Source: Arthrobacter sp. MYb214 (GTDB lineage Bacteria; Actinomycetota; Actinomycetes; Actinomycetales; Micrococcaceae). Taken from it: a stretch of DNA of 64,000 nucleotides. The DNA is taken from positions 1,054,001-1,118,000 of the forward strand of contig NZ_PCPZ01000001.1 of NCBI RefSeq assembly GCF_002979865.1. Reading direction: 5' to 3'. Position 1 is the first letter of the stretch. Each line of letters opens with the position of its first letter. Under the pieces are notes generated by a model. That model made no database searches, was not told the DNA's origin, and saw only the letters and a program-made list of their open reading frames with translations. Of the stretch, positions 1 through 64,000 are shown piece by piece. The position numbers were made by a program, and so were the translations under genes.

Positions 1-1145
1 GTGCGGGCCGCAGCATCACGACCGCCGAGGCCAAAGGCCAGAGCCGCTGCCAATGCTGCGCCAATGACGATTGCGCCGAAGGCCATGTTGATGATCGAAT
101 CGGCGATACCCATGTACTTCAGGCCCATCGCCACGAACAGCGCAATTGCCGTGTAGCGGATGATCTTCGAAGCAGTAGTGTCACCCAAGAAGCGGCCAAT
201 GACGTTGGCGATGACGAAACCTGCGGCGATAATTGCTGCGCCGAAGAGGATCTTGCCGCCCAAGGCCAGGATCTCATTGAGGATATTGGTGATCGCTGGG
301 AAGTTCAGCATCTGGGCCGCCATCACACCGAAGAACAGCACGATAGCAATCTTGACGATGCCAGCGATGATTCCCGAAGCGCTCTTGCCCTCGGGAACTA
401 CGCCCCACTGGGCAACAACAGTGTCGGTACCCACGCCGTGGAGGGAGGATTCAAGTAGCTGCCCGACGAACTTGGCAATCAGGATACCCACGGCCAAGAG
501 CACCAAGGCCATGATGACCTGCGGGATTGCGGTGAAGACCAGCTGCAGCATCTGCTGAGCAGGTACCGAAATTGCCGCGATGCCCAGAACCTGTAGGGCT
601 GATATTGCGACGACTAGCAGGATCAAGGCGAAGACGATGTTGGCAATGATGTCAACGATCTTCGCTTGGGATTCGCGAGACTGAACTTCATCTACTGGTT
701 CGTTGCCTGGGGTGACCTTGCGGACCAGTCCGCTAAAATCGACAGTTCCCAAACCGGTCCTCAGCAGCTGGCGAACAATATTCGCGATGACGTAGCCAAT
801 GAAGAAGATGAAGCCCGCACCGATGAGGTTGGGGATGAAGGCCATGACGCCGCCGAGCATGCCCTGCACCGGCGATAGCACTTCGGATAGAGCGAAGACT
901 TGCAGGATTGCCACGAGGCCGAAGAGCCAGACAATCAACCCCGCGACCTTGCCCAGGGATTGGCCTATTTGTTCTCCGTCATTGCCCTGCCTTTGCAGGA
1001 ACTTCACCCTGTTCACCAGTTTGGCGGCAGCCCAACGAACTATGCGTGCAACTAGCCACGTAATGATGAGGATGATTAGCGCGATGCCAACCTTTTGTAG
1101 CATCGACGCCCAGTCGATATTGCCTAAAACGTTCTCAGACTGCAT
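1..1145 (-). CDS. Mechanosensitive ion channel-like membrane protein (partial, 3' end off window)
   Basis: The minus-strand frame stays open from the window edge to an ATG at 1145, giving at least 381 residues. The protein is almost entirely hydrophobic, with repeated units of a long membrane helix followed by a Gly-rich turn (for example GAGFIFFIGYVIANIVRQLL near residue 110 and GAAIIAAGFVIANVIGRFLG near 320). This is the 'conserved TM helix' repeat architecture of small-conductance mechanosensitive channel relatives such as CmpX. It probably sits in the cytoplasmic membrane and responds to membrane tension, but that is family knowledge, not visible here. The C-terminus is missing only because the window starts inside the gene. 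Confidence 0.8.
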   Translation of the reverse strand, partial: MQSENVLGNIDWASMLQKVGIALIILIITWLVARIVRWAAAKLVNRVKFLQRQGNDGEQIGQSLGKVAGLIVWLFGLVAILQVFALSEVLSPVQGMLGGVMAFIPNLIGAGFIFFIGYVIANIVRQLLRTGLGTVDFSGLVRKVTPGNEPVDEVQSRESQAKIVDIIANIVFALILLVVAISALQVLGIAAISVPAQQMLQLVFTAIPQVIMALVLLAVGILIAKFVGQLLESSLHGVGTDTVVAQWGVVPEGKSASGIIAGIVKIAIVLFFGVMAAQMLNFPAITNILNEILALGGKILFGAAIIAAGFVIANVIGRFLGDTTASKIIRYTAIALFVAMGLKYMGIADSIINMAFGAIVIGAALAAALAFGLGGRDAAAR

Positions 1146-1439
1146 TGCTGCTCCTTCAACGTAGGGACAATCCGACCCTACGATGAAGGTTCTCCGCTGA
1201 CTAGGGCAAAGACCCATGCTCCCAGCTTGAATCATTGGACTTTCACAGCTCGAATTGCGAAAAGCTGACTATATCCCGATGGATTCAACGAATTCCGAAC
1301 AATAAGGCCCTACCGACAACCGATCCACGCAATATTAGAAAGTTCGCGGCTGCGTCCAAACCCGTGAATTGCCATGGAAGCTATTGCGGATTCAGCCATT
1401 GATCTTTATCAATCCGGCAATTACCGGAAGTCCCGCTAC

Positions 1440-1871
1440 CTAGTTGATGACTTCGCTCCGCACGGAAGCACCCAGTTCAACGGTGCGGGAGACGGTGCAG
1501 TATTTGTCATGCGAAAGCTTGACGATGCGCTCCACCATGCTGGCTGCCTTGCGGCCTTCCTCGGTGTCGGGGAACTTCAAATCGAAACCAAGATGAATGT
1601 CCTCCATCCGGCTCGCCGAGTTCTCAGAGACCTTGTAGCCGCCCGCTTTGACTTCGAATTTCTCAGGCTCGCTTCTCCTGGTGGTCGCCACATCAACATC
1701 AATTGCGGAACACCCTGCGATGGCAGCAAGCAGCAACTCCACCGGGGTTAGCAACCCTTCGCCCTGGCCGAATTCTAGGCTGGCTCCCGATTCGAGGCTG
1801 GTGGCCTTGTACTTGCGTGCCTCGACGCGTTCGATGCTGACTTCACGGATCTCACGGCTATTTTCACTCAT
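1440..1871 (-). CDS. OsmC family protein
   Basis: A 143-residue protein starting at MSENSREI. The frame is open further upstream, but that part overlaps the next gene, and the internal ATG at 1871 gives the normal OsmC length. Two conserved cysteines are visible, in LLLAAIAGCSAIDV (about residue 55) and HDKYCTVSRTV (about residue 123), the pair used by OsmC/Ohr proteins to reduce organic hydroperoxides. The spacing and YCTVS context look more like the YhfA/OsmC branch than Ohr. The gene lies about 30 bp downstream of the GNAT gene at 1903-2337 and may be co-transcribed with it. Confidence 0.85.
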   Translation of the reverse strand: MSENSREIREVSIERVEARKYKATSLESGASLEFGQGEGLLTPVELLLAAIAGCSAIDVDVATTRRSEPEKFEVKAGGYKVSENSASRMEDIHLGFDLKFPDTEEGRKAASMVERIVKLSHDKYCTVSRTVELGASVRSEVIN

Positions 1872-1902
1872 GAAACTATCGTGCCACGATCCAGGCTGAA
1901 GA

Positions 1903-2337
1903 CTACACGTGGCGCAATACGACTCGTTGCGGCGACGATGCAGTTTCCCCGGGCACAGGCACGAATCCGCAGTCGCCAAAGAACGCAATGGCAGGCTGGC
2001 GCTGGCAATCGAGATGAACGCTGATCCCGGGAATGCTGGCGATGATTTCATCCAGCAGTATGCGGCCCACACCCTTCTGGCGATCAGTGTGCCTCACCCA
2101 GAGCAGTTCGATGCGTGTACTGCTCCATGCCGCAAAGCCAACAATGCGTCGACCATGCTGGGCAATCCTGACTGAGACCGATTGGCTATAGACAGCTTCC
2201 AGGGCGACGGCCACCGCATCAATATCAGCAGCCGAGAGGAAGTCTCCCCGGCGTTCCACCGAACTGCGCCAAATGTCGAGCAGGTCAGGCACTTCATCCA
2301 CGCTCGACAGCTCGCGCAGCAGGAGAGTCTCTTCCAT
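1903..2337 (-). CDS. GNAT family N-acetyltransferase
   Basis: A 144-residue acetyltransferase. Motif A is recognisable around residues 83-98 (RQKGVGRILLDEII, the Q/RxxGxG/A acetyl-CoA pyrophosphate loop), followed by a beta strand and a FFGDCGF motif B near residue 120. The frame also has a TTG at 2358 and ATG at 2352, but an AAGGA element ends 7 bases before the ATG at 2337, so I take that start (MEETLLLREL). The substrate cannot be inferred. Probably in one transcript with the OsmC gene. Confidence 0.8.
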   Translation of the reverse strand: MEETLLLRELSSVDEVPDLLDIWRSSVERRGDFLSAADIDAVAVALEAVYSQSVSVRIAQHGRRIVGFAAWSSTRIELLWVRHTDRQKGVGRILLDEIIASIPGISVHLDCQRQPAIAFFGDCGFVPVPGETASSPQRVVLRHV

Positions 2338-2458
2338 GCCATATTCCTTCATGCTCAAGCGAATCCGTACTTGCTGATTCGAAATGTAGCCGGGTGCCAG
2401 CGATTCCTCAAGTTTTCATGGATCGTTGCGGCACACCAGCATGCGGTTTTTCCCCGGC

Positions 2459-3253
2459 TTAAGCCGGCTCGTTCATGCGGCCCGTGCGGTGGGCCCAGTC
2501 CCGCAATTCGGCCGCGGCCTGCTCGGGCTGCTCAAGGTGCACGTTATGCCCTGCAGAATCAAGCACGCGGATCCTCATCGAGGGGTACCGGCGCGATAGC
2601 TGCTCGGGATCCCGGTATCCGGTGATGTGGTCTTGTTTCCCGCACAGGATGGTTACCGGAATATCCAGCTGGCGTTTACGCTCCACGGGCAGAGGATCCA
2701 GGAAGTAGCGCTTGGATAGCTTGGCCATAGAGCGCAAGTTCGCGCAGTCCAGCCCGGGCAGCACCCACTGCGCGAAGCTCTGCCACGCCTGCTGCGATTG
2801 CACCACGGCAATATCGGAGAATTGCTGTGCTTGGCGGGGATCTATCCGGGCCAACAGCCCGGGATCCTCTACGACTACCTGCGCTTCGGGCACAGTGCGC
2901 CGCGAGGCATCGGGAAAGACCACTGGGGCCAGGAGGAATAGTCCTTGGGTCTGGCCGGGAAACCTGTCGGCCATCTCCTGGCAGAGCAAGGCGCCAAGAG
3001 AGTTGCCCAGCAGTGCGAACGGCCCCTCTCCCGCGGTTTGCCTGATCAGTTCCTCCAACCAGTTTGCAAGTTCTGGCAGTCCCCCGGGGTTCCCTAGCGG
3101 TGGACAGGTTCCGAAGCCGGGCAAGTCGACGTAGTGCAAGTCGAAGATCTGCGCGTTGGCCAGCTCTGCTTCCAGCGGCTTGAGGATACGGTGGTCTACC
3201 CCGTTGCCATGCACCATGAACAACGGGATCCTGCTCTTTGGCGCTACTCGCAT
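2459..3253 (-). CDS. Alpha/beta hydrolase
   Basis: A 264-residue alpha/beta hydrolase. The N-terminal oxyanion segment is MVHGNG (residues 13-18), the nucleophile elbow is LLGNSLGALL (GxSxG, Ser near 92), the likely acid is the Asp in LCGKQDHITGY (about 210) and the catalytic His lies in DSAGHNVHLEQPEQ (about 240). All triad positions are present, so it should be active as an esterase or similar hydrolase; the substrate is unknown. The frame extends to 3577, but that part is antisense-like overprinting of the YhhN gene. The ATG at 3253 overlaps the YhhN stop by 10 bases, indicating translational coupling. Confidence 0.85.
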   Translation of the reverse strand: MRVAPKSRIPLFMVHGNGVDHRILKPLEAELANAQIFDLHYVDLPGFGTCPPLGNPGGLPELANWLEELIRQTAGEGPFALLGNSLGALLCQEMADRFPGQTQGLFLLAPVVFPDASRRTVPEAQVVVEDPGLLARIDPRQAQQFSDIAVVQSQQAWQSFAQWVLPGLDCANLRSMAKLSKRYFLDPLPVERKRQLDIPVTILCGKQDHITGYRDPEQLSRRYPSMRIRVLDSAGHNVHLEQPEQAAAELRDWAHRTGRMNEPA

Positions 3254-3963
3254 TTCACCGTGCTCTTCTCCTGTGCCTCGCGCTGGCTCGCAGCGTAGCT
3301 GATCATCCATTGGCCAGCTACGTAGGTGAGCATAATCCAGAATCCCATTCCGGGGACATCGATATCCGCAAATGAGCGCAGTGCGATCAAGGAATCGGAG
3401 AGGAAGAATATTGCGCCGCCGAAGCCTGCGATCGGACCCAGCCCGGTACTGAGGATGGCCATCATCATCAATGCCAAGCCATAGATGATCACCGGGGCGA
3501 GCAGCACTCCCGCACCGGGTAAGCAGAGGACCAGCAGCAGGGCAAATGCGGCAAGATAAGGAAGCGGCATCCACCAATGGCGCAGTATCGAAGATTTCCA
3601 GTATCTTGCCAGAGCGGCGATGTAGAAGAACTGCGCAACCAGGAATGCGCTAACCATGGCCAGGAATGCAGAATCGCCGTCCATGAACCGGGGCAAGGTG
3701 TCACCGACCCAGGAGAAGAAAAGGGCTATGAGCACCAGCCGGATCAGTGTGCCACGCGGCGAGGTGGTGAGGGCGAGAACCGTTCCTGCCAACAGCGGCA
3801 TCAGCAGGATCTGCGTGGCGTCCGCCAGCAACCCCGAAGGCCAGAACAGTTGTGCCAGCAAATGGGTGGCAGTTGCGAGCAGGAGCGCCAGAGCCGCGAT
3901 CCCGCGGCGTGACTGCCCCGGGATCACCGCAACGGTGTGCTCATTGCCTAGGTGTGGTTGCAC
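3244..3963 (-). CDS. YhhN/TMEM86 family membrane protein (lysoplasmalogenase-like)
   Basis: A 239-residue polytopic protein with about eight hydrophobic segments. Conserved YhhN signatures include LFFSWVGDTLPRF (about residues 79-91), the IFFLSDSLIAL segment (about 186-196) and a C-terminal TYVAGQWMISYAAS helix. Family members such as TMEM86B hydrolyse the vinyl-ether bond of lysoplasmalogens; bacterial members are poorly characterised. The start is a GTG with an AAGGAAG element a few bases upstream. It overlaps the downstream alpha/beta hydrolase, and a lipid-related pairing is plausible but inferred. Confidence 0.8.
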   Translation of the reverse strand: MQPHLGNEHTVAVIPGQSRRGIAALALLLATATHLLAQLFWPSGLLADATQILLMPLLAGTVLALTTSPRGTLIRLVLIALFFSWVGDTLPRFMDGDSAFLAMVSAFLVAQFFYIAALARYWKSSILRHWWMPLPYLAAFALLLVLCLPGAGVLLAPVIIYGLALMMMAILSTGLGPIAGFGGAIFFLSDSLIALRSFADIDVPGMGFWIMLTYVAGQWMISYAASQREAQEKSTVKCE

Positions 3964-4023
3964 TTTCTTCCTTGGGTAGTGCCGATAATTGCGTTTAGCG
4001 GCCTCGGGGCGTTGCCGGATCCG

Positions 4024-4710
4024 TCACCGGTTGGAAGCCGACGGGGCCAGGACGCAGAATTCATTGCCCGAGCGGTCCTGGAATACCCGCCATGGCAGCG
4101 TACCCCACGGACGGTCCAGTTCCTTGCCGCCCAATGCGCAGATGATTCCCAACGCGTCCTCCATGCTCTCGGCCTGTTCGAGACGCAGGTCCAGATGGAT
4201 CGCATTCTTCCCCGCAGTCTTGGGTGAAGCTTCCCGGACAAGGACCAGCCGCGGGCCCGCGCCTGATGGATGAGCCAGAACCACTGGAGACCGCGCAACG
4301 ATGTCCCATCCCAGCAGCTGCTTCCAGAATTCTGCATCTCCGGCCGGGTCAACGCAGGCCAGTTGCAGGGCTTCAAGCACCAAGCCGCTTGCGTCCTGGT
4401 CGTGGGCACGGAGCAGAAATTCGTTGCCTGCGGCATCGAGCCTGGACTCCATGGCATCCCGGTGCCGATCGCCAAGGCGTTCGCTGAAATGGGTGCCGGA
4501 TCCGAGGATCAGGTGCACGCGCTGTTGAGCACGGTCCGGGTTCCGGACAGCGGGGAAGCACAAATCCAGGTATCGCGGTCCGGCCAGCTGCAGTCGGGTT
4601 TCATAGCCGTCGGCGTTATCGGTCAGCATCTGGCACTTGAGCAGGACCTCCCAGAATTCCCCTTGCTGTTTCGGGCTTTCGGCATCGAAGACGATATTTT
4701 CCCAGTACAT
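4024..4710 (-). CDS. VOC (glyoxalase-like) protein with two tandem modules
   Basis: A 228-residue protein made of two vicinal-oxygen-chelate modules. The first begins WENIVFDAESPKQQGEFWEVLL and the second LQLACVDPAGDAEFWKQLLG (from about residue 117), each with the beta-alpha-beta 'F-W' start. The C-terminal module ends WRVFQDRSGNEFCVLAP, the usual D-P/S-x-G-N-x-F finish. Metal-binding residues are not clearly retained in all positions, so it may be a binding or resistance-type VOC protein rather than an enzyme. It stands alone and is transcribed away from the flavoenzyme gene at 4986. Confidence 0.8.
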   Translation of the reverse strand: MYWENIVFDAESPKQQGEFWEVLLKCQMLTDNADGYETRLQLAGPRYLDLCFPAVRNPDRAQQRVHLILGSGTHFSERLGDRHRDAMESRLDAAGNEFLLRAHDQDASGLVLEALQLACVDPAGDAEFWKQLLGWDIVARSPVVLAHPSGAGPRLVLVREASPKTAGKNAIHLDLRLEQAESMEDALGIICALGGKELDRPWGTLPWRVFQDRSGNEFCVLAPSASNR

Positions 4711-4985
4711 GCTTCCAGCTTACCGCTGGGGTGATTCCGGTCACTTCGCGCATTCGTTGAACCGGCCAATAATATCCACATATGGAAATTGATTATCGTT
4801 GACTTAGGCAATGGAAACAAGAATTCTTTTCGCAGGATTTCCATAAGAATTAGTTGCAATGCTAATTTCTAACACCATGATGACATGCTTGAATTTGAGC
4901 AAGTTGTTTATCTTAGTGCCATTAATTCCAATTCCAAGATTCTCCTGGCGGAAATTGGAGCATTTTCCGCCGGTATTATGTTGCC

Positions 4986-7097
4986 ATGAGCAACACGGAT
5001 TTTCCCCACCTGATGTCAGAAGGCCGGATCGGGCCTATGAGCACCGCCAACCGCATTGTCCTTCCCGCTATGGACATGAACGTTTCCGAAGGCGGTGAAA
5101 TAGAGCAGTCGGAAATCGACCACTATGTCGCGCGTACCGCCGGCGGAGCCGGACTTGTCATCACCGGCGCATGCGCTATCGCCTTCCCTTACGGAGCGGC
5201 CTCGATGAAAGAACCGGGACTGTCAGAGGACAAATACATCCCGGGCATCAAGGCACTGGCCGACGCCATCCACGCTGCAGGCTCCAAGCTGTGCATCCAG
5301 TCCACCCACCATGGCAAGGTAGCGCGCGTAGACACCGCCAACGGACGTCCAGTCATGGCGCCGAACAAGCCGGACTACAGCTACTCCATGAGCGCGCTGG
5401 CCGACTGCACCCCCGAGGAACTCGCGAAGATGGGTGCTGCCACCAAGGGCAAGCAAGCCAGCTACCACGAGATGGCCCAAGAGGACATCGACTGGCTGAT
5501 CGCCGCATGGGCCGACGCGGCAGAACGCGTAGCCAAGGGCGGAGCAGACGCCATCGAGATCCACGCGGCGCACGGATACATCCTTGGCGTCTTCTTGAAC
5601 CAGCGCGATAATCTGCGCACCGACCAGTACGGCGGCTCGCTGGAGAACCGTGCCCGCCTGGCCTGCCAGGTCATCGCCGCCGTCAAGGAACGTGTGGGAG
5701 ATTCCTTGGCGATCCTGGTGCGCGTAGCCGGAGAGGAATACGGCCAGGAAGGCGCGTTGAACCTTGCCGAATCCATCGAGGCGTCCAAGATGTTCGAAGC
5801 CGCAGGCGCTGACGGCATCCACGTGACCGGTTGGGGACGCAACCCCTTCGACAACTTCACCGACGGGCCGCTGCCGAACAAGGTCGGGGCCTACCTGGAG
5901 AATGCCGCAGAGATCAAGAAGCATGTTTCCATTCCGGTGATCGCCGTGGGCCGCATGCTCCCGGACATTTCCGAGAAGGCGATCGCCCAGAACAAGGTGG
6001 ACTTCGCTGCCATGGGACGCCAGCTGCTGGCCGACCCGGAGCTTCCCAACAAGCTGCGCGACGGAAAGCTTGACCAGGTGCGCCCATGCATCAATTGCTA
6101 CCTGTGCGTGGCGGAGAACTTCTTCGATGACACCCCGTTCTGCGCAGTGAACCCGGCACTGGGTAACGAGAAGCTGCTGCCGTTGAAGCCGGCAAGCGCC
6201 TCGAAGCATGTGGTTGTCGTTGGCGCGGGCCCTGCGGGCATGGAGAGCGCACGCGTGCTCACCGAGCGCGGGCACCGGGTGACCATCGTCGACAAGGCCG
6301 ACCGCTTGGGCGGAACCATGTGGTTCTCCACCATGACCACCCCGGATAACGAGCGCCTGCTGCGCTGGTTGAAATCCGAGCTCAAGCGCCTGCGGGTTGC
6401 GGTGAAGCTCAATACCCCAGCCACCGCGGAAACCATCCGCGGGCTGAACCCCGACCACGTCATTGTCGCTACCGGCGCCGTGCGCCCGAAGCCGGACATG
6501 CCAGGCGGCGACCTGCCCAACGTGCAGACCGGCGACACCCTGCGCGCCATGATGCTGGGTACCGCTACAGCCGAGGAAGCCGGACTGGTGCTGAACACCA
6601 TGGGCAAGCTCGGACGGCTCTCGGGCTTGACCAAGTCCCCGGAATTCGTCCGCCAGTTCACCAAGTTCTGGCTGCCGATGGGCAAGGACGTTGTAGTCAT
6701 CGGCGGCTCGCTGGTGGGACTGGAACTGGCCGAGTTCCTGGCCGAGCGCGGCCGCAACGTCACTCTGGTCCATGAGAGCCGGCAGCTGGGCTTGCCGCTG
6801 GCCATGCCGCGCCGCTGGACCGCCGTCAAGGAGAATCTCGCGCATGGCGTCAAGATCCACCGCAATGTCTCGGTCACCCGCATCACCGAGAAGACCGTGG
6901 AATGGACCGAAGGCGAAGAGCAGTTCAGCGCCCCGGCCGACATGGTCATCTACGCCGATGGCACCACCAGTGCCGCGCCGGTAGCCGATCAACTGCGCGG
7001 TGCCGGATTCAGCGTCGATGTCATCGGCGATGCCAGTGCGGTCAACTACATCCACGGTGCCGTGTATTCTGCGTGGAAGGCCACCGCCAACCTGTAG
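4986..7097 (+). CDS. Old-yellow-enzyme family oxidoreductase with 4Fe-4S and FAD/NAD domains (FadH/TMADH-like)
   Basis: A 703-residue multidomain flavoenzyme. Residues 1-360 form an FMN TIM barrel with the substrate-binding HAAHGY motif (about 193) and DNLRTDQYGGSLENR. A Cys cluster follows at about 369-388 (CINCYLC, then 11 residues, then Cys), giving CxxCxxCx11C, which resembles trimethylamine dehydrogenase more than the CxxCxxxC of E. coli 2,4-dienoyl-CoA reductase. The C-terminal half has a Rossmann motif VVVVGAGPAGMESAR (about 407) and a second nucleotide motif VVVIGGSLVGLELAEF (about 569). The substrate could be an enoyl-CoA or an amine. It is monocistronic, followed by a strong hairpin at 7121. 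Confidence 0.88.
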   Translation: MSNTDFPHLMSEGRIGPMSTANRIVLPAMDMNVSEGGEIEQSEIDHYVARTAGGAGLVITGACAIAFPYGAASMKEPGLSEDKYIPGIKALADAIHAAGSKLCIQSTHHGKVARVDTANGRPVMAPNKPDYSYSMSALADCTPEELAKMGAATKGKQASYHEMAQEDIDWLIAAWADAAERVAKGGADAIEIHAAHGYILGVFLNQRDNLRTDQYGGSLENRARLACQVIAAVKERVGDSLAILVRVAGEEYGQEGALNLAESIEASKMFEAAGADGIHVTGWGRNPFDNFTDGPLPNKVGAYLENAAEIKKHVSIPVIAVGRMLPDISEKAIAQNKVDFAAMGRQLLADPELPNKLRDGKLDQVRPCINCYLCVAENFFDDTPFCAVNPALGNEKLLPLKPASASKHVVVVGAGPAGMESARVLTERGHRVTIVDKADRLGGTMWFSTMTTPDNERLLRWLKSELKRLRVAVKLNTPATAETIRGLNPDHVIVATGAVRPKPDMPGGDLPNVQTGDTLRAMMLGTATAEEAGLVLNTMGKLGRLSGLTKSPEFVRQFTKFWLPMGKDVVVIGGSLVGLELAEFLAERGRNVTLVHESRQLGLPLAMPRRWTAVKENLAHGVKIHRNVSVTRITEKTVEWTEGEEQFSAPADMVIYADGTTSAAPVADQLRGAGFSVDVIGDASAVNYIHGAVYSAWKATANL

Positions 7098-7120
7098 TCC
7101 GATGCAACTTGCACGCCCAT

Positions 7121-7167
7121 AGGCAGCGGGCCAGCAGCATCCGGCGGATGCTACTGGCCCGCTGCCT
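7121..7167 (+). terminator. Long hairpin terminator of the flavoenzyme gene
   Basis: AGGCAGCGGGCCAG at 7121 pairs perfectly with its complement ending at 7167; an inner stem AGCATCC/GGATGCT continues it with a single mismatched pair, leaving a 3-base loop. It lies 24 bases after the stop codon. No U-tract follows, as is common in high-GC actinobacteria. Confidence 0.8.
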
Positions 7168-7213
7168 GTCGCGAATTCTTGTCCCATGGCAGGCCCAGTG
7201 ATTGAATGGGGCA

Positions 7214-8113
7214 ATGGGCCTTAGAATGCTTACCCCCGCCGCGGCGCAGGTTGCCGACCTCGTCGATGAGCTCGCCAGCTGGCAACGCGATGGCCTGCCC
7301 CTGCAGCTGCATCCCGGGGATGTGGGCTGGTACGCAATGCGGGGTCTGGAAATCACTGCGCAAAGCCTGCGGGTCTGGGCGGATCGCGAATCGATTTATG
7401 CCATTGGCCTGCTCGATGGCCCGGATCTCATGCGAATGGCCCTGCATCCGGACTACGTCGGCATCCAGCCGCTGGCCGAGCAGATCCACACCGACCTCCT
7501 CTCGCCGCAACAGCGGATCTTCCCTTCCTCATCCGCCAGCATCGAAGCCCGCGGCGCGACGGCCTTGGGCCAGGTCCTGCAGGCCAACGGGTGGGTTCCG
7601 GGCGAAGCATGGACTCCCTTGCGCCGTTCGCTGGACACTCCGGTGCATCTGCCGGAGCTTACCTTTCGGCGGGTCGATTCCGCCCAAGCCAGCCAATGGA
7701 TGGAAGTCCACCTCAATGCCTTTCGCGGCGCCGATTTCTCAGCAGAAGACTTGGCGCGTGCGGTGCAGCGCTGGCATACCATGGCCAGTACTCCCATCTA
7801 TGCCCAGGGGCAATGCCTGACCGCCTATGACAGCGACATGAACCCGCTGGCTGTCGCAGCGGTCTGGTCTGCTGGTCCCGGACGGCCAGGGCTGCTGGAG
7901 CCCATCGCGGTGCATCCGGCATCCCGCGGCCAGGGGTACGGCACGGCGATCAGCCTGGCGGCCGCTGCAGAACTGCGATCCATGGGAGCATCCAGCGCCT
8001 TGGTATGCACTGCCAGCGACAACACTGCCGCCGTTGCCACCTATCTCGCCGCCGAATTCATTGCCGATAACGAATCCTGCGACTGGCATCGCGGGAAGAA
8101 CGAGGAATCATGA
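7214..8113 (+). CDS. GNAT family N-acetyltransferase (two-domain)
   Basis: About 299 residues. The C-terminal third is a clear GNAT domain: LEPIAVHPASRGQGYGTAI near residue 235 (RGQGYG acetyl-CoA loop), and a DNTAAVATYLAAEF motif B near 280. The N-terminal half is likely a second, degenerate GNAT-like fold. The frame also contains an upstream TTG at 7202; the ATG at 7214 was preferred but neither start has a strong ribosome-binding site. Its stop overlaps the start of the DinB gene (ATGA), so the two are translationally coupled. Confidence 0.75.
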   Translation: MGLRMLTPAAAQVADLVDELASWQRDGLPLQLHPGDVGWYAMRGLEITAQSLRVWADRESIYAIGLLDGPDLMRMALHPDYVGIQPLAEQIHTDLLSPQQRIFPSSSASIEARGATALGQVLQANGWVPGEAWTPLRRSLDTPVHLPELTFRRVDSAQASQWMEVHLNAFRGADFSAEDLARAVQRWHTMASTPIYAQGQCLTAYDSDMNPLAVAAVWSAGPGRPGLLEPIAVHPASRGQGYGTAISLAAAAELRSMGASSALVCTASDNTAAVATYLAAEFIADNESCDWHRGKNEES

Positions 8114-8604
8114 AAGTCTCCGAGCTCCTGTCAGACTTGGCCCAGCGGACAATTGACGCGGCACGCGCGCTTCCGCAGCTGGGCAATGAACAGCTCAACG
8201 CGCACCCGGGCAACCACCCCAACTCCATTGCATGGCTTCTCTGGCATTCAGGGCGCGAAGCAGATATCCAGCTCTCGGCGCTGAGCGGTCAGCCTGAACT
8301 CTGGGAGCAGTTCCGGGACCGCTTCAATTTGGGCGAGCTCGGCGATTCGATGGGCTTCGGGCACAGCGCCGAGCAGGCTCGCTCGATCATCGTCAACGAC
8401 CAGCAGCTGCTCCTGGACTATTTGGAGGCGTGCTTTTCCGCGCTCGGCGGCTACGCCTCAAGACTGCGCGAGGACGAACTCGACGAAATCATTGATCGAA
8501 GCTGGGACCCGGCGGTTACCCGTGGGGTGCGCTTGGTATCGATCATTGACGACGCCTCGGTCCATGTCGGGCAGGCTGCCTATGCCGCTGGCGCCTTGGG
8601 CTAG
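8110..8604 (+). CDS. DinB/mycothiol-transferase-like (DUF664) protein
   Basis: A 164-residue four-helix DinB-type protein. Two metal-ligand histidines are visible in WLLWHSGREAD (about residue 46) and DDASVHVGQAAYAAG (about 151), the HxxxxD...HxGQ arrangement of the DinB/mycothiol-dependent S-transferase superfamily. In actinobacteria such proteins often use mycothiol for detoxification; the substrate here is unknown. It is coupled to the preceding GNAT gene by an ATGA overlap, and its 3' end overlaps the convergent membrane protein gene by 4 bases. Confidence 0.75.
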   Translation: MKVSELLSDLAQRTIDAARALPQLGNEQLNAHPGNHPNSIAWLLWHSGREADIQLSALSGQPELWEQFRDRFNLGELGDSMGFGHSAEQARSIIVNDQQLLLDYLEACFSALGGYASRLREDELDEIIDRSWDPAVTRGVRLVSIIDDASVHVGQAAYAAGALG

Positions 8605-9338
8605 GCTGCAGGCAGGCTTTTGGCCCTCTTGGCGATCCACCAGAAGATCACCAGCTGGAGCACCAGTACGATAGCCGAGATGCCGGCATCGCCCCATCCC
8701 ATCGAATACCCAGCCTGCAAGGTCCCGATTCCACTGGCTACTGGGTAGAACAGCGGCCACAACACCGCGAGGTTGCGCATCATGGCAAAGGCAATCGCGA
8801 ACAAGATCGCGAAAACACCGAATCCTGCTGCAGCTGCCACCGGAACCGAACCGAGGTGCTGAACCATGAAGCCGAGGCCAGTCAGCGCAATAGCTGGCAA
8901 CCATCCGAAAGCGCGTTCCCACCGCAGATACAACCATCCAAAGACAAAGAACGGTTCCCACAAGACCAAGAAGTTCGCCGCCAGATGGCTTGCGATATCG
9001 GCGCCACTGGCGTTGGCCAAGGTGACCAGCTGGTAGGCGGACCCGGCACCCAGCACCAGGGAAATAGCGAGGGATGCCAGCAGGAGTTTTCTCGTGATCC
9101 CCACCCCTGCAAGAGTCTCTCGGCGCCGGTGCAGCACCGTCCAGAGAGGGACAAAGGTTCCGAAGACCAAAATGCCGAGCCAGAGAAAAAGGCTATCAAT
9201 CGCGGTCCCCGCGTAGTAGCACAGGGAAAACGCCAGCAACGTGGCCAAGGCAATGAGCGTATCGGCTTCAGGTCGCCACGCGAATGCACTCCGACGGTGA
9301 TCCATGGCTGTTTCAGATCGAGCAGAAAAAGCATTCAT
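8601..9338 (-). CDS. Multi-pass membrane protein, possibly CPBP-like
   Basis: A 245-residue protein with about seven hydrophobic helices. I chose the ATG at 9338, which has a GAGG element 11 bases upstream; the frame is open to 9422. The order of segments (WEPFFVFGWLYLRWER, then LTGLGFMVQHLG, then AVLWPLFYPVASG) loosely follows the three motifs of CPBP/Abi intramembrane proteases, but the diagnostic Glu-Glu pair is only a single Glu followed by Pro. It is therefore either a divergent CPBP relative without protease activity or an unrelated membrane protein. It diverges from the operon at 9489. Confidence 0.5.
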   Translation of the reverse strand: MNAFSARSETAMDHRRSAFAWRPEADTLIALATLLAFSLCYYAGTAIDSLFLWLGILVFGTFVPLWTVLHRRRETLAGVGITRKLLLASLAISLVLGAGSAYQLVTLANASGADIASHLAANFLVLWEPFFVFGWLYLRWERAFGWLPAIALTGLGFMVQHLGSVPVAAAAGFGVFAILFAIAFAMMRNLAVLWPLFYPVASGIGTLQAGYSMGWGDAGISAIVLVLQLVIFWWIAKRAKSLPAA

Positions 9339-9453
9339 GTTGACGTGCCTCGGTGCCGTGGGTGGTTTAGCTGGCTCCGTCCGAGAATAGCAGTTCCTCA
9401 ACCGTCCGATCATAAAAAGCATGAACAGATACGGAATTGAAACAAAATACTAC

Positions 9454-9478
9454 TTGCAAATATTGCAACTAGTTGCAA
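9454..9478. promoter_or_regulatory. Candidate operator: three TTGCAA hexamers, including a 16-bp palindrome
   Basis: TTGCAA occurs at 9454, 9463 and 9473. The last two, with CTAG between, form a perfect 16-bp palindrome (9463-9478, TTGCAACTAGTTGCAA). It ends 10 bases before the ATG of the operon whose second gene encodes a winged-helix regulator, which suggests autoregulation. A TTGAAA at 9437-9442 could be the -35 element. Confidence 0.6.
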
Positions 9479-9488
9479 AGATTGAGGC

Positions 9489-9920
9489 ATGAGCCAAGAT
9501 TCCAGTTCATCCACCCCGCTATCGCCCGGCAAGGCGCAGCAACTGCTGGGCTCGGTCCCCCACCGCCCCCGCCGAGAACTCAAGGCCGTCGATCATGCGA
9601 TAGCGATCTTGGTCGTTGCCGCATCATTGGCGGCAGGACTGCTGGCGCTGTCCGGATACGGATGGATCGCCGTAGCGCCAGCAATCATTGCCTTATTGTC
9701 AGCGAATCACTGGTTCGCTGCGCGGCAGCGCCGCATCAATGAACCGCGTTATCCCGGTGCCCGCACGATCCTGGCCATTTTTGCCACCTGGTTGCTCCTG
9801 CCTATTTGGCGAAGCATCGTCCATCATGAAACCGCACCTTGGCCTGAAGCGCTGCTGCTGGGAGGCTTCGCACCGATGCTGTGGCTTGGCTACTATCTCT
9901 TCCTGTTAATTCGGCGCTGA
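9489..9920 (+). CDS. Small membrane protein, first gene of a regulator operon
   Basis: A 143-residue protein with a Ser/Pro-rich N-terminus and four hydrophobic helices: AIAILVVAASLAAGLLAL, WIAVAPAIIALLSA, ILAIFATWLLLPIW and LLLGGFAPMLWLGYYLFLLI. No known family was recognised. A GAGG sits only one base before the ATG, too close for ideal initiation, and the palindromic operator lies just upstream, so the mRNA leader must be very short. The stop is 5 bases before the winged-helix regulator start, which implies one transcript and a shared role, possibly in sensing at the membrane. Confidence 0.65.
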   Translation: MSQDSSSSTPLSPGKAQQLLGSVPHRPRRELKAVDHAIAILVVAASLAAGLLALSGYGWIAVAPAIIALLSANHWFAARQRRINEPRYPGARTILAIFATWLLLPIWRSIVHHETAPWPEALLLGGFAPMLWLGYYLFLLIRR

Positions 9921-9925
9921 GCTCC

Positions 9926-10213
9926 ATGAATTACCAAGAACTTGATCCCTTGCTTCTGGCGCCCAAAAGATTCGTTACGCTGGCGCATCTGAGCCAAGTA
10001 GAACAGGCGGATTTCGCTGGACTCCAAGCAGCCACGGGGCTGTCCACCGCCGACCTTTCAAAGATCCTCAAGGATCTGGAAAATCGTGAACTAATCCACC
10101 TGTCAAAGGAACGCAAAGACCGCTACGGCATCACCCTCGTGTGCCTGTCGGAGAGTGGCCAGCGCACCTTCAAGAAACTGATGAAAACTCTCAACCGTAT
10201 TGCGGGAGAATAG
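9926..10213 (+). CDS. Winged-helix (MarR/HTH_34-like) transcriptional regulator
   Basis: A 95-residue DNA-binding protein. The sequence LLLAPKRFVTLAHL followed by LQAATGLSTADLSKILKDLENRELIHLSKE is a winged helix-turn-helix with the recognition helix at about residues 43-58, and the wing follows (DRYGITLVCLSESGQRTF). The size and layout match single-domain PF13601-type regulators, which are often encoded beside small membrane proteins. I placed the start at ATG 9926 (MNYQELDP), just after the preceding stop. It is the likely ligand of the TTGCAA palindrome upstream of 9489. Confidence 0.75.
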   Translation: MNYQELDPLLLAPKRFVTLAHLSQVEQADFAGLQAATGLSTADLSKILKDLENRELIHLSKERKDRYGITLVCLSESGQRTFKKLMKTLNRIAGE

Positions 10214-10254
10214 TGCGGGGCACCTGATGCCTTCACGCTTCAAGGAAAGAACTC

Positions 10255-10872
10255 ATGAAACTCGTTATTATCGGTGGCAACAGCGGAACCGGCGCTGCGC
10301 TGGCTAAACTCGCTCGCCAGGCATCCCATGAAGTTACCGTCGTCTCGCGAAGCGGTTCCCGCACCGCGCATGGGCAAATAAATCAGCTCAACGGCGATGC
10401 CTCTGATCCTGAATTCGCGGTGCAGGCGATTGCCGGCGCCGACGCCGTAGCTATCACCGTGGGTGGCAGCAAGGGAAGGAAAAATGCCCGCACCAGCGTG
10501 ACACGCAGTGTTATCCACGCGATGCAGGCGAACGGTCCCCAGCGCCTGCTGATCCAGTCTTCCCTGGGCGCCGGAAACTCCGGTTCGCAACTTCCCGGCG
10601 TCATCGGTCTCATCTCCAAAATGCTATTGGCCAAGCCTTTGGCCGACCACACCGAGCAGGAAAAGCTAGTGGAAGATTCTGGCTTGGATTGGAGCATTGT
10701 GCGCCCCACCGGATTGGGCAGCAAGCCTGCCCTCGGCAAGTGGACCGCACTGCAAGTTGGTGAACCAGGCCGGCTGGGTGGAAGCATCACGCGTGATGAT
10801 CTTGCCGCGTTCATGCTCGAAACACTTCAAAGCAACCAGAGCATCAGCAAGGCCTACGGCATCAGCAACTAA
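10255..10872 (+). CDS. NAD(P)-binding atypical SDR (NmrA/NAD_binding_10 type)
   Basis: A 205-residue protein with an N-terminal Rossmann motif MKLVIIGGNSGTGAALAKLA (GGxxGTG, residues 7-13). It has LIQSSLGAGN near 101 and DWSIVRPTGLG near 145, typical of NAD(P)H-binding NmrA-like epimerase relatives that lack the classical Tyr-Lys catalysis. A good AAGGAAAGA ribosome-binding site precedes the ATG by 4-5 bases. It lies 41 bp after the winged-helix gene in the same direction and probably belongs to that operon, giving the regulator an oxidoreductase target. Confidence 0.8.
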   Translation: MKLVIIGGNSGTGAALAKLARQASHEVTVVSRSGSRTAHGQINQLNGDASDPEFAVQAIAGADAVAITVGGSKGRKNARTSVTRSVIHAMQANGPQRLLIQSSLGAGNSGSQLPGVIGLISKMLLAKPLADHTEQEKLVEDSGLDWSIVRPTGLGSKPALGKWTALQVGEPGRLGGSITRDDLAAFMLETLQSNQSISKAYGISN

Positions 10873-11099
10873 TTCGGCTGCGGAAAGCCAGGGGCCCTTG
10901 ACACCCGTTTGGTGCGGGCCAGTCCCGGCAATGCCGGAGCCTGCCGCCAAGGCTAAATACCCTGACGGCAGATTTTCCAACTATTCACAGAACACAAATG
11001 TCCTGAGAGGTGCCGGGCTGTGCCCGGGTTGCCGTTCCTCGATGCAACCAGCGTGCGGCCGTCGCCCGCCTGGCGCGCACTGCCTGATCCGGGGAAGGC

Positions 11100-11861
11100 C
11101 TAGAGCCAAGCTCCGAGCTGCTTGCCGGACATCTCCGCCAACCACATTTGCCACAGCGGTCCGAAGCTCACGCGACGAACCCCTAGCTCACGCAAGGCTG
11201 CGAGGTCACCGGCCGGGTGCGCGTTGACTGGGTGGGCCGTCACGTTCACCGGAATGCTGACTGCTTGCACGACCTGAGCAACCTGATCGGCATTGGCCAG
11301 GGCCACCGGATACACGCTACGCGCACCAGCCTGCTCCATCAGCTTGATGCGCTCGATTGCCTCGCCCAGCGGGTCTGCGAACTTATCGGCCAGCTTCACT
11401 GCATCGGTGCGTCCGTTGATCACGAATTCGATGCCTGCTGCATCTGCTGCTTGGCGGACGCCGTTAATGTAGTCCGCATGCTCATGGCGTTCACGGACAC
11501 GGCCGCCTTCACGGTGGAGAACATCTTCGATATTCACGCCGACAGCGCCCGCTGCCGCAACGCGTTCGAAGAGTTCCTTCGGATCCAGGCCGTAGCCGGA
11601 TTCAACGTCAGCGCTGACCGGCACATCGACACTGCTGGTGATTCGCTGAACCGCGGCCAGATAGTCTGCGAAGTCCATCTTCTCGCCATCTTCACTGCCC
11701 AAGGCATCGGCGACGGGGTGGCTTCCGACAGTCAGCGAGGCGAAGCCAGCGGATGCCGCGATGTTGGCGCTGAAGGCATCCCACACGGTTGGCATGACCA
11801 GCAGTTCACCTGAGGCGTGCTGCTTGGCGAGGTTCTGGGCGAGAGCTGAAATTTCAGTCAA
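11100..11861 (-). CDS. Isocitrate lyase/PEP mutase superfamily protein
   Basis: A 253-residue TIM-barrel protein. The start is a TTG with AGGAGAT five bases upstream. Superfamily landmarks are MPTVWDAFSANIAASAGF (about residues 23-40), VPVSADVESGYG (about 80-91; the metal-binding D-x-E-x-G-Y-G), VGVNIEDV (about 108) and FVINGRTDA (about 146). The classical KKCGH of isocitrate lyase is absent; the equivalent loop reads LHREGGRV, as in the oxaloacetase/carboxyphosphonoenolpyruvate-mutase-like branch. Activity on a 2-hydroxy or phosphono acid is possible but not determinable. It stands alone. Confidence 0.82.
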   Translation of the reverse strand: MTEISALAQNLAKQHASGELLVMPTVWDAFSANIAASAGFASLTVGSHPVADALGSEDGEKMDFADYLAAVQRITSSVDVPVSADVESGYGLDPKELFERVAAAGAVGVNIEDVLHREGGRVRERHEHADYINGVRQAADAAGIEFVINGRTDAVKLADKFADPLGEAIERIKLMEQAGARSVYPVALANADQVAQVVQAVSIPVNVTAHPVNAHPAGDLAALRELGVRRVSFGPLWQMWLAEMSGKQLGAWL

Positions 11862-11990
11862 GGATATCTCCTAGAGTCGTGACGGAATCCACCCAGTCTA
11901 CGGCTCGGAGTCCACGATGGAAACAACTGGAAGATGAACTCCCAGGATTCGGCATGAGCGCTGGAACCAGGCATCATTTCAATCCTATTG

Positions 11991-12467
11991 CTACTTGCCA
12001 GGTAGCGGTTTAACCATGGTCAAGCAGGGCGTCCCAGCTCCCCAGAGGCTAGTTTCCTCCAGGGGAAGGAAGCCCTGCTTTTCATAGAATCGCCGAGTTT
12101 TCGCGTAGCCGGCATCCGGGTGCGAAGGACCCAGGGTCTTGACCTGCAAGAGCTGCACTCCGCCGGCGAGCGCCTCGGCTTCAATGGCTGCGCACAAAGC
12201 CGAACCGATTCCACCGCCGTGGTATCCACGGTCGACCACCATCAGATGGATCTCAACGGAGTGGTGGTAGTGCCGTTCTGCCAAGAGCACACCGAGCACT
12301 GCGCCTTGGGCATTGCGAACGGTCCAGGTTTCCTTGGTCCGCGCGGACTGGATGTACTCTGCGTTTGATTCAGGTTGGCCAAACCATTCAGGAACGGTGG
12401 CAAGCAACCGCGCAACGTCGTCTGGCACGGGATGGTCCCTGGTTGCTGCAAAGCTGGATTGTTCCAC
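11991..12467 (-). CDS. GNAT family N-acetyltransferase
   Basis: A 158-residue acetyltransferase with a GTG start preceded by GGAG six bases upstream. Motif A is VDRGYHGGGIGSALCAAIEAEA (about residues 77-98; the G-x-G-x-G/A loop), and motif B is KTRRFYEKQGFLPLEE (about 123-138). The C-terminus (CLTMVKPL) resembles the YhcW/YitI-type GNATs that act on small molecules. It is the upstream gene's close neighbour (28 bp after the VOC gene at 12496-12882) and may be co-transcribed with it. Confidence 0.82.
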   Translation of the reverse strand: MEQSSFAATRDHPVPDDVARLLATVPEWFGQPESNAEYIQSARTKETWTVRNAQGAVLGVLLAERHYHHSVEIHLMVVDRGYHGGGIGSALCAAIEAEALAGGVQLLQVKTLGPSHPDAGYAKTRRFYEKQGFLPLEETSLWGAGTPCLTMVKPLPGK

Positions 12468-12495
12468 GATGGCTCCTGACCGGATAGTACTTGCG

Positions 12496-12882
12496 CTAGC
12501 TAGATGGGGTCATGATTTCCAGACGATTCCCGAAACCGTCGCGGGCATGGAACCGCAGATATCCTTCAAAGGTTTCGCGCTCTGCCCAAGACAGTTCATA
12601 GCCCATGGAATCGATACGGCCAGCGAGGGTTTCCCACTCCTCTACCGAGTCGCAGACCATTCCAGGATGCGCTTTCTTGGCTGGAATGAATGGATCGTCT
12701 ATGCCCAGATGGATTTCCGCCACAACGGCATCTGCGTTGAAAGCGCGGAACCAGCAACCTCCCCTGCCGGCAAGGGAAGGCGGCTTGGGGACTTCGCCTA
12801 GGCCCAGGGCTTCACCGTAGAACCGGCGGGCTTCAGCTTCCTGGCCGCGTGGCATCGGCAACTGAACGTGATGGAGTCTCAT
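12496..12882 (-). CDS. VOC family (glyoxalase/dioxygenase-like) protein
   Basis: A 128-residue single VOC pair. It starts MRLHHVQLPMPRGQEAEARR and ends YLRFHARDGFGNRLEIMTP, the usual R-D-P/G-x-G-N-x-x-E-x closure, with one metal-type His at residue 4 or 5 and a Glu near the end. An upstream in-frame start at 12912 exists, but an AGGAAGG element sits at the right distance from the ATG at 12882. Related proteins are annotated as glyoxalases or bleomycin-type resistance proteins; the substrate cannot be called. Confidence 0.8.
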   Translation of the reverse strand: MRLHHVQLPMPRGQEAEARRFYGEALGLGEVPKPPSLAGRGGCWFRAFNADAVVAEIHLGIDDPFIPAKKAHPGMVCDSVEEWETLAGRIDSMGYELSWAERETFEGYLRFHARDGFGNRLEIMTPSS

Positions 12883-12938
12883 CTGGGCCTTCCTCGTCAC
12901 TGTTGCTGCCAATATACCTGCAAGGAGACTGCCCAGGG

Positions 12939-13472
12939 CTAGGTTCGGCCAATATTGAAGATCAGGGTTTCAGCCCGTGCGGCGTCACTGTCTGGATCTT
13001 CAACCCGGCGTCCTTCCAGCTTGAATCCGGTCTTTTCAAGGACTCGGATGGAAGCTGCGTTTCTCGCATCGCAGGTTGCACTGATCCGTTCCAAACCAAG
13101 ATCCTCGAATCCCCGACGGAGCAGGAGTCCAGCGGTTTCGGCGGCGTATCCGTTTCCCCAGTATTCTCGATTCAGGGTGTAGCCGATCTCCCCTGCCTTG
13201 GCTTTCCGGTCGGTGACCCACACCGACGCTGAACCGATGAGAACATCACCGAGCATGACCGCCTGCAGGACCCTATGCGGTTGCTCGAGCAGTGCATCGG
13301 CGAGAAATTCCCGGGTGTCGGCCAGTTGGTTGGGTCCCCATGTCGAGTACTGGCACACCACTGGGTCAGCGGCAAAGGCATGGATTGCAGGCAAGTCCTG
13401 CGGTTGAAAATCAGCCAAGCGTATTCCGTGCCCAGCGGTACTCCTGCCGCTGGCTGCCTGAGCATCGCGCAT
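12939..13472 (-). CDS. GNAT N-acetyltransferase, RimJ/RimL type
   Basis: A 177-residue acetyltransferase. A strong GGAGAAAT site precedes the ATG at 13472; the longer open frame to 13811 runs antisense into the HesB-like gene and is rejected. RimJ/RimL hallmarks are GEIGYTLNREYWGNGYAAETAGLLL (about residues 93-117) and NAASIRVLEKTGFKLEGR (about 140-157). Members acetylate N-terminal amines of ribosomal proteins or small amines. It is the third of three minus-strand genes with short gaps, but each has its own ribosome-binding site. Confidence 0.85.
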   Translation of the reverse strand: MRDAQAASGRSTAGHGIRLADFQPQDLPAIHAFAADPVVCQYSTWGPNQLADTREFLADALLEQPHRVLQAVMLGDVLIGSASVWVTDRKAKAGEIGYTLNREYWGNGYAAETAGLLLRRGFEDLGLERISATCDARNAASIRVLEKTGFKLEGRRVEDPDSDAARAETLIFNIGRT

Positions 13473-13653
13473 TATTTCTCCTTTGCAGGGTAACGCCAGT
13501 CTATGTGTTGGGGCGAACCCTATCGGGCTGGCGGGGTTCAAGTCCAAGCATGTTGCGCAGCTGTTAAGCGGTGTTGAGATTCGTTGCGTTTTTTGGAATC
13601 GTGGCACCCACATGCCCTGAACTTGGTATGTCCTCAACCGGAAGGAGAGCCTC

Positions 13654-13947
13654 GTGCTCGCACTGACCGACCAAGCAGCATCGATCGTGACCGCGATCGT
13701 CACCAACCAGGCCGAGGAAGAAACCGCTGGTCTGCGCATCATGCAGGCAGACAGCACCCACCCGGAAGATGCCGCTTTCGGCCTGCAGATTGTCCCCGCT
13801 CCCGAAAGCACCGACGGCGTCGTGGCTTCCGAAGGCAGCCCAGTCTACGTGGATGAAGCGATTGCCGACGCTTTGGAGGGCAAAGTACTCGACGCGGCGG
13901 TGGATGAGCAGGGTGGCGTAAGCTTCCAGCTCCTTGAGCAGGGCTAA
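13654..13947 (+). CDS. HesB/IscA-like fold protein lacking cysteines
   Basis: A 97-residue protein with a GTG start and GAAGGAG eight bases upstream. The pattern MLALTDQAASIVTAIVTNQ, GLRIMQADS, FGLQIVPAPESTD and SPVYVDEAIADALEGKVLDA follows the A-type iron-sulfur carrier fold, and close actinobacterial relatives are annotated as HesB. However, there is no cysteine anywhere in the sequence, so the three Cys ligands of IscA/HesB are all missing. It therefore cannot bind a cluster in the known way. A terminator hairpin follows at 13974. Confidence 0.75.
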   Translation: MLALTDQAASIVTAIVTNQAEEETAGLRIMQADSTHPEDAAFGLQIVPAPESTDGVVASEGSPVYVDEAIADALEGKVLDAAVDEQGGVSFQLLEQG

Positions 13948-13973
13948 TTCTGCACCCTGCCCTTTAGCTTTGG

Positions 13974-14007
13974 CTGCGGGGGTCGTCCTTCGGGACGGCC
14001 CCCGCAG
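13974..14007 (+). terminator. Hairpin terminator after the HesB-like gene
   Basis: CTGCGGGGGTCGTCC at 13974 pairs with GGACGGCCCCCGCAG ending at 14007 (one G-U pair) around a TTCG tetraloop. It begins 26 bases after the stop codon. No U-tract follows. Confidence 0.8.
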
Positions 14008-14128
14008 TTCGTTAACAATCTCACTGCACCGGTACGCTGGACGGATCATATTTGCAGGCCAGATGCCCCGCACCCTTGTATATTGCGACGCAGTGCGTCA
14101 TCGTTCAACTAAGGGAAAGGGGAAAGCA

Positions 14129-14707
14129 GTGGAAACGCGCGCGGTACGCAAACATGAGTGGGCGACGATTCCGAACGCCATCACGATTATTCGCTTTCTC
14201 CTGGTGGTTCCCATCGTCGGCTATTTGCTGGCCGATACCGAACCGGCACTGACAGCGGTTCTGCTTCTTGCCTTCGGCCTGAGCGACTGGGTTGACGGGT
14301 TTATTGCCCGCAAGTTCAATCAGGTTTCGCATCTGGGCGTCCTGCTGGATCCCATAGCTGATCGTTTGGGCATCGTGGCTATCGCGATCGCCCTGGTGGC
14401 CAATGGGGCGATCCCCTTATGGGTTGGCCTGGCCATTTTCATCACCGACCTGATCCTGCTGTGCACCTATTTCTTCTTGCGCCTGGGCTCCCCGCCGGCT
14501 TCCACGTGGCTGGGAAAGATCCGCACCGCCATCATGATGCTGGGGCTGGCCTGCGTGGCGTGTGGCAGGATCCCCGATTTTTCGGTGCTGGCAACCCCGG
14601 GCGTAGCCATTTTGACTGCCGGTACGGTGCTGCATTTATTTGTCGGCTTCGGCTATCTGCGCATCATGCGCGCTTCTGCCAAAGAGCAACGGACTACGGC
14701 CAGCTAG
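14129..14707 (+). CDS. CDP-alcohol phosphatidyltransferase (PgsA-like)
   Basis: A 192-residue membrane enzyme. The signature D-x2-D-G-x2-A-R-x8-G-x3-D-x3-D is intact as DWVDGFIARKF...HLGVLLDPIADRL (about residues 54-82). Five to six hydrophobic helices follow the family pattern. The likely product is phosphatidylglycerophosphate or a related phospholipid; a cardiolipin-synthase-like role is the alternative. The start is a GTG with AGGGGA nearby, giving METRAVRKHEW; the longer open frame begins inside the preceding gene. Its stop overlaps the convergent gene's stop by 4 bases. Confidence 0.85.
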   Translation: METRAVRKHEWATIPNAITIIRFLLVVPIVGYLLADTEPALTAVLLLAFGLSDWVDGFIARKFNQVSHLGVLLDPIADRLGIVAIAIALVANGAIPLWVGLAIFITDLILLCTYFFLRLGSPPASTWLGKIRTAIMMLGLACVACGRIPDFSVLATPGVAILTAGTVLHLFVGFGYLRIMRASAKEQRTTAS

Positions 14708-15231
14708 TCGCGGTTTTCCTGCTGCATTGCTCCGGCAAGGAGCGTCAGTTCGGGAATTCGCGGCTTCCACAAGGCTGCCCGGCAGGCAATCAGTTCCCTG
14801 AGCTGTGTTGAGGCCAGCTCATCAAGTGCCCGGATATAGTCGGGAACAATTTCGCGTGGCAGCCGCAACCCCATGGTCAGGTGCGGCGTCCACCGCGGTC
14901 CCCGCCCATCGGGATTCAGCGCGCTGATTTCCCGGGCTGCCATTTCCAAGGCATCCGTGGTTTCCAGCAGCCACGCAACCGTCTGCTTGCGCTTCGTGCC
15001 AAAGACAATAGTGCCCACCCGTTGGAAGCTCGCGGGGATGAGCGCAGGCAGTAATTCTGCCGCCCGCTGCGTCACGACCTCGCTCATGCTGGGCGAAAAG
15101 GTAATGGTGATATGCGGAGTCTGGTGTTGGGTGGGGAAGCCGCGCATCTCCAACTGGGCAAAGACCTCCTGCACTTGCTGCTCCTGCCCTGCTGGAAGGT
15201 GCAGCAAAATGTTGTCCGGGGACCTACTCAT
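14704..15231 (-). CDS. 2'-5' RNA ligase superfamily protein
   Basis: A 175-residue two-lobed phosphoesterase-fold protein. Both HxTx motifs are present: QTPHITITFS (about residue 40) and WTPHLTMGLR (about 116), the catalytic pair of LigT/2H phosphoesterases. Members act on 2',3'-cyclic phosphates or 2'-5' linkages in RNA. GAAGGAG lies seven bases before the ATG at 15231; a TTG at 15234 is the alternative. It overlaps the upstream GNAT gene's stop by 8 bases and is the last gene of the 16520-14704 operon. Confidence 0.82.
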   Translation of the reverse strand: MSRSPDNILLHLPAGQEQQVQEVFAQLEMRGFPTQHQTPHITITFSPSMSEVVTQRAAELLPALIPASFQRVGTIVFGTKRKQTVAWLLETTDALEMAAREISALNPDGRGPRWTPHLTMGLRLPREIVPDYIRALDELASTQLRELIACRAALWKPRIPELTLLAGAMQQENRD

Positions 15232-15769
15232 CAAGGTTCTCCTTCCTCATGCTGGTGATCGGGCGCGACCACGTGCGCGCCCATGACTGCTTGTCCCCCA
15301 CCGCGTAGGTGCTGATTTCTCCGGTCGGCGCATAACCAAGGCTCTTCCAGAACGGTTCAACTTCAGCAGCATTTGCATCGACTGTCGAAATCCGGCAGGC
15401 GGTGATCAACGGATGATCCTGGATCACATCGAGCACCGCTTCATGGATCTGCTTCCCCAGGCCCCGTCCGTGCCTGGCACCATCGACCATGAGCAATCCG
15501 ATGTAGACCGTATCTGGTCTGGGCCAGCCGACGATCAGATCCGCGAATCCGGCCAGTTCTTCGCCTTCCCATAGGCCAAGATCAATTTTCTGCTCGGATT
15601 GCGCCTTCGGTGGCAGGGCGCTCAATGCCTGAACTGCGGCGTCGGATGCGGGGCCGGCGCCGGTGACACGTTGGGAATATCCCGGGTTGCTTTCCATCAG
15701 CCGTTGCAGGCACGCTGAATGCTTGATGGAAAGCAGGGTAACCGGCAACTTGGAAGGTTGCCTATCCAT
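15224..15769 (-). CDS. GNAT family N-acetyltransferase
   Basis: A 181-residue acetyltransferase. Motif A reads IGLLMVDGARHGRGLGKQIHEAVL (about residues 90-113, with the RHGRGLG loop) and motif B is VEPFWKSLGYAPTGEI (about 139-154). It overlaps the methyltransferase upstream by 8 bases and the RNA ligase-like gene downstream by 8 bases, so all three are likely made from one mRNA with coupled translation. No substrate can be inferred. Confidence 0.83.
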   Translation of the reverse strand: MDRQPSKLPVTLLSIKHSACLQRLMESNPGYSQRVTGAGPASDAAVQALSALPPKAQSEQKIDLGLWEGEELAGFADLIVGWPRPDTVYIGLLMVDGARHGRGLGKQIHEAVLDVIQDHPLITACRISTVDANAAEVEPFWKSLGYAPTGEISTYAVGDKQSWARTWSRPITSMRKENLDE

Positions 15770-16520
15770 GAGCAGTTTCCCCGTCCACTCCCCTGATCGC
15801 TTCAGCTTCGAAGATCATCAGTGGTTGCTCTCCGTTGAAGCGGTTCTTCTGCCAGTCACCCCAAATTGCGCGAATATTGAACCCTGCGGCAACTAGATCT
15901 GCACTGATCTGCTCGGCGCTGCGGAAAGCCAGGTCCAGCTTTTCGACCAGTACTTCCTGCGAGTGCTCAATCTTGGCATAGGACGTCAAGCGCACGAGTC
16001 CCACGCTGGTTTCTTCCGCATCGCACCATTCGGTCAGCGGACCGAATTGCGTGTCCCGGGTTACTGCTTCTTCGTCATTCCATGTCTCCCAGGCGCGAGT
16101 CGATGGGTTCCTGCTTTCAAAGGCCAGCACGGCCCCGGTCGCCGCGGCAGCGCGTAGTTGTTCTAGGGTTTGCGCCCACTGCGGATCCGGGATGTGCTGG
16201 GCTACGTTGCCGGTCATCACCATCAGGTCAAAGGGTCCGCCGTCGATTGCCGAAGCGTCGCCGTCAATCCACGTGACTTGCTCAGCGTTGGGCCGTTGTC
16301 TGGCGTAGTCCATCATTACCGGTGAGGGGTCAACTCCAACGACAGTTCTTTGCGCAATGGCAAGCGTAATCGTCAAAAGGCCGGTGCCGGAGCCGAGATC
16401 CAGAATCCGGTTCGCTTTGGTTCCAGCCGCTAAGGCACGGTAATAGTCATGATCCGGTCCGTCGGGATTATCCGTATCGTAGAGCGCAATGAGTCGTGGA
16501 TCGTAGTCAGCGAAGCTCAC
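15762..16520 (-). CDS. Class I SAM-dependent methyltransferase
   Basis: A 252-residue methyltransferase. Motif I is RILDLGSGTGLLTITLA (about residues 38-54), the motif II acid is in TVVGVDPSPVMM (about 60-71) and motif IV is PFDLMVMTGNVAQHI (about 96-110). The C-terminal half is a mixed beta domain as in UbiE/bioC-like small-molecule methyltransferases. The start is a GTG at 16520 with no strong ribosome-binding site. It is the first gene of the three-gene minus-strand operon. Confidence 0.82.
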   Translation of the reverse strand: MSFADYDPRLIALYDTDNPDGPDHDYYRALAAGTKANRILDLGSGTGLLTITLAIAQRTVVGVDPSPVMMDYARQRPNAEQVTWIDGDASAIDGGPFDLMVMTGNVAQHIPDPQWAQTLEQLRAAAATGAVLAFESRNPSTRAWETWNDEEAVTRDTQFGPLTEWCDAEETSVGLVRLTSYAKIEHSQEVLVEKLDLAFRSAEQISADLVAAGFNIRAIWGDWQKNRFNGEQPLMIFEAEAIRGVDGETAHG

Positions 16521-17168
16521 TTGGGCCTATTCCGTTCTCAGAGTTTTCCGTCAAGGTACAGCATGCTCCATCAATTCTTGCATTGCCTAGGTACAGCCCG
16601 CCCATTGGCAGCTACTTCCATCAGGCGTGTTCAATTCGCCGGATACCACGCCGAGTACTCGCGCCAACACCGAGGGCACCACGCTCCTGCTTTGACCTTC
16701 CAGGACTCCAGCCTTGGCAAAACGCGGAACCGAATTGCCTGACTTCCATGCCCTGTCTCCACCTGGCAGTCCCCGGAATCGCGCCACGAGTTGACCGCGG
16801 CCTTGGGCACCGCAGGTCCAGCGGAGGCCGGATGAGTCCCGGCATCGACTGCAGGCTTCCCGAAGCAAAAACGATCAGACGGTCTTGTGCCCGTGACTCG
16901 GCAACGTTTAGCAGGTCCGGGTTGGGGTCGCTGAACCTGGACTGGGCGCTATTCCGGTCGCAGGCAATTTCCCGGCTCGCTTCGCCCGCGCATCCATTTT
17001 TCGTTCCGCATCATATTCCCCAGCCAAACCCTACTTGTCGGGAGCGGCTCCGGCGCAAGTGGCATTTTCCCAAGCCAAGCGTGGCAATTGTGACCTAGAC
17101 AACCATTGCTGAATTGGGCATTGTTGGTTCAGCAGACGTTTCCTGTCAAAAACTTCCTGGAGGAGCCC
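16521..17168. other. Intergenic region without a recognisable gene
   Basis: About 650 bases between the divergent methyltransferase and thiolase genes. Open frames here lack family similarity, start signals and sensible composition. I see no tRNA, hairpin array or repeat. It should contain promoters for both flanking operons, but I cannot point to convincing boxes. Confidence 0.5.
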
Positions 17169-18317
17169 ATGCCCGAGGCCTACATCATCGATGCGCTGCG
17201 TACACCTGTCGGACGCCGGGGAAAGTCTCTGGCGCAGACGCATCCGCTGGATCTCGCCGCCGCGCCGCTGGCCGAACTGGTGAACCGCAACAACATTGAT
17301 TCCGAGCAATACGACGAGATCATCCTCGGCTGCATCGACCAGCTGGGACCCCAGGCCATGGACATCGCCCGCAACGCATGGTTGGCCGCCGGCCTTTCCG
17401 AACACGTCCCCGGGACAACGGTAGAACGCCAGTGCGGCTCCGGGCAGCAGGCGATCTCCTACGCGGCCCAAGCAGTCATGAGCGGAAGCAGCGACCTCGT
17501 GGTTGCCGGTGGCGTCCAGTCCATGTCGAGCATTCCCCTGTCCTATTCCAACTCCGCTGCCAAGGACTTCGGCTTCCCCGATCCCTACACCGGCTCCACG
17601 CTGTGGGCGTCCCGCTACGGCGAGCAGGAAATCTCGCAGTTCCGCGGCGCAGAGATGATGGCAGAACGCTGGAGCCTCACCCGCACCCAGTTGGAGGATT
17701 TCGCTGTGGCCTCCCATCAGCGGGCATTGAACGCCCAGGCGCAAGGATACTTCGACCGCGAGATCCTTGCTTTGGATTCCCTGGCTGCAGATGAGGGGCC
17801 ACGCCCCGTGGACCGCGCCAAGATGCAGTCGCTGGCACCGATTGCCGAAGGCGGCGCGCATACGGCAGCCACCGCATCGCAGATGTCTGACGGTGCCGCG
17901 ATGCTGCTCATTGCCTCCGAAGCCGCGGTCAAACGCTATGGGCTCAAGCCCCGTGCCCGCATCCACCACATCTCGGCCCGAGGCGATGACCCGGTCATGA
18001 TGCTATCGGCCCCGATCCGCGCCACCAAGCATGCCCTGGCACGCGCCGGGATGGGCATCGAAGACATGGACCGCATTGAAATCAACGAGGCCTTCGCCGC
18101 GGTAGTGCTTGCCTGGCAGCAGGAAACCGGCGCCGACATGTCCAAGGTCAACGTCAATGGCGGCGCCATCGCCCTGGGCCACCCCATCGGTGCCACCGGC
18201 GCACGGCTGATGACCTCCTTGCTCCATGAGCTGGAACGCAGCGATACCCGCTTCGGCCTGCAGACCATGTGCGAGGGCGGCGGCCAAGCCAACGTCACCA
18301 TCATCGAACGCCTCTAG
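17169..18317 (+). CDS. Thiolase (acetyl-CoA acyltransferase)
   Basis: A 382-residue thiolase, normal length. The nucleophilic Cys is in VERQCGSGQQA (about residue 88), the catalytic His in GGAIALGHPIGATGAR (about 337) and the second Cys in TMCEGGGQANV (about 368). All three are intact, so it should make or cleave 3-ketoacyl-CoA. The ATG at 17169 (MPEAYIID) follows AGGAG; an upstream ATG in frame at 17106 is rejected. It is the first of three genes (thiolase, acyl-CoA ligase, acyl-CoA dehydrogenase) with short gaps, a fatty or aromatic acid degradation operon. Confidence 0.9.
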   Translation: MPEAYIIDALRTPVGRRGKSLAQTHPLDLAAAPLAELVNRNNIDSEQYDEIILGCIDQLGPQAMDIARNAWLAAGLSEHVPGTTVERQCGSGQQAISYAAQAVMSGSSDLVVAGGVQSMSSIPLSYSNSAAKDFGFPDPYTGSTLWASRYGEQEISQFRGAEMMAERWSLTRTQLEDFAVASHQRALNAQAQGYFDREILALDSLAADEGPRPVDRAKMQSLAPIAEGGAHTAATASQMSDGAAMLLIASEAAVKRYGLKPRARIHHISARGDDPVMMLSAPIRATKHALARAGMGIEDMDRIEINEAFAAVVLAWQQETGADMSKVNVNGGAIALGHPIGATGARLMTSLLHELERSDTRFGLQTMCEGGGQANVTIIERL

Positions 18318-18347
18318 CTACCCGCACCCGCCGCAAAGGAAACTACC

Positions 18348-19934
18348 ATGTGTGCATTGCGCGCCACTTCGGCGATGAATTCCGATGACCAGAACACCAT
18401 TGGCGCGCTGCTGCGCCGCTCGGTGGCCCGCTGCCCCGCGGACAATGCCCTGGCCTTCGGGGAACGGAACTGGACCTACAGCCAGCTGGCCGACGGGGTG
18501 AATCGGGTGACTGCCCGGTTGCGGCAGGCAGGCCTGCCGGACGGTTCGCGCGTTGCTGCCTATGCAGCGAACAGCGACGCCTATGCCATCTTGTTCCTCG
18601 CCTGCGCCAGTGCCGGGCTGGTCCACGTGCCGGTGAACTTCGCGCTCAGGGGCGACGAGTTGCGCTACCTGCTGCACGATTCCGGGGCCGCACTGGTCAT
18701 CGCCGATGAGTCCCGCCTCGAACTGGTCCAGGAACTGCGTGATGCCGGCGGCCTGCAGGCAGTCAAGGATGTTTGGCCGCTGCTGCCCGGAACCGGAACC
18801 AGCGTGCTGGAAACGGCGATGGATGAAAGCGTGGAGGCTACGCCGCCTGGAGCTGCGGTGGCCGGCACGGATCTGGCCCAGCTGCTCTATACCTCCGGAA
18901 CCACCTCGGCACCCAAGGGCGCAATGATGACCCATTCGGCGCTGGTGGCCCAGTACGTCTCAGCCATTATTGCTTTGGATCTGGAGGGCACGGACCGGCC
19001 GCTGATCGCGATGCCGCTCTACCACTCGGCGGCCATGCATGTGTTCCTGCTTCCCTATCTGTCATTGGGTGCCAGCATCCGCTTGCTCGCCAAACCCGAT
19101 ATCGGCGAAATTCTGGACCGTGTGGAAGCCGAACGTATCGGCTCGCTGTTCTTGGCCCCCACCGTCTGGGTGCCTCTGAGCAATCACCCGGATCTGGACA
19201 CCCGCGATCTGGGCTCGTTGGCCAAGGCGCAGTACGGTGCCTCGATCATGCCGGTGACCGTGCTGGCCCGCTTGCGCGACCGCTATCCGCAGATCGGGTT
19301 CTACAACTGCTTTGGCCAGTCCGAGCTCGGCCCGTTGTGCACGGTGCTGCGCCCCGAGGAGCACGATGCACGCCCCGCGTCCTGCGGCCGCCCGGTGTTC
19401 TTCATCGAGGCGCGCGTGATGACCGCCGAGGGGAAGCTCGTCGGTGCCGGTGAGCCCGGCGAGATCCAATACCGTTCTGCACAGGTCATGAGCGGCTACT
19501 GGAACAAGCCGGCGGAAACCGAGCAGGCATTTGCCGACGGCTGGTTCCGCTCCGGCGACCAAGTGGTCATGGACCAGGGCGGCTACATCCAGGTGGTGGA
19601 TCGCATCAAGGACGTCATCAATACCGGCGGGGTGCTGGTGGCCCCGCGCGAAGTGGAGGACTGCATCTACGAATTGCCCGAAGTTGCGGAAGTCGCGGTG
19701 GTGGGCATCGATGATGAACGCTGGATCGAGGCGGTGACCGCGGTCATTGTGCTCAAGGCCGGCGCCACGCTCACCGCCGAAGAGGTGCGCGAGCACGTCA
19801 AGTCCAAGCTGGCGCACTACAAGGTTCCCAAGCGGGTGGACTTTGCCGCACAGCTGCCCCGCAACCAATCGGGCAAATTGCTCAAGCGCCAGCTGCGTGC
19901 CGAACGCAACAAGACTTCGGGCGGCACCCATTGA
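18348..19934 (+). CDS. Fatty-acid--CoA ligase-like AMP-forming enzyme
   Basis: A 528-residue member of the ANL superfamily. Motif A3 is LLYTSGTTSAPKGAMMTHSA (about residues 182-201), A5 is YNCFGQSELGP (about 320), A7/A8 lie in WFRSGDQVVMDQGGYIQVVDRIKD (about 402-425), and the A10 lysine is in RNQSGKLLKRQL (about 511). It activates a carboxylic acid with ATP and CoA for the adjacent thiolase and dehydrogenase; chain length is unknown. AAGGAAA precedes the ATG. Its TGA overlaps the TTG start of the next gene. Confidence 0.9.
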   Translation: MCALRATSAMNSDDQNTIGALLRRSVARCPADNALAFGERNWTYSQLADGVNRVTARLRQAGLPDGSRVAAYAANSDAYAILFLACASAGLVHVPVNFALRGDELRYLLHDSGAALVIADESRLELVQELRDAGGLQAVKDVWPLLPGTGTSVLETAMDESVEATPPGAAVAGTDLAQLLYTSGTTSAPKGAMMTHSALVAQYVSAIIALDLEGTDRPLIAMPLYHSAAMHVFLLPYLSLGASIRLLAKPDIGEILDRVEAERIGSLFLAPTVWVPLSNHPDLDTRDLGSLAKAQYGASIMPVTVLARLRDRYPQIGFYNCFGQSELGPLCTVLRPEEHDARPASCGRPVFFIEARVMTAEGKLVGAGEPGEIQYRSAQVMSGYWNKPAETEQAFADGWFRSGDQVVMDQGGYIQVVDRIKDVINTGGVLVAPREVEDCIYELPEVAEVAVVGIDDERWIEAVTAVIVLKAGATLTAEEVREHVKSKLAHYKVPKRVDFAAQLPRNQSGKLLKRQLRAERNKTSGGTH

Positions 19935-21130
19935 CCCGGGACCCATGGGCACCCTACGACCTGGCCTCGGCTTTGGACATCGATTATCTATCCGCTTTCG
20001 ATGCTGCCACCGACGAGGATCGCAAGCATTGGGCCCGCGCCCGGCACTACGGAGTAGAGATCCTGCCCAGCATCAACCAGCATTGGGAGAACGCGCATTA
20101 TCCGCTGGATCTGGTTCGCCGCATGGGCGAACTCGATTTGTTCACCGACGGTCTTCGGATTCCAGGCCACGCCCACTTCTCCCCGCTGGCCGCGGGCCTA
20201 GTGGCCATGGAGCTTTCGCGCGCAGACGGTTCGATGGCCGCGGCCGCCGCGGTGCAGGGCGGCCTGGTGCTGCGCAGCCTGAAATTCTTCGGCAGCCCCG
20301 AACAGCAGGAGAAGTATCTGGAACCCGTGGCCTCCGGTGAGCTGCTCGGTGGTTTCGCCCTCAGCGAGCCGCATCATGGCTCGGACTCTGTTGGCCTGGA
20401 TTCCAGTGCCCGGCGCGATGGGGATCACTGGATCATCAATGGACACAAGAAATGGATCGGCAATGGAGCCGCCGGCGGCATCACCATTGTGTGGGCACGC
20501 GACGTCGCCGACTCCCGGGTCAAGGGGTTCATTCTCGACCAGCAGGCCCCTGGCTACGAGGCTTCCCCGGTGCGCGGCAAGGGCGTGCTTCGCGCGATCG
20601 AACAGGCAGAGATCCGGCTCACGGACGTTCGCGTTCCAGAATCCGCCAGGCTCACCGGGGCCGGCGCATTCAAGGATGTCTCGCGGGCACTGGTTGAAAC
20701 CCGGGTGAATGTTGGCTGGTCGGCGCTAGGCCATGCCCAGTTCGTCTTCGAAGCGGCCCTGCAGTACGCCAAGCAGCGCACGCAGTTCGGCAAACCCCTG
20801 GGCGCGCACCAGATGGTGCAGGAACGATTGGCGCAGATGCTCGCCGAAATCACCAATATGCAGTTGCAGTGCGTGGCCGTGGCCGGTGCCCAGGCTGCCG
20901 GCAGGTTGAAAGACACGCAAGCTTCGCTGCTGAAGTACCACAACACCCGGGCTGCCCGCCGGGTGGCAGCCACCGCCCGCGACCTGCTCGGCGGCAATGG
21001 AATCTTGCTGGAAAATCACGTGATTCGCCATTTCGGCGATATCGAGGCATTGCATACCTATGAGGGAACCGAGTCTGTGCAGGCATTGATCCTCGGCAGG
21101 GACCTGACCGGATTCAGTGCCTTCGGCTAG
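19931..21130 (+). CDS. Acyl-CoA dehydrogenase
   Basis: A 399-residue flavoprotein. Family landmarks are LSEPHHGSDSVGLDSSARRDG (about residues 150-170), WIINGHKKWIGNGAAGG (about 172-188) and the C-terminal DLLGGNGILLENHVIRHFGDIEALHTYEGTES run (about 349-380), containing the Glu of YEGT used as catalytic base in glutaryl-CoA-dehydrogenase-like members. The sequence is closest in style to the glutaryl-CoA/crotonobetaine-type branch. The TTG start overlaps the ligase stop by 4 bases. It performs the first oxidation on the acyl-CoA made by the upstream ligase. Confidence 0.9.
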   Translation: MTRDPWAPYDLASALDIDYLSAFDAATDEDRKHWARARHYGVEILPSINQHWENAHYPLDLVRRMGELDLFTDGLRIPGHAHFSPLAAGLVAMELSRADGSMAAAAAVQGGLVLRSLKFFGSPEQQEKYLEPVASGELLGGFALSEPHHGSDSVGLDSSARRDGDHWIINGHKKWIGNGAAGGITIVWARDVADSRVKGFILDQQAPGYEASPVRGKGVLRAIEQAEIRLTDVRVPESARLTGAGAFKDVSRALVETRVNVGWSALGHAQFVFEAALQYAKQRTQFGKPLGAHQMVQERLAQMLAEITNMQLQCVAVAGAQAAGRLKDTQASLLKYHNTRAARRVAATARDLLGGNGILLENHVIRHFGDIEALHTYEGTESVQALILGRDLTGFSAFG

Positions 21131-21187
21131 TTTCGCGGAGTACGATAACAACGAATTACCGAATCCACGGGGCCACCGCCCGAAGGG

Positions 21188-21658
21188 ATGCCCTTGCCAT
21201 ACCTTGTTGATTTCAAAGATGTATCCACCCAGGGTCTTGAGACTTCGCCTGTTGCTGACGCGCTGGCAGGCTTGCGCGCCAACGAAGCGCGCTATCTGAA
21301 GAACAAGTTCAACCACGACTTTGCCGTGGAGCAAGCAGACGACGCTAGGGAAGCCATAGCTTGGGTGCACACGATTCTGGCGCAGGAACGCGACTTGCAC
21401 ATCGCATCGAAGCCATTGCAGGCAGCTGTGTTCGAGGCGGATGGCGCCAAGCGCGCCTATGTCTTCTACGAGTCCGGCTTATCCATCAATGTTCTCTACG
21501 GCCTGGGTCCCGGCGAGAAGCGCGCCGTGGGCTTCAAGCTTTCCGATGGCATGGCTGTGCCCAGCGAGCTGGAAGGGAAATTCAAGTTCGCCCGCCAGAA
21601 GTCCAAGCTTGCAGGGACCATCCGCGGCTCGTACTTCGTGATCAAGAACGAATACTGA
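21188..21658 (+). CDS. Hypothetical protein, 154-156 residues
   Basis: No family recognised. The protein is soluble, with a helical N-terminus (DALAGLRANEARYLKNKFN) and beta-rich C-terminus (YVFYESGLSINVLYGLGPG, then FKFARQKSKLAGTIRGSYFVIKN). A GAAGGG directly abuts the ATG at 21188, which is too close, whereas a TTG at 21194 has the normal 6-base spacing; the true start may be that TTG. It follows the acyl-CoA dehydrogenase by 57 bp but looks unrelated to the pathway. Confidence 0.6.
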   Translation: MPLPYLVDFKDVSTQGLETSPVADALAGLRANEARYLKNKFNHDFAVEQADDAREAIAWVHTILAQERDLHIASKPLQAAVFEADGAKRAYVFYESGLSINVLYGLGPGEKRAVGFKLSDGMAVPSELEGKFKFARQKSKLAGTIRGSYFVIKNEY

Positions 21659-21724
21659 CATTTCGCCCATTCCGCCGCTGCCCTCAGTCACGTGCCGGCC
21701 ATGAGGTCATTTAATGCTCTGGCT

Positions 21725-22588
21725 TCAATCGCCGCGCTTTCCTGGTTCCTTCGCGTTATCCGGCAGCTGCGCGTAGGCATCCTTGGCAGCTTCGAGAAGG
21801 AAATCGGCAGGCCACAGTTCTTGCAGTTCTGCAGGGAACGCAATGTCCTTGATTGCCGCACCGTTCCCATGAGCCGAACCCAGGGTCGTGGCGAGCAGCT
21901 CGAAGCAGTGCATTTGCCGAACGACGAATTCCCGGTCGACGGGCTCTCCATGGCCTGGAACAATCACGTCTCCCGGCTGGATGCGCGCTAGCAGGGATTG
22001 GAGCACCACAGGCCACTTCATCGGATAGGCGCCCGAGCCGAACATCGGTGGACCAGACTGCTCGATGATGTCGCCAAGGAACCATGCCTTGGCATCAGGA
22101 ATATGGATCGCAAGGTCGGTGTCGGTATGCCCAGCACCCAGCGGGATCAGTTCAACTTCCCGTCCGCCTAGATTTGCCGTGCAGGGTTCGGCCAGCAAGT
22201 GGCTAGGCGGCGTCAGCGTTACACCGCCCCAATTCGTTTCAGGCTCGATTTCCGGCGAGCGCTGCACCATTTCAAGCCAGGGCTTCTCGAACTGCTCGAA
22301 GTGCGCGGGGATCCGGTGATGGCCGTAAATCGGGATTCCCCGCTGGGCAAAGAGCTGGTTGCCGAAGGTGTGGTCATAATGCGCGTGGGTGTTGATCACG
22401 GCAACGATCGGCAGTCCGAATTGCGTTGTGGCTTCGTCAAGGATTTCTTGTGCTTCGGGTGCATTGTTGCGGGTATCGATGATCGTCACCCCATGCCCGC
22501 CGAGCACCGCGCCCACGGTAATATCCAACGGATCATATCTGCGCTGGAATACTCCCTCGGCAACGTGCTTCCAGGGTCCTTCAGCCAT
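21725..22588 (-). CDS. MBL-fold metallo-hydrolase
   Basis: A 287-residue metallo-beta-lactamase-fold protein. The Zn-binding set is complete: THAHYDHTFGN (HxHxDH, about residues 66-76), GAGHTDTDLAIH (about 152), GDIIEQSG (Asp about 171) and IVPGHGEPVD (His about 211). A GGGGAAA element precedes the ATG. The signature suits quinoprotein relay/glyoxalase II-like hydrolases of the SoxH/B1-type subgroup. It may be co-transcribed with the pseudouridine synthase upstream (30 bp gap). The substrate is unknown. Confidence 0.87.
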   Translation of the reverse strand: MAEGPWKHVAEGVFQRRYDPLDITVGAVLGGHGVTIIDTRNNAPEAQEILDEATTQFGLPIVAVINTHAHYDHTFGNQLFAQRGIPIYGHHRIPAHFEQFEKPWLEMVQRSPEIEPETNWGGVTLTPPSHLLAEPCTANLGGREVELIPLGAGHTDTDLAIHIPDAKAWFLGDIIEQSGPPMFGSGAYPMKWPVVLQSLLARIQPGDVIVPGHGEPVDREFVVRQMHCFELLATTLGSAHGNGAAIKDIAFPAELQELWPADFLLEAAKDAYAQLPDNAKEPGKRGD

Positions 22589-22617
22589 CTTTTCCCCTCG
22601 TGCCAGCCTTGCTCGGG

Positions 22618-23583
22618 CTATAGCCCCGCCTTCAGCAGCTGCTTCCAGCGCTGCGGCATGGGTGCCTCGACCACCAGTTCCTGGCCATCGGGCTTGGGAA
22701 TCACCAGCTTAGTCGCATGCAGGAACAGCCCGCGACCCCCAAGCTGTTCGACGCGGCGGTTGAACTTCGCGAAGCCATACCGGTCATCTCCGGCAATCGG
22801 ATGGCCTTCGCTTTGCAGGTGGACCCGGATCTGGTGCTTGCGTCCGGTCATCAGCTGCACATCCAGAATGGTGGCTCGCTGGCCTACGCGCTGCTTCACG
22901 GTGACATGGGTTTCGGCTCGCTGCCCGTTCGGATCAACTACGACCTTGTCGGCACGGCGCAGCAGCGGCGAGTGGATCGATTCGGTCTTTTCGCTCCAAT
23001 GCCCTGCAACGAGCGCAAGGTAATGGCGTTCTATCTCCTCTTCGCTCTCCCGAAGCATCTCATGCAGGTAGCGCAGCATGCTCGGGGTCTTCGCCAACAC
23101 CAGCAGCCCGGAAGTATCGCGATCCAGCCGGTGGCTCAATTCCAGGTCCGGCAGCTCGGGGCGCAACTGGCGGAAAGCTTCGATAACCCCCGCAGGAACA
23201 TCGGTTCCCCGGTGCACGGCGACGCCGGCAGGCTTGTCAATCACCAGGACGTCCTGGTCTTCGTGCAGGACGCAGTTGCGTAGCCGCTTGAGCAAGGGTG
23301 CCGGGACATCGAAGGCTGGTGCCACGTCCTGTTCTGCATATAGCGCCGGCAGCGTGATCTGGTCGTTTACGGCTAGCCGGTAGCCCTCCTGGACTTTCTT
23401 GCCGTTGACACGCAGTTGCCCTTTGCGCATCAGCCGGAAAAGCTGCCCGGCGGGCACCGTCTCGAGCTGGACCCGGAGGAACTTCTCGATCCGACGGCCA
23501 GCATGCTCGCCGTCGACAAGGATGGTGCGTGTCTTGGAATCAGACCGCTGCTCTGACGCTAGCTGCTGGAGGACTCCAGACAA
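22618..23583 (-). CDS. RluA-family RNA pseudouridine synthase (RluC-like)
   Basis: A 321-residue enzyme with an N-terminal S4 RNA-binding domain (GRRIEKFLRVQL...LFRLMRKGQLRVNGKKV, about residues 28-65) and a catalytic domain with the HRLDRDTSGLLVLAKT motif (Asp about 155). TGRKHQIRVHLQSEGHPIAGD near 246-266 is the conserved RluA/C motif III. It isomerises specific uridines in rRNA, likely 23S. The start used is a TTG at 23583 with no strong ribosome-binding site, so the N-terminus is uncertain by a few residues. Confidence 0.9.
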   Translation of the reverse strand: MSGVLQQLASEQRSDSKTRTILVDGEHAGRRIEKFLRVQLETVPAGQLFRLMRKGQLRVNGKKVQEGYRLAVNDQITLPALYAEQDVAPAFDVPAPLLKRLRNCVLHEDQDVLVIDKPAGVAVHRGTDVPAGVIEAFRQLRPELPDLELSHRLDRDTSGLLVLAKTPSMLRYLHEMLRESEEEIERHYLALVAGHWSEKTESIHSPLLRRADKVVVDPNGQRAETHVTVKQRVGQRATILDVQLMTGRKHQIRVHLQSEGHPIAGDDRYGFAKFNRRVEQLGGRGLFLHATKLVIPKPDGQELVVEAPMPQRWKQLLKAGL

Positions 23584-23951
23584 GAATTATCACTCCGTTT
23601 ATAAGGCCACATCCAGTGGTGGATCATGGCGTCGCCGCTTTCGACGAGTCATTTGCAAGGGACTTCCGGGAGCTGCCGCCCCCGAATTGGCCAACTTTCA
23701 TGGTACCCCGATACCGTGAGCCGGTACGAGCAAAGGCGCTGTTATGAGGACTGAACTCACACCTCGACCGGCGCTCATCGAGCCATAGCGTTCGCTCGGC
23801 GAACCAATGATCAGCCCTGGCCCTCGCGTTGCAGCAAGGGTGCAACGGGTGAAGGTACCGCACCTCCAGAACCTGCCGGGCTCTTCGAAGCCCCGGACCT
23901 GTTTTCAGCCCAGGAGTCGCTTGCCACCATCTCCATGACTAGGCTGGGTTC
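23584..23951. other. Intergenic region without a recognisable gene
   Basis: A 368-base gap between divergent genes. Short open frames have no recognisable similarity and no good starts. I see no RNA gene or clear hairpin; it presumably carries the promoters for the pseudouridine synthase and for the trio operon starting at 23952. Confidence 0.5.
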
Positions 23952-24635
23952 ATGGCCACAGTAATCCTTGTGCGGCACGGACGCACTACCGCCAACGCCA
24001 CCGGCGTACTGGCCGGACGCACCCCCTCAGTATTCCTCGACCAAACCGGCGAAGAACAGGCGATTCGTACCGCCGAACGCCTAGCAGCGCTCCCCTTGGC
24101 TGGCGTTGTCTCAAGCCCGCTGGAACGCTGTGTGCAGACGGCGGAGTTCGCCATGCAACGGCAAAGCCCAGCGGCGCAATTGCTGATTGAACCCGAACTC
24201 TCGGAATGCGACTACGGCCAGTGGCAAGGCCGCACGCTGCAGGACTTGGCCACCGAAGACCTATGGAAAGCAGTGCAGTCAGCTCCGTCCTCGGTGACCT
24301 TCCCGGATGGCGAATCCATGGCCGGAATGCAATCCCGGGCAGTAGCAGCCATCAGGCGCCATGACGCGGCCATCGAGGCCGAGCATGGTGCCGGAGCGGT
24401 ATGGGCGGCCTTCAGCCATGGCGATATCATCAAGTCGGTACTGGCTGACGCGCTGGGAATGCATTTGGATCTGTTCCAGCGACTGAATGTGGGCCCGGCT
24501 TCCGCATCAATTGTGCACTACGGGACCGGTGCGCCTCGCGTGTATTCCATCAACACCGACGCCGGAGACCTCTCCTGGCTAGCCCCAGGAATCAAGACAA
24601 CCGATGCCCCAGTCGGCGGCGGAGCAGGACACTAA
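23952..24635 (+). CDS. Histidine phosphatase, MSMEG_4193 family
   Basis: A 227-residue phosphoglycerate-mutase-fold protein. The catalytic RHG is in ILVRHGRTTANATGVL (about residues 5-20), the acid region is ELSECDYGQWQG (about 84-95), and the second His is in AFSHGDIIKS (about 156). Actinobacterial proteins of this type (TIGR03848) always precede a DUF3090 gene and a SCO1664-family gene, as here. The function is unknown; a phosphatase acting on a small phosphoester made by the neighbouring kinase-like protein is a reasonable guess. The next gene begins 10 bp downstream. Confidence 0.88.
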   Translation: MATVILVRHGRTTANATGVLAGRTPSVFLDQTGEEQAIRTAERLAALPLAGVVSSPLERCVQTAEFAMQRQSPAAQLLIEPELSECDYGQWQGRTLQDLATEDLWKAVQSAPSSVTFPDGESMAGMQSRAVAAIRRHDAAIEAEHGAGAVWAAFSHGDIIKSVLADALGMHLDLFQRLNVGPASASIVHYGTGAPRVYSINTDAGDLSWLAPGIKTTDAPVGGGAGH

Positions 24636-24645
24636 GGAGAGCGAA

Positions 24646-25185
24646 ATGACGGCAACAGTCAACGAATTCAATTGGCCAGACCGCATTGTCATTGGCACCA
24701 TCGGCGAGCCCGGGTCCCGCACCTTCTACCTCCAGGCAAGAGCCGGCAAGGAACTGTCCAGCATCGCCTTGGAAAAACAGCAAGCCGCGGTGGTTGCCGA
24801 GATGATTGACGAGATTCTCGATCAGCTCTCCACCGTCAAGGGCAACCCCTTCAGCGTTCCCGAACATACTCCGGTGGAACTGGTTGACAACGATCCGCTG
24901 GAAGAAGTCAACGAGTCCTTCCGGGTGGGTTCCATGAATCTCGGATGGGATGCCACCGTAGCGCAGGTAGTTCTGGAAGCCTTCTCCTTGAACGAAGAAG
25001 ATGAAGCCGACTTTGATCCAGATGGACCGGGCGCGCTGCTGCGCGTGCGCATGCCCGTAGGCACTGCACGCGCTTTCGCCATGCGCACCCATGAGATCGT
25101 GGCTGCTGGGCGGCCTATGTGCGCCAACTGCGGTTATCCGATTGATCCGGATTGGCATACTTGCAAAGATGAGAATGGCGAATGA
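24646..25185 (+). CDS. DUF3090 family protein, second gene of the actinobacterial trio
   Basis: A 179-residue protein. It starts MTATVNEFNWPDRIVIGTIG with AAGGAGAG upstream, and contains GSRTFYLQARAG (about residues 23-34), typical of DUF3090/TIGR03847. The C-terminus (about 162-175) carries a small zinc-binding-like knuckle, CANCGYPIDPDWHTC (CxxC...HxC). The function is unknown. Its stop overlaps the start of the third gene (ATGA), so the two proteins are likely produced in fixed proportion. Confidence 0.88.
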   Translation: MTATVNEFNWPDRIVIGTIGEPGSRTFYLQARAGKELSSIALEKQQAAVVAEMIDEILDQLSTVKGNPFSVPEHTPVELVDNDPLEEVNESFRVGSMNLGWDATVAQVVLEAFSLNEEDEADFDPDGPGALLRVRMPVGTARAFAMRTHEIVAAGRPMCANCGYPIDPDWHTCKDENGE

Positions 25186-25949
25186 GCTCGCCCGATCTGC
25201 TGACCGCGCAGCTGGAACTCACCGGCCGCATCACCACCGCCTCCAATGCAACTTTCCTGGGCAGCATCGGCGAGAACAGCGTGGTCTACAAGCCCATTGC
25301 TGGCGAGAAACCCCTCTGGGATTTTCCCCATGGCACCCTCGCATACCGCGAAGTTGCCGCCTTCCTCGTATCTGAAGCCCTGGGCTGGAACCTCGTCCCG
25401 CGCACTTGGCTGCGCGAAGGGCAGTTTGGCGAAGGCATGGTGCAGCTATGGCAAGAAGTTGATCGAGGACAGCGCCCAGTAGACATCGTAGCCGCGGACA
25501 TGGTGCCAGCTGGCGGTTGGAAGACCATTCTGCATGGGCAGGATGAATCGGGGCAGCAGATGACGTTGATCCACGAGGATACACCTGTGCTGCGGCGCAT
25601 GGCGGTCTTCGATGCACTGGTCAACAACGCAGACCGCAAGGGCGACCACATTCTAGCCATGCCAGGTAGCCACCGCTACGGAGTCGATCATGGGCTCTGC
25701 TTCAACGCAGAGCACAAGCTGCGCACCGTGCTTTGGGGTTGGGTTGGCCAACCGCTGGGTGAAGAAGAACTGGCCGGCCTCCGGACGGTCAGCGATGCCC
25801 TGGACGCAGAACTTGGCCAAGAACTGTCCCAGCTGCTAGCCGATGAAGAAATCGCGGCGCTCGCCGAGCGCTGCGCTACCCTGCGCAGCGAAGGGCACTT
25901 CCCTGCTCATAGGGGGCAGATGCCCGCCGTGCCCTGGCCGCTCTTCTAG
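25182..25949 (+). CDS. SCO1664 family protein (kinase-like fold), third gene of the trio
   Basis: A 255-residue protein of TIGR03843. It has a distant phosphatidylinositol-kinase/HipA-like kinase layout: the ATP-binding Lys in NSVVYKPIAGE (about residue 39), the catalytic loop LVNNADRKGDHILAM (about 146-160; Asp-Arg-Lys) and the metal-binding YGVDHGLCF (about 167, DxG-like). It is translationally coupled to DUF3090. The substrate is unknown; the family link to lipid kinases is weak and the kinase activity is inferred from motifs only. Confidence 0.87.
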   Translation: MSSPDLLTAQLELTGRITTASNATFLGSIGENSVVYKPIAGEKPLWDFPHGTLAYREVAAFLVSEALGWNLVPRTWLREGQFGEGMVQLWQEVDRGQRPVDIVAADMVPAGGWKTILHGQDESGQQMTLIHEDTPVLRRMAVFDALVNNADRKGDHILAMPGSHRYGVDHGLCFNAEHKLRTVLWGWVGQPLGEEELAGLRTVSDALDAELGQELSQLLADEEIAALAERCATLRSEGHFPAHRGQMPAVPWPLF

Positions 25950-26022
25950 AACTCCGATTCCTATTGACCCCAGGACGGCAGGCAAGCCATCCTTGGATTC
26001 TGATAGCAAAGGCAGGTCGCGC

Positions 26023-26861
26023 ATGGGAACGGTTGAAGCCAACGGTGTTGAGCTCGGTGCCGAATCCTTCGGCAGCAAAAGTGATCCATTGGTTCTCCTC
26101 ATCGGCGGAACCACTATGCTTGCTTGGCCAGATACCCTGTGCCAGGCTCTGGCCGCTGGCGGGCGCCATGTGGTTCGCTACGACCTGCGGGATTGCGGTG
26201 AATCAACGGCCGGGAACCCGATGAAACCCGATTACAACCTGCGCGATCTGGCCTCGGATGCCGCAGCGCTGGCCAGATTACTGGATAACCGTCCAGCGCA
26301 TGTAGCCGGTATCGGAGTCAGCGGCATGATCGCGCAGATTGCGGCGCTGGATCATCCCAAATCATTTGGCGCCCTGACGCTGATAGGCACACGACCAGTA
26401 GCTCCCGGTCCGGTAGACAAAGATTTGCCAGATCATGACCAGGCAACCATGGGCAAGCTGTTTTCCCGCCCTATGCCGGATTGGGCAGACCGCGCGGCCG
26501 TTGCCCAATTCTCCGCCGAGGGTTCGCAAATTCTAGGCAATGATCCAGAAGTTGCCATGGACTTGGCCTCCCGCATCTGGGACCGTACGGCCAGCGCAGA
26601 GCCCGAAGCCCATCTGGCAAACCAGATCGGGATCGTCTTTTCCAAGCTGGACTGCACTCCGCGCTGGCGCGAGCGGCTGTCCGAGCTCGATATCCCCACC
26701 TTGGTGGTTCACGGTGCAAAGGATCCGTTTTCCCCGTCGGCAACGGTATAGTGCTAGCCGAAGAAATCCCGAACGCTTCCTTGCTCGTCCTTGAAAACGC
26801 TTCAACTGCCATTCCGTCTTCGGCGATCTCCGAGGTAGCTTCTTCGATGCTGCTGCTCTAG
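26023..26861 (+). pseudogene. Decayed alpha/beta hydrolase (frameshift, catalytic residues lost)
   Basis: The first frame runs from ATG 26023 to a TAG at 26749-26751 (242 residues), ending GAKDPFSPSATV. The sequence that should follow continues in another frame from about 26738 to 26861 as GNGIVLAEEIPNASLLVLE, the standard C-terminus of this hydrolase type. Adding one T to the TTTT run near 26727-26730 restores DPFFPVGNG, so a single-base deletion is the likely cause. The nucleophile elbow reads GIGVSGMIAQ where GxSxGGMIAQ is expected, replacing Ser by Gly, and the C-terminal His is also missing. It is either a pseudogene or a sequencing error in an already inactive homologue. Confidence 0.7.
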
Positions 26862-26909
26862 GAACGTAGCGATGCAATTCCTAGTCACAGGGCAATATAG
26901 GCTGTCCCC

Positions 26910-27296
26910 ATGGATAACCGACCTAAGCGAGTCCCAGGCGGAGAACTTCGACCTGCTGAATTAGAGCTGCTGGCCTTGCTCTGCAGCGGCACAGATGCTG
27001 AATCAGCAAAGGCTCGACAGCAACTGAAGTTTGCGCGTTGGGGCGGCTACCAGTTCAAAGAATGCGAGTGCTTCTCGATTTCCTTCACAAGCAAACTCGA
27101 TTGCCAAAGCGTCCGGCATGGTGGTGGCCCATTCTCCACTGTTCTCGTTTCAAAAGATGGCAAGGAGCTGGGGCATCTGGATCTCTGGGTTGTTGCCGGA
27201 TACCTGCATTCAGTCGATTACATGCCGTTTGAAGACGATCCCGGGCACCTGCCAACGGCGGAGAATTACACGTTGGAATTCAGCGAACGGAACTAG
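26910..27296 (+). CDS. Hypothetical protein, 128 residues
   Basis: A soluble acidic/aromatic protein with no recognised family. It has a predicted helical start (GELRPAELELLALLCSG) and a beta-rich second half (FSTVLVSKDGKELGHLDLWVVAGYLHSVDYMPFEDD). The 'DLWVxxGxLxxxDYxPxxDDPxxLP' pattern resembles small immunity-type or antitoxin-type proteins, but I cannot assign it. It lies just after the decayed hydrolase. No strong ribosome-binding site is visible before the ATG. Its 3' end contains a 15-base match to the ychF-end repeat (see findings). Confidence 0.55.
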   Translation: MDNRPKRVPGGELRPAELELLALLCSGTDAESAKARQQLKFARWGGYQFKECECFSISFTSKLDCQSVRHGGGPFSTVLVSKDGKELGHLDLWVVAGYLHSVDYMPFEDDPGHLPTAENYTLEFSERN

Positions 27297-27567
27297 GCTT
27301 CAGCACTTGCGGGCAGCTGTTCTCCACTGTCCCGAGGCATGCGTCTTTACTTGCCTGCGGGTCATTTCAACCAGCCTGGTTGCTGCCGATCAGGGCGCCA
27401 TCACTGGTGGCGATTAGACGCGGAAGGCCGCAAGGATGCCAGTCGTGGAGCACACCGTGGTTCTCGTGCGCTGGCCGCGTGGCATCCTCCGGCTACTACT
27501 TCTATGCGCGGCGTGGGATTAGGTCTAGTATTCGAGGCACCTATTCATGCCTTCGAGAGGTTTCTCC

Positions 27568-27861
27568 ATGTCATTTCAAGCCTATCTGGACACCATAGAA
27601 ATGAAGACCGGGCTCACTGCTCGCCAGCTGATCGAGATCGCCCGTGAGAAAGGCCTTGGCCAAGAAGGGGTCAAAGCAGCAGAGATCCTGGCATGGCTCA
27701 AGGAGGACTACCAGCTGGGCCGGGGCCACGGCATGGCGATGGTCCATGTCATTCAAAAGGGACCGAATATCTCCAGCAAGCACGTTGGATCCGGAGGCAA
27801 GCACAATGACGAATCAGATGTTCTGTGGCTCGACGGCATCGCAACTAAGCCTTCCAACTGA
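27568..27861 (+). CDS. DUF4287 domain protein
   Basis: A 97-residue protein, MSFQAYLDTIEMKTGLTARQ..., with GAGAGG upstream of the ATG at 27568; an earlier in-frame ATG at 27547 is less likely. The N-terminal 65 residues (TGLTARQLIEIAREKGL, WLKEDYQLGRGHGMAMVHVI) match the DUF4287 pattern found in small proteins related to TfoX/YdhG-like families. The role is unknown; some DUF4287 genes sit beside glyoxalase or DUF5655 genes, which is not the case here. Confidence 0.7.
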   Translation: MSFQAYLDTIEMKTGLTARQLIEIAREKGLGQEGVKAAEILAWLKEDYQLGRGHGMAMVHVIQKGPNISSKHVGSGGKHNDESDVLWLDGIATKPSN

Positions 27862-27880
27862 ACCAGCCGAAAGGCAGGGG

Positions 27881-28114
27881 CTATAGTTCCGGCTCGGAGT
27901 ACTCGGTTCCAGTGTCTTGCCGTTGGTCGCGTACCGCAGTGATAGCGGATGTAGCAAGAGCAATTGCTATCGCGATCCAGAAGCTGCCAAGAGCCTCGGC
28001 GAGCGACCGGCCGGAAATCATGCAATAGCACGCAAGGAACAAGGCCAGCCCCAAAATCGAGATGCCAAGGTACACCGAGACTCGTAGCCAGGCTACCTTG
28101 GGAAGTTTCCTCAT
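27881..28114 (-). CDS. Small membrane protein with two helices (DUF4229-like)
   Basis: A 77-residue protein starting MRKLPKVAWLRVSVYLG with GGAGG about 9 bases upstream; the frame opens further to 28222 without a good site. Two hydrophobic helices (SVYLGISILGLALFLACYCMI and FWIAIAIALATSAITAV) are followed by an Arg-Asp-rich tail (RDQRQDTGTEY). The layout resembles the small actinobacterial DUF4229 membrane proteins, but the match is from memory. It converges with the DUF4287 gene. Confidence 0.6.
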   Translation of the reverse strand: MRKLPKVAWLRVSVYLGISILGLALFLACYCMISGRSLAEALGSFWIAIAIALATSAITAVRDQRQDTGTEYSEPEL

Positions 28115-28258
28115 TCGATCTGCCTCCACTTCCCTAGCGCTCGATCCTTTTTCTTCCAACGGTATGTTGAGCTGTGGGGATATACAACATCGACCGTGAA
28201 AAATAGCCCGGGCTATCGCCAAGCCCGGTCATATCCTGCGTAGGATATCGCTTGGGCG

Positions 28259-28846
28259 TCACCACGCCCGCCCGCGAAGGTCGACTTCCCCTTGTGGCCA
28301 GGAAGCAAGCTGGGACTCGATGGGCAAAATGAGCAGGGGTTGGCCCGCCGGGTCGTAAATTGCTTGTCCTCCACGGCTAATCGAACGCTCGGCAGCGGAA
28401 ATCCGAGTCCATCCGCACGAGCTGTAGAAAGCGGCCACCTCCTCGCGACAACCGAGATAGCCGAACGCAATACCGCCGGCATCAACCATCGATGAAGCCA
28501 CGAGATTCATCAGGATCCCTCCTAGGCCGCGGCCCCGCGCGCGCTCGGAAACCAACACTCCACCCACACCTGCAACGACAAGGTCGCGGCCTCCCACACC
28601 GATCGTGCGTCGCGCCCACCCGACATGGCCGACAACCTCGCCTTTGCACCGGGCCATGATGTGGAAATCATGCGGGGCATAGCCATATGGCAGATCCGGA
28701 TCCCAGATGCCGGCATCCCGCAGGTACTCGGCATCGAACAGTCTGCGAAGCTCCGCGGCATCTTGCTCTGCCAGTTCTGCGTGCGCAACAATCTCCAGCG
28801 CAGTTTCAAGTATCGTGGCTTCGCTCGAATCGTCTGCTCGCGTCAA
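28259..28846 (-). CDS. GNAT N-acetyltransferase, AAC(2')-like layout
   Basis: A 195-residue acetyltransferase with a TTG start preceded by a full AAGGAGG at the right spacing. Motif A is GVGGVLVSERARGRGLGGILM (about residues 96-116), and motif B is EEVAAFYSSCGWTRI (about 139-153). The protein ends with PQGEVDLRGRAW, and the overall order (beta-rich N-terminus, then RGRGLG, then FYSSCGW, then a terminal VDLRG..W) is like aminoglycoside 2'-N-acetyltransferases. Resistance is not claimed; the family also has members of unknown function. It lies just left of the ychF-end island. Confidence 0.72.
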   Translation of the reverse strand: MTRADDSSEATILETALEIVAHAELAEQDAAELRRLFDAEYLRDAGIWDPDLPYGYAPHDFHIMARCKGEVVGHVGWARRTIGVGGRDLVVAGVGGVLVSERARGRGLGGILMNLVASSMVDAGGIAFGYLGCREEVAAFYSSCGWTRISAAERSISRGGQAIYDPAGQPLLILPIESQLASWPQGEVDLRGRAW

Positions 28847-28983
28847 CGACAGGCCTCCTTTTGGATTCCGGTAACTGCTTCAAGTATCAGGGGTATGCGT
28901 GGGATATGGATTACTGTCTCCTGCCATATTTCCCTTGCCAGTATCCCGCACCTTCCGAGCTTCCGGGATGGCTGAGTCCAACG

Positions 28984-29017
28984 AAAAAGAGCCGGACCCG
29001 CACCAACGTGCGGATCC
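28984..29017 (-). terminator. Intrinsic terminator left of the degenerate ychF-end repeat
   Basis: On the minus strand GGATCCGCAC pairs with GTGCGGGTCC (one G-U pair) around a GTTG loop, followed by CTCTTTTT. It lies about 40 bases left of the degenerate repeat at 29054 and would end minus-strand transcripts coming from the accessory region. Confidence 0.65.
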
Positions 29018-29053
29018 TGCCCTCTGTCTGGCGCAGCTCATCCAGTAATCAGC

Positions 29054-29090
29054 GTGGAACGCGACTATGCATTATCCCTGGACTCCACGA
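29054..29090 (-). repeat. Degenerate copy (R0) of the ychF 3' end
   Basis: Positions 29056-29090 align without gaps to 34121-34155, the end and immediate downstream flank of ychF, with 26 of 35 identical. The first 12 bases (29056-29067) and last 8 (29083-29090) are exact. In the ychF frame it would read VESRDNA-stop instead of VEFRFNV-stop. It is the weakest of the copies and marks a possible left border of the island. Confidence 0.5.
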
Positions 29091-29195
29091 GGTTCCGGCA
29101 CAGGCCAGCCTCTGCTCTCGCGACCTGCAATCAGACGAGCGGCGCGACCAGCGGCACCCGCACGAGCGAGTTCGCAGGCATCCGATCAGGCGTGA

Positions 29196-30527
29196 TCACT
29201 TCAGCCAGTCGCCGAGTCCGTACTGGCCGGGGACGCCGAGGTTCTCGCGCAACGTGGAGCCCACGTAGTCCTCGGGATAGAGGCCGCGTTCGCGCAGGAT
29301 CGGCACGACCTCGTCGACGAACGCGTCAACGCCGTCCTCATAGACATCGGGCGACAGCCAGAAGCCGTCGGCAGCACCGGCCTCGAACCATTCCTGCAGG
29401 TGATCGGCGTGCACCGTTCCCGGCCCCACGGTCACGGGATGGTAGTCGATCACGCCGTGCGCGAGGATGTCGCGCGGCGACCACCCCTCGCGCGCCACCT
29501 TGAGCGCGATCCCGGAGCGCGGGTCCTGCGGCGAGGCGTGAGCGCTGGCCAGCTGTTCGGGCGTGAGCGGCTTGTCGATGCGCTCGGACAGGATCGGCAC
29601 ACCGATCATCGCGCTGAGGTGCGGCAGGCGCGCCTCCATGACCTCGCCTGACATCGACAGGCGCCGGTCGAGCCCTTCGCGCACCGTTGGGGACACTGTG
29701 GTCATGATGCCGACGATGAACTTCACGTCGTCGGGGTTGCGGCCAGCTTCCTCGGCGGCCCGGCGCAGCGCCCTGCGCGCAGCGCGAGCCTCGTCGATCG
29801 TCCACACCTCCGTGATGAAGCCGCTCGCATAGCGCCCCGCCAGCTCGAGCAGATGCGGGCTCGGTCCTCCCGAGGTGAAGACGACGGGCTGCCCTTGCTC
29901 CGACGGCGGCAACGCGAGCGGCCCACGGGATGCGACGTACTCGCCGCTGAGGTTGATCGGCTGCAGCTTCGCGGGGTCGATGAAGCGGCCCGATCCCTGG
30001 TCCTTGATCCAGGCATCCATCTCCCAGCTGCCCCAGAGCGACTGCACGATCTGGATCGATTCATGGGCGCGCTGGTATCGCTCGGCCCGGTCCGCGACGG
30101 GCTTGCCGTAGTTCGACGCGACGAGCTGGTCGCTCGTCGTGACGGCGTTCCAACCGGCGCGGCCACGGCTCATGATGTCCAGCGTCTTGAACTGCCGGGC
30201 CGTGTTGAACGGTTCCTGGAACGTTGTGGACCCCGTGAGCACGAAACCGATGTTGTTCGTCGCTTGCGAGATCGCGGCCGCCTCCATGAGCGGATCCATG
30301 ATGTTGCTGACGGTCGAATGCTCCAGGCTGCCCCGCACGGCCGGGAAGTCGGGCGTGAATACGAACGAGAAGCCACCGCGCTCGGCGGCTTGGGCGTAGC
30401 GAATGTTCGCCTCGACCTTCGAGTAGTTTCCAGGGTCGACGTGCGGTGCCCGCCAGGCACCGGGCAGGGTGCCGTAGCCGTCAGTCAGCGCCAAGCCGAG
30501 AATCATCTTGCGTTGTTCCTTGTCCAT
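29196..30527 (-). CDS. NtaA/SnaA/DszA-type FMN-dependent monooxygenase (luciferase-like)
   Basis: A 443-residue flavin monooxygenase. Family marks are MILGLALTDGYGTLPGAWR (about residues 8-26), IGFVLTGSTTFQEPFNTARQFKTLDIMSRGRAGWNAVT (about 92-129) and VVFTSGGPSPHLLELAGRYASG (about 214-235). It needs reduced FMN from a partner reductase, which is not encoded nearby; substrates of relatives include nitrilotriacetate and dibenzothiophene sulfone. I chose ATG 30527 over 30566. Its base composition is visibly richer in GC than the flanking genes, consistent with transfer. A MerR regulator is divergent, and near-identical dyads lie before both genes. Confidence 0.85.
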   Translation of the reverse strand: MDKEQRKMILGLALTDGYGTLPGAWRAPHVDPGNYSKVEANIRYAQAAERGGFSFVFTPDFPAVRGSLEHSTVSNIMDPLMEAAAISQATNNIGFVLTGSTTFQEPFNTARQFKTLDIMSRGRAGWNAVTTSDQLVASNYGKPVADRAERYQRAHESIQIVQSLWGSWEMDAWIKDQGSGRFIDPAKLQPINLSGEYVASRGPLALPPSEQGQPVVFTSGGPSPHLLELAGRYASGFITEVWTIDEARAARRALRRAAEEAGRNPDDVKFIVGIMTTVSPTVREGLDRRLSMSGEVMEARLPHLSAMIGVPILSERIDKPLTPEQLASAHASPQDPRSGIALKVAREGWSPRDILAHGVIDYHPVTVGPGTVHADHLQEWFEAGAADGFWLSPDVYEDGVDAFVDEVVPILRERGLYPEDYVGSTLRENLGVPGQYGLGDWLK

Positions 30528-30542
30528 GGAACCATCATCGAA

Positions 30543-30562
30543 CATTGACATCCATGTAAAGG
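30543..30562. promoter_or_regulatory. Candidate MerR operator upstream of the monooxygenase
   Basis: CATTGACATCCATGTAAAGG fits the dyad CCTTnACATnnATGTnAAGG with one mismatch. It lies 15 bases upstream of the monooxygenase start, and overlaps a minus-strand TTGACC (30561-30566) that could be the -35 element. It is nearly the same as the site at 30676. Confidence 0.6.
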
Positions 30563-30675
30563 TCAAATTACCTTGCCTGCAGGCCCGCGGACTCTGGCAC
30601 CATGGCCGATTGCGCGCAGCCTGCGGGCGGATTCGATGAGGGCTGCCGTGGCCGGGAGGCAGTTCCGACCCGTAT

Positions 30676-30695
30676 CCTTGACATGGATGTGAAGG
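30676..30695. promoter_or_regulatory. Candidate MerR operator overlapping the merR ribosome-binding site
   Basis: CCTTGACATGGATGTGAAGG matches the dyad CCTTnACATnnATGTnAAGG exactly. It contains a perfect TTGACA at 30678 and overlaps the AAGGAG ribosome-binding site of the MerR gene, so binding here would be expected to repress the regulator gene. Confidence 0.6.
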
Positions 30696-30704
30696 AGAAC
30701 GGGA

Positions 30705-31064
30705 ATGCGGATCGGCGAGCTGGCCAATCGAACTGGGGTGCCCACGCGCATGCTCCGGTACTACGAGGAGCAGGGACTCATCACGCCGCTGCGGCTGGAG
30801 AACGGGTACCGCGACTACGACGAGTATCTCGTGGAGCGCGTGCTGAAGATCCGCAGGCTGCTCGACTCAGGGGTCCCCACCCGGATCATCCGCGACATGC
30901 TGCCGTGCCTGAACGACATTGGCAGCACGATCGTTGCCGATCCCGATCCTGAACTGCGCGCGATGCTCGTCGATCAGCGCGACAAGCTGGCCGAGCGCAT
31001 CGTCCTGCTCCAGCAGAACCGCGACGCGCTGACGCGATACATCGACGCGATGGATCACGCCTGA
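30705..31064 (+). CDS. MerR family transcriptional regulator
   Basis: A 119-residue regulator. The winged helix-turn-helix is MRIGELANRTGVPTRMLRYYEEQGLITPLR (residues 1-30), the wing is NGYRDYDEYLVERVLKIRRL and a coiled-coil dimer helix covers about 78-115 (LRAMLVDQRDKLAERIVLLQQNRDAL). There are no C-terminal metal cysteines, only one Cys at about residue 67, so it is a small-molecule sensing or repressor type. GAAGGAGA precedes the ATG. The divergent monooxygenase and the matched dyads at 30543 and 30676 make it the likely controller of both genes. Confidence 0.87.
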   Translation: MRIGELANRTGVPTRMLRYYEEQGLITPLRLENGYRDYDEYLVERVLKIRRLLDSGVPTRIIRDMLPCLNDIGSTIVADPDPELRAMLVDQRDKLAERIVLLQQNRDALTRYIDAMDHA

Positions 31065-31443
31065 CTTCCGCACGCACAAGGTGCCGGAGAATCCCGTCCT
31101 CTGCGGGGCCTGATCGGCAGGGCAGCTCCTTGCGCGCCGCGGGCAGTGGCCGCAGGGAGCTCAGGCCGATACTTGAGTGCCCATGAACTCAACAGGTCCC
31201 TAATCGCGCTTCGGGGCTCCACCCAAGTAAGAGCTCTAGAGCGCACGGCGGAGTCCGACCGGAATGCCTCGCGGATCCGGCTCCCAGACAGTCGGTTAGA
31301 TCGCCGTAACGCGGGGCCTGGTGCCTTAGCCTGCTTGCGGCGTTGCCCCATAAGGGAAATGGCCCATGCACCTTGAACGGCATCGCTAATGTGGAGGAGC
31401 TTTCCTTCCGGCGCCACTTCGTGATGAATCAAGGGCACGATGC

Positions 31444-31483
31444 AAAAAATCGCCCCCGGCTCCAAGAGAAACCGAGGGCGATT
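31444..31483 (-). terminator. Intrinsic terminator of the NUDIX gene, left of repeat R1
   Basis: On the minus strand AATCGCCC pairs with GGGCGATT, with an inner CGG/CCG pair, and six T residues follow. It lies 12 bases left of repeat R1 and 58 bases downstream of the NUDIX stop. This is a classical rho-independent signal. Confidence 0.8.
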
Positions 31484-31495
31484 GAGACATGAGAA

Positions 31496-31519
31496 TTACA
31501 CGTTGAAGCGGAACTCCAC
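31496..31519 (-). repeat. Copy R1 of the ychF 3' end (24 bp)
   Basis: Reading on the minus strand, positions 31496-31519 are identical to the end of ychF from TACACGTTGAAGCGG through ACTCCAC (23 of 24 bases; the stop is TAA rather than TAG). It would encode VEFRFNV-stop. It is probably a recombination-site remnant separating two modules. Confidence 0.75.
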
Positions 31520-31541
31520 CGAGTTCTGGCACGAAGTAACC

Positions 31542-31988
31542 TTAGAGATCGCCATCGATACCGATGCTGCCAAGTCGCGCGCCAAAGCCAGCACAGAGAA
31601 CGTGGGCATCGCTCAGCTTCATCCACCAGCACGTCCAGCTGACCGGTTGCCCGCCGTCAGATGCATCGTTCTCACCGCACTTCCACCTAACTTGAACGTC
31701 CGAGTCCACCAGCTCAAGTTGAAAGAAGTGCCGTTCGTGCACCTCAGGCTTCGCAGGCCACATGTCGTACGACTCGACGCCCAGCGAGCGAACGATCCTG
31801 GCTGCGAGGCCGGTCTCTTCCCCCACCTCGCGCACGACGGCATGCGCAGGCGACTCGCCCTCGGCGATTGACCCAGCGGGCACCTGCACACCAGTGACTT
31901 CCACCGGGTAATCGTCGTGTGTGAACACGAGCAGGTTTCCGTCGTGGACGACGTACCCGACTGCCTTTTTGACCGAACGTCTACTCAT
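31542..31988 (-). CDS. NUDIX hydrolase
   Basis: A 148-residue NUDIX protein. The NUDIX box is AGSIAEGESPAHAVVREVGEETGL (G-x5-E-x7-R-E-V-x-E-E-x-G, about residues 37-60), with all metal-binding acids intact. It starts MSRRSVKKAVGYVV at ATG 31988, without a strong ribosome-binding site; the frame is open to 32024. The substrate (nucleotide diphosphate or similar) is unknown. It lies between repeats R1 and R2 and is probably part of an inserted module. Confidence 0.87.
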   Translation of the reverse strand: MSRRSVKKAVGYVVHDGNLLVFTHDDYPVEVTGVQVPAGSIAEGESPAHAVVREVGEETGLAARIVRSLGVESYDMWPAKPEVHERHFFQLELVDSDVQVRWKCGENDASDGGQPVSWTCWWMKLSDAHVLCAGFGARLGSIGIDGDL

Positions 31989-32027
31989 GCTCACGATGGT
32001 ACAGCTTGTTGTACGGCAGACCACACC

Positions 32028-32516
32028 GTGCGTTTGAATCCCCTAGATTTGGGGCAGCCTTTGTTCTCGACTTCCGATTTACCCGACGATACGCGTTGGA
32101 CTCTGAGATCAGACCAGCGAGAGTGGGATCACTTCATTCGCCTGCTAGGCAAAGCACTGTCGGAGAATCTCAGACATTCGGCTTTCGATGCAGCGGGCGT
32201 TCCAGGGAAAAACGACACGAGCCAGCATCCATTCGGGACTATTGGACGTCTTCAAGAACTCATGACCATGAATCATGTGACTCCGGAACAAACGGAGCGG
32301 GCTGTCACGCCTCGCAAGTTGGTGAGGTCGGCTCGCCAGAAACCGGCGCACGCGCTACGCAAGAACGTGACTGACCGCACTCTAGTTCGGAAGTAGGCGG
32401 ATCTGCTCCGATTCGTAAATGAAGTTCTGGTCAACATACGACAGTGGCTATCGAGTCAACCCAAGAATAAGGACTGGGAAGAAAACTGGCCGGACGCTAA
32501 CGACTACTTCCTCTGA
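32028..32516 (+). pseudogene. Decayed hypothetical gene with an in-frame stop
   Basis: The plus-strand frame has a hydrophilic, protein-like sequence (for example WTLRSDQREWDHFIRLLGKAL) that reaches a TAG at 32394-32396. The same frame continues without interruption for another 39 codons (ADLLRFVNEVLVNIRQWLSS, later DWEENWPDANDYFL) to TGA 32514-32516. The second part looks as natural as the first, so a single nonsense change in an old gene is likely. No clear start was found and no family is recognised. It sits inside the R1-R2 module. Confidence 0.4.
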
Positions 32517-32566
32517 CGCCTTCAGCCAGCGATCAACGCCGATCTTTGGCACAGACATGGCGCAAA

Positions 32567-32603
32567 GGGCAGTTTGACACATTTATTTTGTGTCAAACTG
32601 CCC
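32567..32603. terminator. Perfect 15-bp hairpin left of repeat R2
   Basis: GGGCAGTTTGACACA (32567-32581) pairs perfectly with TGTGTCAAACTGCCC (32589-32603) around a 7-base A/T loop. Neither side has a long U-tract; the plus-strand flank is CAAAAAG. It ends 25 bases left of repeat R2, the same arrangement as at R1 and the native ychF end. Confidence 0.7.
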
Positions 32604-32628
32604 TCAAAAAGCGCGGGATTGCGCGCAA

Positions 32629-32667
32629 CTACACGTTGAAGCGGAACTCAACCACGTCGCCGTCCTT
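32629..32667 (-). repeat. Copy R2 of the ychF 3' end (39 bp)
   Basis: Minus-strand reading gives KDGDVVEFRFNV-stop, identical to the YchF C-terminus over all 12 residues. At DNA level it differs from the native end at 34130-34168 at only a few positions (GTG-GTT versus GTC-GTG), all silent. Silent divergence indicates an origin in a ychF gene of a related strain rather than recent duplication. Confidence 0.85.
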
Positions 32668-32795
32668 ACCAACCTCTCAGTACCCGGCGAATCCCCGAAG
32701 CGTCGACCCTCTCCTGGCCCAGCGAACACCAAACTCGCCGAGCAATTAGGCAACCCAGGTTGACATCCGGCCACTTAGCAACATAGGTTGACGAC

Positions 32796-33041
32796 ATGGA
32801 GTCTCCGCGGATCGCAGCAGTAGCAGCCGATACCAGCGACCCGAAAGCAGGATTGCGGGCCGTAGCGTCCTTGCGCGTGCTCGCTGACACCTTGGAACTC
32901 CGGCAGGTCGAGGCCGCGTTGCGTTCGGGCATGAGTTGGCAGGAGATCGCCGACGCGCTCGGAGTGACGCGACAAGCTGCCCACAAGAAGCACTCCAAAA
33001 GAATTGACCCCGCGATCTCGACACCCAGGAGGAACAAATGA
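32796..33041 (+). CDS. Small HTH protein (sigma-70 region 4-like)
   Basis: An 81-residue protein with a DNA-binding segment EAALRSGMSWQEIADALGVTRQAAHKKHSKRI (about residues 39-70), a helix-turn-helix close to sigma-70 region 4 or phage regulators. The first half is a helical stretch of unknown role. Its TGA overlaps the ATG of the Clp-N/SRPBCC gene (ATGA), so both are made from one mRNA. This order (tiny HTH then Clp-N protein) recurs in actinobacteria. It likely regulates its own module. Confidence 0.75.
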   Translation: MESPRIAAVAADTSDPKAGLRAVASLRVLADTLELRQVEAALRSGMSWQEIADALGVTRQAAHKKHSKRIDPAISTPRRNK

Positions 33042-34027
33042 ACAAACTCGTCCGCGCCGCTCAGACCAGCCAATCGCTTTCCCTGGCCGCCATGGAGGAA
33101 GCATCCCGGCTCGGGCTCCGCGAAGCCGACATCGACCACCTGTTCCTCGCATTGGTCATCAACGACCAGTCTGCCGGCTGCGCACTGCGCGAGCTGGGTA
33201 TCGACATTGACAGCGCCCGTCTCGCCGTCGAGGACCAACGTGATGCACAGCTGACTTCACTCGGCATCGAGGCGTCGTTCCCCGAGGCCGGGCGCATCGT
33301 GTTCCATGAGACGGATGGGTACGAGTGGACTCGTCGCGCTCGGGACCTCATCGCGAAATCCAGCAGCAAAGGCAAGTCGGGCGACGCTGCCGCCGTTCTC
33401 CGGGAACTCGTCGCAGAGCCCAGCGGCCTGATCACGGATATCCTCGGCCGCCTTGGCACGACATCCGATGCGCTCATCGAACGCCTCGATCGGGCCGTCT
33501 CGCCCTCTATGAAGTCCATGCCCCTCGCAGCGAAAGTGAAGGGACGGACCACGGGAACGATTGAGACTTTCGTATCCGCACCACTGGACGAAGTGTGGGC
33601 GTACCTCACAGATCCCGCACGTATCCCCGACTGGGAACCGAGCATCGGCACCCTCGACCAGACCGCTCAAGAAGCGATGCCGGGTACGGTCTGGGAGGGC
33701 ACGGCACCCGCAATCTATCCAGACGGCAAACCTGTGAAGATCAAGCCTCAGTTTCGTCGACGCAGTGTTGAGCTCATCGCAATTCACCAACCGGACAGGA
33801 TCGCATGGAGCTTTGGCTATCCCGACGTCGCGCAGGGTAATTCGATTCTGACTGAATTCACCTTGGCGAACGCGACCGGTGGCACACAGCTGCGGATCAG
33901 CAGGTCCTGGTCGCGACGCCAAGGGTGGCGAGGACTTGTCGCATGGCCGCTGCGTCCAGTCCAGAAGTTCCTGGTGTGGATCACCCTGTTCCAGACCGGC
34001 AGCGCGATCAGCCGAACATTTCGCTAG
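33038..34027 (+). CDS. Clp N-domain / SRPBCC fusion protein
   Basis: A 329-residue two-part protein. Residues 1-150 form two Clp_N repeats (AAQTSQSLSLAAMEEASRLGLREADIDHLFLALV and the later EWTRRARDLIAKSSSKGK...AVLRELVAEPSGLITDILGRLG), the substrate or adaptor-binding part of ClpA/B/C. There is no AAA ATPase domain. Residues about 172-329 are an SRPBCC/START-like ligand-binding domain (TIETFVSAPLDEVWAYLTDPARIPDWEPS). It is coupled to the upstream HTH gene and lies between repeats R2 and R3. A ligand-gated anti-activator or an adaptor is possible; nothing proves either. Confidence 0.85.
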   Translation: MNKLVRAAQTSQSLSLAAMEEASRLGLREADIDHLFLALVINDQSAGCALRELGIDIDSARLAVEDQRDAQLTSLGIEASFPEAGRIVFHETDGYEWTRRARDLIAKSSSKGKSGDAAAVLRELVAEPSGLITDILGRLGTTSDALIERLDRAVSPSMKSMPLAAKVKGRTTGTIETFVSAPLDEVWAYLTDPARIPDWEPSIGTLDQTAQEAMPGTVWEGTAPAIYPDGKPVKIKPQFRRRSVELIAIHQPDRIAWSFGYPDVAQGNSILTEFTLANATGGTQLRISRSWSRRQGWRGLVAWPLRPVQKFLVWITLFQTGSAISRTFR

Positions 34028-34068
34028 TCCCAGGCACGGCGACTCGCCTGCTGGTCGCACATAGATCA

Positions 34069-34102
34069 AGTGCCCGGATCTCCACAGGGAGATCCGGGCA
34101 CT
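34069..34102. terminator. Perfect 15-bp hairpin downstream of ychF
   Basis: AGTGCCCGGATCTCC (34069-34083) pairs perfectly with GGAGATCCGGGCACT (34088-34102) around a 4-base loop. It lies between the convergent Clp-N gene and ychF and can terminate both. No U-tract is visible. Confidence 0.8.
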
Positions 34103-34129
34103 CGAGCGGGACACTGAAGCGGAACGCGA

Positions 34130-34168
34130 CTACACGTTGAAGCGGAACTCCACGACGTCGCCGTCCTT
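34130..34168 (-). repeat. Native ychF 3' end (R3), proposed integration site
   Basis: The last 39 bases of ychF. Related copies occur at 32629 (39 bp), 31496 (24 bp) and, degenerate, 29054. A partial echo of the same sequence (ACTGAAGCGGAAC) also lies at 34112-34124, just outside the stop codon, which may mark an older recombination edge. Confidence 0.8.
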
Positions 34169-35215
34169 CATGATGTATTCCTTGCCTTCGATGCGGGCCT
34201 TGCCCGCAGACTTGGCATTAGCCACCGAACCAGCGGCAACGAGGTCTTCGAAGCCGATGACCTCGGCCTTGATGAAGCCGCGCTGGAAGTCGGTGTGGAT
34301 GACACCGGCTGCCTCAGGCGCGGTGGCGCCCTTGGCGATGGTCCATGCGCGGGTTTCCTTCGGGCCAGCGGTCAGGTAGGTCTGCAGGCCCAGGGTGTCG
34401 AAGCCGACGCGGGCCAGCTTGCCCAGGCCGGACTCGACGATGCCGGCATCTTCCATCATTTCGGCCGCTTCGTCTTCTTCCAGTTCAGCCAGTTCGGATT
34501 CGAACTGGGCATCCAGGAAGATCGCCTCGGCAGGGGCAACCAGCTCGGAGAGCTTGGCCTGCATCTCGGTATCGGCCAGGCCAGCCTCATCGGTGTTGAA
34601 CACGTAGATGAATGGCTTGGTGGTCATCAGCTGCATCGGCGCGAGCTCTTCAAGGTCCACGCCCTTGGTCTTCGCGGCGGCGAACAAGGTGATGCCTTCT
34701 TCGAGCACCTTCTGCGCGTTGAGCACTGCGTCCAGGAACGACTTCTCGATCTTCTTGGTGCGCAGTTCCTTTTCCAGGCGAGGCAGCTGGTTCTCGATGG
34801 TCTGCAGGTCCGCGAGGATCAGCTCGGTAGCGATGGTCTCGATATCCGAGGCCGGGTCCACCTTGCCGTTCACATGGATCACGTCGTCATTCACGAATGC
34901 GCGGGTGACCTGGCAGATCGCATCAGCTTCGCGGATGGTCGCCAGGAACTTATTGCCCAGGCCTTCGCCTTCCGAAGCGCCCTTGACGATGCCGGCGATA
35001 TCCACGAAGGAGACGGTCGCAGGCAGGATGCGCTCGGAATTGAAGATTCCGGCGAGCACCTTCAGCCGCGAGTCAGGCAACGGCACGACACCCACATTGG
35101 GTTCGATGGTTGCGAACGGGTAGTTGGCTGCCAGCACCTGGGCACGGGTCAGCGCGTTGAACATGGTGGACTTGCCGACGTTTGGCAGTCCGACGATTCC
35201 GATAGTAAGAGCCAC
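34130..35215 (-). CDS. ychF: Redox-regulated ATPase/GTPase YchF (Obg family)
   Basis: A 361-residue Obg-type P-loop protein of standard length. G1 is GIVGLPNVGKSTMFNALT (about residues 6-23), switch regions include VSFVDIAGIVKGASEGEG (G3, about 68-85), and a TGS domain closes the protein (AWTIAKGATAPEAAGVIHTDFQRGFIKAEVIG...KDGDVVEFRFNV). The G4 reads VFNTDE, as in YchF, which prefers ATP. It is a highly conserved ribosome-associated regulator. The C-terminal codons serve as the apparent target of the inserted modules to the left; the encoded terminus is unchanged. Confidence 0.95.
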   Translation of the reverse strand: MALTIGIVGLPNVGKSTMFNALTRAQVLAANYPFATIEPNVGVVPLPDSRLKVLAGIFNSERILPATVSFVDIAGIVKGASEGEGLGNKFLATIREADAICQVTRAFVNDDVIHVNGKVDPASDIETIATELILADLQTIENQLPRLEKELRTKKIEKSFLDAVLNAQKVLEEGITLFAAAKTKGVDLEELAPMQLMTTKPFIYVFNTDEAGLADTEMQAKLSELVAPAEAIFLDAQFESELAELEEDEAAEMMEDAGIVESGLGKLARVGFDTLGLQTYLTAGPKETRAWTIAKGATAPEAAGVIHTDFQRGFIKAEVIGFEDLVAAGSVANAKSAGKARIEGKEYIMKDGDVVEFRFNV

Positions 35216-35287
35216 GGGAGGAAATTCTACCTTTTACTAGTGATGAGCGCGCAATGGTGTACTGGCGCTTGAATTCTTATGGAGAAA

Positions 35288-36379
35288 TCAGGCCTGCGGG
35301 CGGGCGTGTCCGCCCAGGGCACGTTCCTCGTCCCCGGCTTCCTTGAGCTTTCCGCGGATTTCCTTGGGCAGCGAGAAGATGATGTCTTCCTGCGCGGTGG
35401 TGACCTCGGAAACGTCGGTGAAGCCGTACTCTGCCAGCAGCGCCACGACTTCGCGGACCAGCACCTCTGGCACCGAGGCACCGGAGGTCACGCCGACGGT
35501 GGAGACGCCCTCGAACCAGGCCTCGTCCACTTCGTTGGCGAAGTCCACGCGGTAGGAAGCCTTTGCCCCGTGGTCCAGTGCCACCTCGACCAGGCGCACC
35601 GAGTTCGAGGAGTTCGCCGAACCGACCACGATCACCAGATCCGACTGCGGCGCAATGTTCTTGATCGCGGCCTGGCGGTTGGTGGTTGCGTAGCAGATGT
35701 CATCGCTGGGTGGATCCTGCAGGTTCGGGAAGCGCTCGCGCAGCCGGCGCACGGTTTCCATGGTCTCGTCCACGCTCAGGGTGGTCTGCGAGAGCCAGAT
35801 CAGCTTGTCCGGGTTCTTCACCTGGACGGTGTCGGCTTCCTCGGGGTTGTTCACGATGGTGGTGACCTCCGGGGCTTCGCCGTAGGTGCCCTCGACCTCT
35901 TCATGGCCTTCGTGGCCGATCAGCAGGATCTCGTAGTCGTTCTTGGCGAAGCGCACGGCTTCGCGGTGCACCTTGGTGACCAGCGGGCAGGTGGCATCGA
36001 TGGTCTGCAGGTTGCGGTCCGCCGCGGACTGCACCACGGCCGGGGAGACGCCGTGGGCGGAGAAGACCACCAGGGCGCCCTCGGGCACTTCCTCGTTCTC
36101 CTCGACGAAAATCGCGCCGCGGGATTCCAGCTCGGAGACCACGTGCAGGTTGTGCACGATCTGCTTGCGCACGTACACCGGCGGGCCGTAGTGCTCCAGC
36201 GCCTTTTCAACGGCAACCACTGCCCGGTCCACGCCTGCGCAGTAGCCGCGAGGAGCGGCCAGCAGGACCTTGCGCTCGGTGACCGTTGGGGAGGCAGCTG
36301 CAATCTCGGCCGGGGTGCGGCGCACCCGCGGGATCCGAGGCATTGACAGCGAGACCGTAGTGGAAGTGGAAGTAGCCAT
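35288..36379 (-). CDS. ispH: 4-hydroxy-3-methylbut-2-enyl diphosphate reductase
   Basis: A 363-residue enzyme, the last step of the MEP isoprenoid pathway. The first cluster Cys is in [18 protein letters not shown] (about residue 47), the second in [11 protein letters not shown] (about 136), and the third in [14 protein letters not shown] (about 235), followed by [10 protein letters not shown] and TSGASVPE. All three 4Fe-4S ligands are present. The start is ATG 36379. The C-terminal 20 residues are a variable tail ([13 protein letters not shown]). Confidence 0.95.
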
Positions 36380-36479
36380 ACCTCTAGTCTACGAAGTGCA
36401 TGCAAGTTAGCCCATGCTCATATGATGCGCGCCACCCTCCGGGGACTGTGAGATCTGCCTCCGAAGGGTGCATGCCGGT

Positions 36480-37673
36480 TCAGCAGGGCAGCGAACTGGG
36501 CAGCAGCACCGGGGTGCGCACCACCGCGCCGGTGCCATCGGACCCGCGGTAGGCCCGGCACACGCCCACCGAGCGGGCGCCGAGGTTCGCCTTGATCTGG
36601 CGCAGCGCATCGGGCGAGAAGCCATACCACTGCATGTGCATCAGCACGGTGTCCCCGGGCACCGCGGCCGAGGCCCGCGAGATGGTGATCGACTTGGATT
36701 TCACGTCCCAGTCGCGGGTGTCGCGGGACCAGGTCCAGATGGCCATCCCGCGGCTGTCGTAGCCGCAACGCACCGAAGCGTCGATGGCTCCGAAAGGCGG
36801 GCGCCCGAAATTCGTGTGCACTCCGGAGCCGCCCAGTTGCGCACCGGCCTGCTGGCAGGACAGCGGGCGCAGATCCGGGTGGCTGATCGAATGGTTGATC
36901 ACCCATTGGCCCTTGGCCCGGGCCAGCGCGGCCAGGTCCACGCCGTAGCGCGACTTGAACGAGCCGAGGCAATCGCCGGTGGGAGCGATCACCAGGCCGA
37001 TGTTGCTGCTGGCGGCGTAATCCATCACCGAGGTGAAGGCGCTCAGCGTGCGCGGGCAGTCATCGAAGGTGAGCACCACCCTCGATGTCCGGTTGGGACC
37101 GGTGGACTGCGGTGCGGAGGGCGGCTTCGGATAGGTGGTCACGTAGCTGCCGCTGACCCAGCCGGTGTACCCTCCGTAACTGGCCTTGTACCATCCGTTG
37201 GAGGCGCGGGCGTACGCGGGCACCGTCTTCCCTTTCGGGATACTCAGCAGGACCCGGTAGCTGGTGGATGTGCCGGTGCGCAGATTCAGGTCATCGAGCG
37301 TGCGCACCGAAGCGGCGACCACGTAGTAGCCGCTGACGTACCCGGTGTACCCGTTGTAGCTGACCTTGTACCAGCCGTTGGAGGCACGCCCGGATACCGG
37401 AACCGAGGTCCCCGTGGGTATCTGCACCAGGATCCGGTAACTGGTCGAGGCGCCGGTGCGCATATTCAGATCCGCCGTGGTGCGCACCCGGACCGGCAAG
37501 TCGATGGATATGGCACTGGCAACGTGCACCGTTGCGGCCGGCACTGCCGCAGCCGCCAGCGCGGGCATCGAGGCCGCGGCGGAGAGCGGAATGGAACCGG
37601 CCAGCAAGCTGAGCGCTGCCACCCAAGTCCACCCCGAACGCGCAATATTCTTATTCCCCAATGCCCCACGCAT
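36480..37673 (-). CDS. Secreted SH3-domain polysaccharide deacetylase
   Basis: A 397-residue exported protein. The ATG at 37673 has AAGGA upstream; the N-terminus has an Arg/Lys region, a hydrophobic core WVAALSLLAGSIPLSAAASM and an Ala-rich cleavage region. Two bacterial SH3 repeats follow (DLNMRTGASTSYRILVQIPTG and DLNLRTGTSTSYRVLLSIPKG, about residues 67-190), then a NodB domain with VVLTFDDCPRT (about 215) and HSISHPDLR (about 270). The Gly usual after TFDD is Cys here. It probably trims or binds the cell wall as a peptidoglycan or chitin deacetylase. Confidence 0.85.
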   Translation of the reverse strand: MRGALGNKNIARSGWTWVAALSLLAGSIPLSAAASMPALAAAAVPAATVHVASAISIDLPVRVRTTADLNMRTGASTSYRILVQIPTGTSVPVSGRASNGWYKVSYNGYTGYVSGYYVVAASVRTLDDLNLRTGTSTSYRVLLSIPKGKTVPAYARASNGWYKASYGGYTGWVSGSYVTTYPKPPSAPQSTGPNRTSRVVLTFDDCPRTLSAFTSVMDYAASSNIGLVIAPTGDCLGSFKSRYGVDLAALARAKGQWVINHSISHPDLRPLSCQQAGAQLGGSGVHTNFGRPPFGAIDASVRCGYDSRGMAIWTWSRDTRDWDVKSKSITISRASAAVPGDTVLMHMQWYGFSPDALRQIKANLGARSVGVCRAYRGSDGTGAVVRTPVLLPSSLPC

Positions 37674-37950
37674 GGCCCTGCATCCTTCTCGAGTGCTTCC
37701 CCAATGCTCAATAGTGTCCACCCGCACATTGCCCCTCGCAATGCCCGCAGGCAGGCTTGTCCCAATTGTTGGAAAACCCCGTTTCCCCGGGTCTTGCGGG
37801 GCCAATCGGGTATGAAAATCGCCCATTGCGATACCTGCGCTCCACCTACCGCGGCCTAGCCCCAGCCCCCCGGGGATCCGGCCAGCCGTCGGTGCCATGC
37901 GGTAGTCTCACAGATGCACCAGAGATTCGACTTTCCAAGGAGCGGCACCG

Positions 37951-39213
37951 ATGGATCCCCAAGCCCCCGCCAGTTTGCCGGCGACCGCCGGGCAGACCAC
38001 CGCGGACAATCCTTGGCCGCTGCGGCTGCTCTCGGAGAAGCTGAAAATCCATATCGAGAACTCTCCGGTGGTTTGGGTTGAAGGCCAGTTGCTGGAAGCC
38101 AATGTGCGCAACGGCCACGCCTACCTCACCCTGCGCGATGTCGATGCGGACTTCTCTTTCTCGGTGACCATTTGGGCCTCGACGATGCGCAAGCTGGATG
38201 CCACCCCGCAGGTGGGCTCCCGCGTGGTGGCCCAGGTGAAACCGAGCTTCTACGCCAAGACCGGCCGGCTTTCCTTGAATGCCACGGACCTGCGCCCAGT
38301 TGGCTTGGGCGAGCTGCTGGTGCGCCTGGAACGATTGCGCCAGGCGCTGGGAGCAGAAGGCCTCTTCTCCCCTGAGCACAAGCGCCCGCTGCCGGTTCTT
38401 CCCCACCGCATCGGCCTGATTACCGGGCGTGATTCGGATGCGGAGAAGGACGTGCTGCGCAATGCCAGCCTGCGCTGGCCATCCGTGCAATTCAAGGTCA
38501 TCAATACCGCCGTGCAGGGAATGGATGCCGCCAACCAGGTCATCGCAGCCCTGCAGCAGCTGGATGCGGACCCGGACATCGATGTCATCGTCATCGCCCG
38601 TGGCGGCGGGGCCCTGGAAGACCTCTTGCCCTTCTCCAATGAGGATCTGGTGCGTGCGGTCTTCGCCGCCCAGACGCCGGTGGTTTCGGCCATCGGCCAC
38701 GAAGCGGACCGCCCGATCCTGGACGATGTGGCCGATCTTCGCGCGTCGACCCCCACCGATGCAGCCAAGCGCATTGTCCCGGATCTGCAAGAAGAATTCG
38801 CCGGCTTGGAAATCGCCCGCAATCGCTTGGACCGTTCCATCAACAATCTTCTCCAGCGCGAAGCCCAGCTGCTGGCCTCGGTGCGCGAACGCCCGGTGCT
38901 GGCCAACCCGCAGGTGATGGTCACCTCCCGTGCCGAAGACCTGGAGCGCTGGAAGCAGCGCTCGACGGATCTGCTGCGCCACCGCGTGATGCGCGCCAAC
39001 GACGAGATCAACCATCTGAAGAACCAGATGCGTGCCCTGTCTCCGCAGCAGACCCTGGACCGCGGCTATTCGGTCACCCAGCTGGAGGACGGAAGCATCG
39101 TGCGCGAGGCAGCCCAGGCGCCAGCAGACAGCAAGGTGCTCATCCGGGTGGCTTCCGGGCAGCTGGTTGCACGAACCCTTGAATCCCTCCCTGCCGGCGA
39201 CAACGCAAGCTAA
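37951..39213 (+). CDS. xseA: Exodeoxyribonuclease VII large subunit
   Basis: A 420-residue protein with an N-terminal OB fold ([26 protein letters not shown], about residues 38-63) and the XseA catalytic core with [24 protein letters not shown] (about 156-179), [26 protein letters not shown] (about 212-237), [14 protein letters not shown]-type motif as [12 protein letters not shown] (about 244) and [21 protein letters not shown] precedes the ATG by 8-9 bases. The small subunit follows 28 bp downstream. Confidence 0.95.
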
Positions 39214-39241
39214 TCACCACGAATACCAATTTGGAGTAATC

Positions 39242-39472
39242 ATGACTGCACAAATCCCTGACGACATTGCCAAGCTTTCCTACGAGCAGGCTCGCGAAGA
39301 ACTGCTGGCCGTGGTCAACCAGCTCGAGACCGGCGGAGTTGCGCTGGAAGCCTCGCTGGCATTGTGGGAGCGTGGCGAAGCACTGGCAGCCCACTGCGAG
39401 AACTGGCTCAACGGTGTCTCTCAGCGTCTGGAGCAGGCTCGCGCCAAGCACGAGCAGGCCGCCGGCGACTAG
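39242..39472 (+). CDS. xseB: Exodeoxyribonuclease VII small subunit
   Basis: A 76-residue protein of typical XseB length. [46 protein letters not shown] covers the family core (about residues 11-56). The ATG at 39242 has TTGGAG upstream. The order xseA-xseB is standard, and the encoded subunits form the single-strand nuclease. A short convergent gap separates it from the PPK2 gene. Confidence 0.93.
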
Positions 39473-39489
39473 CCTGTCCTCACCCGGAC

Positions 39490-40356
39490 CTACTTCGCGG
39501 CCGCCAGCCGGGCCTTCTCCTGCTCCACATCGAAGGTGGCAACGGGCCAGTCCGGAGCGACACGCTCCAGGGTAGCCAGCAGCAGCTCAGCGACGCACAA
39601 GCGGGCCTTCCACTTCTGGTCAGCGGGAACGATATGCCATGGTGCGCCCTGGTTATCGGTGCGGTTAATCGCCACCTCGTAGGCGGACTGGAAGTCATCC
39701 CACAGCAGGCGATCATCGACATCGCCCGGCGAATACTTCCAATGCTTGTCGGCACGCTCCAGGCGTGCCGAGAGGCGCTCGAATTGTTCTTCTCGGCTGA
39801 TATGCAGCATCACCTTGATCGGGTGGATGCCCTGCTCGATCAGCTGCTTCTCGAAGTCGACTATTTTCCCGTAGCGGGACTCGACCGCATCCGGGGTGGC
39901 GAAGCCCTTCACTTTGGCGACCAGAACGTCTTCATAGTGGGAACGGTCAAAGACTCCCACTAGTCCCCCGGCGGGCAATTGCCTGGTGATGCGCCAGAGG
40001 AAGTCATGGGCTGCTTCTTCCTCGGTTGGCGCCTTGAAGGCATGGTGCTTGACGCCCTGCGGATCCAGCATGCCAAGGACGTGGCGAACAGTCCCTCCCT
40101 TGCCGGACGTATCCATTCCCTGCAAAATGAGCAGGACTGCTGGGCCTTGTCCGCCAGCTACCGAGGCGGCGAAGAGCCTCTCTTGCAGATCCGAGAGCAG
40201 TTCAGCCAGCTGCACCATGCGCTTCTCGGCGGCCTTCTTATCCTGCGGGGCGTCCCCGGGCCACCAATCAGCATCCTTGGTTGCGCGCTCTGAAAGCTTC
40301 ACGCCCGGTTCTGCACGTAGTGCTTCTAACAGGTTGGCAGGGTAGGCGCTCATCAT
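39490..40356 (-). CDS. PPK2-family polyphosphate kinase
   Basis: A 288-residue kinase. The Walker A is VLLILQGMDTSGKGGTVRHVLGML (about residues 69-92), the lid module contains FDRSHYEDVLVAKV (about 132-145) and a C-terminal HIVPADQKWKARL motif (about 243-255). It transfers phosphate between polyphosphate and nucleotides; the length and lack of a fused second domain fit a single-domain class. Start at ATG 40356 or the next ATG 40353, with AGGAC upstream. Confidence 0.88.
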   Translation of the reverse strand: MMSAYPANLLEALRAEPGVKLSERATKDADWWPGDAPQDKKAAEKRMVQLAELLSDLQERLFAASVAGGQGPAVLLILQGMDTSGKGGTVRHVLGMLDPQGVKHHAFKAPTEEEAAHDFLWRITRQLPAGGLVGVFDRSHYEDVLVAKVKGFATPDAVESRYGKIVDFEKQLIEQGIHPIKVMLHISREEQFERLSARLERADKHWKYSPGDVDDRLLWDDFQSAYEVAINRTDNQGAPWHIVPADQKWKARLCVAELLLATLERVAPDWPVATFDVEQEKARLAAAK

Positions 40357-40603
40357 TAAGTCCTCACGCGTGTGTCGAAGTGATGCGATTCGTTGTTGCC
40401 AGCCTACTGCCACTGCAGGCGCCGTGAGAAGCGGTATTCGTCAACGGCGAAGCACCCATCACGGCTCGATGCTCAGGATCGCTGAGCCCCGCGAAAACGC
40501 AATTCTTCGGCTGCAGGACACCAAATTCTCCGATCGCAGTCGCTGGCAGGCGATACCCCTGAAGTTCCCGGGACCGCATTCCCCGGTGGCCGCGTTAACG
40601 CAC

Positions 40604-40641
40604 AACCGGCCCAGAATCACGTGGGTGATTCTGGGCCGGTT
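40604..40641 (-). terminator. 17-bp hairpin terminator downstream of the aminotransferase gene
   Basis: AACCGGCCCAGAATCAC (40604-40620) pairs perfectly with GTGATTCTGGGCCGGTT (40625-40641) across a 4-base loop. It starts 16 bases beyond the stop codon of the minus-strand aminotransferase gene. Confidence 0.85.
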
Positions 40642-40656
40642 GCGCATCCGGGCAGC

Positions 40657-41877
40657 CTATGCGCGAGCGCGCCAGTCCTCCAGGAACTGTCCGATGCGTC
40701 CAACCGCATCAGTCAGGTCGCGCACGTTGGGCAAGGTGACCAAACGGAAGTGGTCCGGACGGATCCAGTTGAAGGCGGTGCCCTGGGAGATCAGGATCTT
40801 CTGCGCCTTGAGCAGTTCAAGGGCGAAGGTCTCATCATTGTGGATCGGGTAGACCTCGGGATCCAGCTTCGGGAACATGTAGAGCGCGCCCTTGGCCTTC
40901 TGGACGCTCACGCCAGGAATCGCGCTGAGCAGGTTGTAGGCCGCATCGCGCTGTTCAAGCAGCCGTCCGCCAGGCAGGATCAAGTCATTGATCGACTGGT
41001 ACCCGCCCAAGGCGGTCTGGATTGCGTGCTGCGCCGGCACATTGGCGCACAGGCGCATGTTGGTCAGCAGGTTGATGCCCTCGATGTAGTCGCCGGCCTG
41101 GTGCTTGGGACCGGAAATGGCCATCCACCCAGCACGGAAGCCGCACACGCGGTAGGCCTTGGACAGGCCGGAGAAGGTCAATATCAGCACGTCATCTGCC
41201 AACGAAGCGGTGTTGATATGCACGGCGTCTTCGTAGAGGATCTTTTCGTAGATCTCGTCCGAGAACACAATCAGGTTGTGCTTGCGCGCCAGCTCGAGGA
41301 TTCCCTCCAGGGTTTCCTTGGGGTACACCGCACCGGTCGGGTTATTGGGGTTGATGATCACGATGCCCTTGGTGCGATCGGTGATCTTCGCTTCCATGTC
41401 CTGAAGATCAGGAAGCCAGCCCTCTTCCTCGGTATTCATGTAATGCACCGGGGTGCCGCCAGCCAGCGAAACCGAAGCGGTCCACAGCGGGTAGTCAGGG
41501 GCGGGAATCAGGATCTCGTCGCCGTTATTCAGCAGCGCATTCAACGAGAGGGTAATCAGCTCGGAGACACCGTTGCCCAGGTAGACGTCATCCACGCCAA
41601 TGGTCTGGATGCCACGGGTCTGGTAGTACTGCGAGACGGCGGTACGTGCCGAGAGAATGCCGCGGGAGTCCGAGTATCCTTGGGCGTTAGGCAGGTTGCG
41701 AATCATGTCAACGAGCACCGCGTCGGGCGCCTCGAAGCCGAACGGCGCGGGATTGCCGATGTTCAGCTTCAGGATGCGATGTCCTTCGGACTCCATGCGC
41801 GTGGCGTGCTCAAGCAGCGGGCCGCGGATGTCGTAGAGGACGTTGTGCAGTTTCGTTGATTGTTTGAATTCTGCCAT
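40657..41877 (-). CDS. PLP-dependent aminotransferase, AlaA-like
   Basis: A 406-residue class I aminotransferase. The PLP lysine is in TFSGLSKAYRVCGFRAGW (Lys about 240), the N-terminus has KLNIGNPAPFGFEAPDAV (about 37-54) and the aspartate is in ILIPAPDYPLW plus INPNNPTGAVY (about 178). The N-terminal KLHNVLYDIRGPLLEHA and SDSRGI are typical of alanine aminotransferase AlaA. It likely makes L-alanine from pyruvate and glutamate. A good start at ATG 41877. A hairpin terminator follows. Confidence 0.92.
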   Translation of the reverse strand: MAEFKQSTKLHNVLYDIRGPLLEHATRMESEGHRILKLNIGNPAPFGFEAPDAVLVDMIRNLPNAQGYSDSRGILSARTAVSQYYQTRGIQTIGVDDVYLGNGVSELITLSLNALLNNGDEILIPAPDYPLWTASVSLAGGTPVHYMNTEEEGWLPDLQDMEAKITDRTKGIVIINPNNPTGAVYPKETLEGILELARKHNLIVFSDEIYEKILYEDAVHINTASLADDVLILTFSGLSKAYRVCGFRAGWMAISGPKHQAGDYIEGINLLTNMRLCANVPAQHAIQTALGGYQSINDLILPGGRLLEQRDAAYNLLSAIPGVSVQKAKGALYMFPKLDPEVYPIHNDETFALELLKAQKILISQGTAFNWIRPDHFRLVTLPNVRDLTDAVGRIGQFLEDWRARA

Positions 41878-41969
41878 GGTTACACTTTCTCACGTCAGGT
41901 GCGATCGACACACCTTGTTACTCGACCGCTATGGTCAGCGGTCGAAATCCTGGGAGAGCTGGCTGGGGC

Positions 41970-42875
41970 CTACTCTTCGATGATCCATTCCCAACGGGTG
42001 GCCGCTTGCTCTGGGCTCAGTCCGTCGGCCTGGCTGACCATCCGGTTCAGGTCCACGAGGGACTGCTGCGAGAATTCGCCGGTGACCTTGTCCAGTTCTG
42101 CCCGGGCCTTGTCATCCACGTCGCCGTTGGCCAGCACCATGTACTGCTCGGCGTTGAAGAAGGCGGCGCTTCCCGGAATACTGTAGAAGCCTTCATCTGA
42201 CATGACGGCATCTCCCGACCCGAGCGCCACTGCGCTGTCCACCGAGGCACGCAGCTTGCTGGCCAGTTTCGCCGGCTCCTCAGCCACGACCTTCGGCTTC
42301 CCGCAGCCAGCGTCCTCCAATGATGCCTTCAAGGATGCGGCGTTGGCTTCATCGCTAATGATCGTCAGATCTGTGCAAGCCGCAATCAGGGTTTCCACCG
42401 AATCGACCTTGTGCAAGGTTGCCTGGGCCTGGCTCATGACCAAGACCTTTCCCGCATCAGCTGGGCTGAGTTCCAAGGCAGAGAGCTCCCCCTCAGCGTC
42501 ATTGATGGCGCTGCGCAGGTTCTTGGATTCCTCGACGCTCAGCAATTGATCTTCACCAGTGATGGCCGCCGGGTCAGCAACCAGGGGCAGCGCCTTGGCC
42601 GCTTGGTCCACCGCCAAATCGGCTTTTCCGTCGACCACCTGCTGGTAAGGATCAGCACTGGGCTTGTTCAACGACACCTTATAGCCTTCGGCTTTCAGCG
42701 CATTGGCATAGACATGGACCAAGGCCTGGTCTGCAGGTTGAGAACCGGCAGCAATCTGCAAGGTGATGGCCTTGCTTGGCTCGGCCGTCGGCGTTGCCTC
42801 TTCGGTGCAAGCAGACAGGGTTAGCAGCAGGGTTGCGCTGAGTGCGCCAACGGTGATGGTATTTCGCAAGTTCAT
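41970..42875 (-). CDS. Substrate-binding-like lipoprotein (OpuBC/ProX-like)
   Basis: A 301-residue exported lipoprotein. The N-terminus MNLRNTITVGALSATLLLTLSAC ends in a lipobox (LTLSAC, Cys about 23). The mature part starts ITLQIAAGSQPADQALVHVY and has YQQVVDGKADLAVD (about 76-89), a layout resembling glycine-betaine binding proteins (PF04069). The typical aromatic Trp/Tyr box for choline or betaine is not obvious, and no permease or ATPase gene lies nearby, so it may be an orphan binding protein or have another role. Confidence 0.7.
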   Translation of the reverse strand: MNLRNTITVGALSATLLLTLSACTEEATPTAEPSKAITLQIAAGSQPADQALVHVYANALKAEGYKVSLNKPSADPYQQVVDGKADLAVDQAAKALPLVADPAAITGEDQLLSVEESKNLRSAINDAEGELSALELSPADAGKVLVMSQAQATLHKVDSVETLIAACTDLTIISDEANAASLKASLEDAGCGKPKVVAEEPAKLASKLRASVDSAVALGSGDAVMSDEGFYSIPGSAAFFNAEQYMVLANGDVDDKARAELDKVTGEFSQQSLVDLNRMVSQADGLSPEQAATRWEWIIEE

Positions 42876-42915
42876 GTCCCTATTGATTCTAGGGCAGGCC
42901 AGCGGCGATCCGCCG

Positions 42916-43386
42916 CTACTTGCCGGGTGCGGTCAGTCGCAAGATGCTCTCAACGCGTTCAATGCAGTTCAGCTTGGCGATCTCCTCGCGGGTAAACCAG
43001 GCGGCCTGGCTGGTAGAACCGTTGACTTCATGGCGCAGTTCTCCACCGGTCAGTTTGGCCCGATAGGTGACCGCCACCGTTTGCATGGCATGGCCTTCGC
43101 CCGAGTAGCGCTTGGAACCGGGAATAACTCCCGTGCTGACATCCAGGAGCCCCAGCTCGCCCACCGCGTAGCCGGTCTCTTCATAGACTTCACGGCGCGC
43201 GCCTTCTTCTATAGGCTCCCCCAAGTCGATGCCGCCGCCGGGAAGGGACCAGCGCGGGGTGAAGCGTGGATCGCGATGACGCATATCCCAGAGCGTAAGC
43301 AGTACCTTTCCTTCGTGTTCCACCAAGCAATAGGCCGCCAGCCTGGTATCAAAGGATTCACCGGTGTGCTCAGAACGACGTGTCAT
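42916..43386 (-). CDS. NUDIX hydrolase
   Basis: A 156-residue NUDIX protein. The box is GGGIDLGEPIEEGARREVYEETGY (about residues 48-71), with all conserved acids. The N-terminus (DTRLAAYCLVEHEGKVLLTLWD) and the mid-protein SGEGHAMQTVAVTYRAKL suggest an MutT-like nucleotide sanitiser. It lies 40 bp upstream of the lipoprotein gene's start in the same direction and may share a transcript. It diverges from the Lrp regulator. Confidence 0.9.
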   Translation of the reverse strand: MTRRSEHTGESFDTRLAAYCLVEHEGKVLLTLWDMRHRDPRFTPRWSLPGGGIDLGEPIEEGARREVYEETGYAVGELGLLDVSTGVIPGSKRYSGEGHAMQTVAVTYRAKLTGGELRHEVNGSTSQAAWFTREEIAKLNCIERVESILRLTAPGK

Positions 43387-43481
43387 ATCCCCAATATATC
43401 CGTTTGTTCACCGATTATTTACTCGTACGCGGACGGCATACACCGATTTTTCTGCCAAAGATCCCACTGATATCTCGCGAA

Positions 43482-43487
43482 TATGAT
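43482..43487 (+). promoter_or_regulatory. -10-like element (TATGAT) for the Lrp-type gene
   Basis: TATGAT at 43482-43487 is 11 bases before the ATG at 43499. A transcript start about 7 bases downstream would leave almost no leader, and no Shine-Dalgarno is visible, so translation is probably near-leaderless. A matching -35 box is not evident. Confidence 0.45.
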
Positions 43488-43498
43488 GAAATATTCTT

Positions 43499-44005
43499 AT
43501 GGCCCAGCAATCAGAGCTTTCATCAAACGTCGATCTGGACGAAATCGATCGAATCATCATCGACGAATTGGTCGCTAATGCACGTATCTCCAATGCGACC
43601 CTCGCACAGCGTGCGGGCATCGCTCCATCCACCGCACTGTTGCGCACCCGTTCGCTGGTCGAGCGCGGCATCCTCACCGGCTACCACGCCGAGGTATCGC
43701 TGGGCGCTGTAGGCCGTACCGTGCAGGCACTGATCTCGGTCAAGCTGCGCGCCCACGACCGCGAGAAGATTGACGCTTTCGTGGCACGCATCCCGCAGCT
43801 GCCCGAGGTGCTGTCCATGTTCCATGTTTCCGGCGGCACCGATTACCTGCTGCATATCGCGGTCGGTTCCACCGATGCACTGCGTGACTGGGTGCTGGAC
43901 AACCTCGCCACCGACGAGTCGGTGGGCCATACCGAAACCACCTTGGTCTTCGCGCACCACCGCGGCAACCGCGGCCCGCTGCCATTCGATGACATGATCA
44001 GCTAG
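43499..44005 (+). CDS. Lrp/AsnC family regulator
   Basis: A 168-residue regulator. The winged helix begins LDEIDRIIIDELVANARISNATLAQRAGIAPSTALLRTRSLVERGILTGYHA (about residues 12-62), and a RAM ligand-binding domain follows with FHVSGGTDYLLHIAVGSTDALRDWVLDNLA (about 117-146). It senses amino acids and often controls transport or aminotransferase genes; the AlaA-type gene 1.6 kb away is a plausible but unproven target. It appears leaderless. Confidence 0.9.
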   Translation: MAQQSELSSNVDLDEIDRIIIDELVANARISNATLAQRAGIAPSTALLRTRSLVERGILTGYHAEVSLGAVGRTVQALISVKLRAHDREKIDAFVARIPQLPEVLSMFHVSGGTDYLLHIAVGSTDALRDWVLDNLATDESVGHTETTLVFAHHRGNRGPLPFDDMIS

Positions 44006-44018
44006 CAGCGCTTAAGCG

Positions 44019-44056
44019 ACTTGTGGCCTGGACCTCGCGAGGTCCGGGCCACAAGT
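44019..44056. terminator. Bidirectional hairpin terminator
   Basis: ACTTGTGGCCTGGACCT (44019-44035) pairs with AGGTCCGGGCCACAAGT (44040-44056) with one T-G pair and a CGCG loop, followed on the plus strand by CTTT. It lies between the convergent Lrp-type and membrane-protein genes. Confidence 0.8.
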
Positions 44057-44073
44057 CTTTGTGCTTGGAATGC

Positions 44074-44907
44074 TTATGCGCGGCGGCGCTGCATGACCGC
44101 GTCCAGGTTCAGGCGAGGCTTGGTACCCGCGGCAGCCACGGGTGCGGCTTCCGGTGCGGGGGATGGCGCTGCAACGGTTTCCTTGGCAGCTGGTGCGCTC
44201 TCGGTACGCTTGGCAACTACCGAAGCGACCGCTGCGCGCTCTTCGGCCGAAACTTCGGTGGCCAGGCGCTTTGCATCTTCCGATGCCTTCAGGCTGATCT
44301 GTTTGCTCGGACGCAGCGGTTCTTCCACCGGCAGTGCTGCCTTGTGGGTCCGCTTGGCACCCTGTTCAGCTGCCAGCTCCGCGGTCTTGGCGATGCGCTC
44401 GCTGGCTTCCACGTAAGTTGGCTTGGGCACGTGCGTTGGTTCCCAAGTACCTGGCTGCTTTACGCCGCCATAGCCGTGAGCAACTCGCAGCGCTTCGGCG
44501 CGCAGCTCTTCAGCGGTAATCGCTGGAGCGCGGCGGGACGAACCCGGGCGAGCGTCGAAGACCTCGTCATCCTCATGCTTGCGCGAGATGACCTGGTTAG
44601 CCGCGTCGTCAAAAGCGGGAGTCCGCAGCGCCTGCTGCCGGGTGGCTTCGAGGTGCTCGAGCAGCTTGCGGTTGCGGTCGCGGACAGCCAGCCCGCGCAG
44701 GGTGGCGAAGGATGCTACAGCAATCAGCGCGAACAGGCCTACGGTGCCGAAGGTCAGAGCAGTGAAAGGAGCCAGAATGAGACCGAAGACGGTCGCGAGG
44801 ACTGCCAAGGCACCGACGAGCGCGACGGACAACCGGCCATAGCGCACACGAATCTTGAGTTTGGTCGCAGCACTTTCCTGCGAAGCGCTCTGTGACGTGC
44901 CAGCCAT
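44074..44907 (-). CDS. Two-helix membrane protein with long charged C-terminal tail
   Basis: A 277-residue protein. Two hydrophobic helices lie at about residues 26-48 and 50-68 (LSVALVGALAVLATVFGLIL and ALTFGTVGLFALIAVASFA), followed by a 200-residue soluble tail rich in Ala, Glu, Lys and Pro, with a middle helical stretch (EELRAEALRVAHGY). It ends LNLDAVMQRRRA. AGGA precedes the ATG. It is similar in style to uncharacterised actinobacterial membrane proteins; no function can be assigned. Confidence 0.7.
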   Translation of the reverse strand: MAGTSQSASQESAATKLKIRVRYGRLSVALVGALAVLATVFGLILAPFTALTFGTVGLFALIAVASFATLRGLAVRDRNRKLLEHLEATRQQALRTPAFDDAANQVISRKHEDDEVFDARPGSSRRAPAITAEELRAEALRVAHGYGGVKQPGTWEPTHVPKPTYVEASERIAKTAELAAEQGAKRTHKAALPVEEPLRPSKQISLKASEDAKRLATEVSAEERAAVASVVAKRTESAPAAKETVAAPSPAPEAAPVAAAGTKPRLNLDAVMQRRRA

Positions 44908-45087
44908 GTGGGTCCTCCATCACCGATTGAGTCGGTCAAATCCTCGTGGAACTAAATATGGTTCCTTCGAATCAACACTATGCAACCTTGGGTGCGCGCT
45001 CATGCACATCCCTTGGCGTGTCTGCATGTTTTCAATGCAGTTCTCTCATATCAGAGCTCGATTGAACGAAATAGCACGAAATCCGCC

Positions 45088-45708
45088 TCAGTATTCGTAG
45101 ATGCGTTCGAGCAGCGTCGTTTCCACCTCTTCACGGGTCAACGCAAAGGTGCGGTGATCCCGCCACTGCCCATCGATGTGCAGATAGCCTTTGCGCAGCC
45201 CTTCATCGCGGAACCCGAGCTTGTCCACCACCCGCAGGCTGGCCGAATTCTCCGGACGGATGTTGATTTCCAGGCGGTGCAGCTGCAGTTGCTCGAAGCA
45301 ATGGTCTATGACCAAGGCGCAGGCTTCGGGCATCAGGCCGAAGCCGGCATGGTTGCGATCCAGCCAGTAGCCGATGGACGCTGTGCGCGCGGCACCATAT
45401 TGCACCGACGCCACGGAAACCTGCCCGATTAATGGCGGGCGCCCCTTGTGCAGCTGGGGAAGAGCCAAGGCCCAGGTGAATCCGCTGCCGTCAACTGCTG
45501 ATTCATCCTTGGCCCTGAGCATCTCGCGAAAAGTCATGGCTTCTGGCGGGCCCAAGGGACTGGTGGGATCCCATGGCTTGAGCCATTTGGAATTGGCGTA
45601 GCGCAGATTGATCCACTCGGCTTCGTCACTGGCAGTCAGTTGGCGCAACAACAGCCGTTCCGAGGCCAGATCCGGAACCAGGCGCTTTGCTCGACGAGAG
45701 AAGAACAT
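45088..45708 (-). CDS. GNAT N-acetyltransferase, RimJ/RimL type
   Basis: A 206-residue acetyltransferase. SERLLLRQLTASDEAEWINLRYAN opens the domain, motif A contains GYWLDRNHAGFGLMPEACALVIDHC (about residues 114-138; the usual G-x-G-x-A is reduced to AGFGL) and motif B is NSASLRVVDKLGFRDEGLRKGYL (about 156-178). It fits ribosomal-protein N-acetyltransferases. The ATG at 45708 was preferred over a GTG two codons earlier. It diverges from the 5-formyl-THF cyclo-ligase gene. Confidence 0.85.
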   Translation of the reverse strand: MFFSRRAKRLVPDLASERLLLRQLTASDEAEWINLRYANSKWLKPWDPTSPLGPPEAMTFREMLRAKDESAVDGSGFTWALALPQLHKGRPPLIGQVSVASVQYGAARTASIGYWLDRNHAGFGLMPEACALVIDHCFEQLQLHRLEINIRPENSASLRVVDKLGFRDEGLRKGYLHIDGQWRDHRTFALTREEVETTLLERIYEY

Positions 45709-45793
45709 GTGCACATCGTATTACTTCGTCATGCTTGCAGCTGGCAACAGCGCTAGCAGGCAGCGTTTCGTTTCTTGCACGTAAGCTGTAGGC

Positions 45794-46408
45794 ATGAATC
45801 CCACCGCTGATCTGAATTCTGGCGCCGGCAAGAAGGCCGCGCGTGCCGCTGTGCGCACTTGGCGCAGGGCACTTGATCCGAGCAAGCGTGAGCAGTTCGG
45901 ACTGGATCTGGCGCACACGGTGATTGGCTATCTGAGCCAGAGCACCGGTGTCGTCCAGAAGGTCGCGGCCTATTGCTCGGGTCCGGATGAACCGTCCACC
46001 GAGGCGCTCTTGGATGCTTTGGCCAAGGAAGGCATTGAAGTCTACCTGCCGGTGTGCGAACCGGAGTACGCGCTCTCGTGGGTTGAGTACTCCCCCGGCA
46101 TGGAATTCCAGCCAAGTACCTTGGCCCCGGTGATGGAGCCGGTGGGCAAGCGGATGGGCACAGAGCTCTTTGACGAGATCAATACGCTGATCATGCCTGC
46201 GCTGTCCATCGATTCGAACGGGCTGCGTTTAGGCCAAGGCGGTGGCTACTACGATCGCTTCCTGCCCTTGATCGACGATGCGCCGGTCCGTGTGGCGGCC
46301 GTGGTTTATGAGCACGAGTATGTTCCGGCCGGTTCCTTCCAGATCGATGAGCATGACCAACCCGTGGACTTGGTGTTCACTCCGCAGCAGGTGCATCAGA
46401 TCATCTGA
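45794..46408 (+). CDS. 5-formyltetrahydrofolate cyclo-ligase
   Basis: A 204-residue enzyme of normal length. The ATP-binding signature LGQGGGYYDRFLPL (about residues 146-159) and the N-terminal RAAVRTWRRALDPSKREQFG are standard, as is VPA-type NTLIMPALSIDSNGLRLG. It converts 5-formyl-THF to 5,10-methenyl-THF using ATP. It lies 60 bp upstream of the SAF-domain gene, a common actinobacterial neighbourhood. Confidence 0.9.
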   Translation: MNPTADLNSGAGKKAARAAVRTWRRALDPSKREQFGLDLAHTVIGYLSQSTGVVQKVAAYCSGPDEPSTEALLDALAKEGIEVYLPVCEPEYALSWVEYSPGMEFQPSTLAPVMEPVGKRMGTELFDEINTLIMPALSIDSNGLRLGQGGGYYDRFLPLIDDAPVRVAAVVYEHEYVPAGSFQIDEHDQPVDLVFTPQQVHQII

Positions 46409-46469
46409 TTTACACACAGCTCGCGGGCAGCTCGCAGTGTGCCGCTGGACCTGAAGGTTGCATGGGGTT

Positions 46470-47180
46470 ATGAGCTTCTTCTCCAGACCGCATGCTGCCT
46501 CCCGGCCCCCGGTGATTCCCAAGCCGAAGATCCGTCCCGTGCGCAACCGCAATGAGTTGTTGCGCCGCTACCGGAAGCCTTTGGCCATCGCCTGCGCGCT
46601 GCTGGCCTTGGCGGGCGTGCTCAATGTGTTTTCCTCCGGGCAATTAGCGCAGCGCGAGGTCGTGGTGGCGCTGAGCGACATTCCTGCCGGGTCCTGCATA
46701 TCCGCCAACCAGCTGACGGTGCAAACGGTGCGGCTTGCCCCGGAAGATGCCGAAGTCTTTGAAAGCATCGATGCCATCTCGGGGCAACGGGCAGCCGTGG
46801 CACTGACTGCCGGAACGGTGCTGCGCAACTATTCCTTGGTGGGGCCACAACTTTTGACCGGTTCGCCGGAAGGCACCGTGGCCGTTCCCTTGCGCTTGAG
46901 CGATCCTGCCACCGTGACGCTGCTCCATCCAGGGCAACTGGTGGATATCGTATTGACCACCGGAGATGGCTTTGAAAAGGACATCAGCTCGCAGACCATC
47001 GCCAAGGCGGTGCCGGTGCTCTGGGTTCCGGATAATGCCAGCAGCTCCGAATTCGGCATGCTCAGCGGCGCGGCTCCGACCGGTGAAGGAATTGTGGTGG
47101 TCGCGGCTGCCAGCAGCCTCTCGGATGATCTGGCCGGGGCAGTATCGCGCGGCAAGGTTTCAGCCGTCTTGGTGAATTAG
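46470..47180 (+). CDS. SAF-domain membrane protein (RcpC/CpaB-like)
   Basis: A 236-residue protein with an N-terminal basic segment, one transmembrane helix (PLAIACALLALAGVLNVFSSG, about residues 33-53) and an extracellular SAF domain: EVVVALSDIPAGSCISANQLTVQTVRL (about 58-84), then TLLHPGQLVDIVLTT (about 146-160). Family members include CpaB and antifreeze-like proteins, with roles in Flp pilus assembly; no pilus genes are nearby, so the role is open. The ATG at 46470 was chosen over a TTG at 46458. Confidence 0.8.
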   Translation: MSFFSRPHAASRPPVIPKPKIRPVRNRNELLRRYRKPLAIACALLALAGVLNVFSSGQLAQREVVVALSDIPAGSCISANQLTVQTVRLAPEDAEVFESIDAISGQRAAVALTAGTVLRNYSLVGPQLLTGSPEGTVAVPLRLSDPATVTLLHPGQLVDIVLTTGDGFEKDISSQTIAKAVPVLWVPDNASSSEFGMLSGAAPTGEGIVVVAAASSLSDDLAGAVSRGKVSAVLVN

Positions 47181-47184
47181 GAGA

Positions 47185-47502
47185 TCAGCCCCAGTGCGGC
47201 GGCTTCTCGCGCTTCATCATTTCAGCCAGGTCTTCCTTGGCGTCGCCCCAGTTTCTCGGGTCCTGGTCTTTGGCCAGCAACTCGGACAGCGGATCGGCGG
47301 CCGGCTGTTTGGCGCGGGACGCCGTCGCCGCAGCAGAAGTCTCGGCGGGCTGGTGGCCGGCTAACGCCCGGTTCACGGAGTCTGAATGCGGCACTGGCGC
47401 GTAGCTGCCAGTGAGTTCAACGCGAGCAGTCAGATGCTGCGGGGGTGCGACAACGCGCGGCCGCTTGCGGCGGCCGCGCGTTGGTTCTTGCTCAGAAGTC
47501 AT
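47185..47502 (-). CDS. Hypothetical protein, 105 residues, coupled to the helicase-like gene
   Basis: A hydrophilic protein: a basic N-terminus (TRGRRKRPRVVAPPQHL), an Ala-rich middle, and a C-terminal DPLSELLAKDQDPRNWGDAKEDLAEMMKREKPPHWG that may form a helix. Its ATG overlaps the stop of the 1,407-residue helicase-like gene by one base, so it is translationally coupled and may be a subunit or accessory factor. No family recognised; similar C-termini (DPR-WGD-x-D) occur in small actinobacterial proteins of unknown function. Confidence 0.65.
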   Translation of the reverse strand: MTSEQEPTRGRRKRPRVVAPPQHLTARVELTGSYAPVPHSDSVNRALAGHQPAETSAAATASRAKQPAADPLSELLAKDQDPRNWGDAKEDLAEMMKREKPPHWG

Positions 47503-50500
47503 TACTTCTTTGGCTCCGGATCCTCGTTCTTGCTGGTAGCCGGGACAGGGGCTGGAGTCAGCGGCTTATCCGCGCTGTCCTTTGCAGGTGCTTGGGCAGC
47601 TTCAGCTTTGGCACCGCTTTCAGCAGCTGGCGCTTCCTGCTTGGTCTCGGCCTTTGGTTCCAGTCGTGCCTTGGCCGACTTGAGCAGATTGGACTTTTCC
47701 TTCGGCGTTTCCGCCTCGGTGGTGACTTCACGGGCAGACACCGGCCGAGCGGCGGCCACACCGGTACGGGTCGAAGCCTGGGCTGGGGCCGCAGGCTTTT
47801 TCAACCCCAGTGCATGGGCCAGGCGATCGGTGACAGCCCCCGGATCGGTGAAGACGTCAATGGTCCACAGCGGAACATAGCGCCAGCCGTGCTTCTCGAA
47901 GAATTCCGGGCGCAGTCGGCTGCGTTCACGCACGGTCAGTCCGGCATAGTGCTCGGTGCCGTCGTAGACCACAGCCAATGGGCGGATGCCGCTGTGCGCA
48001 GAGTCGTAGGCGTGAGCCGACAGGTCCAGCACACCGCGGTAGTCCTCGGAAACGATGGCACCGCTTTCGCGCAGGCGGCGGGCCAGATCGGAGACCAATG
48101 GATCGAAGCGCGGATTGCGCATCGAGCTGACTCCGGAATCCCCTGCCTGCACGCGTCCGAACAGTTCGAAGAACTGTCGGGCACCACGGTAGACGCGGCT
48201 CAGGTCCACGTCTTCGGGCAACAGGCTGGACACCAAGGTCATGCGGGTCCGCGATCGGGTCATGGCGGCGACGAACAGCTGTTCGCCGCCCTCGCGGGAC
48301 AGTGCACCGAATTCGTGCAGGGTCTTGCCGTGCGGAGTACGTCCGTAGCCCCAGGCGAAGATGACCGAGTCCCGGCGCAGGCCGATCAGCCGGTCCATGG
48401 TGGTCACCACGAATGGTTCGCGCTTGGAGCGCAGGTGCTCCATCGCGTACTTGTGGTTTGGCAGCTGGACACGGATCGCTTCGGCGATGGCCGAGGCATG
48501 GCTGCGGTTCGAGGCAATGACTGCCAGCGATTCGCCCCCGTGGTTCTTGAAGTGGCCGAAGACCAGATCCACCACGCGCGCCACTTCTGCTGCGGTGGTC
48601 TGCACACCGTCTTCGCTGCTGGACAGTGAGCCGGTGGCATCTGGCACGTATTCGCCGCGCAGCAGCGAGGAGTCGCCGGTGAGGTTCACCGCCATTGGCA
48701 GGCGCGAGAGCGCCGAATCGTAGTAGGTGGCGGACAGCTGTTCCACCAGGCCTTCGTCAATGCCGCGGTACACGGTGGACAGCGAACCGGTCACCAGGAC
48801 CTTGTTCAGGGCTTCCAGCGCGGAACGGTCCACGCTCTGCTCGCGAACTCGTGCGGTCGGGTCTACGGAGACCTCGAAGCGCTTCGGACCGCCCAGCATT
48901 TCATCGCCAATGGCAATGACCTGGCCGGAGCGGCGGATCGCATCCAGGACTTCACGCAGGGTGAGGTAGTTGGCTTCCAGCAGGATGACCGCATCGAACT
49001 TCGTGTCCTCCGGCAGGGCGCTGCCCAGCAGCAGCGGAGCCGAGACGATGACCGGGGTCAGCGAATTGGCCAGCGGTGCTCCAAGATCCAGCAGCCCGGC
49101 AATGCTCGGGGTTCCGCCCTTGAGCATCTCGCGCAGCGCGCGGGAACCGGCTCGGTGGTCAGCCAGCGCTGCCTTCCAGTTGCGAGTCAGCGCCCAGCGG
49201 ATGCGCTGCGGGCCGGCAGCGATGTGCGCGCCGTCAGCCAGTCGGTAGTCAGCCTCGATCTTCTCCAGCTTGGAGCCGTCATTCATGGCCAGGAAGTCGT
49301 CACCGGAGATCATGGCATCCAGCACGGACTGCCACCAGGCAAGCTCCAATTCGCTGTCTACCTGGTCGGCGTCGATCTCGCGTTCGGCGAAGTCATCGAG
49401 CAGGTCGCCCAGCCCGGCTTCAGCCAGCTGCTCGGAGATCAACGTGCGCTCGGGCAGCTCGCCCAGGTCCTCGCGGCGCTCGACCAGCGCTGCAATCACC
49501 GAGAGCAGCTCCTTGATGGGCATTTCGCGCAGGCGCGAGCCCAGGGAGGACGGCAGCATTTCGGCCAGCTTGTCGATGCGGGCACCGGCGTCGTGGTATC
49601 CGGCTTCAACATCCAGCAGGCCGCCTGGGACCTGCGGGTTGCGCTGGCTGGTGGCAATGGCTCGCCAGGCATCGCGCTGGACCGCCACCGCCTGCAGAGC
49701 GGACTGCAGGTCAGCTACGTGCATGCCCGGGCGGACGTATTCCTTGGCAATCTTGCGCAGCCGGGAACGGACAATGGAGCCCATCTCCACGCCGTGCTCG
49801 CGGCGCCATGCGCTGGTTGCGGTAGCGGCGATCAAATCATCGATGTCGCCCTCGAAGATGTCGGCCTCGAACTTGTCCAGCGATCCGCGGACGGCGACCA
49901 GCAACTGCAGCTGGTCTCCCCACTTGTCGTAGCTTTCTTCCAGGCGGATCTGCGAACGCTCGGCGATCTGCAGCATGTGCTCATGCAGGATGGGCAGGTC
50001 GCGGCCCAGCCCGCTGGCCAGGTTCAAGGCCTTTTCGGTGGCTTCGGTGTTGCGCAGCGGTGCACCATGCCATGGGCTGGTGGTGTGCATCTTGGAGAAG
50101 GCGCCAAGCTGCGCTGCGCGCTTGAGCTGTGCGGCAACATGTCCGCGCTGGCCCATGGAATCCAGCACCGAACGCTTCAGGCGCACGGTGGTGGATGGCG
50201 CTGGTTCCAGTGCGGAGAGACGTGCCAGTTCCTGCATTGCCTGGTATGGCGAGCAACCCCAACGGCTGCGCACCGAGTGCAGCGACTTCACGTGCTCGTG
50301 CAGTGCGTGGCGGGATTCGCGCAGGCGCTTGAACATGGAGCCCAGCTGCGGCTCGGCAGCGCGTTCGTTGCGCAGAATTGCCTTGGTCATCATCGCGCGC
50401 AGCGCTTCTGGATCCTCGTTGGGTTCCAGCAGCATGCTGCCTGCATCCAGGTGCTCGTTGAAGCGGGTCACGAATTCTTCGGCGGCAGAACGCTGTTCCG

Positions 50501-51725
50501 CAACCACCAGTACTCGCTTGCCCTGGGCGGCCAGCAGCGCGGCTGCGTTCAGCGCGGTCTGGGTAGCACCGGTACCGGCAGCGGCGTTGATGGCCACCGA
50601 TTCACCGGCAGCGATGTAGTCAAGCATCTTGGACTGGGACTCATCCGCGTCCAGCAAGAACAGTTCATCTTCCGGATCACGGTCATCAGAAGACTTGGCA
50701 ATGGTGGTGGTTCCGGTGTGGACCTTGCGGGCAGAAGATCCTTCGGAGGCAAGGCTCTGCTTACGCGAGCGCGCGGTTTCCTTGAGAATGTTCTTCACGC
50801 GGCTCAGGCGGGAGCCGGCAGCTTCATGGCCCTTGGCATCGGCGGCCTGCGCTTCAGGCTGCTCTTCGTCCTGCTTCTTTTCAGCGGCAGACTCGTCCTT
50901 GGCTTCTTCAGGCTTTGAGCCCTCGGTTTTGGAAGCGCCCGGCTTGGAAGCGACCAGGTTGGCCAGCGCTTCGGAGGTCTTGCTGCTTTGGCTGTTCCCA
51001 GCCTGCTTTTCCGCGGAGTCGTGACGAATTAGCGCCTCGATGACCGGGTGGGACCCATTGAGCTTGGCCGGGTCAGCTGGGTCCATCAGCTCGGAGAAGG
51101 TGGAGAGCAGCAGGCGGTGGCCCACCACTACGCCGGGAACCTCGGACATCTGGTGGCGCAGGGCATCCATTCCGCGGACCGGGTCGAAACGGGCGATGGA
51201 GTACGCTTCGGCGTCCACCGCGGCGACATCGACCTTGGCGTTGTGGTCGGCTTCGAATTGGCGCACGAAGGCCGGGGATACGGTGGCGCGGCCGACCAGC
51301 TGCAGGTCGTAGTCGTCAGCATCAACGTGCTTGGTCAGTGTGATGCGGCCGAGCATGATGGGAGCCGAGACAGGCTCGCTCTTGCCATCGTGGACCGCGC
51401 GCCAGTTGGCGACACCGGCGGCCAGGTAGCCGACGTCGATGCCGCGTTCTTCCCACAGTTCATTGATCTTGGCCGAGAGCGCACGGGCAGTGCGGCGCGC
51501 GGTAGCGTACTGGTCCGCATCGTGCAGCAGCGTGGACAGGCGGGTACGCCGTCCGGCAAGGAACTGGGCCAATCCCGATGGATTGGCATGGGTTATGTCG
51601 ATGCTATTGGAGGTCGACGGAGCAAATCGCAGGGTGGTATCCGCCCCGGCACTCTGTCCCAGGGATTTCACCCAGGCAGCTACACGCTCGGCGGCAGCAT
51701 TCTGTCCACTAGTCACGACAGTCAT
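47502..51725 (-). CDS. Large SF1 helicase/nuclease-like protein with degenerate P-loop
   Basis: About 1,407 residues. The ATG at 51725 directly abuts GAAGGGA; a GTG three codons later would have better spacing. A low-complexity linker (about 250-350) precedes the NTPase part. The expected Walker A reads AAGTGATQT (about 385), with Ala instead of the catalytic Lys, and Walker B reads VILLEANYL (about 913), with Leu for the Asp. SF1 motifs VI and neighbours remain (VFAWGYGRTPHGK, VAAMTRSRTRM, about 1150). A C-terminal REase_MTES_1575-like domain (VYDGTEHYAGLTVRERSRLR, HGWRYVPLWT, about 1255-1295) is followed by an Ala/Glu/Pro tail. It is probably a non-canonical or ATP-independent DNA enzyme; the next gene is coupled. 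Confidence 0.75.
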   Translation of the reverse strand: MTVVTSGQNAAAERVAAWVKSLGQSAGADTTLRFAPSTSNSIDITHANPSGLAQFLAGRRTRLSTLLHDADQYATARRTARALSAKINELWEERGIDVGYLAAGVANWRAVHDGKSEPVSAPIMLGRITLTKHVDADDYDLQLVGRATVSPAFVRQFEADHNAKVDVAAVDAEAYSIARFDPVRGMDALRHQMSEVPGVVVGHRLLLSTFSELMDPADPAKLNGSHPVIEALIRHDSAEKQAGNSQSSKTSEALANLVASKPGASKTEGSKPEEAKDESAAEKKQDEEQPEAQAADAKGHEAAGSRLSRVKNILKETARSRKQSLASEGSSARKVHTGTTTIAKSSDDRDPEDELFLLDADESQSKMLDYIAAGESVAINAAAGTGATQTALNAAALLAAQGKRVLVVAEQRSAAEEFVTRFNEHLDAGSMLLEPNEDPEALRAMMTKAILRNERAAEPQLGSMFKRLRESRHALHEHVKSLHSVRSRWGCSPYQAMQELARLSALEPAPSTTVRLKRSVLDSMGQRGHVAAQLKRAAQLGAFSKMHTTSPWHGAPLRNTEATEKALNLASGLGRDLPILHEHMLQIAERSQIRLEESYDKWGDQLQLLVAVRGSLDKFEADIFEGDIDDLIAATATSAWRREHGVEMGSIVRSRLRKIAKEYVRPGMHVADLQSALQAVAVQRDAWRAIATSQRNPQVPGGLLDVEAGYHDAGARIDKLAEMLPSSLGSRLREMPIKELLSVIAALVERREDLGELPERTLISEQLAEAGLGDLLDDFAEREIDADQVDSELELAWWQSVLDAMISGDDFLAMNDGSKLEKIEADYRLADGAHIAAGPQRIRWALTRNWKAALADHRAGSRALREMLKGGTPSIAGLLDLGAPLANSLTPVIVSAPLLLGSALPEDTKFDAVILLEANYLTLREVLDAIRRSGQVIAIGDEMLGGPKRFEVSVDPTARVREQSVDRSALEALNKVLVTGSLSTVYRGIDEGLVEQLSATYYDSALSRLPMAVNLTGDSSLLRGEYVPDATGSLSSSEDGVQTTAAEVARVVDLVFGHFKNHGGESLAVIASNRSHASAIAEAIRVQLPNHKYAMEHLRSKREPFVVTTMDRLIGLRRDSVIFAWGYGRTPHGKTLHEFGALSREGGEQLFVAAMTRSRTRMTLVSSLLPEDVDLSRVYRGARQFFELFGRVQAGDSGVSSMRNPRFDPLVSDLARRLRESGAIVSEDYRGVLDLSAHAYDSAHSGIRPLAVVYDGTEHYAGLTVRERSRLRPEFFEKHGWRYVPLWTIDVFTDPGAVTDRLAHALGLKKPAAPAQASTRTGVAAARPVSAREVTTEAETPKEKSNLLKSAKARLEPKAETKQEAPAAESGAKAEAAQAPAKDSADKPLTPAPVPATSKNEDPEPKK

Positions 51726-51835
51726 TCCCTTCACTGAACCGACCACATTCGGGCGCACCACAGGTGCAGATACGCCTCTTTCTAACGTAGTGCACGCACC
51801 GTGCAGAACCGGTGCGCGAAACACGTTTTAACTGC

Positions 51836-51869
51836 GGGAAGCGGAACCGGCGTACCGGATCCGCTTCCC
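51836..51869 (-). terminator. Hairpin terminator downstream of guaA
   Basis: GGGAAGCGGAACCGG (51836-51850) pairs with CCGGATCCGCTTCCC (51855-51869) with one A-A mismatch and a 4-base loop. It lies 42 bases after the guaA stop on the minus strand, and the helicase-like gene begins about 110 bases further on. Confidence 0.75.
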
Positions 51870-51910
51870 ATTCACCCGCCAAAGCGCAGTGAATTAGCAG
51901 TCTTGGGGAT

Positions 51911-53497
51911 TTACTCCCACTCGATGGTTCCAGGTGGCTTGGAAGTAACGTCCAGCACCACGCGGTTCACCCCATCTACCTCGTTGGTGATGCGGTTGGA
52001 GATCTTCGAGAGCAGATCGTATGGCAGGTGCGACCAGTCAGCGGTCATGGCATCCTCGGAGGAAACCGGACGCAGCACGATTGGGTGGCCGTAGGTGCGG
52101 TGATCGCCCTGTACGCCTACCGAGCGTACGTCAGCGAGCAGCACTACTGGCATCTGCCAAACTTCGTCATCCAGTCCTGCAGCAGTCAGCTCGGCGCGAG
52201 CGATCGCGTCAGCCTTGCGCAGGATGGACAGGCGCTCTTCGTTGACGGCACCGATGATGCGGATGCCCAGGCCTGGGCCAGGGAATGGCTGGCGGCCAAC
52301 GATTTCCTCAGGCAAGCCGAGCTCGCGGCCCACTGCACGGACCTCGTCCTTGAACAGGGTGCGCAGTGGTTCAACCAGCTCGAAGTCCAGGTCCTCTGGC
52401 AAGCCGCCCACGTTGTGGTGGCTCTTGATGTTCGAGGTGCCTTCGCCACCGCCGGATTCGACGATGTCCGGGTACAAGGTGCCCTGGACCAGGAACTTCA
52501 CTGGCTCGCCCTCGGAAGCGGCCTCGGCGATGATCGCCGCTTCCGCTGCTTCGAAGGCGCGAATGAATTCGCGGCCAATGATCTTGCGCTTGGTCTCCGG
52601 GTCGGTGACACCGTCCAAAGCAGTCAGGAAGCGCTCGCGCTCGTCGGCAATGTACAGCTTGGCGCCGGTGGAAGCTACGAAGTCCTTCTCAACCTGCTCG
52701 GCTTCGCCTTCGCGCAGCAGGCCGTGGTTGACGAACACGCAGGTGAGCTGGTCGCCAATGGCGCGCTGCACCAGGGCAGCTGCAACAGCGGAGTCCACGC
52801 CGCCGGACAGGCCGCAGATGGCCTTGCCGGTGCCGACCTGGGCGCGGATGCGCTCGATCTGCTCGTCAGCGATGTTGTCAGCGGTCCAGTCGCCCTTCAG
52901 GCCAGCACCGTTGTACAGGAAATTCTCCAGGACATCCTGGCCGAACTCGCAGTGCTTCACCTCTGGGTGCCACTGCACGCCGTACAGTCGCTTTGCTTCA
53001 TTTGCGAAAGCGGCAACCGGAGCACCAGCGGTGGTGGCCAGCACTTCGAAGCCTTCTGGGGCCTTGGAGACGGAGTCGCCGTGGCTCATCCAGACGGTAG
53101 GGGCCTGAGCGGCGCCTGCCAGGATGGAGCGGGCATCGCCCTCAAAGTTGGTTGCGGTGCGGCCGTACTCGCGCAGGCCGGTTTCGGCCACGGTACCGCC
53201 CAAGGCGTTAGCCATGGCCTGGAAGCCGTAGCAGATGCCCAAGACCGGCACGCCGGCTTCAAACAGGTCAGCCCCGACGGAAGGGGCGCCATCGGCGTAA
53301 ACGCTGGAAGGACCACCGGAGAGGATGATCGCTGCAGGGTTCTTGGCCAGGATGGCTTCGGTGGACAGGGTGTGCGGAACGATCTCCGAGTACACACGGG
53401 CCTCACGTACGCGGCGAGCGATAAGCTGCGCGTATTGGGCCCCGTAGTCGACGACCAGAACCGGCTTATGTTCTGGATTGAGGGGAGCAGTAGTCAC
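51911..53497 (-). CDS. guaA: GMP synthase (glutamine-hydrolysing)
   Basis: A 528-residue enzyme. The class I amidotransferase half has [21 protein letters not shown] (about residues 14-34), the Cys nucleophile in [12 protein letters not shown] (about 95) and [13 protein letters not shown] (about 180). The synthetase half has the PP-loop [16 protein letters not shown] (about 237-252). It converts XMP to GMP. Standard length and intact motifs. A dyad at 51836 terminates it. Confidence 0.97.
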
Positions 53498-53578
53498 CGT
53501 TACAGTCTACGCGGTTCACTGCGCGCGAAACAGCCAAGGTGATGTCATCAGCGTCACCTAGTGGATTTTTGGCAAAGG

Positions 53579-53623
53579 CAAAGGGCAGATCTGTTCATTT
53601 TCGATGAACGGATCTGCCCTTTG
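53579..53623 (-). terminator. Hairpin terminator downstream of the DUF3817 gene
   Basis: CAAAGGGCAGATC...GTTCAT pairs with ATGAAC...GATCTGCCCTTTG over about 19 bases with one mismatch around a short loop. It starts about 20 bases after the DUF3817 stop (minus strand). Confidence 0.8.
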
Positions 53624-53643
53624 GCAATGAATGCGGCCACGTG

Positions 53644-54108
53644 TCAGTAGCGCTTGGCGGCCTTTGGATGCGCGGCCAGCTCGCGGTCTACTTCTGCGTG
53701 CACCTTGGCTTCGGTCCAGAAGGAAAGGAACGGAACGACGCCGCCGAGCGCGATCGTAATGAAGCGCATGAATGGCCAGCGCATCAAGGTCCACAGGCGG
53801 AAGTCGGCAAAGAGGTACACCACGTATAGCCAGCCGTGGGCGATCAGGATGCCCAGCGAGAGGTTCAGTCCCCCGGCCACCTCGGCGCGGTTGTACATGC
53901 CGACGGCGTTGGAGGTGCCATCTACCAAGGTGCCACCCACGAAGAGTTCCAGGGACCAGAAGTACTTGAAAATCATTTCCAGCACGAGCAGCAGCAGCAT
54001 CACGCCGGTGATGTAGGCGAAGACCTTGTAGAAGGTTGCGGCTGCACGGATCTGCTTAGGGGTGCCGCCGAATTTCCGGGGCTTCGGTGCCGGGGTGGTG
54101 CTGGACAT
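53644..54108 (-). CDS. DUF3817 membrane protein
   Basis: A 154-residue integral membrane protein with three or four helices. The family marks are ATFYKVFAYITGVMLLLLVLEMIFKY (about residues 28-53), a conserved HGWLYVVYLFADFRLWTLMRWP (about 91-112) and FLSFWTEAKVHAEVDRELA near the C-terminus. GGAAGGAATC-type element precedes the ATG. The gene is adjacent to SURF1 and guaA, as is usual in Micrococcaceae. The function is unknown. Confidence 0.88.
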   Translation of the reverse strand: MSSTTPAPKPRKFGGTPKQIRAAATFYKVFAYITGVMLLLLVLEMIFKYFWSLELFVGGTLVDGTSNAVGMYNRAEVAGGLNLSLGILIAHGWLYVVYLFADFRLWTLMRWPFMRFITIALGGVVPFLSFWTEAKVHAEVDRELAAHPKAAKRY

Positions 54109-54158
54109 CGTTAGTGATTCCTTCCGATTTCGGTAAGAAGTGCGGTGTGCGTGAAATG

Positions 54159-54968
54159 CTATTCGTTGCTGTTTCCAGCTTGGGTGGCGTTGCCGCCCTT
54201 GATATGTGTTTCGGCAGCGAGCTCAGCAATCTCGTCAAGATCCCGCTGGTAATCATCGCGCACCATGCGGTACCAGAGGAAGATGGCGAACCCTGCGAAG
54301 AGGACCCATTCCAAGCCGTAGAAAACGTTCAGCCAGTTGATCTGCGCTTCCTGGGGCTGCGGACCGACGTCGACAATTTCCAGGCCCGGCTGCGCTACGG
54401 TCTCGCCCTTGGCAGTGGTGATTTCGTGGGCCGTGACGAATCCTTCAAAGAGGACCGAATCCCAGATGTTCGCCAGCTGTGCCGAGGCGAGAGTTGGCAG
54501 CGTTGCGCTGCGCAGGTCTTCGCGGAATTCCGGGCCTTCGCTAGGCAGCAGGCGCCCGGTGATCTCCAGTTCGCCTTCAGGTGCCGGAGCTGGCTTGGTT
54601 GCTTCAGGCTGCCAGCCGCGTACCACCGCAATACCGGCGTCCTGGGCCGCGCCCTCGACCTTGAATTGGGTGATGACCCAGACACCGCGCTGATCGCCAT
54701 TAAGCCGAGGCGCAATCAGCTGATCGGTGCCGGGGACGAATTCGCCCTCCATGGTGACGATCTGGTCTGCCTTGATGCCCAGCAGCTCCTTACCGACTTC
54801 CTGATGCTCGATCAGCGCGACCGGCTTCTCGGTCTTGTCGATCTTGACCGGCGGCTCGGTTTCGGAGGCGCCGAACTGCCATCCGGACAAGAGAACGAAT
54901 CCGGTGGCGAGAGCTAGCGCGGCAAAGAGGGCGCCGATCCATTTGGGCTTCAGAGCGGTTTTAAGCAC
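54159..54968 (-). CDS. SURF1 family cytochrome oxidase biogenesis protein
   Basis: A 269-residue protein with an N-terminal membrane helix (WIGALFAALALATGFVLLSGWQFG, about residues 10-33) and a C-terminal one (YGLEWVLFAGFAIFLWYRMVRDD, about 223-245), the two-helix SURF1 topology. The loop has GIAVVRGWQPEATKPAPAPEGELEITGRLLP (about 107-137). It aids insertion of haem into cytochrome c oxidase. The start is a GTG at 54968. It lies 50 bp upstream of DUF3817. Confidence 0.87.
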   Translation of the reverse strand: MLKTALKPKWIGALFAALALATGFVLLSGWQFGASETEPPVKIDKTEKPVALIEHQEVGKELLGIKADQIVTMEGEFVPGTDQLIAPRLNGDQRGVWVITQFKVEGAAQDAGIAVVRGWQPEATKPAPAPEGELEITGRLLPSEGPEFREDLRSATLPTLASAQLANIWDSVLFEGFVTAHEITTAKGETVAQPGLEIVDVGPQPQEAQINWLNVFYGLEWVLFAGFAIFLWYRMVRDDYQRDLDEIAELAAETHIKGGNATQAGNSNE

Positions 54969-55097
54969 ACTCTAACGGTACTTCTATTTGGCGTAGAACT
55001 CGAAATGCGATGGCGTGAGATTAGCCCTGTTGCCTTATTTTCCGCTGGTGGAACCAACTTGCTTATTCATTCGTTGAGACCAAGCGCTTAAACGACA

Positions 55098-55131
55098 CTG
55101 GCCCCACCCTTCGAAAGAAGAGCAGGGCCAG
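55098..55131 (-). terminator. Short hairpin downstream of guaB3
   Basis: CTGGCCC (55098-55104) pairs with GGGCCAG (55125-55131) across a 20-base loop, 12 bases after the stop. The stem is short and there is no U-tract, so it is a weak candidate. Confidence 0.4.
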
Positions 55132-55142
55132 ATCAGGATCCG

Positions 55143-56294
55143 CTAGAAGCGATCGGATTCGTACGGGGACAGCACGACGTCGACGCGCTGGAATTCCTTG
55201 AGGGTCGAGTAGCCGGTGGTGGCCATCGAGCGGCGCAGTGCGCCAACCAGGTTCGAGGTGCCGTTGGTCTCGTGCGATGGGCCGTGCAGGACCTTCTCCA
55301 GCGAGCCGACGGTGCCGACCTTGGCGCGGTCGCCACGTGGGCTGGCCTCGTGAACTGCTTCCATGCCCCAGTGGTAGCCGGCGCCTGGTGCTTCATCGGC
55401 ACGGGCCAGTGCGGTACCGAGCATCACTGCGTCGGCGCCCATGGCGATGGCCTTGACGATGTCGCCGGAGTTCCCCATGCCGCCATCGGCGATGACGTGG
55501 ACATAGCGTCCGCCGGACTCTTCGATGTAGTCGCGGCGTGCGGCTGCAACGTCGGCGATGGCAGTAGCCATCGGTGCGTGGATGCCCAGGGTGCGGCGGG
55601 TGGTGGAGGACGCGCCGCCACCGAAGCCAACGAGCACGCCGGCTGCACCGGTGCGCATCAGGTGCATGGCCGGGGTGTATCCTGCTGCGCCGCCCACGAT
55701 CACTGGGACATCGAGTTCGTAGATGAACTGCTTGAGGTTCAGCGGTTCGGTGGTCTTCGAGACGTGCTCAGCCGAAACGGTGGTGCCGCGGATGACGAAG
55801 ATGTCCACGCCGGCAGCGACAACGGTCTTGTAGTGCTCCTGGGTGCGCTGCGGGGTCAACGAGCCTGCAACGACAACGCCGGAGTCGCGGATCTCGGAGA
55901 TGCGCGAGGTGATCAGCTCAGGCTGGATGGGAGCCGAGTACAGTTCCTGCAGCTTTGCGGTGATCTTCGGGTCGTTGCGGGTTGCCGCCTCGGACTTCAG
56001 GCTGGCAATTTCAGCCAGCACTGCTTCCGGGTCCTCGTAGCGGGTCCACAGGCCTTCGAGGTTCAGCACGCCCAGGCCGCCGAGCTTGCCCAAGGCGATT
56101 GCAGTAGACGGGGAGGTCACCGAATCCATTGGTGCGCCCAGGATAGGGGTGTCGAACTGGAAGGCGTCGATCTGCCAGGACACCGATACGTCCTTCGGAT
56201 CACGGGTACGGCGATTCGGTACGATCGCTACGTCGTCCAGGGAATATGCCTTAGTTGCCCGCTTGCCGCGGCCGATCTCAATCTCGTTACTCAC
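55143..56294 (-). CDS. IMP dehydrogenase-related protein, GuaB3 type
   Basis: A 383-residue TIM-barrel protein of the actinobacterial GuaB3 group (TIGR01304), without the CBS pair of canonical IMPDH. The N-terminus is RGKRATKAYSLDDVAIVPNRRTRDPKDVSV, then FDTPILGAPMDSVTSP (about residues 50-65) and VGFGGGASSTTRRTLGIHAPMATAI (about 215-239). The active-site loop of IMPDH (Gly-x-x-Cys-x-T) is replaced by RGTTVSAEHVSKT, so no catalytic Cys is visible there. Its role in purine metabolism is proposed from family position; it lies near guaA. Confidence 0.9.
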   Translation of the reverse strand: MSNEIEIGRGKRATKAYSLDDVAIVPNRRTRDPKDVSVSWQIDAFQFDTPILGAPMDSVTSPSTAIALGKLGGLGVLNLEGLWTRYEDPEAVLAEIASLKSEAATRNDPKITAKLQELYSAPIQPELITSRISEIRDSGVVVAGSLTPQRTQEHYKTVVAAGVDIFVIRGTTVSAEHVSKTTEPLNLKQFIYELDVPVIVGGAAGYTPAMHLMRTGAAGVLVGFGGGASSTTRRTLGIHAPMATAIADVAAARRDYIEESGGRYVHVIADGGMGNSGDIVKAIAMGADAVMLGTALARADEAPGAGYHWGMEAVHEASPRGDRAKVGTVGSLEKVLHGPSHETNGTSNLVGALRRSMATTGYSTLKEFQRVDVVLSPYESDRF

Positions 56295-56412
56295 CTAACT
56301 AGGTTATCAAGATTCCCGGATAATCCCGCTTTTGATAGCGCATTGGCTTTAGGCGATGTTTCTGCGCTGGCTCTGGTGCATGGGGCCGCAAGTGGCACAC
56401 CGGGACAACAAT

Positions 56413-56452
56413 GCCCTGCCATCCGGTGAGTAAGATCACCGGATGGCAGGGC
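56413..56452 (-). terminator. 17-bp perfect hairpin terminator
   Basis: GCCCTGCCATCCGGTGA (56413-56429) pairs perfectly with TCACCGGATGGCAGGGC (56436-56452) around a 6-base loop, just after the stop of the BtrH-like gene on the minus strand. Confidence 0.85.
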
Positions 56453-56468
56453 CTATGTTGAGCTAGGT

Positions 56469-57785
56469 TTACCTGGCTGCCTTGGATGCAAGCTTCTTGG
56501 CGGTCACGGCCAAGGAGGTGGCGGCTTGCTCTTCATAATCGGCAATGCGCTCAATCGCGTCAGCCAATACGGCGAAGTGCTCAGCACGCTTGGCGAACTC
56601 GGTCTCTGGATCAATCAGGTCCGCGAACGCATCCCACTGGGTGGTGAGCTGCTGGTAAGCATCTACGTGAGCTGCCAGCGCCGCCAAGCCTGGAAGTTCC
56701 GCCGCTTCCGAAAGGAACTCCGCGTACAGGCCGCGCAACGCGCCCTCGCCGCTGAAACGCGTGTCGGAGAAGAAACCTGCGAGCTGGTCCAAGCCGTTGG
56801 CCAGCGCTTGCTGGCTTGCGAAGATCTGGGACCAACCGGTCTTGGACTCGTTATCGCGCAGTCGCGTGGCCAAGGTGCGCATGCCGGTAATGCCGAAGTT
56901 CTTGGCAAAGTGCACTGGAACCCCGGAAAGCTCGCTGGTGCCCAGCAGGCGAGCGGTGGTTTCCCCAATCGCCTCGACAGCATTGGCGGCCAGGGTCTCG
57001 GCCTTCGGCGAGCGCGAGGACGGGATCCATGCCTGCCAGTGCTTTTCCTTCTTGCGCATCGCACGGGCGATGGCCAGTTCCTTGGGGCTAATAAGGTTCA
57101 GCGCACCTGAACCGTCATCTACCATCAGGTCTTTCTTGTGCTCGCCAACGACGACGAGATCCAGGGTCTCGGCCTCATCAACCGTGTTGCCGTCAATCCA
57201 TGGCAGCGCGCTGATTGCCACGCGAACCACCACGGTGCGGCCTGCGTCCAGGGCAGCGTCCATGTATTCGACAGCGCGTTCGGCTGAGCCGGTGGTACGT
57301 TCGGTCACCGTAGCACCGCAACGAGCCAGCAGGTTCTGTGTATAGGGTTCCGGGTTGTGGCGGGTCACCAAGGTTACTGCAGTCTCTTCGCCGCCTTCAT
57401 GGGTAAAAGCCATGAAGCCGATACCGCCGGCAAGGCCAGCGAGCAATGCCTGGCTCAGCGGTTCGCCGGTGTGCTTGTTGGTGACGCCAGCTTGGACTAG
57501 GACTCGGTGCCAGAGCGCAGCATCGTACTGGATGACATCTTTTGGCGCTGGGTACTCAGGCAGTTCGTCAGCTGGCGAAGCAGCCGGAGCGTTCTTGCCT
57601 TTCTGCTCCTGCGCCTTGGCCTTTTCGCGTGCTTCCTTGGCGTAGTCGCGTGCGGCGGCAGCGCGAGCGGCCCGAGGGCTTTCAGGCTTGCCGGCCAAGA
57701 TGTTCTTGCGCGCGGTGGTGTAGCTCTCCCCCGTGCGTTCCATACGCTGTCGGGTTTGCTTCTTCAGGTTGGCTGGCTGGCCCAT
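56469..57785 (-). CDS. BtrH N-terminal/DUF4872 domain protein
   Basis: A 438-residue protein. A basic, helical N-terminus (residues 1-65) precedes a BtrH-like region with HTGEPLSQALLAGLAGGIGFMAFTHEGGEE (about 104-134), containing no catalytic Cys at the usual site, and a VVVRVAISALPWIDG segment. The C-terminal half matches the DUF4872 partner domain (SPKELAIARAMRKKEKHW, about 234-251). BtrH relatives act in aminoglycoside acyl-transfer or as Cys-protease-fold enzymes; an isolated copy in a Micrococcaceae has no clear role. A hairpin terminator follows. Confidence 0.75.
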   Translation of the reverse strand: MGQPANLKKQTRQRMERTGESYTTARKNILAGKPESPRAARAAAARDYAKEAREKAKAQEQKGKNAPAASPADELPEYPAPKDVIQYDAALWHRVLVQAGVTNKHTGEPLSQALLAGLAGGIGFMAFTHEGGEETAVTLVTRHNPEPYTQNLLARCGATVTERTTGSAERAVEYMDAALDAGRTVVVRVAISALPWIDGNTVDEAETLDLVVVGEHKKDLMVDDGSGALNLISPKELAIARAMRKKEKHWQAWIPSSRSPKAETLAANAVEAIGETTARLLGTSELSGVPVHFAKNFGITGMRTLATRLRDNESKTGWSQIFASQQALANGLDQLAGFFSDTRFSGEGALRGLYAEFLSEAAELPGLAALAAHVDAYQQLTTQWDAFADLIDPETEFAKRAEHFAVLADAIERIADYEEQAATSLAVTAKKLASKAAR

Positions 57786-57966
57786 GTACTGATTGTCCTT
57801 CCGTCACCGGCGCATTGGCGCGAGGTTTCCCGCACGCGCAGGGAAGCGCCGCCATCGAACAAGTCTACGTGTCCGCGGCGAGCGAGTCCCGCGATGTTCT
57901 AGTGGGATTGGATACGCCACGGCGCGCGCCAATGCGCGGCGTCAAACTGGGACTAGGACAAAACAA

Positions 57967-58005
57967 GGCTCCATCTATGCCTGCATGGGGCAGGACAGAT
58001 GGAGC
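57967..58005 (-). terminator. Intrinsic terminator of the catabolic minus-strand operon
   Basis: GGCTCCATCT (57967-57976) pairs with AGATGGAGCC (57996-58005), with an inner CCTGC/GCAGG stem. On the minus strand it is followed by TTGTTTTG, a partial U-tract. It lies 51 bases after the stop of the cleavage enzyme gene. Confidence 0.75.
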
Positions 58006-58056
58006 CTCGAGTCTGTTTGATTTTGTGCTGCTATTCAGGCCGAAGGCATTTGGCGC

Positions 58057-58989
58057 CTAGAAACCGACTTTGTCGCGCCCCTTGAGCTCCAGCATCTCCC
58101 GGGCTTCCTCGGGAGTCGCGACCTCGAAATTCAGTGCTTCCAGTATGGTCCGGATACGGGTCACTTGCTCGGCATTGGAAGCGGCGAGCTGCCCCGGTCC
58201 GATCCACAAGGAATCTTCCAGCCCAACACGTACATGCGATCCCATGGCCGCTCCAATGGTAGCTAACGGCATCTGGTTCTTGCCTGCACCGAGGATGGAC
58301 CATTCGTAGTTCTCTCCCAGCAGGCGGTCAGCCGTGCGGCGCATATGCATCAAGTCTTCCGGATGCGCCCCGATGCCGCCGAGCAGACCGAAAACCGACT
58401 GCACGAAAAGCGGGCCACGGGCCAGGTCGCGCTGGTGGAAATGACTCAGGTTATTTAGGTGGGAAATGTCGTAGCATTCGAATTCGAACCGGGTGTCATT
58501 GGCGTTACCGATTTCCAGGATCCTCTGGATATCGGCAAAGGTGTTCTTGAAGACCAGATCCCGTGAATTTTCCAGGCCTTCTCGTTCCCAATCGTGTTCG
58601 AACTCCGTGAACCGGTCCAGCATGGGATACAGTCCGAAGTTCATTGATCCCATATTGAGCGAAGCGAGTTCAGGTTCGAAGGTTGCCACCGGAAGCATGC
58701 GTTCTTCGACGGTCATATGCGGGGAGCCACCGGTGGTGATGTTGACGATGGCGTCGGTGCCGTTCTTGAGCTTCTCCAAGATCGGTTCGAAATGCTTGGG
58801 ATCCTGAGATGGGCGGCCGTCCTTGGGATCACGCGCGTGCATGTGGACTATGGCCGCGCCAGCCTTGGCGGCGCCAAGCGCAGCTTCGGCAATCTCATCG
58901 GCGCTCACCGGCAGGTGCGGCGACATGCTGGGGGTATGGATAGCGCCGGTGACAGCGCTGGTAATGATGACTTTTCGCTTGTTTTTCAA
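58057..58989 (-). CDS. 3-keto acid cleavage enzyme (BKACE/Kce family)
   Basis: A 310-residue TIM-barrel protein. It starts TTGAAA... with GGAAGG six bases upstream (MKNKRKVIITSAVTGAIHTPSMSPHLP). The metal-binding HMHARD (about residues 48-53) and GGSPHMTVEER (about 87) are conserved, as is FECYDISHL (Glu about 166). Family members cleave 3-keto acids with acetyl-CoA to acetoacetate/acetoacetyl-CoA and an acyl-CoA. It is the last gene of the operon with the SDR and MFS genes, which points to a 3-hydroxy acid catabolic route. Confidence 0.88.
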   Translation of the reverse strand: MKNKRKVIITSAVTGAIHTPSMSPHLPVSADEIAEAALGAAKAGAAIVHMHARDPKDGRPSQDPKHFEPILEKLKNGTDAIVNITTGGSPHMTVEERMLPVATFEPELASLNMGSMNFGLYPMLDRFTEFEHDWEREGLENSRDLVFKNTFADIQRILEIGNANDTRFEFECYDISHLNNLSHFHQRDLARGPLFVQSVFGLLGGIGAHPEDLMHMRRTADRLLGENYEWSILGAGKNQMPLATIGAAMGSHVRVGLEDSLWIGPGQLAASNAEQVTRIRTILEALNFEVATPEEAREMLELKGRDKVGF

Positions 58990-59000
58990 AATACGCCTTC

Positions 59001-59786
59001 CTAGTACAGTTTCTCGGTGTTGCCATCGACTGCCATGGCCTGGCCGTTGATCCGAAGTGCCATCGGGCTGGCCAGGAACACCGCCATATTGGCGATGTCC
59101 TCGGCCTCGACCAGCTTGTTGAGCGATGACTGCGCGTGGTACAGATCGGAGACTTCGTCCACCGGACGCTGGAGCATTCGCGCCTTCGCCTCGATGACGG
59201 ATTGGATGCGCGGGCCATTGACTGCCCCCGGGCAGATGGCATTGACCCTGATTCCTTCACCGCCGAGCTCGATGGCAAGCGTCTTGGTCAGCCCGATCAC
59301 TGCCCATTTCGATGCCGAGTACGGACTGCGACCTGCCATGCCCAGACGGCCAGCGGCCGAGGACAAGTTGATGATGGATCCGCGGGTGGACTGGCGCAGC
59401 AACGGGAGCAAGTGCTTGATGCAGAAGAATTGTCCGTGGACATTAATATCGAAAGTCGTCATCCAATCTTCGGATTCAAGAGTCTCGATAGGCCCGGTAG
59501 GACCGGCGATTCCGGCATTGTTCACCAGGACGTCCAGTCCCCCTAGAGACTGCTGGATCTGATCGGGCAATCCACGTACCTGATCTTCATCCGACACGTC
59601 GCTCACGGAGGCGGCAAAACCCGCCGACGCGGCGGCACGCACTGCTTCAGGATTGATATCCGTAACGAAGACTTGTGCGCCATGGTTCCTGAACTCTTGA
59701 GCGATCGCCAGGCCGATGCCCGCAGCTCCAGCCGTGACGAGAACCCGGAGTCCGTCAAAGTCCATTTTCATGTTATGGGTATTCAT
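59001..59786 (-). CDS. SDR family oxidoreductase
   Basis: A 261-residue classical SDR. The cofactor motif is VLVTAGAAGIGLAIAQEF (TAGxxGIG, about residues 15-32), the NNAG is at about 91-94 (VLVNNAGIAG), the catalytic triad sits in NLSSAAG and YSASKWAVIGL (Tyr about 156, Lys 160), and the C-terminus closes with INGQAMAVDGNTEKLY. The ATG at 59786 has GGAG about 12 bases upstream; 59771 is an alternative. It lies 11 bp upstream of the cleavage enzyme gene and likely oxidises the 3-hydroxy acid. Confidence 0.9.
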   Translation of the reverse strand: MNTHNMKMDFDGLRVLVTAGAAGIGLAIAQEFRNHGAQVFVTDINPEAVRAAASAGFAASVSDVSDEDQVRGLPDQIQQSLGGLDVLVNNAGIAGPTGPIETLESEDWMTTFDINVHGQFFCIKHLLPLLRQSTRGSIINLSSAAGRLGMAGRSPYSASKWAVIGLTKTLAIELGGEGIRVNAICPGAVNGPRIQSVIEAKARMLQRPVDEVSDLYHAQSSLNKLVEAEDIANMAVFLASPMALRINGQAMAVDGNTEKLY

Positions 59787-59814
59787 TAGAGTTCGTTGCT
59801 CCTTAGTTAGATGC

Positions 59815-61137
59815 CTAGTGGCCGGACACAGCGGCTTTAGCGGGATCCTCGGTGCCTTGCTTGAGCTTGAGAGTGAGCAGTGCGCCAACGGCGCAGATCG
59901 CGACAATGAACCAGAGGCCCGACATCTTGCTTCCAGTAGCTTCTTCCATCAGCCCCATGATGTAGGGACCAAGGAATCCGCCGAACAGCCCGACGGTGTT
60001 CACGAAAGCAATGCCGCCAGCCAGAGTCGCACCGGAAAGGCGGGTTGCCGGGTAGGTGAACAGGATCGGCTGCAACGCGAAGAAGTTGAACGCGGCTAGC
60101 GAGAAGCCGATCAGTCCGAGCACCGGTCCGCCAAGCGCACCGAGGGTGAACCCGGCAACGATGCCGGTCATGGTTGCGCTGGCAACGATCCGCGATCGCG
60201 AGCCATTGGTGGCAAGCTTGGGGATCAGCAAGGCGCCTGCGGCAGAGAAGACCCACGGTATCGAGGTGAGCAAGCCGATCTGGATGGTGGATAGCTCCCC
60301 GTATGTACCGATGATCGAAGGCAAGAAGAAGCTCAATGCGTAGACTGCGATCTGGTGGGAGAAGTAGATCGCAACGACCAACAGGATCTGCTTGTCCTTG
60401 AGAACATGGAGAAGCTTGGAATTTCCAGCAGCCTTCGCGCCGGCGATTTCCTCAGCCGCGATTCGCGCTTCCAAGTCCTCGGCCTCGGCCTGGGTGAGGA
60501 ATTTAGCTTCGGTGGGCTTGTTGGGCAGGAGTTTCCAAACTGCGATAGCCAAGAAGCACGCTGGCAACCCCTCGATGATGAACATCCACTGCCATCCGTG
60601 CAACCCGCCAACGCCGTCCATAGTCAGCAGCAGGCCGCTCAGTGGCGCCCCGATGACGTTCGCCAGGGCTACGCCGAGCAAGAAGAGTCCGTTGGCCCGG
60701 GCGCGGTCTTTGACGACAAACCACTGGGTGATGAAGTAGATGACTCCCGGGAATAGGCCCGCCTCAGCGATGCCCAGCAGCATGCGCAGGATATAGAAGG
60801 ACCACTCCCCCTGGACCAGTGCCATGCAGGCAGACAGGATTCCCCAAGTGATCATGATCCTCATGATCCAGAACCGTGCGCCGACCTTGTGCATGATCAG
60901 GTTTGAGGGAATCTCCGAAAGCGCGTAGGTCAAGAAGAACAGCCCGGCACCCACGCCGTACGCTGTAGCCGAGATTCCCAGATCGATTTCCAACCGGTCT
61001 TTGGCCATGCCGATATTCGTGCGATCAATGAAAGCCATGACATAGGCTGCGATCAGCAGCGGCATGATGCGCCGGAAAATCAGCTTGTTGAGCATTTCCG
61101 GTGAGCGCATCCGACGTGTCGCGTTGGTAGTTTGCAC
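59815..61137 (-). CDS. MFS transporter, anion:cation symporter (ACS) type
   Basis: About 440 residues and 12 helices. The ACS marks are AFIDRTNIGMAKDRLEIDLGIS (about residues 34-55), LLGIAEAGLFPGVIYFITQWF (about 117-137) and a central charged loop (KPTEAKFLTQAEAEDLEARIA). Substrates of relatives include phthalate, galactarate and other organic acids. I put the start at GTG 61137, with AAGGA seven bases upstream; ATG 61155 and TTG/ATG further up are alternatives. The gene is the first of the minus-strand operon after the LacI gene. Confidence 0.85.
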   Translation of the reverse strand: MQTTNATRRMRSPEMLNKLIFRRIMPLLIAAYVMAFIDRTNIGMAKDRLEIDLGISATAYGVGAGLFFLTYALSEIPSNLIMHKVGARFWIMRIMITWGILSACMALVQGEWSFYILRMLLGIAEAGLFPGVIYFITQWFVVKDRARANGLFLLGVALANVIGAPLSGLLLTMDGVGGLHGWQWMFIIEGLPACFLAIAVWKLLPNKPTEAKFLTQAEAEDLEARIAAEEIAGAKAAGNSKLLHVLKDKQILLVVAIYFSHQIAVYALSFFLPSIIGTYGELSTIQIGLLTSIPWVFSAAGALLIPKLATNGSRSRIVASATMTGIVAGFTLGALGGPVLGLIGFSLAAFNFFALQPILFTYPATRLSGATLAGGIAFVNTVGLFGGFLGPYIMGLMEEATGSKMSGLWFIVAICAVGALLTLKLKQGTEDPAKAAVSGH

Positions 61138-61213
61138 GGTCAGTTCCTTCCGCATGCAGGCATGACGAGTAGAGGGCACCAGGCCCTTGGCTTTGAGAAT
61201 GTCTAGTGGTGAG

Positions 61214-62275
61214 CTAGAGGGCAGGCATTCGCCCTGTAGCAGGGCACCCGCAAGTCCTACCGATATGGAGGCTGTGCTCGCAGATCGTGTGCTTGTAGGT
61301 GTTCCGCGGCTCGACGATCTGTTCCAGGAGTAGCTCGAAGGACCTTTCCGCCATGTCTTTCACCGGCTGGACAATTGTTGTCAGCCCGATGATTTTCGAG
61401 CGGCTGTGCCTGAGTCCGTCACAGCCGACGATCGCGACATCCTGTGGAATGCGCAGGCCCAGCGACAGCGCATGCTCCATGACACCAATGGCAATTTCAT
61501 CCGATCCGCAGACCACAGCCCGTGGCGGATGCGCCGAGCTGAACAATCTTTTGGCGGCCAGCTGCCCGCCTTCCGAACTGAGCTTGGTACTGATCAGGCG
61601 TTCTCCCGCAACCCGGACACCCCTTTGTTGGGCAACCCGGACAAAAGCCTGTTCGCGCAACAAAGACGCAGTAGAGGAACGCGGCCCGATGACAGTGGCC
61701 ACCTCCGAATAGCCGTGATCCAGAACGTGGGACATGAGTTCCCCCGCAGCCGCGTCGTCATCGATCCCGACGAAATCACCAGGCAGATGCTCGGAATTGC
61801 GCGACAGGCAGACATAGGGAATTCGTTTCTGGCGAAAGGTCCTCAGAGAACGCGAATCTTCCTTGATTGCAGCGGCGATAATGACGCCATCAACATTCCG
61901 GGCAGCCAGGGTACGAGCAACTTGATCCAGCGCCTCGGGGTCGTCCCCCGTTGTTGCGACAAAGACATCGAACCCGGCCGCGGCGGTGGCATTGATGATG
62001 TGCTGTGCCCAGATCGTATACATCTGGTTCACGATGTTCGGCAGCACTAGGCCGACCACGCGGGTCAGAAGCGGGTCCTGCTGCTGCCCATGGTTGGCGG
62101 GACGGTAGCCAAGTTCGTTCGCCACCTTCAGCACATGGCGCCGGGTCTCAGGCGAGGCACCGGGTCGACCGTTCATGATGTAGCTGACCGTTGCAGAAGA
62201 GACCCCTGCAGCTCGGGCAACAGCAGCAGCAGAGACACGCGCTGGCCGAAGCGATAAATGCGACTGCGTGGTCAA
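61214..62275 (-). CDS. LacI family transcriptional regulator
   Basis: About 353 residues. The HTH is VSAAAVARAAGVSSATVSYIMNGRPGASPETRRHVLKVANELGYRP (about residues 12-57), and the periplasmic-binding-like core begins RVVGLVLPNIVNQMYTIWAQHI (about 70-91). A TTG at 62275 with GGAGG six bases upstream is the likely start; the open frame extends to 62341 without a signal. It should control the divergent AtoE gene and/or the MFS-SDR-BKACE genes. It ends with an unusual Cys pair, CGCPATGR. Confidence 0.85.
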   Translation of the reverse strand: MTTQSHLSLRPARVSAAAVARAAGVSSATVSYIMNGRPGASPETRRHVLKVANELGYRPANHGQQQDPLLTRVVGLVLPNIVNQMYTIWAQHIINATAAAGFDVFVATTGDDPEALDQVARTLAARNVDGVIIAAAIKEDSRSLRTFRQKRIPYVCLSRNSEHLPGDFVGIDDDAAAGELMSHVLDHGYSEVATVIGPRSSTASLLREQAFVRVAQQRGVRVAGERLISTKLSSEGGQLAAKRLFSSAHPPRAVVCGSDEIAIGVMEHALSLGLRIPQDVAIVGCDGLRHSRSKIIGLTTIVQPVKDMAERSFELLLEQIVEPRNTYKHTICEHSLHIGRTCGCPATGRMPAL

Positions 62276-62552
62276 CGCGCACCTCCATTGGTGAAATCGG
62301 ATAAGAACCTGCGAATGCTTGTGATCACCATTACATGGCATGGAAATACGTTAAGCAACATTAAGCTTTAAAAGCTAAATCACCTGAATCACCTTATTCA
62401 TGCACCTGAAGCACCGGGTGCAACCGGAGATAGGACGCCTAGCCACTTACGATTGCTTAATGCCGAACCGCACTAGTAGCGTCCTCGAAAGGATGTGACG
62501 GTAGTCATATTCTTCTCCAGCAAATTGATCGGCCTACTCTTGGAGGTGCACG
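62276..62552. promoter_or_regulatory. Divergent control region between LacI and AtoE genes, with candidate binding sites
   Basis: Three signals stand out. (1) CACCTGAATCACC at 62381 and CACCTGAAGCACC at 62403, 12 of 13 identical and exactly 22 bp apart. (2) TTAAGCAA at 62351 and its complement TTGCTTAA at 62453, with another TTAAGC at 62361. (3) AGCTTTAAAAGCT at 62364, an odd-length palindrome. A typical LacI operator with a central CG was not obvious. Confidence 0.5.
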
Positions 62553-63902
62553 ATGCTCACAACCGCAATGAAGCCTGTGACTCGTCTTGTCGAACGATGG
62601 ATGCCATCAGCAATGGTATTCGCCGTCCTGCTGACGTTGATCGTGATGCTCATGGCATTGACGATGACCGATTCGTCTCCGATCGCCGTGGTAAACGCTT
62701 GGGGCGAAGGATTGACAGGGCTACTGGCCTTCATCACGCAGATGTGCCTGGCCCTGCTCTTCGGGCATGCACTGGCCCATACCCGCCAGGTCCAGGGGGT
62801 GCTGTCGAAAGTATCAAGCATTCCAAAGAACGCGGTGCAGGCCTACGCCTGGGTCACCCTGCTGACCTGCTTGGTGTCCTGGGCCCAGTGGAGCCTGGGA
62901 CTAATCGTCGGAGCGATTCTGGCCAAGAGTATCGCCACCAGCTGCCGCGAACGCGGCATCAAAGTCCACTTCCCTTTGTTGGTCGCTGCCGCCTACACCG
63001 GCTTCATTCCCTACCATATGGGATATTCAGGGGCAGCCCCGCTGACTTCGGCCACTCCTGGCAGCTTCATCGAGGAATTCCTGGGTGCTCCGGTCCCGGT
63101 CACGGAAACGGTCTTCAGCTGGTGGAATATGACTGGCCTGCTCATCATGATTCCCGCGCTGGTCATCGGCATGGTGATGTCCCGGCCTAAGACCGACGAG
63201 GAGATCCTGGAGATCCCGCTCAGCAACCCGGATTCCCAGACGGAGGCCCGTCAAGCTGGGAAACCGGGAAGCCCGGCAGATTGGATTGAATCCAAGCGCT
63301 ACGTCACGACCGGACTGGGACTACTGCTCAGCGTCTTCATCGTCGGGCACTTCATGCGCCTGGGCTTCGTTTTGACCTTCGACATCGTGAACTGGTCGAT
63401 GCTCGCGATCATCCTCTTGCTGGTTGACTCCCCTGTAGCGTTGGCCGGGCTGATCAAGAACGCTTCGACAGTCACCGGCGAAGTGCTGCTGCAGTATCCG
63501 CTGTACGCCGGCATCCTGGGGATCGTGACAACGACGGGACTGATCACCGTGCTCAGCGATGCGTTCATCTCGATGTCCAACGCGAACTCATTGCCGATTG
63601 TCGCCTTCCTCGCCGCCGGCTTGGTAAACATCTTCGTGCCCAGTGGTGGCGGCCAATTCGCCATTCAGGGACCGATTTTCATCGAAGCGGCCAACGCCTT
63701 GGGCACGGATCCCGCCTTGATCATCATGGCAATCGGTTACGGCGACACCTGGACCAACATGATCCAGCCGTTCTTCGCATTGCCGATCTTGGCGATCGCG
63801 GGGCTCGGAGTGAGATCCATCTTGAAGTACACCTTTGTTTCATTGGTCATCAGCGGTGCGGTATTCCTCTTCATCTTGCTGTTGCCCACCTACATTTTCT
63901 AA
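62553..63902 (+). CDS. Short-chain fatty acid transporter, AtoE family
   Basis: A 449-residue membrane protein with about 12 helices. The N-terminus MKPVTRLVERWMPSAMVFAVLL, the ALLFGHALAHTRQVQGVL loop (about residues 67-84), YTGFIPYHMGYSGAAPLTSATPGSFI (about 148-173) and VNIFVPSGGGQFAIQGPIF (about 355-373) follow the AtoE/ScfA pattern. It likely imports a short-chain or hydroxy fatty acid. GGAGG precedes the ATG by 7 bases. It diverges from the LacI gene. Confidence 0.88.
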   Translation: MLTTAMKPVTRLVERWMPSAMVFAVLLTLIVMLMALTMTDSSPIAVVNAWGEGLTGLLAFITQMCLALLFGHALAHTRQVQGVLSKVSSIPKNAVQAYAWVTLLTCLVSWAQWSLGLIVGAILAKSIATSCRERGIKVHFPLLVAAAYTGFIPYHMGYSGAAPLTSATPGSFIEEFLGAPVPVTETVFSWWNMTGLLIMIPALVIGMVMSRPKTDEEILEIPLSNPDSQTEARQAGKPGSPADWIESKRYVTTGLGLLLSVFIVGHFMRLGFVLTFDIVNWSMLAIILLLVDSPVALAGLIKNASTVTGEVLLQYPLYAGILGIVTTTGLITVLSDAFISMSNANSLPIVAFLAAGLVNIFVPSGGGQFAIQGPIFIEAANALGTDPALIIMAIGYGDTWTNMIQPFFALPILAIAGLGVRSILKYTFVSLVISGAVFLFILLLPTYIF

Positions 63903-63926
63903 CGAGCACGCAAACAAGGAATTCCC

Positions 63927-64000
63927 ATGAGTCTTGAACAGTTTTCACTGGCCAACCGTCACGTTTTGGTGACCGGAGCTGGCCGCGGCATCGGGCAGGC
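63927..64000 (+). CDS. SDR family oxidoreductase (partial, 5' end only)
   Basis: The window cuts this gene after 24 codons: MSLEQFSLANRHVLVTGAG followed by RGIGQA. VTGAGRGIG is the classical SDR cofactor motif. It starts 24 bp after the AtoE stop with AAGGA upstream, so it is in the same operon and is probably the second hydroxy acid dehydrogenase of the locus. Confidence 0.75.
   Translation, partial: MSLEQFSLANRHVLVTGAGRGIGQ

Follow-up and report, generated by a model that had tools for sequence, protein, structure and literature searches.

The window (the whole 64,000-nucleotide stretch of DNA that was analyzed, from a Glutamicibacter relative) contains ychF and three small cassettes, which are set apart by copies of the ychF end (Table 1). 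No integrase with Resolvase and Recombinase domains was found in the window array, so that the units there are cassettes and not a serine-integrase island.

Table 1. Features of the ychF array, numbered by position in the window
Feature	Position	Strand	Basis
ychF, target gene	34130..35215	-	ORF and translation
ychF end, candidate attB-type site (central GT 34153-34152)	34130..34168	-	Repeat comparison and site model
Cassette 1, 1501 bp centre to centre	32652..34152		Site model
Cassette 1 gene, 329 aa, Clp_N and AHSA1/polyketide-cyclase-like domains	33038..34027	+	Pfam
Cassette 1 gene, 81 aa, weak HTH match under curated cut-off	32796..33041	+	Pfam
Junction site, cassettes 1/2 (arm and ychF-end half)	32622..32678	-	Whole-genome E = 1.9e-15
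Cassette 2, 1133 bp	31519..32651		99.3% identity at position 3 in G. ardleyensis
Cassette 2 gene, NUDIX domain protein	31542..32024	-	Pfam
Junction site, cassettes 2/3	31489..31545	-	Site model, E = 1.4e-14
Cassette 3, about 2.43 kb	29088..31518		Third to fourth site
Cassette 3 gene, MerR-type regulator	30705..31064	+	Pfam
Cassette 3 gene, luciferase-like monooxygenase	29196..30566	-	Pfam
Fourth site, degenerate (arm kept, ychF half decayed)	29054..29114	-	20.7 bits; whole-genome E = 0.002

Copies of the ychF end in the window

The original prediction, made from the letters of the window, was of repeated ychF ends. The copy at 32629-32667 differs from the ychF end at 2 of 39 bases, both silent (Val codons), and the same tail (KDGDVVEFRFNV) is encoded by both. 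The AAGGAC stretch that extends this copy to 39 bases is probably a parallel change, because the corresponding cassette end in the relative G001 reads AAGAGC. The 24-base match at 31496-31519 was recovered as described. At 29054-29090, the degenerate copy is probably a true one, since the arm upstream of it (29114-29092, minus strand) agrees with the arm of about 25 bp that cassette ends have in common ahead of the ychF end. A hairpin had been claimed beside each copy; two (34066-34105 and 32566-32604) were listed by computation, and the other two were seen by eye alone. The modules between the copies lack an integrase, as had been stated, with zero PF00589 or PF00239 matches inside the window.

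For scoring of the window, an arm matrix was used from which the window's own sites were left out. Minus-strand scores were 26.0 bits at 32678, 23.7 at 31545 and 20.7 at 29114, and the next-best score elsewhere in the window was 10.3 bits. One of 20 mononucleotide-shuffled windows attained 21.7 bits, so the arm match is not conclusive by itself. The site model, run over the whole genome of the window (E up to 0.01), gave four matches, every one at the ychF array.

Cassette-end arm and large serine integrases

Altered ychF tails that fit the cassette arm occur in genomes whose ychF is occupied by a large serine integrase (LSR) element. For 18 of 20 genomes with changed tails, the outer 17 bases, reversed, fit the arm (shuffle P < 0.03); counted as distinct arms, 14/16 changed tails fit, vs. 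0/48 distinct intact tails. Misfits were found in G032 and G210, where an integrase adjoins ychF, and in six more changed tails of normal length (VEFRFAV type). Because the inverted repeat of such new tails at LSR elements agrees with the arm, the cassette junctions resemble the attR sites that an LSR specific for ychF would leave. Hybrid att sites built from the ychF end are present at the borders, and ychF in array genomes keeps its original B-B′ reading.

The integrase clade was matched in 31 of 240 family genomes, far fewer than carry arrays, and no member was found in the genome of the window. In 18 of the 31, ychF and integrase share a contig, with the integrase 0.06-36 kb downstream; 14 of these 18 genomes were searched with the site model, and none of the 14 has a match (E ≤ 0.001) between the two genes. 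Its domains are PF00239 and PF07508, Resolvase and Recombinase being found in G009 and G016, and integrated elements measure about 12-58 kb, counted from ychF up to the site that follows. A search for integrase elements with the ychF end in attP had been suggested; elements at ychF were found, and no intact attP was seen among the genomes compared.

Phages were rejected as cassette carriers: a strict site pattern gave no matching contig among viral contigs, and phage serine integrases were at most 29.5% identical among the 15 of 224 matches listed. Plasmids were rejected as carriers, as in the 15 of 152 matches listed the similarity to the window array is confined to cassette 3; plasmids carry genes similar to the cassette 3 monooxygenase, annotated as NtaA/DmoA family. 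In a comparison bearing on passenger transport (G258 with G144), G144 has no site ahead of the shared gene and the relation is ambiguous.

The data favor, but do not settle, a crossover at the central GT, which is the best-supported place and agrees with 21 of the 33 junction comparisons that could be used. Of the remaining 12, four lie 1-4 bases off and eight lie 6-19 bases off. Placement can vary with the partner genome picked: the G012 ychF junction falls at GT with one partner set and at +18 to +21 with another.

Spread of arrays and exchange of cassettes

At least two site matches were found in 129 of 245 family genomes, usually with ychF itself among them, and the same architecture was found throughout actinomycetes. 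Among 21 genomes, 79 of 83 site matches share both contig and strand with ychF and lie no more than about 41 kb away; ychF's own end makes up 18 of the 79. The 229 distinct units were mostly cassettes of 1-3 genes (median 1.25 kb) with genes on both strands, and their cargo included toxin-antitoxin, defence, acetyltransferase and metal-resistance genes (Pfam tallies covered the first 25 families). Within the genus of the window, the number of additional copies, not counting the end of ychF itself, reached 10 in a single genome. In 5 of 18 genomes of the genus ychF's own end was the sole copy, as expected of the empty sites that had been predicted, and gene order behind ychF, whose conservation would speak against serial insertion, differs among relatives. 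The shared cassette-end arm, the serine integrase, the actinomycete-wide spread and the array size go beyond the original prediction.

Comparison of sequences indicates that cassettes pass between species and families. Cassette 1 of the window is 99.2% identical to that at position 1 in G. ardleyensis, where ychF identity is 89%, and has a counterpart in Microbacterium ihumii (93% identity); cassette 2 has its counterpart in G. ardleyensis at position 3 (99.3%). Cassettes 1 and 2 of Rarobacter faecitabidus and Microbacterium mitrae are 99.6 and 99.8% identical, with ychF at 71%. Serial insertion at one specific site, the end of ychF, where every arriving module supplies a new end and the enzyme works in trans, is suggested by the relative G010, which has one module of about 1.4 kb more than the window, placed exactly between sites. 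The same reading gains from shared modules occupying different positions from genome to genome and from integrase-bearing elements at ychF in other species. Recently shared cassettes stood at position 1 in 38 of 55 pairs, vs. about 54% expected, a weak hint of preference for this position, as the pairs are non-independent and some genomes enter twice.

Two cassettes were found outside the ychF locus with site-like borders. G001 has a second-locus copy of cassette 1; the relatives compared with it for an empty site differ there over a longer stretch.

Proposed mechanism, alternatives and related systems

We read the region as an array of cassettes, integrase-bounded and placed at the ychF 3′ end, with a probability of roughly 0.7. 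A family of large serine integrases would use the ychF end as attB (B-GT-B′); their attP, as deduced from integrated elements, would be P-GT-P′ with two inverted arms of about 25 bp. Integration would give ychF a new tail (B-P′) and leave P-B′ at the far end, and the small cassettes would likewise end in P-B′, an attR-type site. An element at ychF would excise through attL x attR; by excising at a more distant attR it would carry the first cassettes along, element and cassettes could then integrate into the ychF attB of another host, and a later exit by the nearest attR would deposit the cassettes beside an intact ychF end. Cassettes moved by this shuttle route would need no integrase of their own, and arrays would grow on the ychF side. 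The route draws on textbook serine-integrase reactions alone; the moves are deduced from genome comparison, and we put the route forward tentatively. The wider proposal, that attR-bounded, recombinase-less cassettes at ychF with integrase elements as shuttles are a serine-integrase equivalent of integrons across actinomycetes, is somewhat less probable than even.

A free circular P-B′ cassette might instead be inserted in trans by the same integrase straight into the ychF attB, much as SCC elements without ccr are thought to insert by a recombinase in trans. Many genomes hold a single cassette at position 1, and the two site-bordered cassettes away from ychF also agree with direct insertion, but it needs attB to react with an attR-like hybrid, while orthodox serine integrases join attB with attP, and a two-cassette block is common to hosts at 99.6-99.8%; we consider it unlikely. 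Less likely still, homologous recombination between the repeats of about 50 bp would account for present shuffling and loss, the integrase having made the ends long ago. An integrase is unfound in most genomes, the window and G010 fit precise loss, and 12 of 33 junctions point away from GT; against this, GT is the best-supported switch place, and near-identical cassettes sit at differing positions in families whose ychF is 71% identical.

Movement by a tyrosine recombinase (XerC/XerD), as in pdif modules, is very improbable. In six of 18 genus genomes the PF00589 matches number just two, which are presumably XerC and XerD, and five of the six carry arrays (G003, G004, G005, G006 and G012; not G007), but the arm at cassette ends agrees with the inverted arm found in serine-integrase elements. 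A tyrosine integrase as driver was rejected on zero PF00589 matches within the ychF arrays of 21 genomes. That the copies are old, immobile duplications of the gene end, as the degenerate state of some might suggest, is contradicted by differently filled loci in congeners and by 99% identical cassettes in hosts with 71-90% identical ychF, and is given almost no weight.

The best reading is of an array both SCC-like and integron-like, which would be served in trans by ychF-targeting LSR elements. SCC combines a large serine recombinase, a restored housekeeping gene end and tandem elements, some without recombinase (pseudo-SCC, ccr-less). The restored gene end and tandem recombinase-less units are both seen at ychF; unlike SCC, the target is ychF instead of the orfX/rlmH 3′ end, the hosts are actinomycetes, the units are about 1.25 kb with 1-3 genes, a recombinase is rarely found, and copy number reaches the 10 additional copies noted above. 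Integron arrays and integrase-less attC clusters have small cassettes of varied cargo, including toxin-antitoxin and acetyltransferase genes, inserted next to a fixed point. The ychF cassettes share these features, but their junctions are of serine-integrase type, genes run on both strands, the IntI-type tyrosine integrase is absent from the same 21 genomes' arrays, and the sites are unlike attC by eye.

Toxin-antitoxin genes, present in ychF units, also occur in pdif modules. The pdif (Xer) modules of Acinetobacter plasmids are reported to be small, recombinase-less and moved in trans, as is proposed for the ychF units; the ychF array differs in being chromosomal, at one locus and with serine-integrase type junctions. 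PAISt of Streptomyces turgidiscabies is likewise an actinobacterial island at a gene 3′ end, excising in modules via an internal repeat, but with a tyrosine recombinase, bacA as target and large size.

If the reading is true, actinomycetes in general would capture genes at ychF, in a manner comparable to integrons, and defence, toxin-antitoxin and metal-resistance genes would be carried between families by way of this locus. The ychF end would offer a fixed address at which the mobile genes of any actinomycete can be listed; it would also provide serine integrases that have ychF as common target and a testable idea for the movement of integrase-free cassettes. No prior description of cassette arrays at the ychF end was found in open-licence PMC text, nor any occurrence of ychF in one integrase survey among the passages listed. 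In that open-licence text, ychF appears as an attachment site only in pneumococcus, where prophages use an intergenic site upstream of the gene, unlike the actinomycete arrays at its 3′ end.

The cassette array behind ychF

Three modules behind ychF, bounded by copies of its end, had been proposed and were recovered: the second copy differs from the ychF end at 2 of 39 bases, both silent, and the degenerate fourth copy was returned as a site match (a ychF-end copy preceded by an arm of ~25 bp) at E = 0.002 when the whole window genome was searched with the site model. That genome gave four site matches in all (E up to 0.01), each within the ychF array.

Site matches numbered 83 among 21 genomes, of which 18 belong to the genus and 3 to other genera (G numbers denote genomes, L numbers loci). 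Of these matches, 79 shared contig and strand with ychF and fell within about 41 kb, 18 of the 79 being ychF's own end; the remaining four were in G001 (two), G015 (one) and G005 (one, weak). Of the 18 same-genus genomes, 13 had at least one copy beyond ychF's own, with a maximum of 10 (G005, G010); with the site model at that threshold, none was found in G007, G008, G011, G013 and G014. A family-level search of 245 genomes, with stricter filters and ychF usually included as one match, gave at least two matches in 129, at least three in 73, at least five in 25 and none in 5. In a one-genome-per-species collection (84,980 species according to its description), an exact pattern, which is strict and undercounts, matched 78 stretches, some from one and the same genome; positive genera included Microbacterium, Brevibacterium, Brachybacterium, Kocuria, Cryobacterium, Gordonia, Rhodococcus, Mycobacteroides, Nocardioides and Tessaracoccus. 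Nothing was found with the same pattern in the viral contigs searched.

A conserved three-gene block (by eye HipA-like and phosphoglycerate-mutase-like members) sits between array sites at three loci, so arrays extend past chromosomal genes. About 2 kb behind ychF in G017 lies a diverged 69-aa YchF C-terminus fragment (67% identity), longer than the other ychF-end copies seen.

Coordinates of ychF and of features at the compared loci
Feature	Location	Strand or orientation
ychF, window	34130-35215	minus
Three-gene block	L056:13818-15854	
Three-gene block	L053:5504-7540	
Three-gene block	L065:9578-11617	reversed
YchF C-terminus fragment	G017:C10:15738-15944 (in L038)	
ArsR/P-type ATPase cassette	L051:12378-15139	
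Cassette end, ATTCCGTG arm	L053:4056	
ORF with displaced ychF tail	L047, +11710 to +12058 from ychF stop	
Window cassette 1, off-locus copy	L217:3449-4917 (G001 contig C1)	
HigBA-like pair	L218:3460-4106 (G015 contig C5)	

Cassettes were defined as stretches from one site to the next that measure 150 to 6000 bases; 273 were taken from the loci read (229 once near-identical ones were removed), a few of these stretches containing conserved chromosomal genes. Median length was 1254 bp (middle half 815-2036, range 221-5940 bp). Predicted ORFs, counted approximately because a simple purpose-made caller was used, numbered 456 and fell into 276 clusters, of which 206 were singletons; 303 ORFs were on the ychF strand and 153 opposite, and 17 cassettes had none. 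The largest clusters were two partner genes (32 and 23 members) with an HTH_3 Pfam match, which we take to resemble HigA and HigB. Of the 270 cluster representatives 50 aa or longer, the cargo scan covered 248; among the matches listed (25 families per tally) were acetyltransferases, TetR, glyoxalases, MFS, PIN, HepT and ParE and, among those listed from PADLOC, AbiE, AbiD, PrrC, TIR-type and Mads proteins. The window cassettes carry a Clp_N/AHSA1 protein, NUDIX, MerR and a luciferase-like monooxygenase.

The systems that work most similarly are SCC elements, integron cassettes and pdif modules. The ychF array falls outside the first by its target (ychF, not orfX/rlmH), outside the second by the absence of PF00589 matches from the ychF arrays of the 21 genomes, and probably outside the third. 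Pneumococcal prophages have an attachment site upstream of ychF, and PAISt excises in modules. No account of ychF 3'-end cassettes was found in open-licence PMC text.

Exchange of cassettes between genomes

Judged by sequence identity, cassettes are evidently moved between genomes. Window cassettes 1 and 2 were 99.0% and 98.9% identical to those of G010, the ychF end also being common, whereas ychF was only 89% identical; an extra ~1.4-kb GNAT-TetR module in G010 lies exactly between sites. G001 and G005 have a common 3.1-kb first cassette (99.8%; ychF 90%). Cassettes 1 and 2 were 99.6 and 99.8% identical between members of two families, Rarobacter faecitabidus and Microbacterium mitrae (ychF 71%), and G181 carries their cassette 1 in position 6 (99.5%). 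In Microbacterium ihumii, window cassette 1 was 93% identical (ychF 71%). One cassette encoding an ArsR-type regulator together with a P-type ATPase (E1-E2_ATPase), found in L051 and as the first cassette of L165 and L156, was 99.5-99.6% identical in three genomes from three families.

Serine integrases behind ychF and the cassette arm

PF00589 matches were limited to two (presumably XerC and XerD) in 6 of the 18 same-genus genomes; 5 of these 6 carry arrays, and a dedicated tyrosine integrase is therefore not needed now. In G009 and G016, ychF is followed by large serine integrases, and the YchF tail is changed in G009, G016 and G013. With the G016 integrase as query (E <= 1e-30), matches were obtained in 31 of 240 family genomes and none in the window genome. 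Integrase-bearing elements do sit at ychF: by coordinates, the integrase was downstream on the same contig in 18 of the 31 (G016, G009, G144, G258, G070, G032 (58 bp), G214, G074, G116, G133, G183, G225 (36 kb), G239, G230 (partial gene), G168, G234, G260, G210). In G204, with a changed tail, integrase and ychF are split over contigs. Of the 12 others, seven have the integrase on another contig, where it could in principle still be near ychF (G017, G003, G117, G025, G029, G033, G167), and four have it at a large distance on ychF's own contig (G065, G158, G152, G151). In G154 it lies 20 kb downstream, and was not counted as ychF-adjacent because it is beyond array sites and nearly identical to those of G117 and G152. 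In a quick tree of 29 integrases, indicative only as the proteins are of unequal length, one branch separates 18 ychF-adjacent integrases (with G204, but without G230, whose sequence is too short) from 11 others. Between ychF and integrase, no site match at E <= 0.001 was found in the 14 ychF-adjacent genomes searched (G168, G234, G260 and G210 being outside the search); G074 had one at E = 0.008. Further sites follow the element in G016, G144, G258, G070, G074, G183, G133 and G230.

The link between cassette ends and integrase is well supported by the arm. In genomes with the integrase, the stretch to the right of GAG in the altered ychF tail, once reversed, fits the end arm of the small cassettes: it reads CAGAGGTTATTCCGTGCCGGAACTC in G016, G225 and G230, the majority cassette arm is CAGAGGTTGGTAnGTGCnGnAAC, and the ATTCCGTG form likewise ends cassettes. 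With the inner eight bases (common to ychF) left out, the outer 17 fitted at shuffle p < 0.03, uncorrected, in 18 of 20 changed-tail genomes (exceptions G032, G210; G013, without an integrase there, included), or 14 of 16 distinct arms. None of 48 distinct intact tails fitted (best -15.7 bits vs up to 19.6), nor did six other changed tails of normal length. The presumed far end of the G016 element also carries the arm (E = 1.4e-5).

The six, in L066, L156, L186, L193, L194 and L195, end YchF in VEFRFAV-type tails. The alternative tails from integrase elements (L037, L047, L101, L103, L112, L113, L117, L197-L205) are mutually similar (HGITSA.QGKK, TGLTSGSKK), which looks as if the tail were under selection. 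The displaced ychF tail VEFRFNV forms the end of an ORF located after the G009 integrase; by eye, this ORF is ArdA-like.

Crossover and proposed movement of the cassettes

The switch was located at junctions whose two sides each recur elsewhere in another combination; both partners were available for 42 of 363 junctions, 41 of these were distinct, and 33 gave a good fit. The best-supported place spans positions -3 to -1 ahead of GAG (around the central GT) and is allowed by 21 of the 33; at the junction in the window, the switch falls within GGT. The other 12 miss GT by 1, 1, 1, 4, 6, 8, 10, 10, 10, 10, 19 and 19 bases, offsets that also depend on partner choice, and could be explained by mutation or homologous recombination.

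With the intact ychF end as attB (B-B'), the deduced attP would be P-GGTG-P', and each cassette junction (P plus a ychF half) would be an attR-type hybrid. We infer that integrases move the cassettes today, perhaps by a shuttle, in which an integrase element would excise via a distant attR with the first cassettes, integrate elsewhere and later leave via the nearest attR. Only attB x attP and attL x attR reactions would be needed, and the route would explain cassettes without integrase, the P-B' junctions, the retention of B-B' by ychF and how neighbouring cassettes can travel together in blocks. A less probable route is the direct insertion of P-B' circles, and reshuffling by homologous recombination, which could account for off-GT junctions, is less probable still.

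Two cassettes were observed away from ychF. In G001, window cassette 1 recurs, flanked on both sides by sites, next to cytochrome-oxidase-like genes (by eye), possibly as a secondary insertion; another may be the HigBA-like pair of G015, which has a ychF-end-like site and lies directly behind a gene that by eye is acyl-CoA-synthetase-like.
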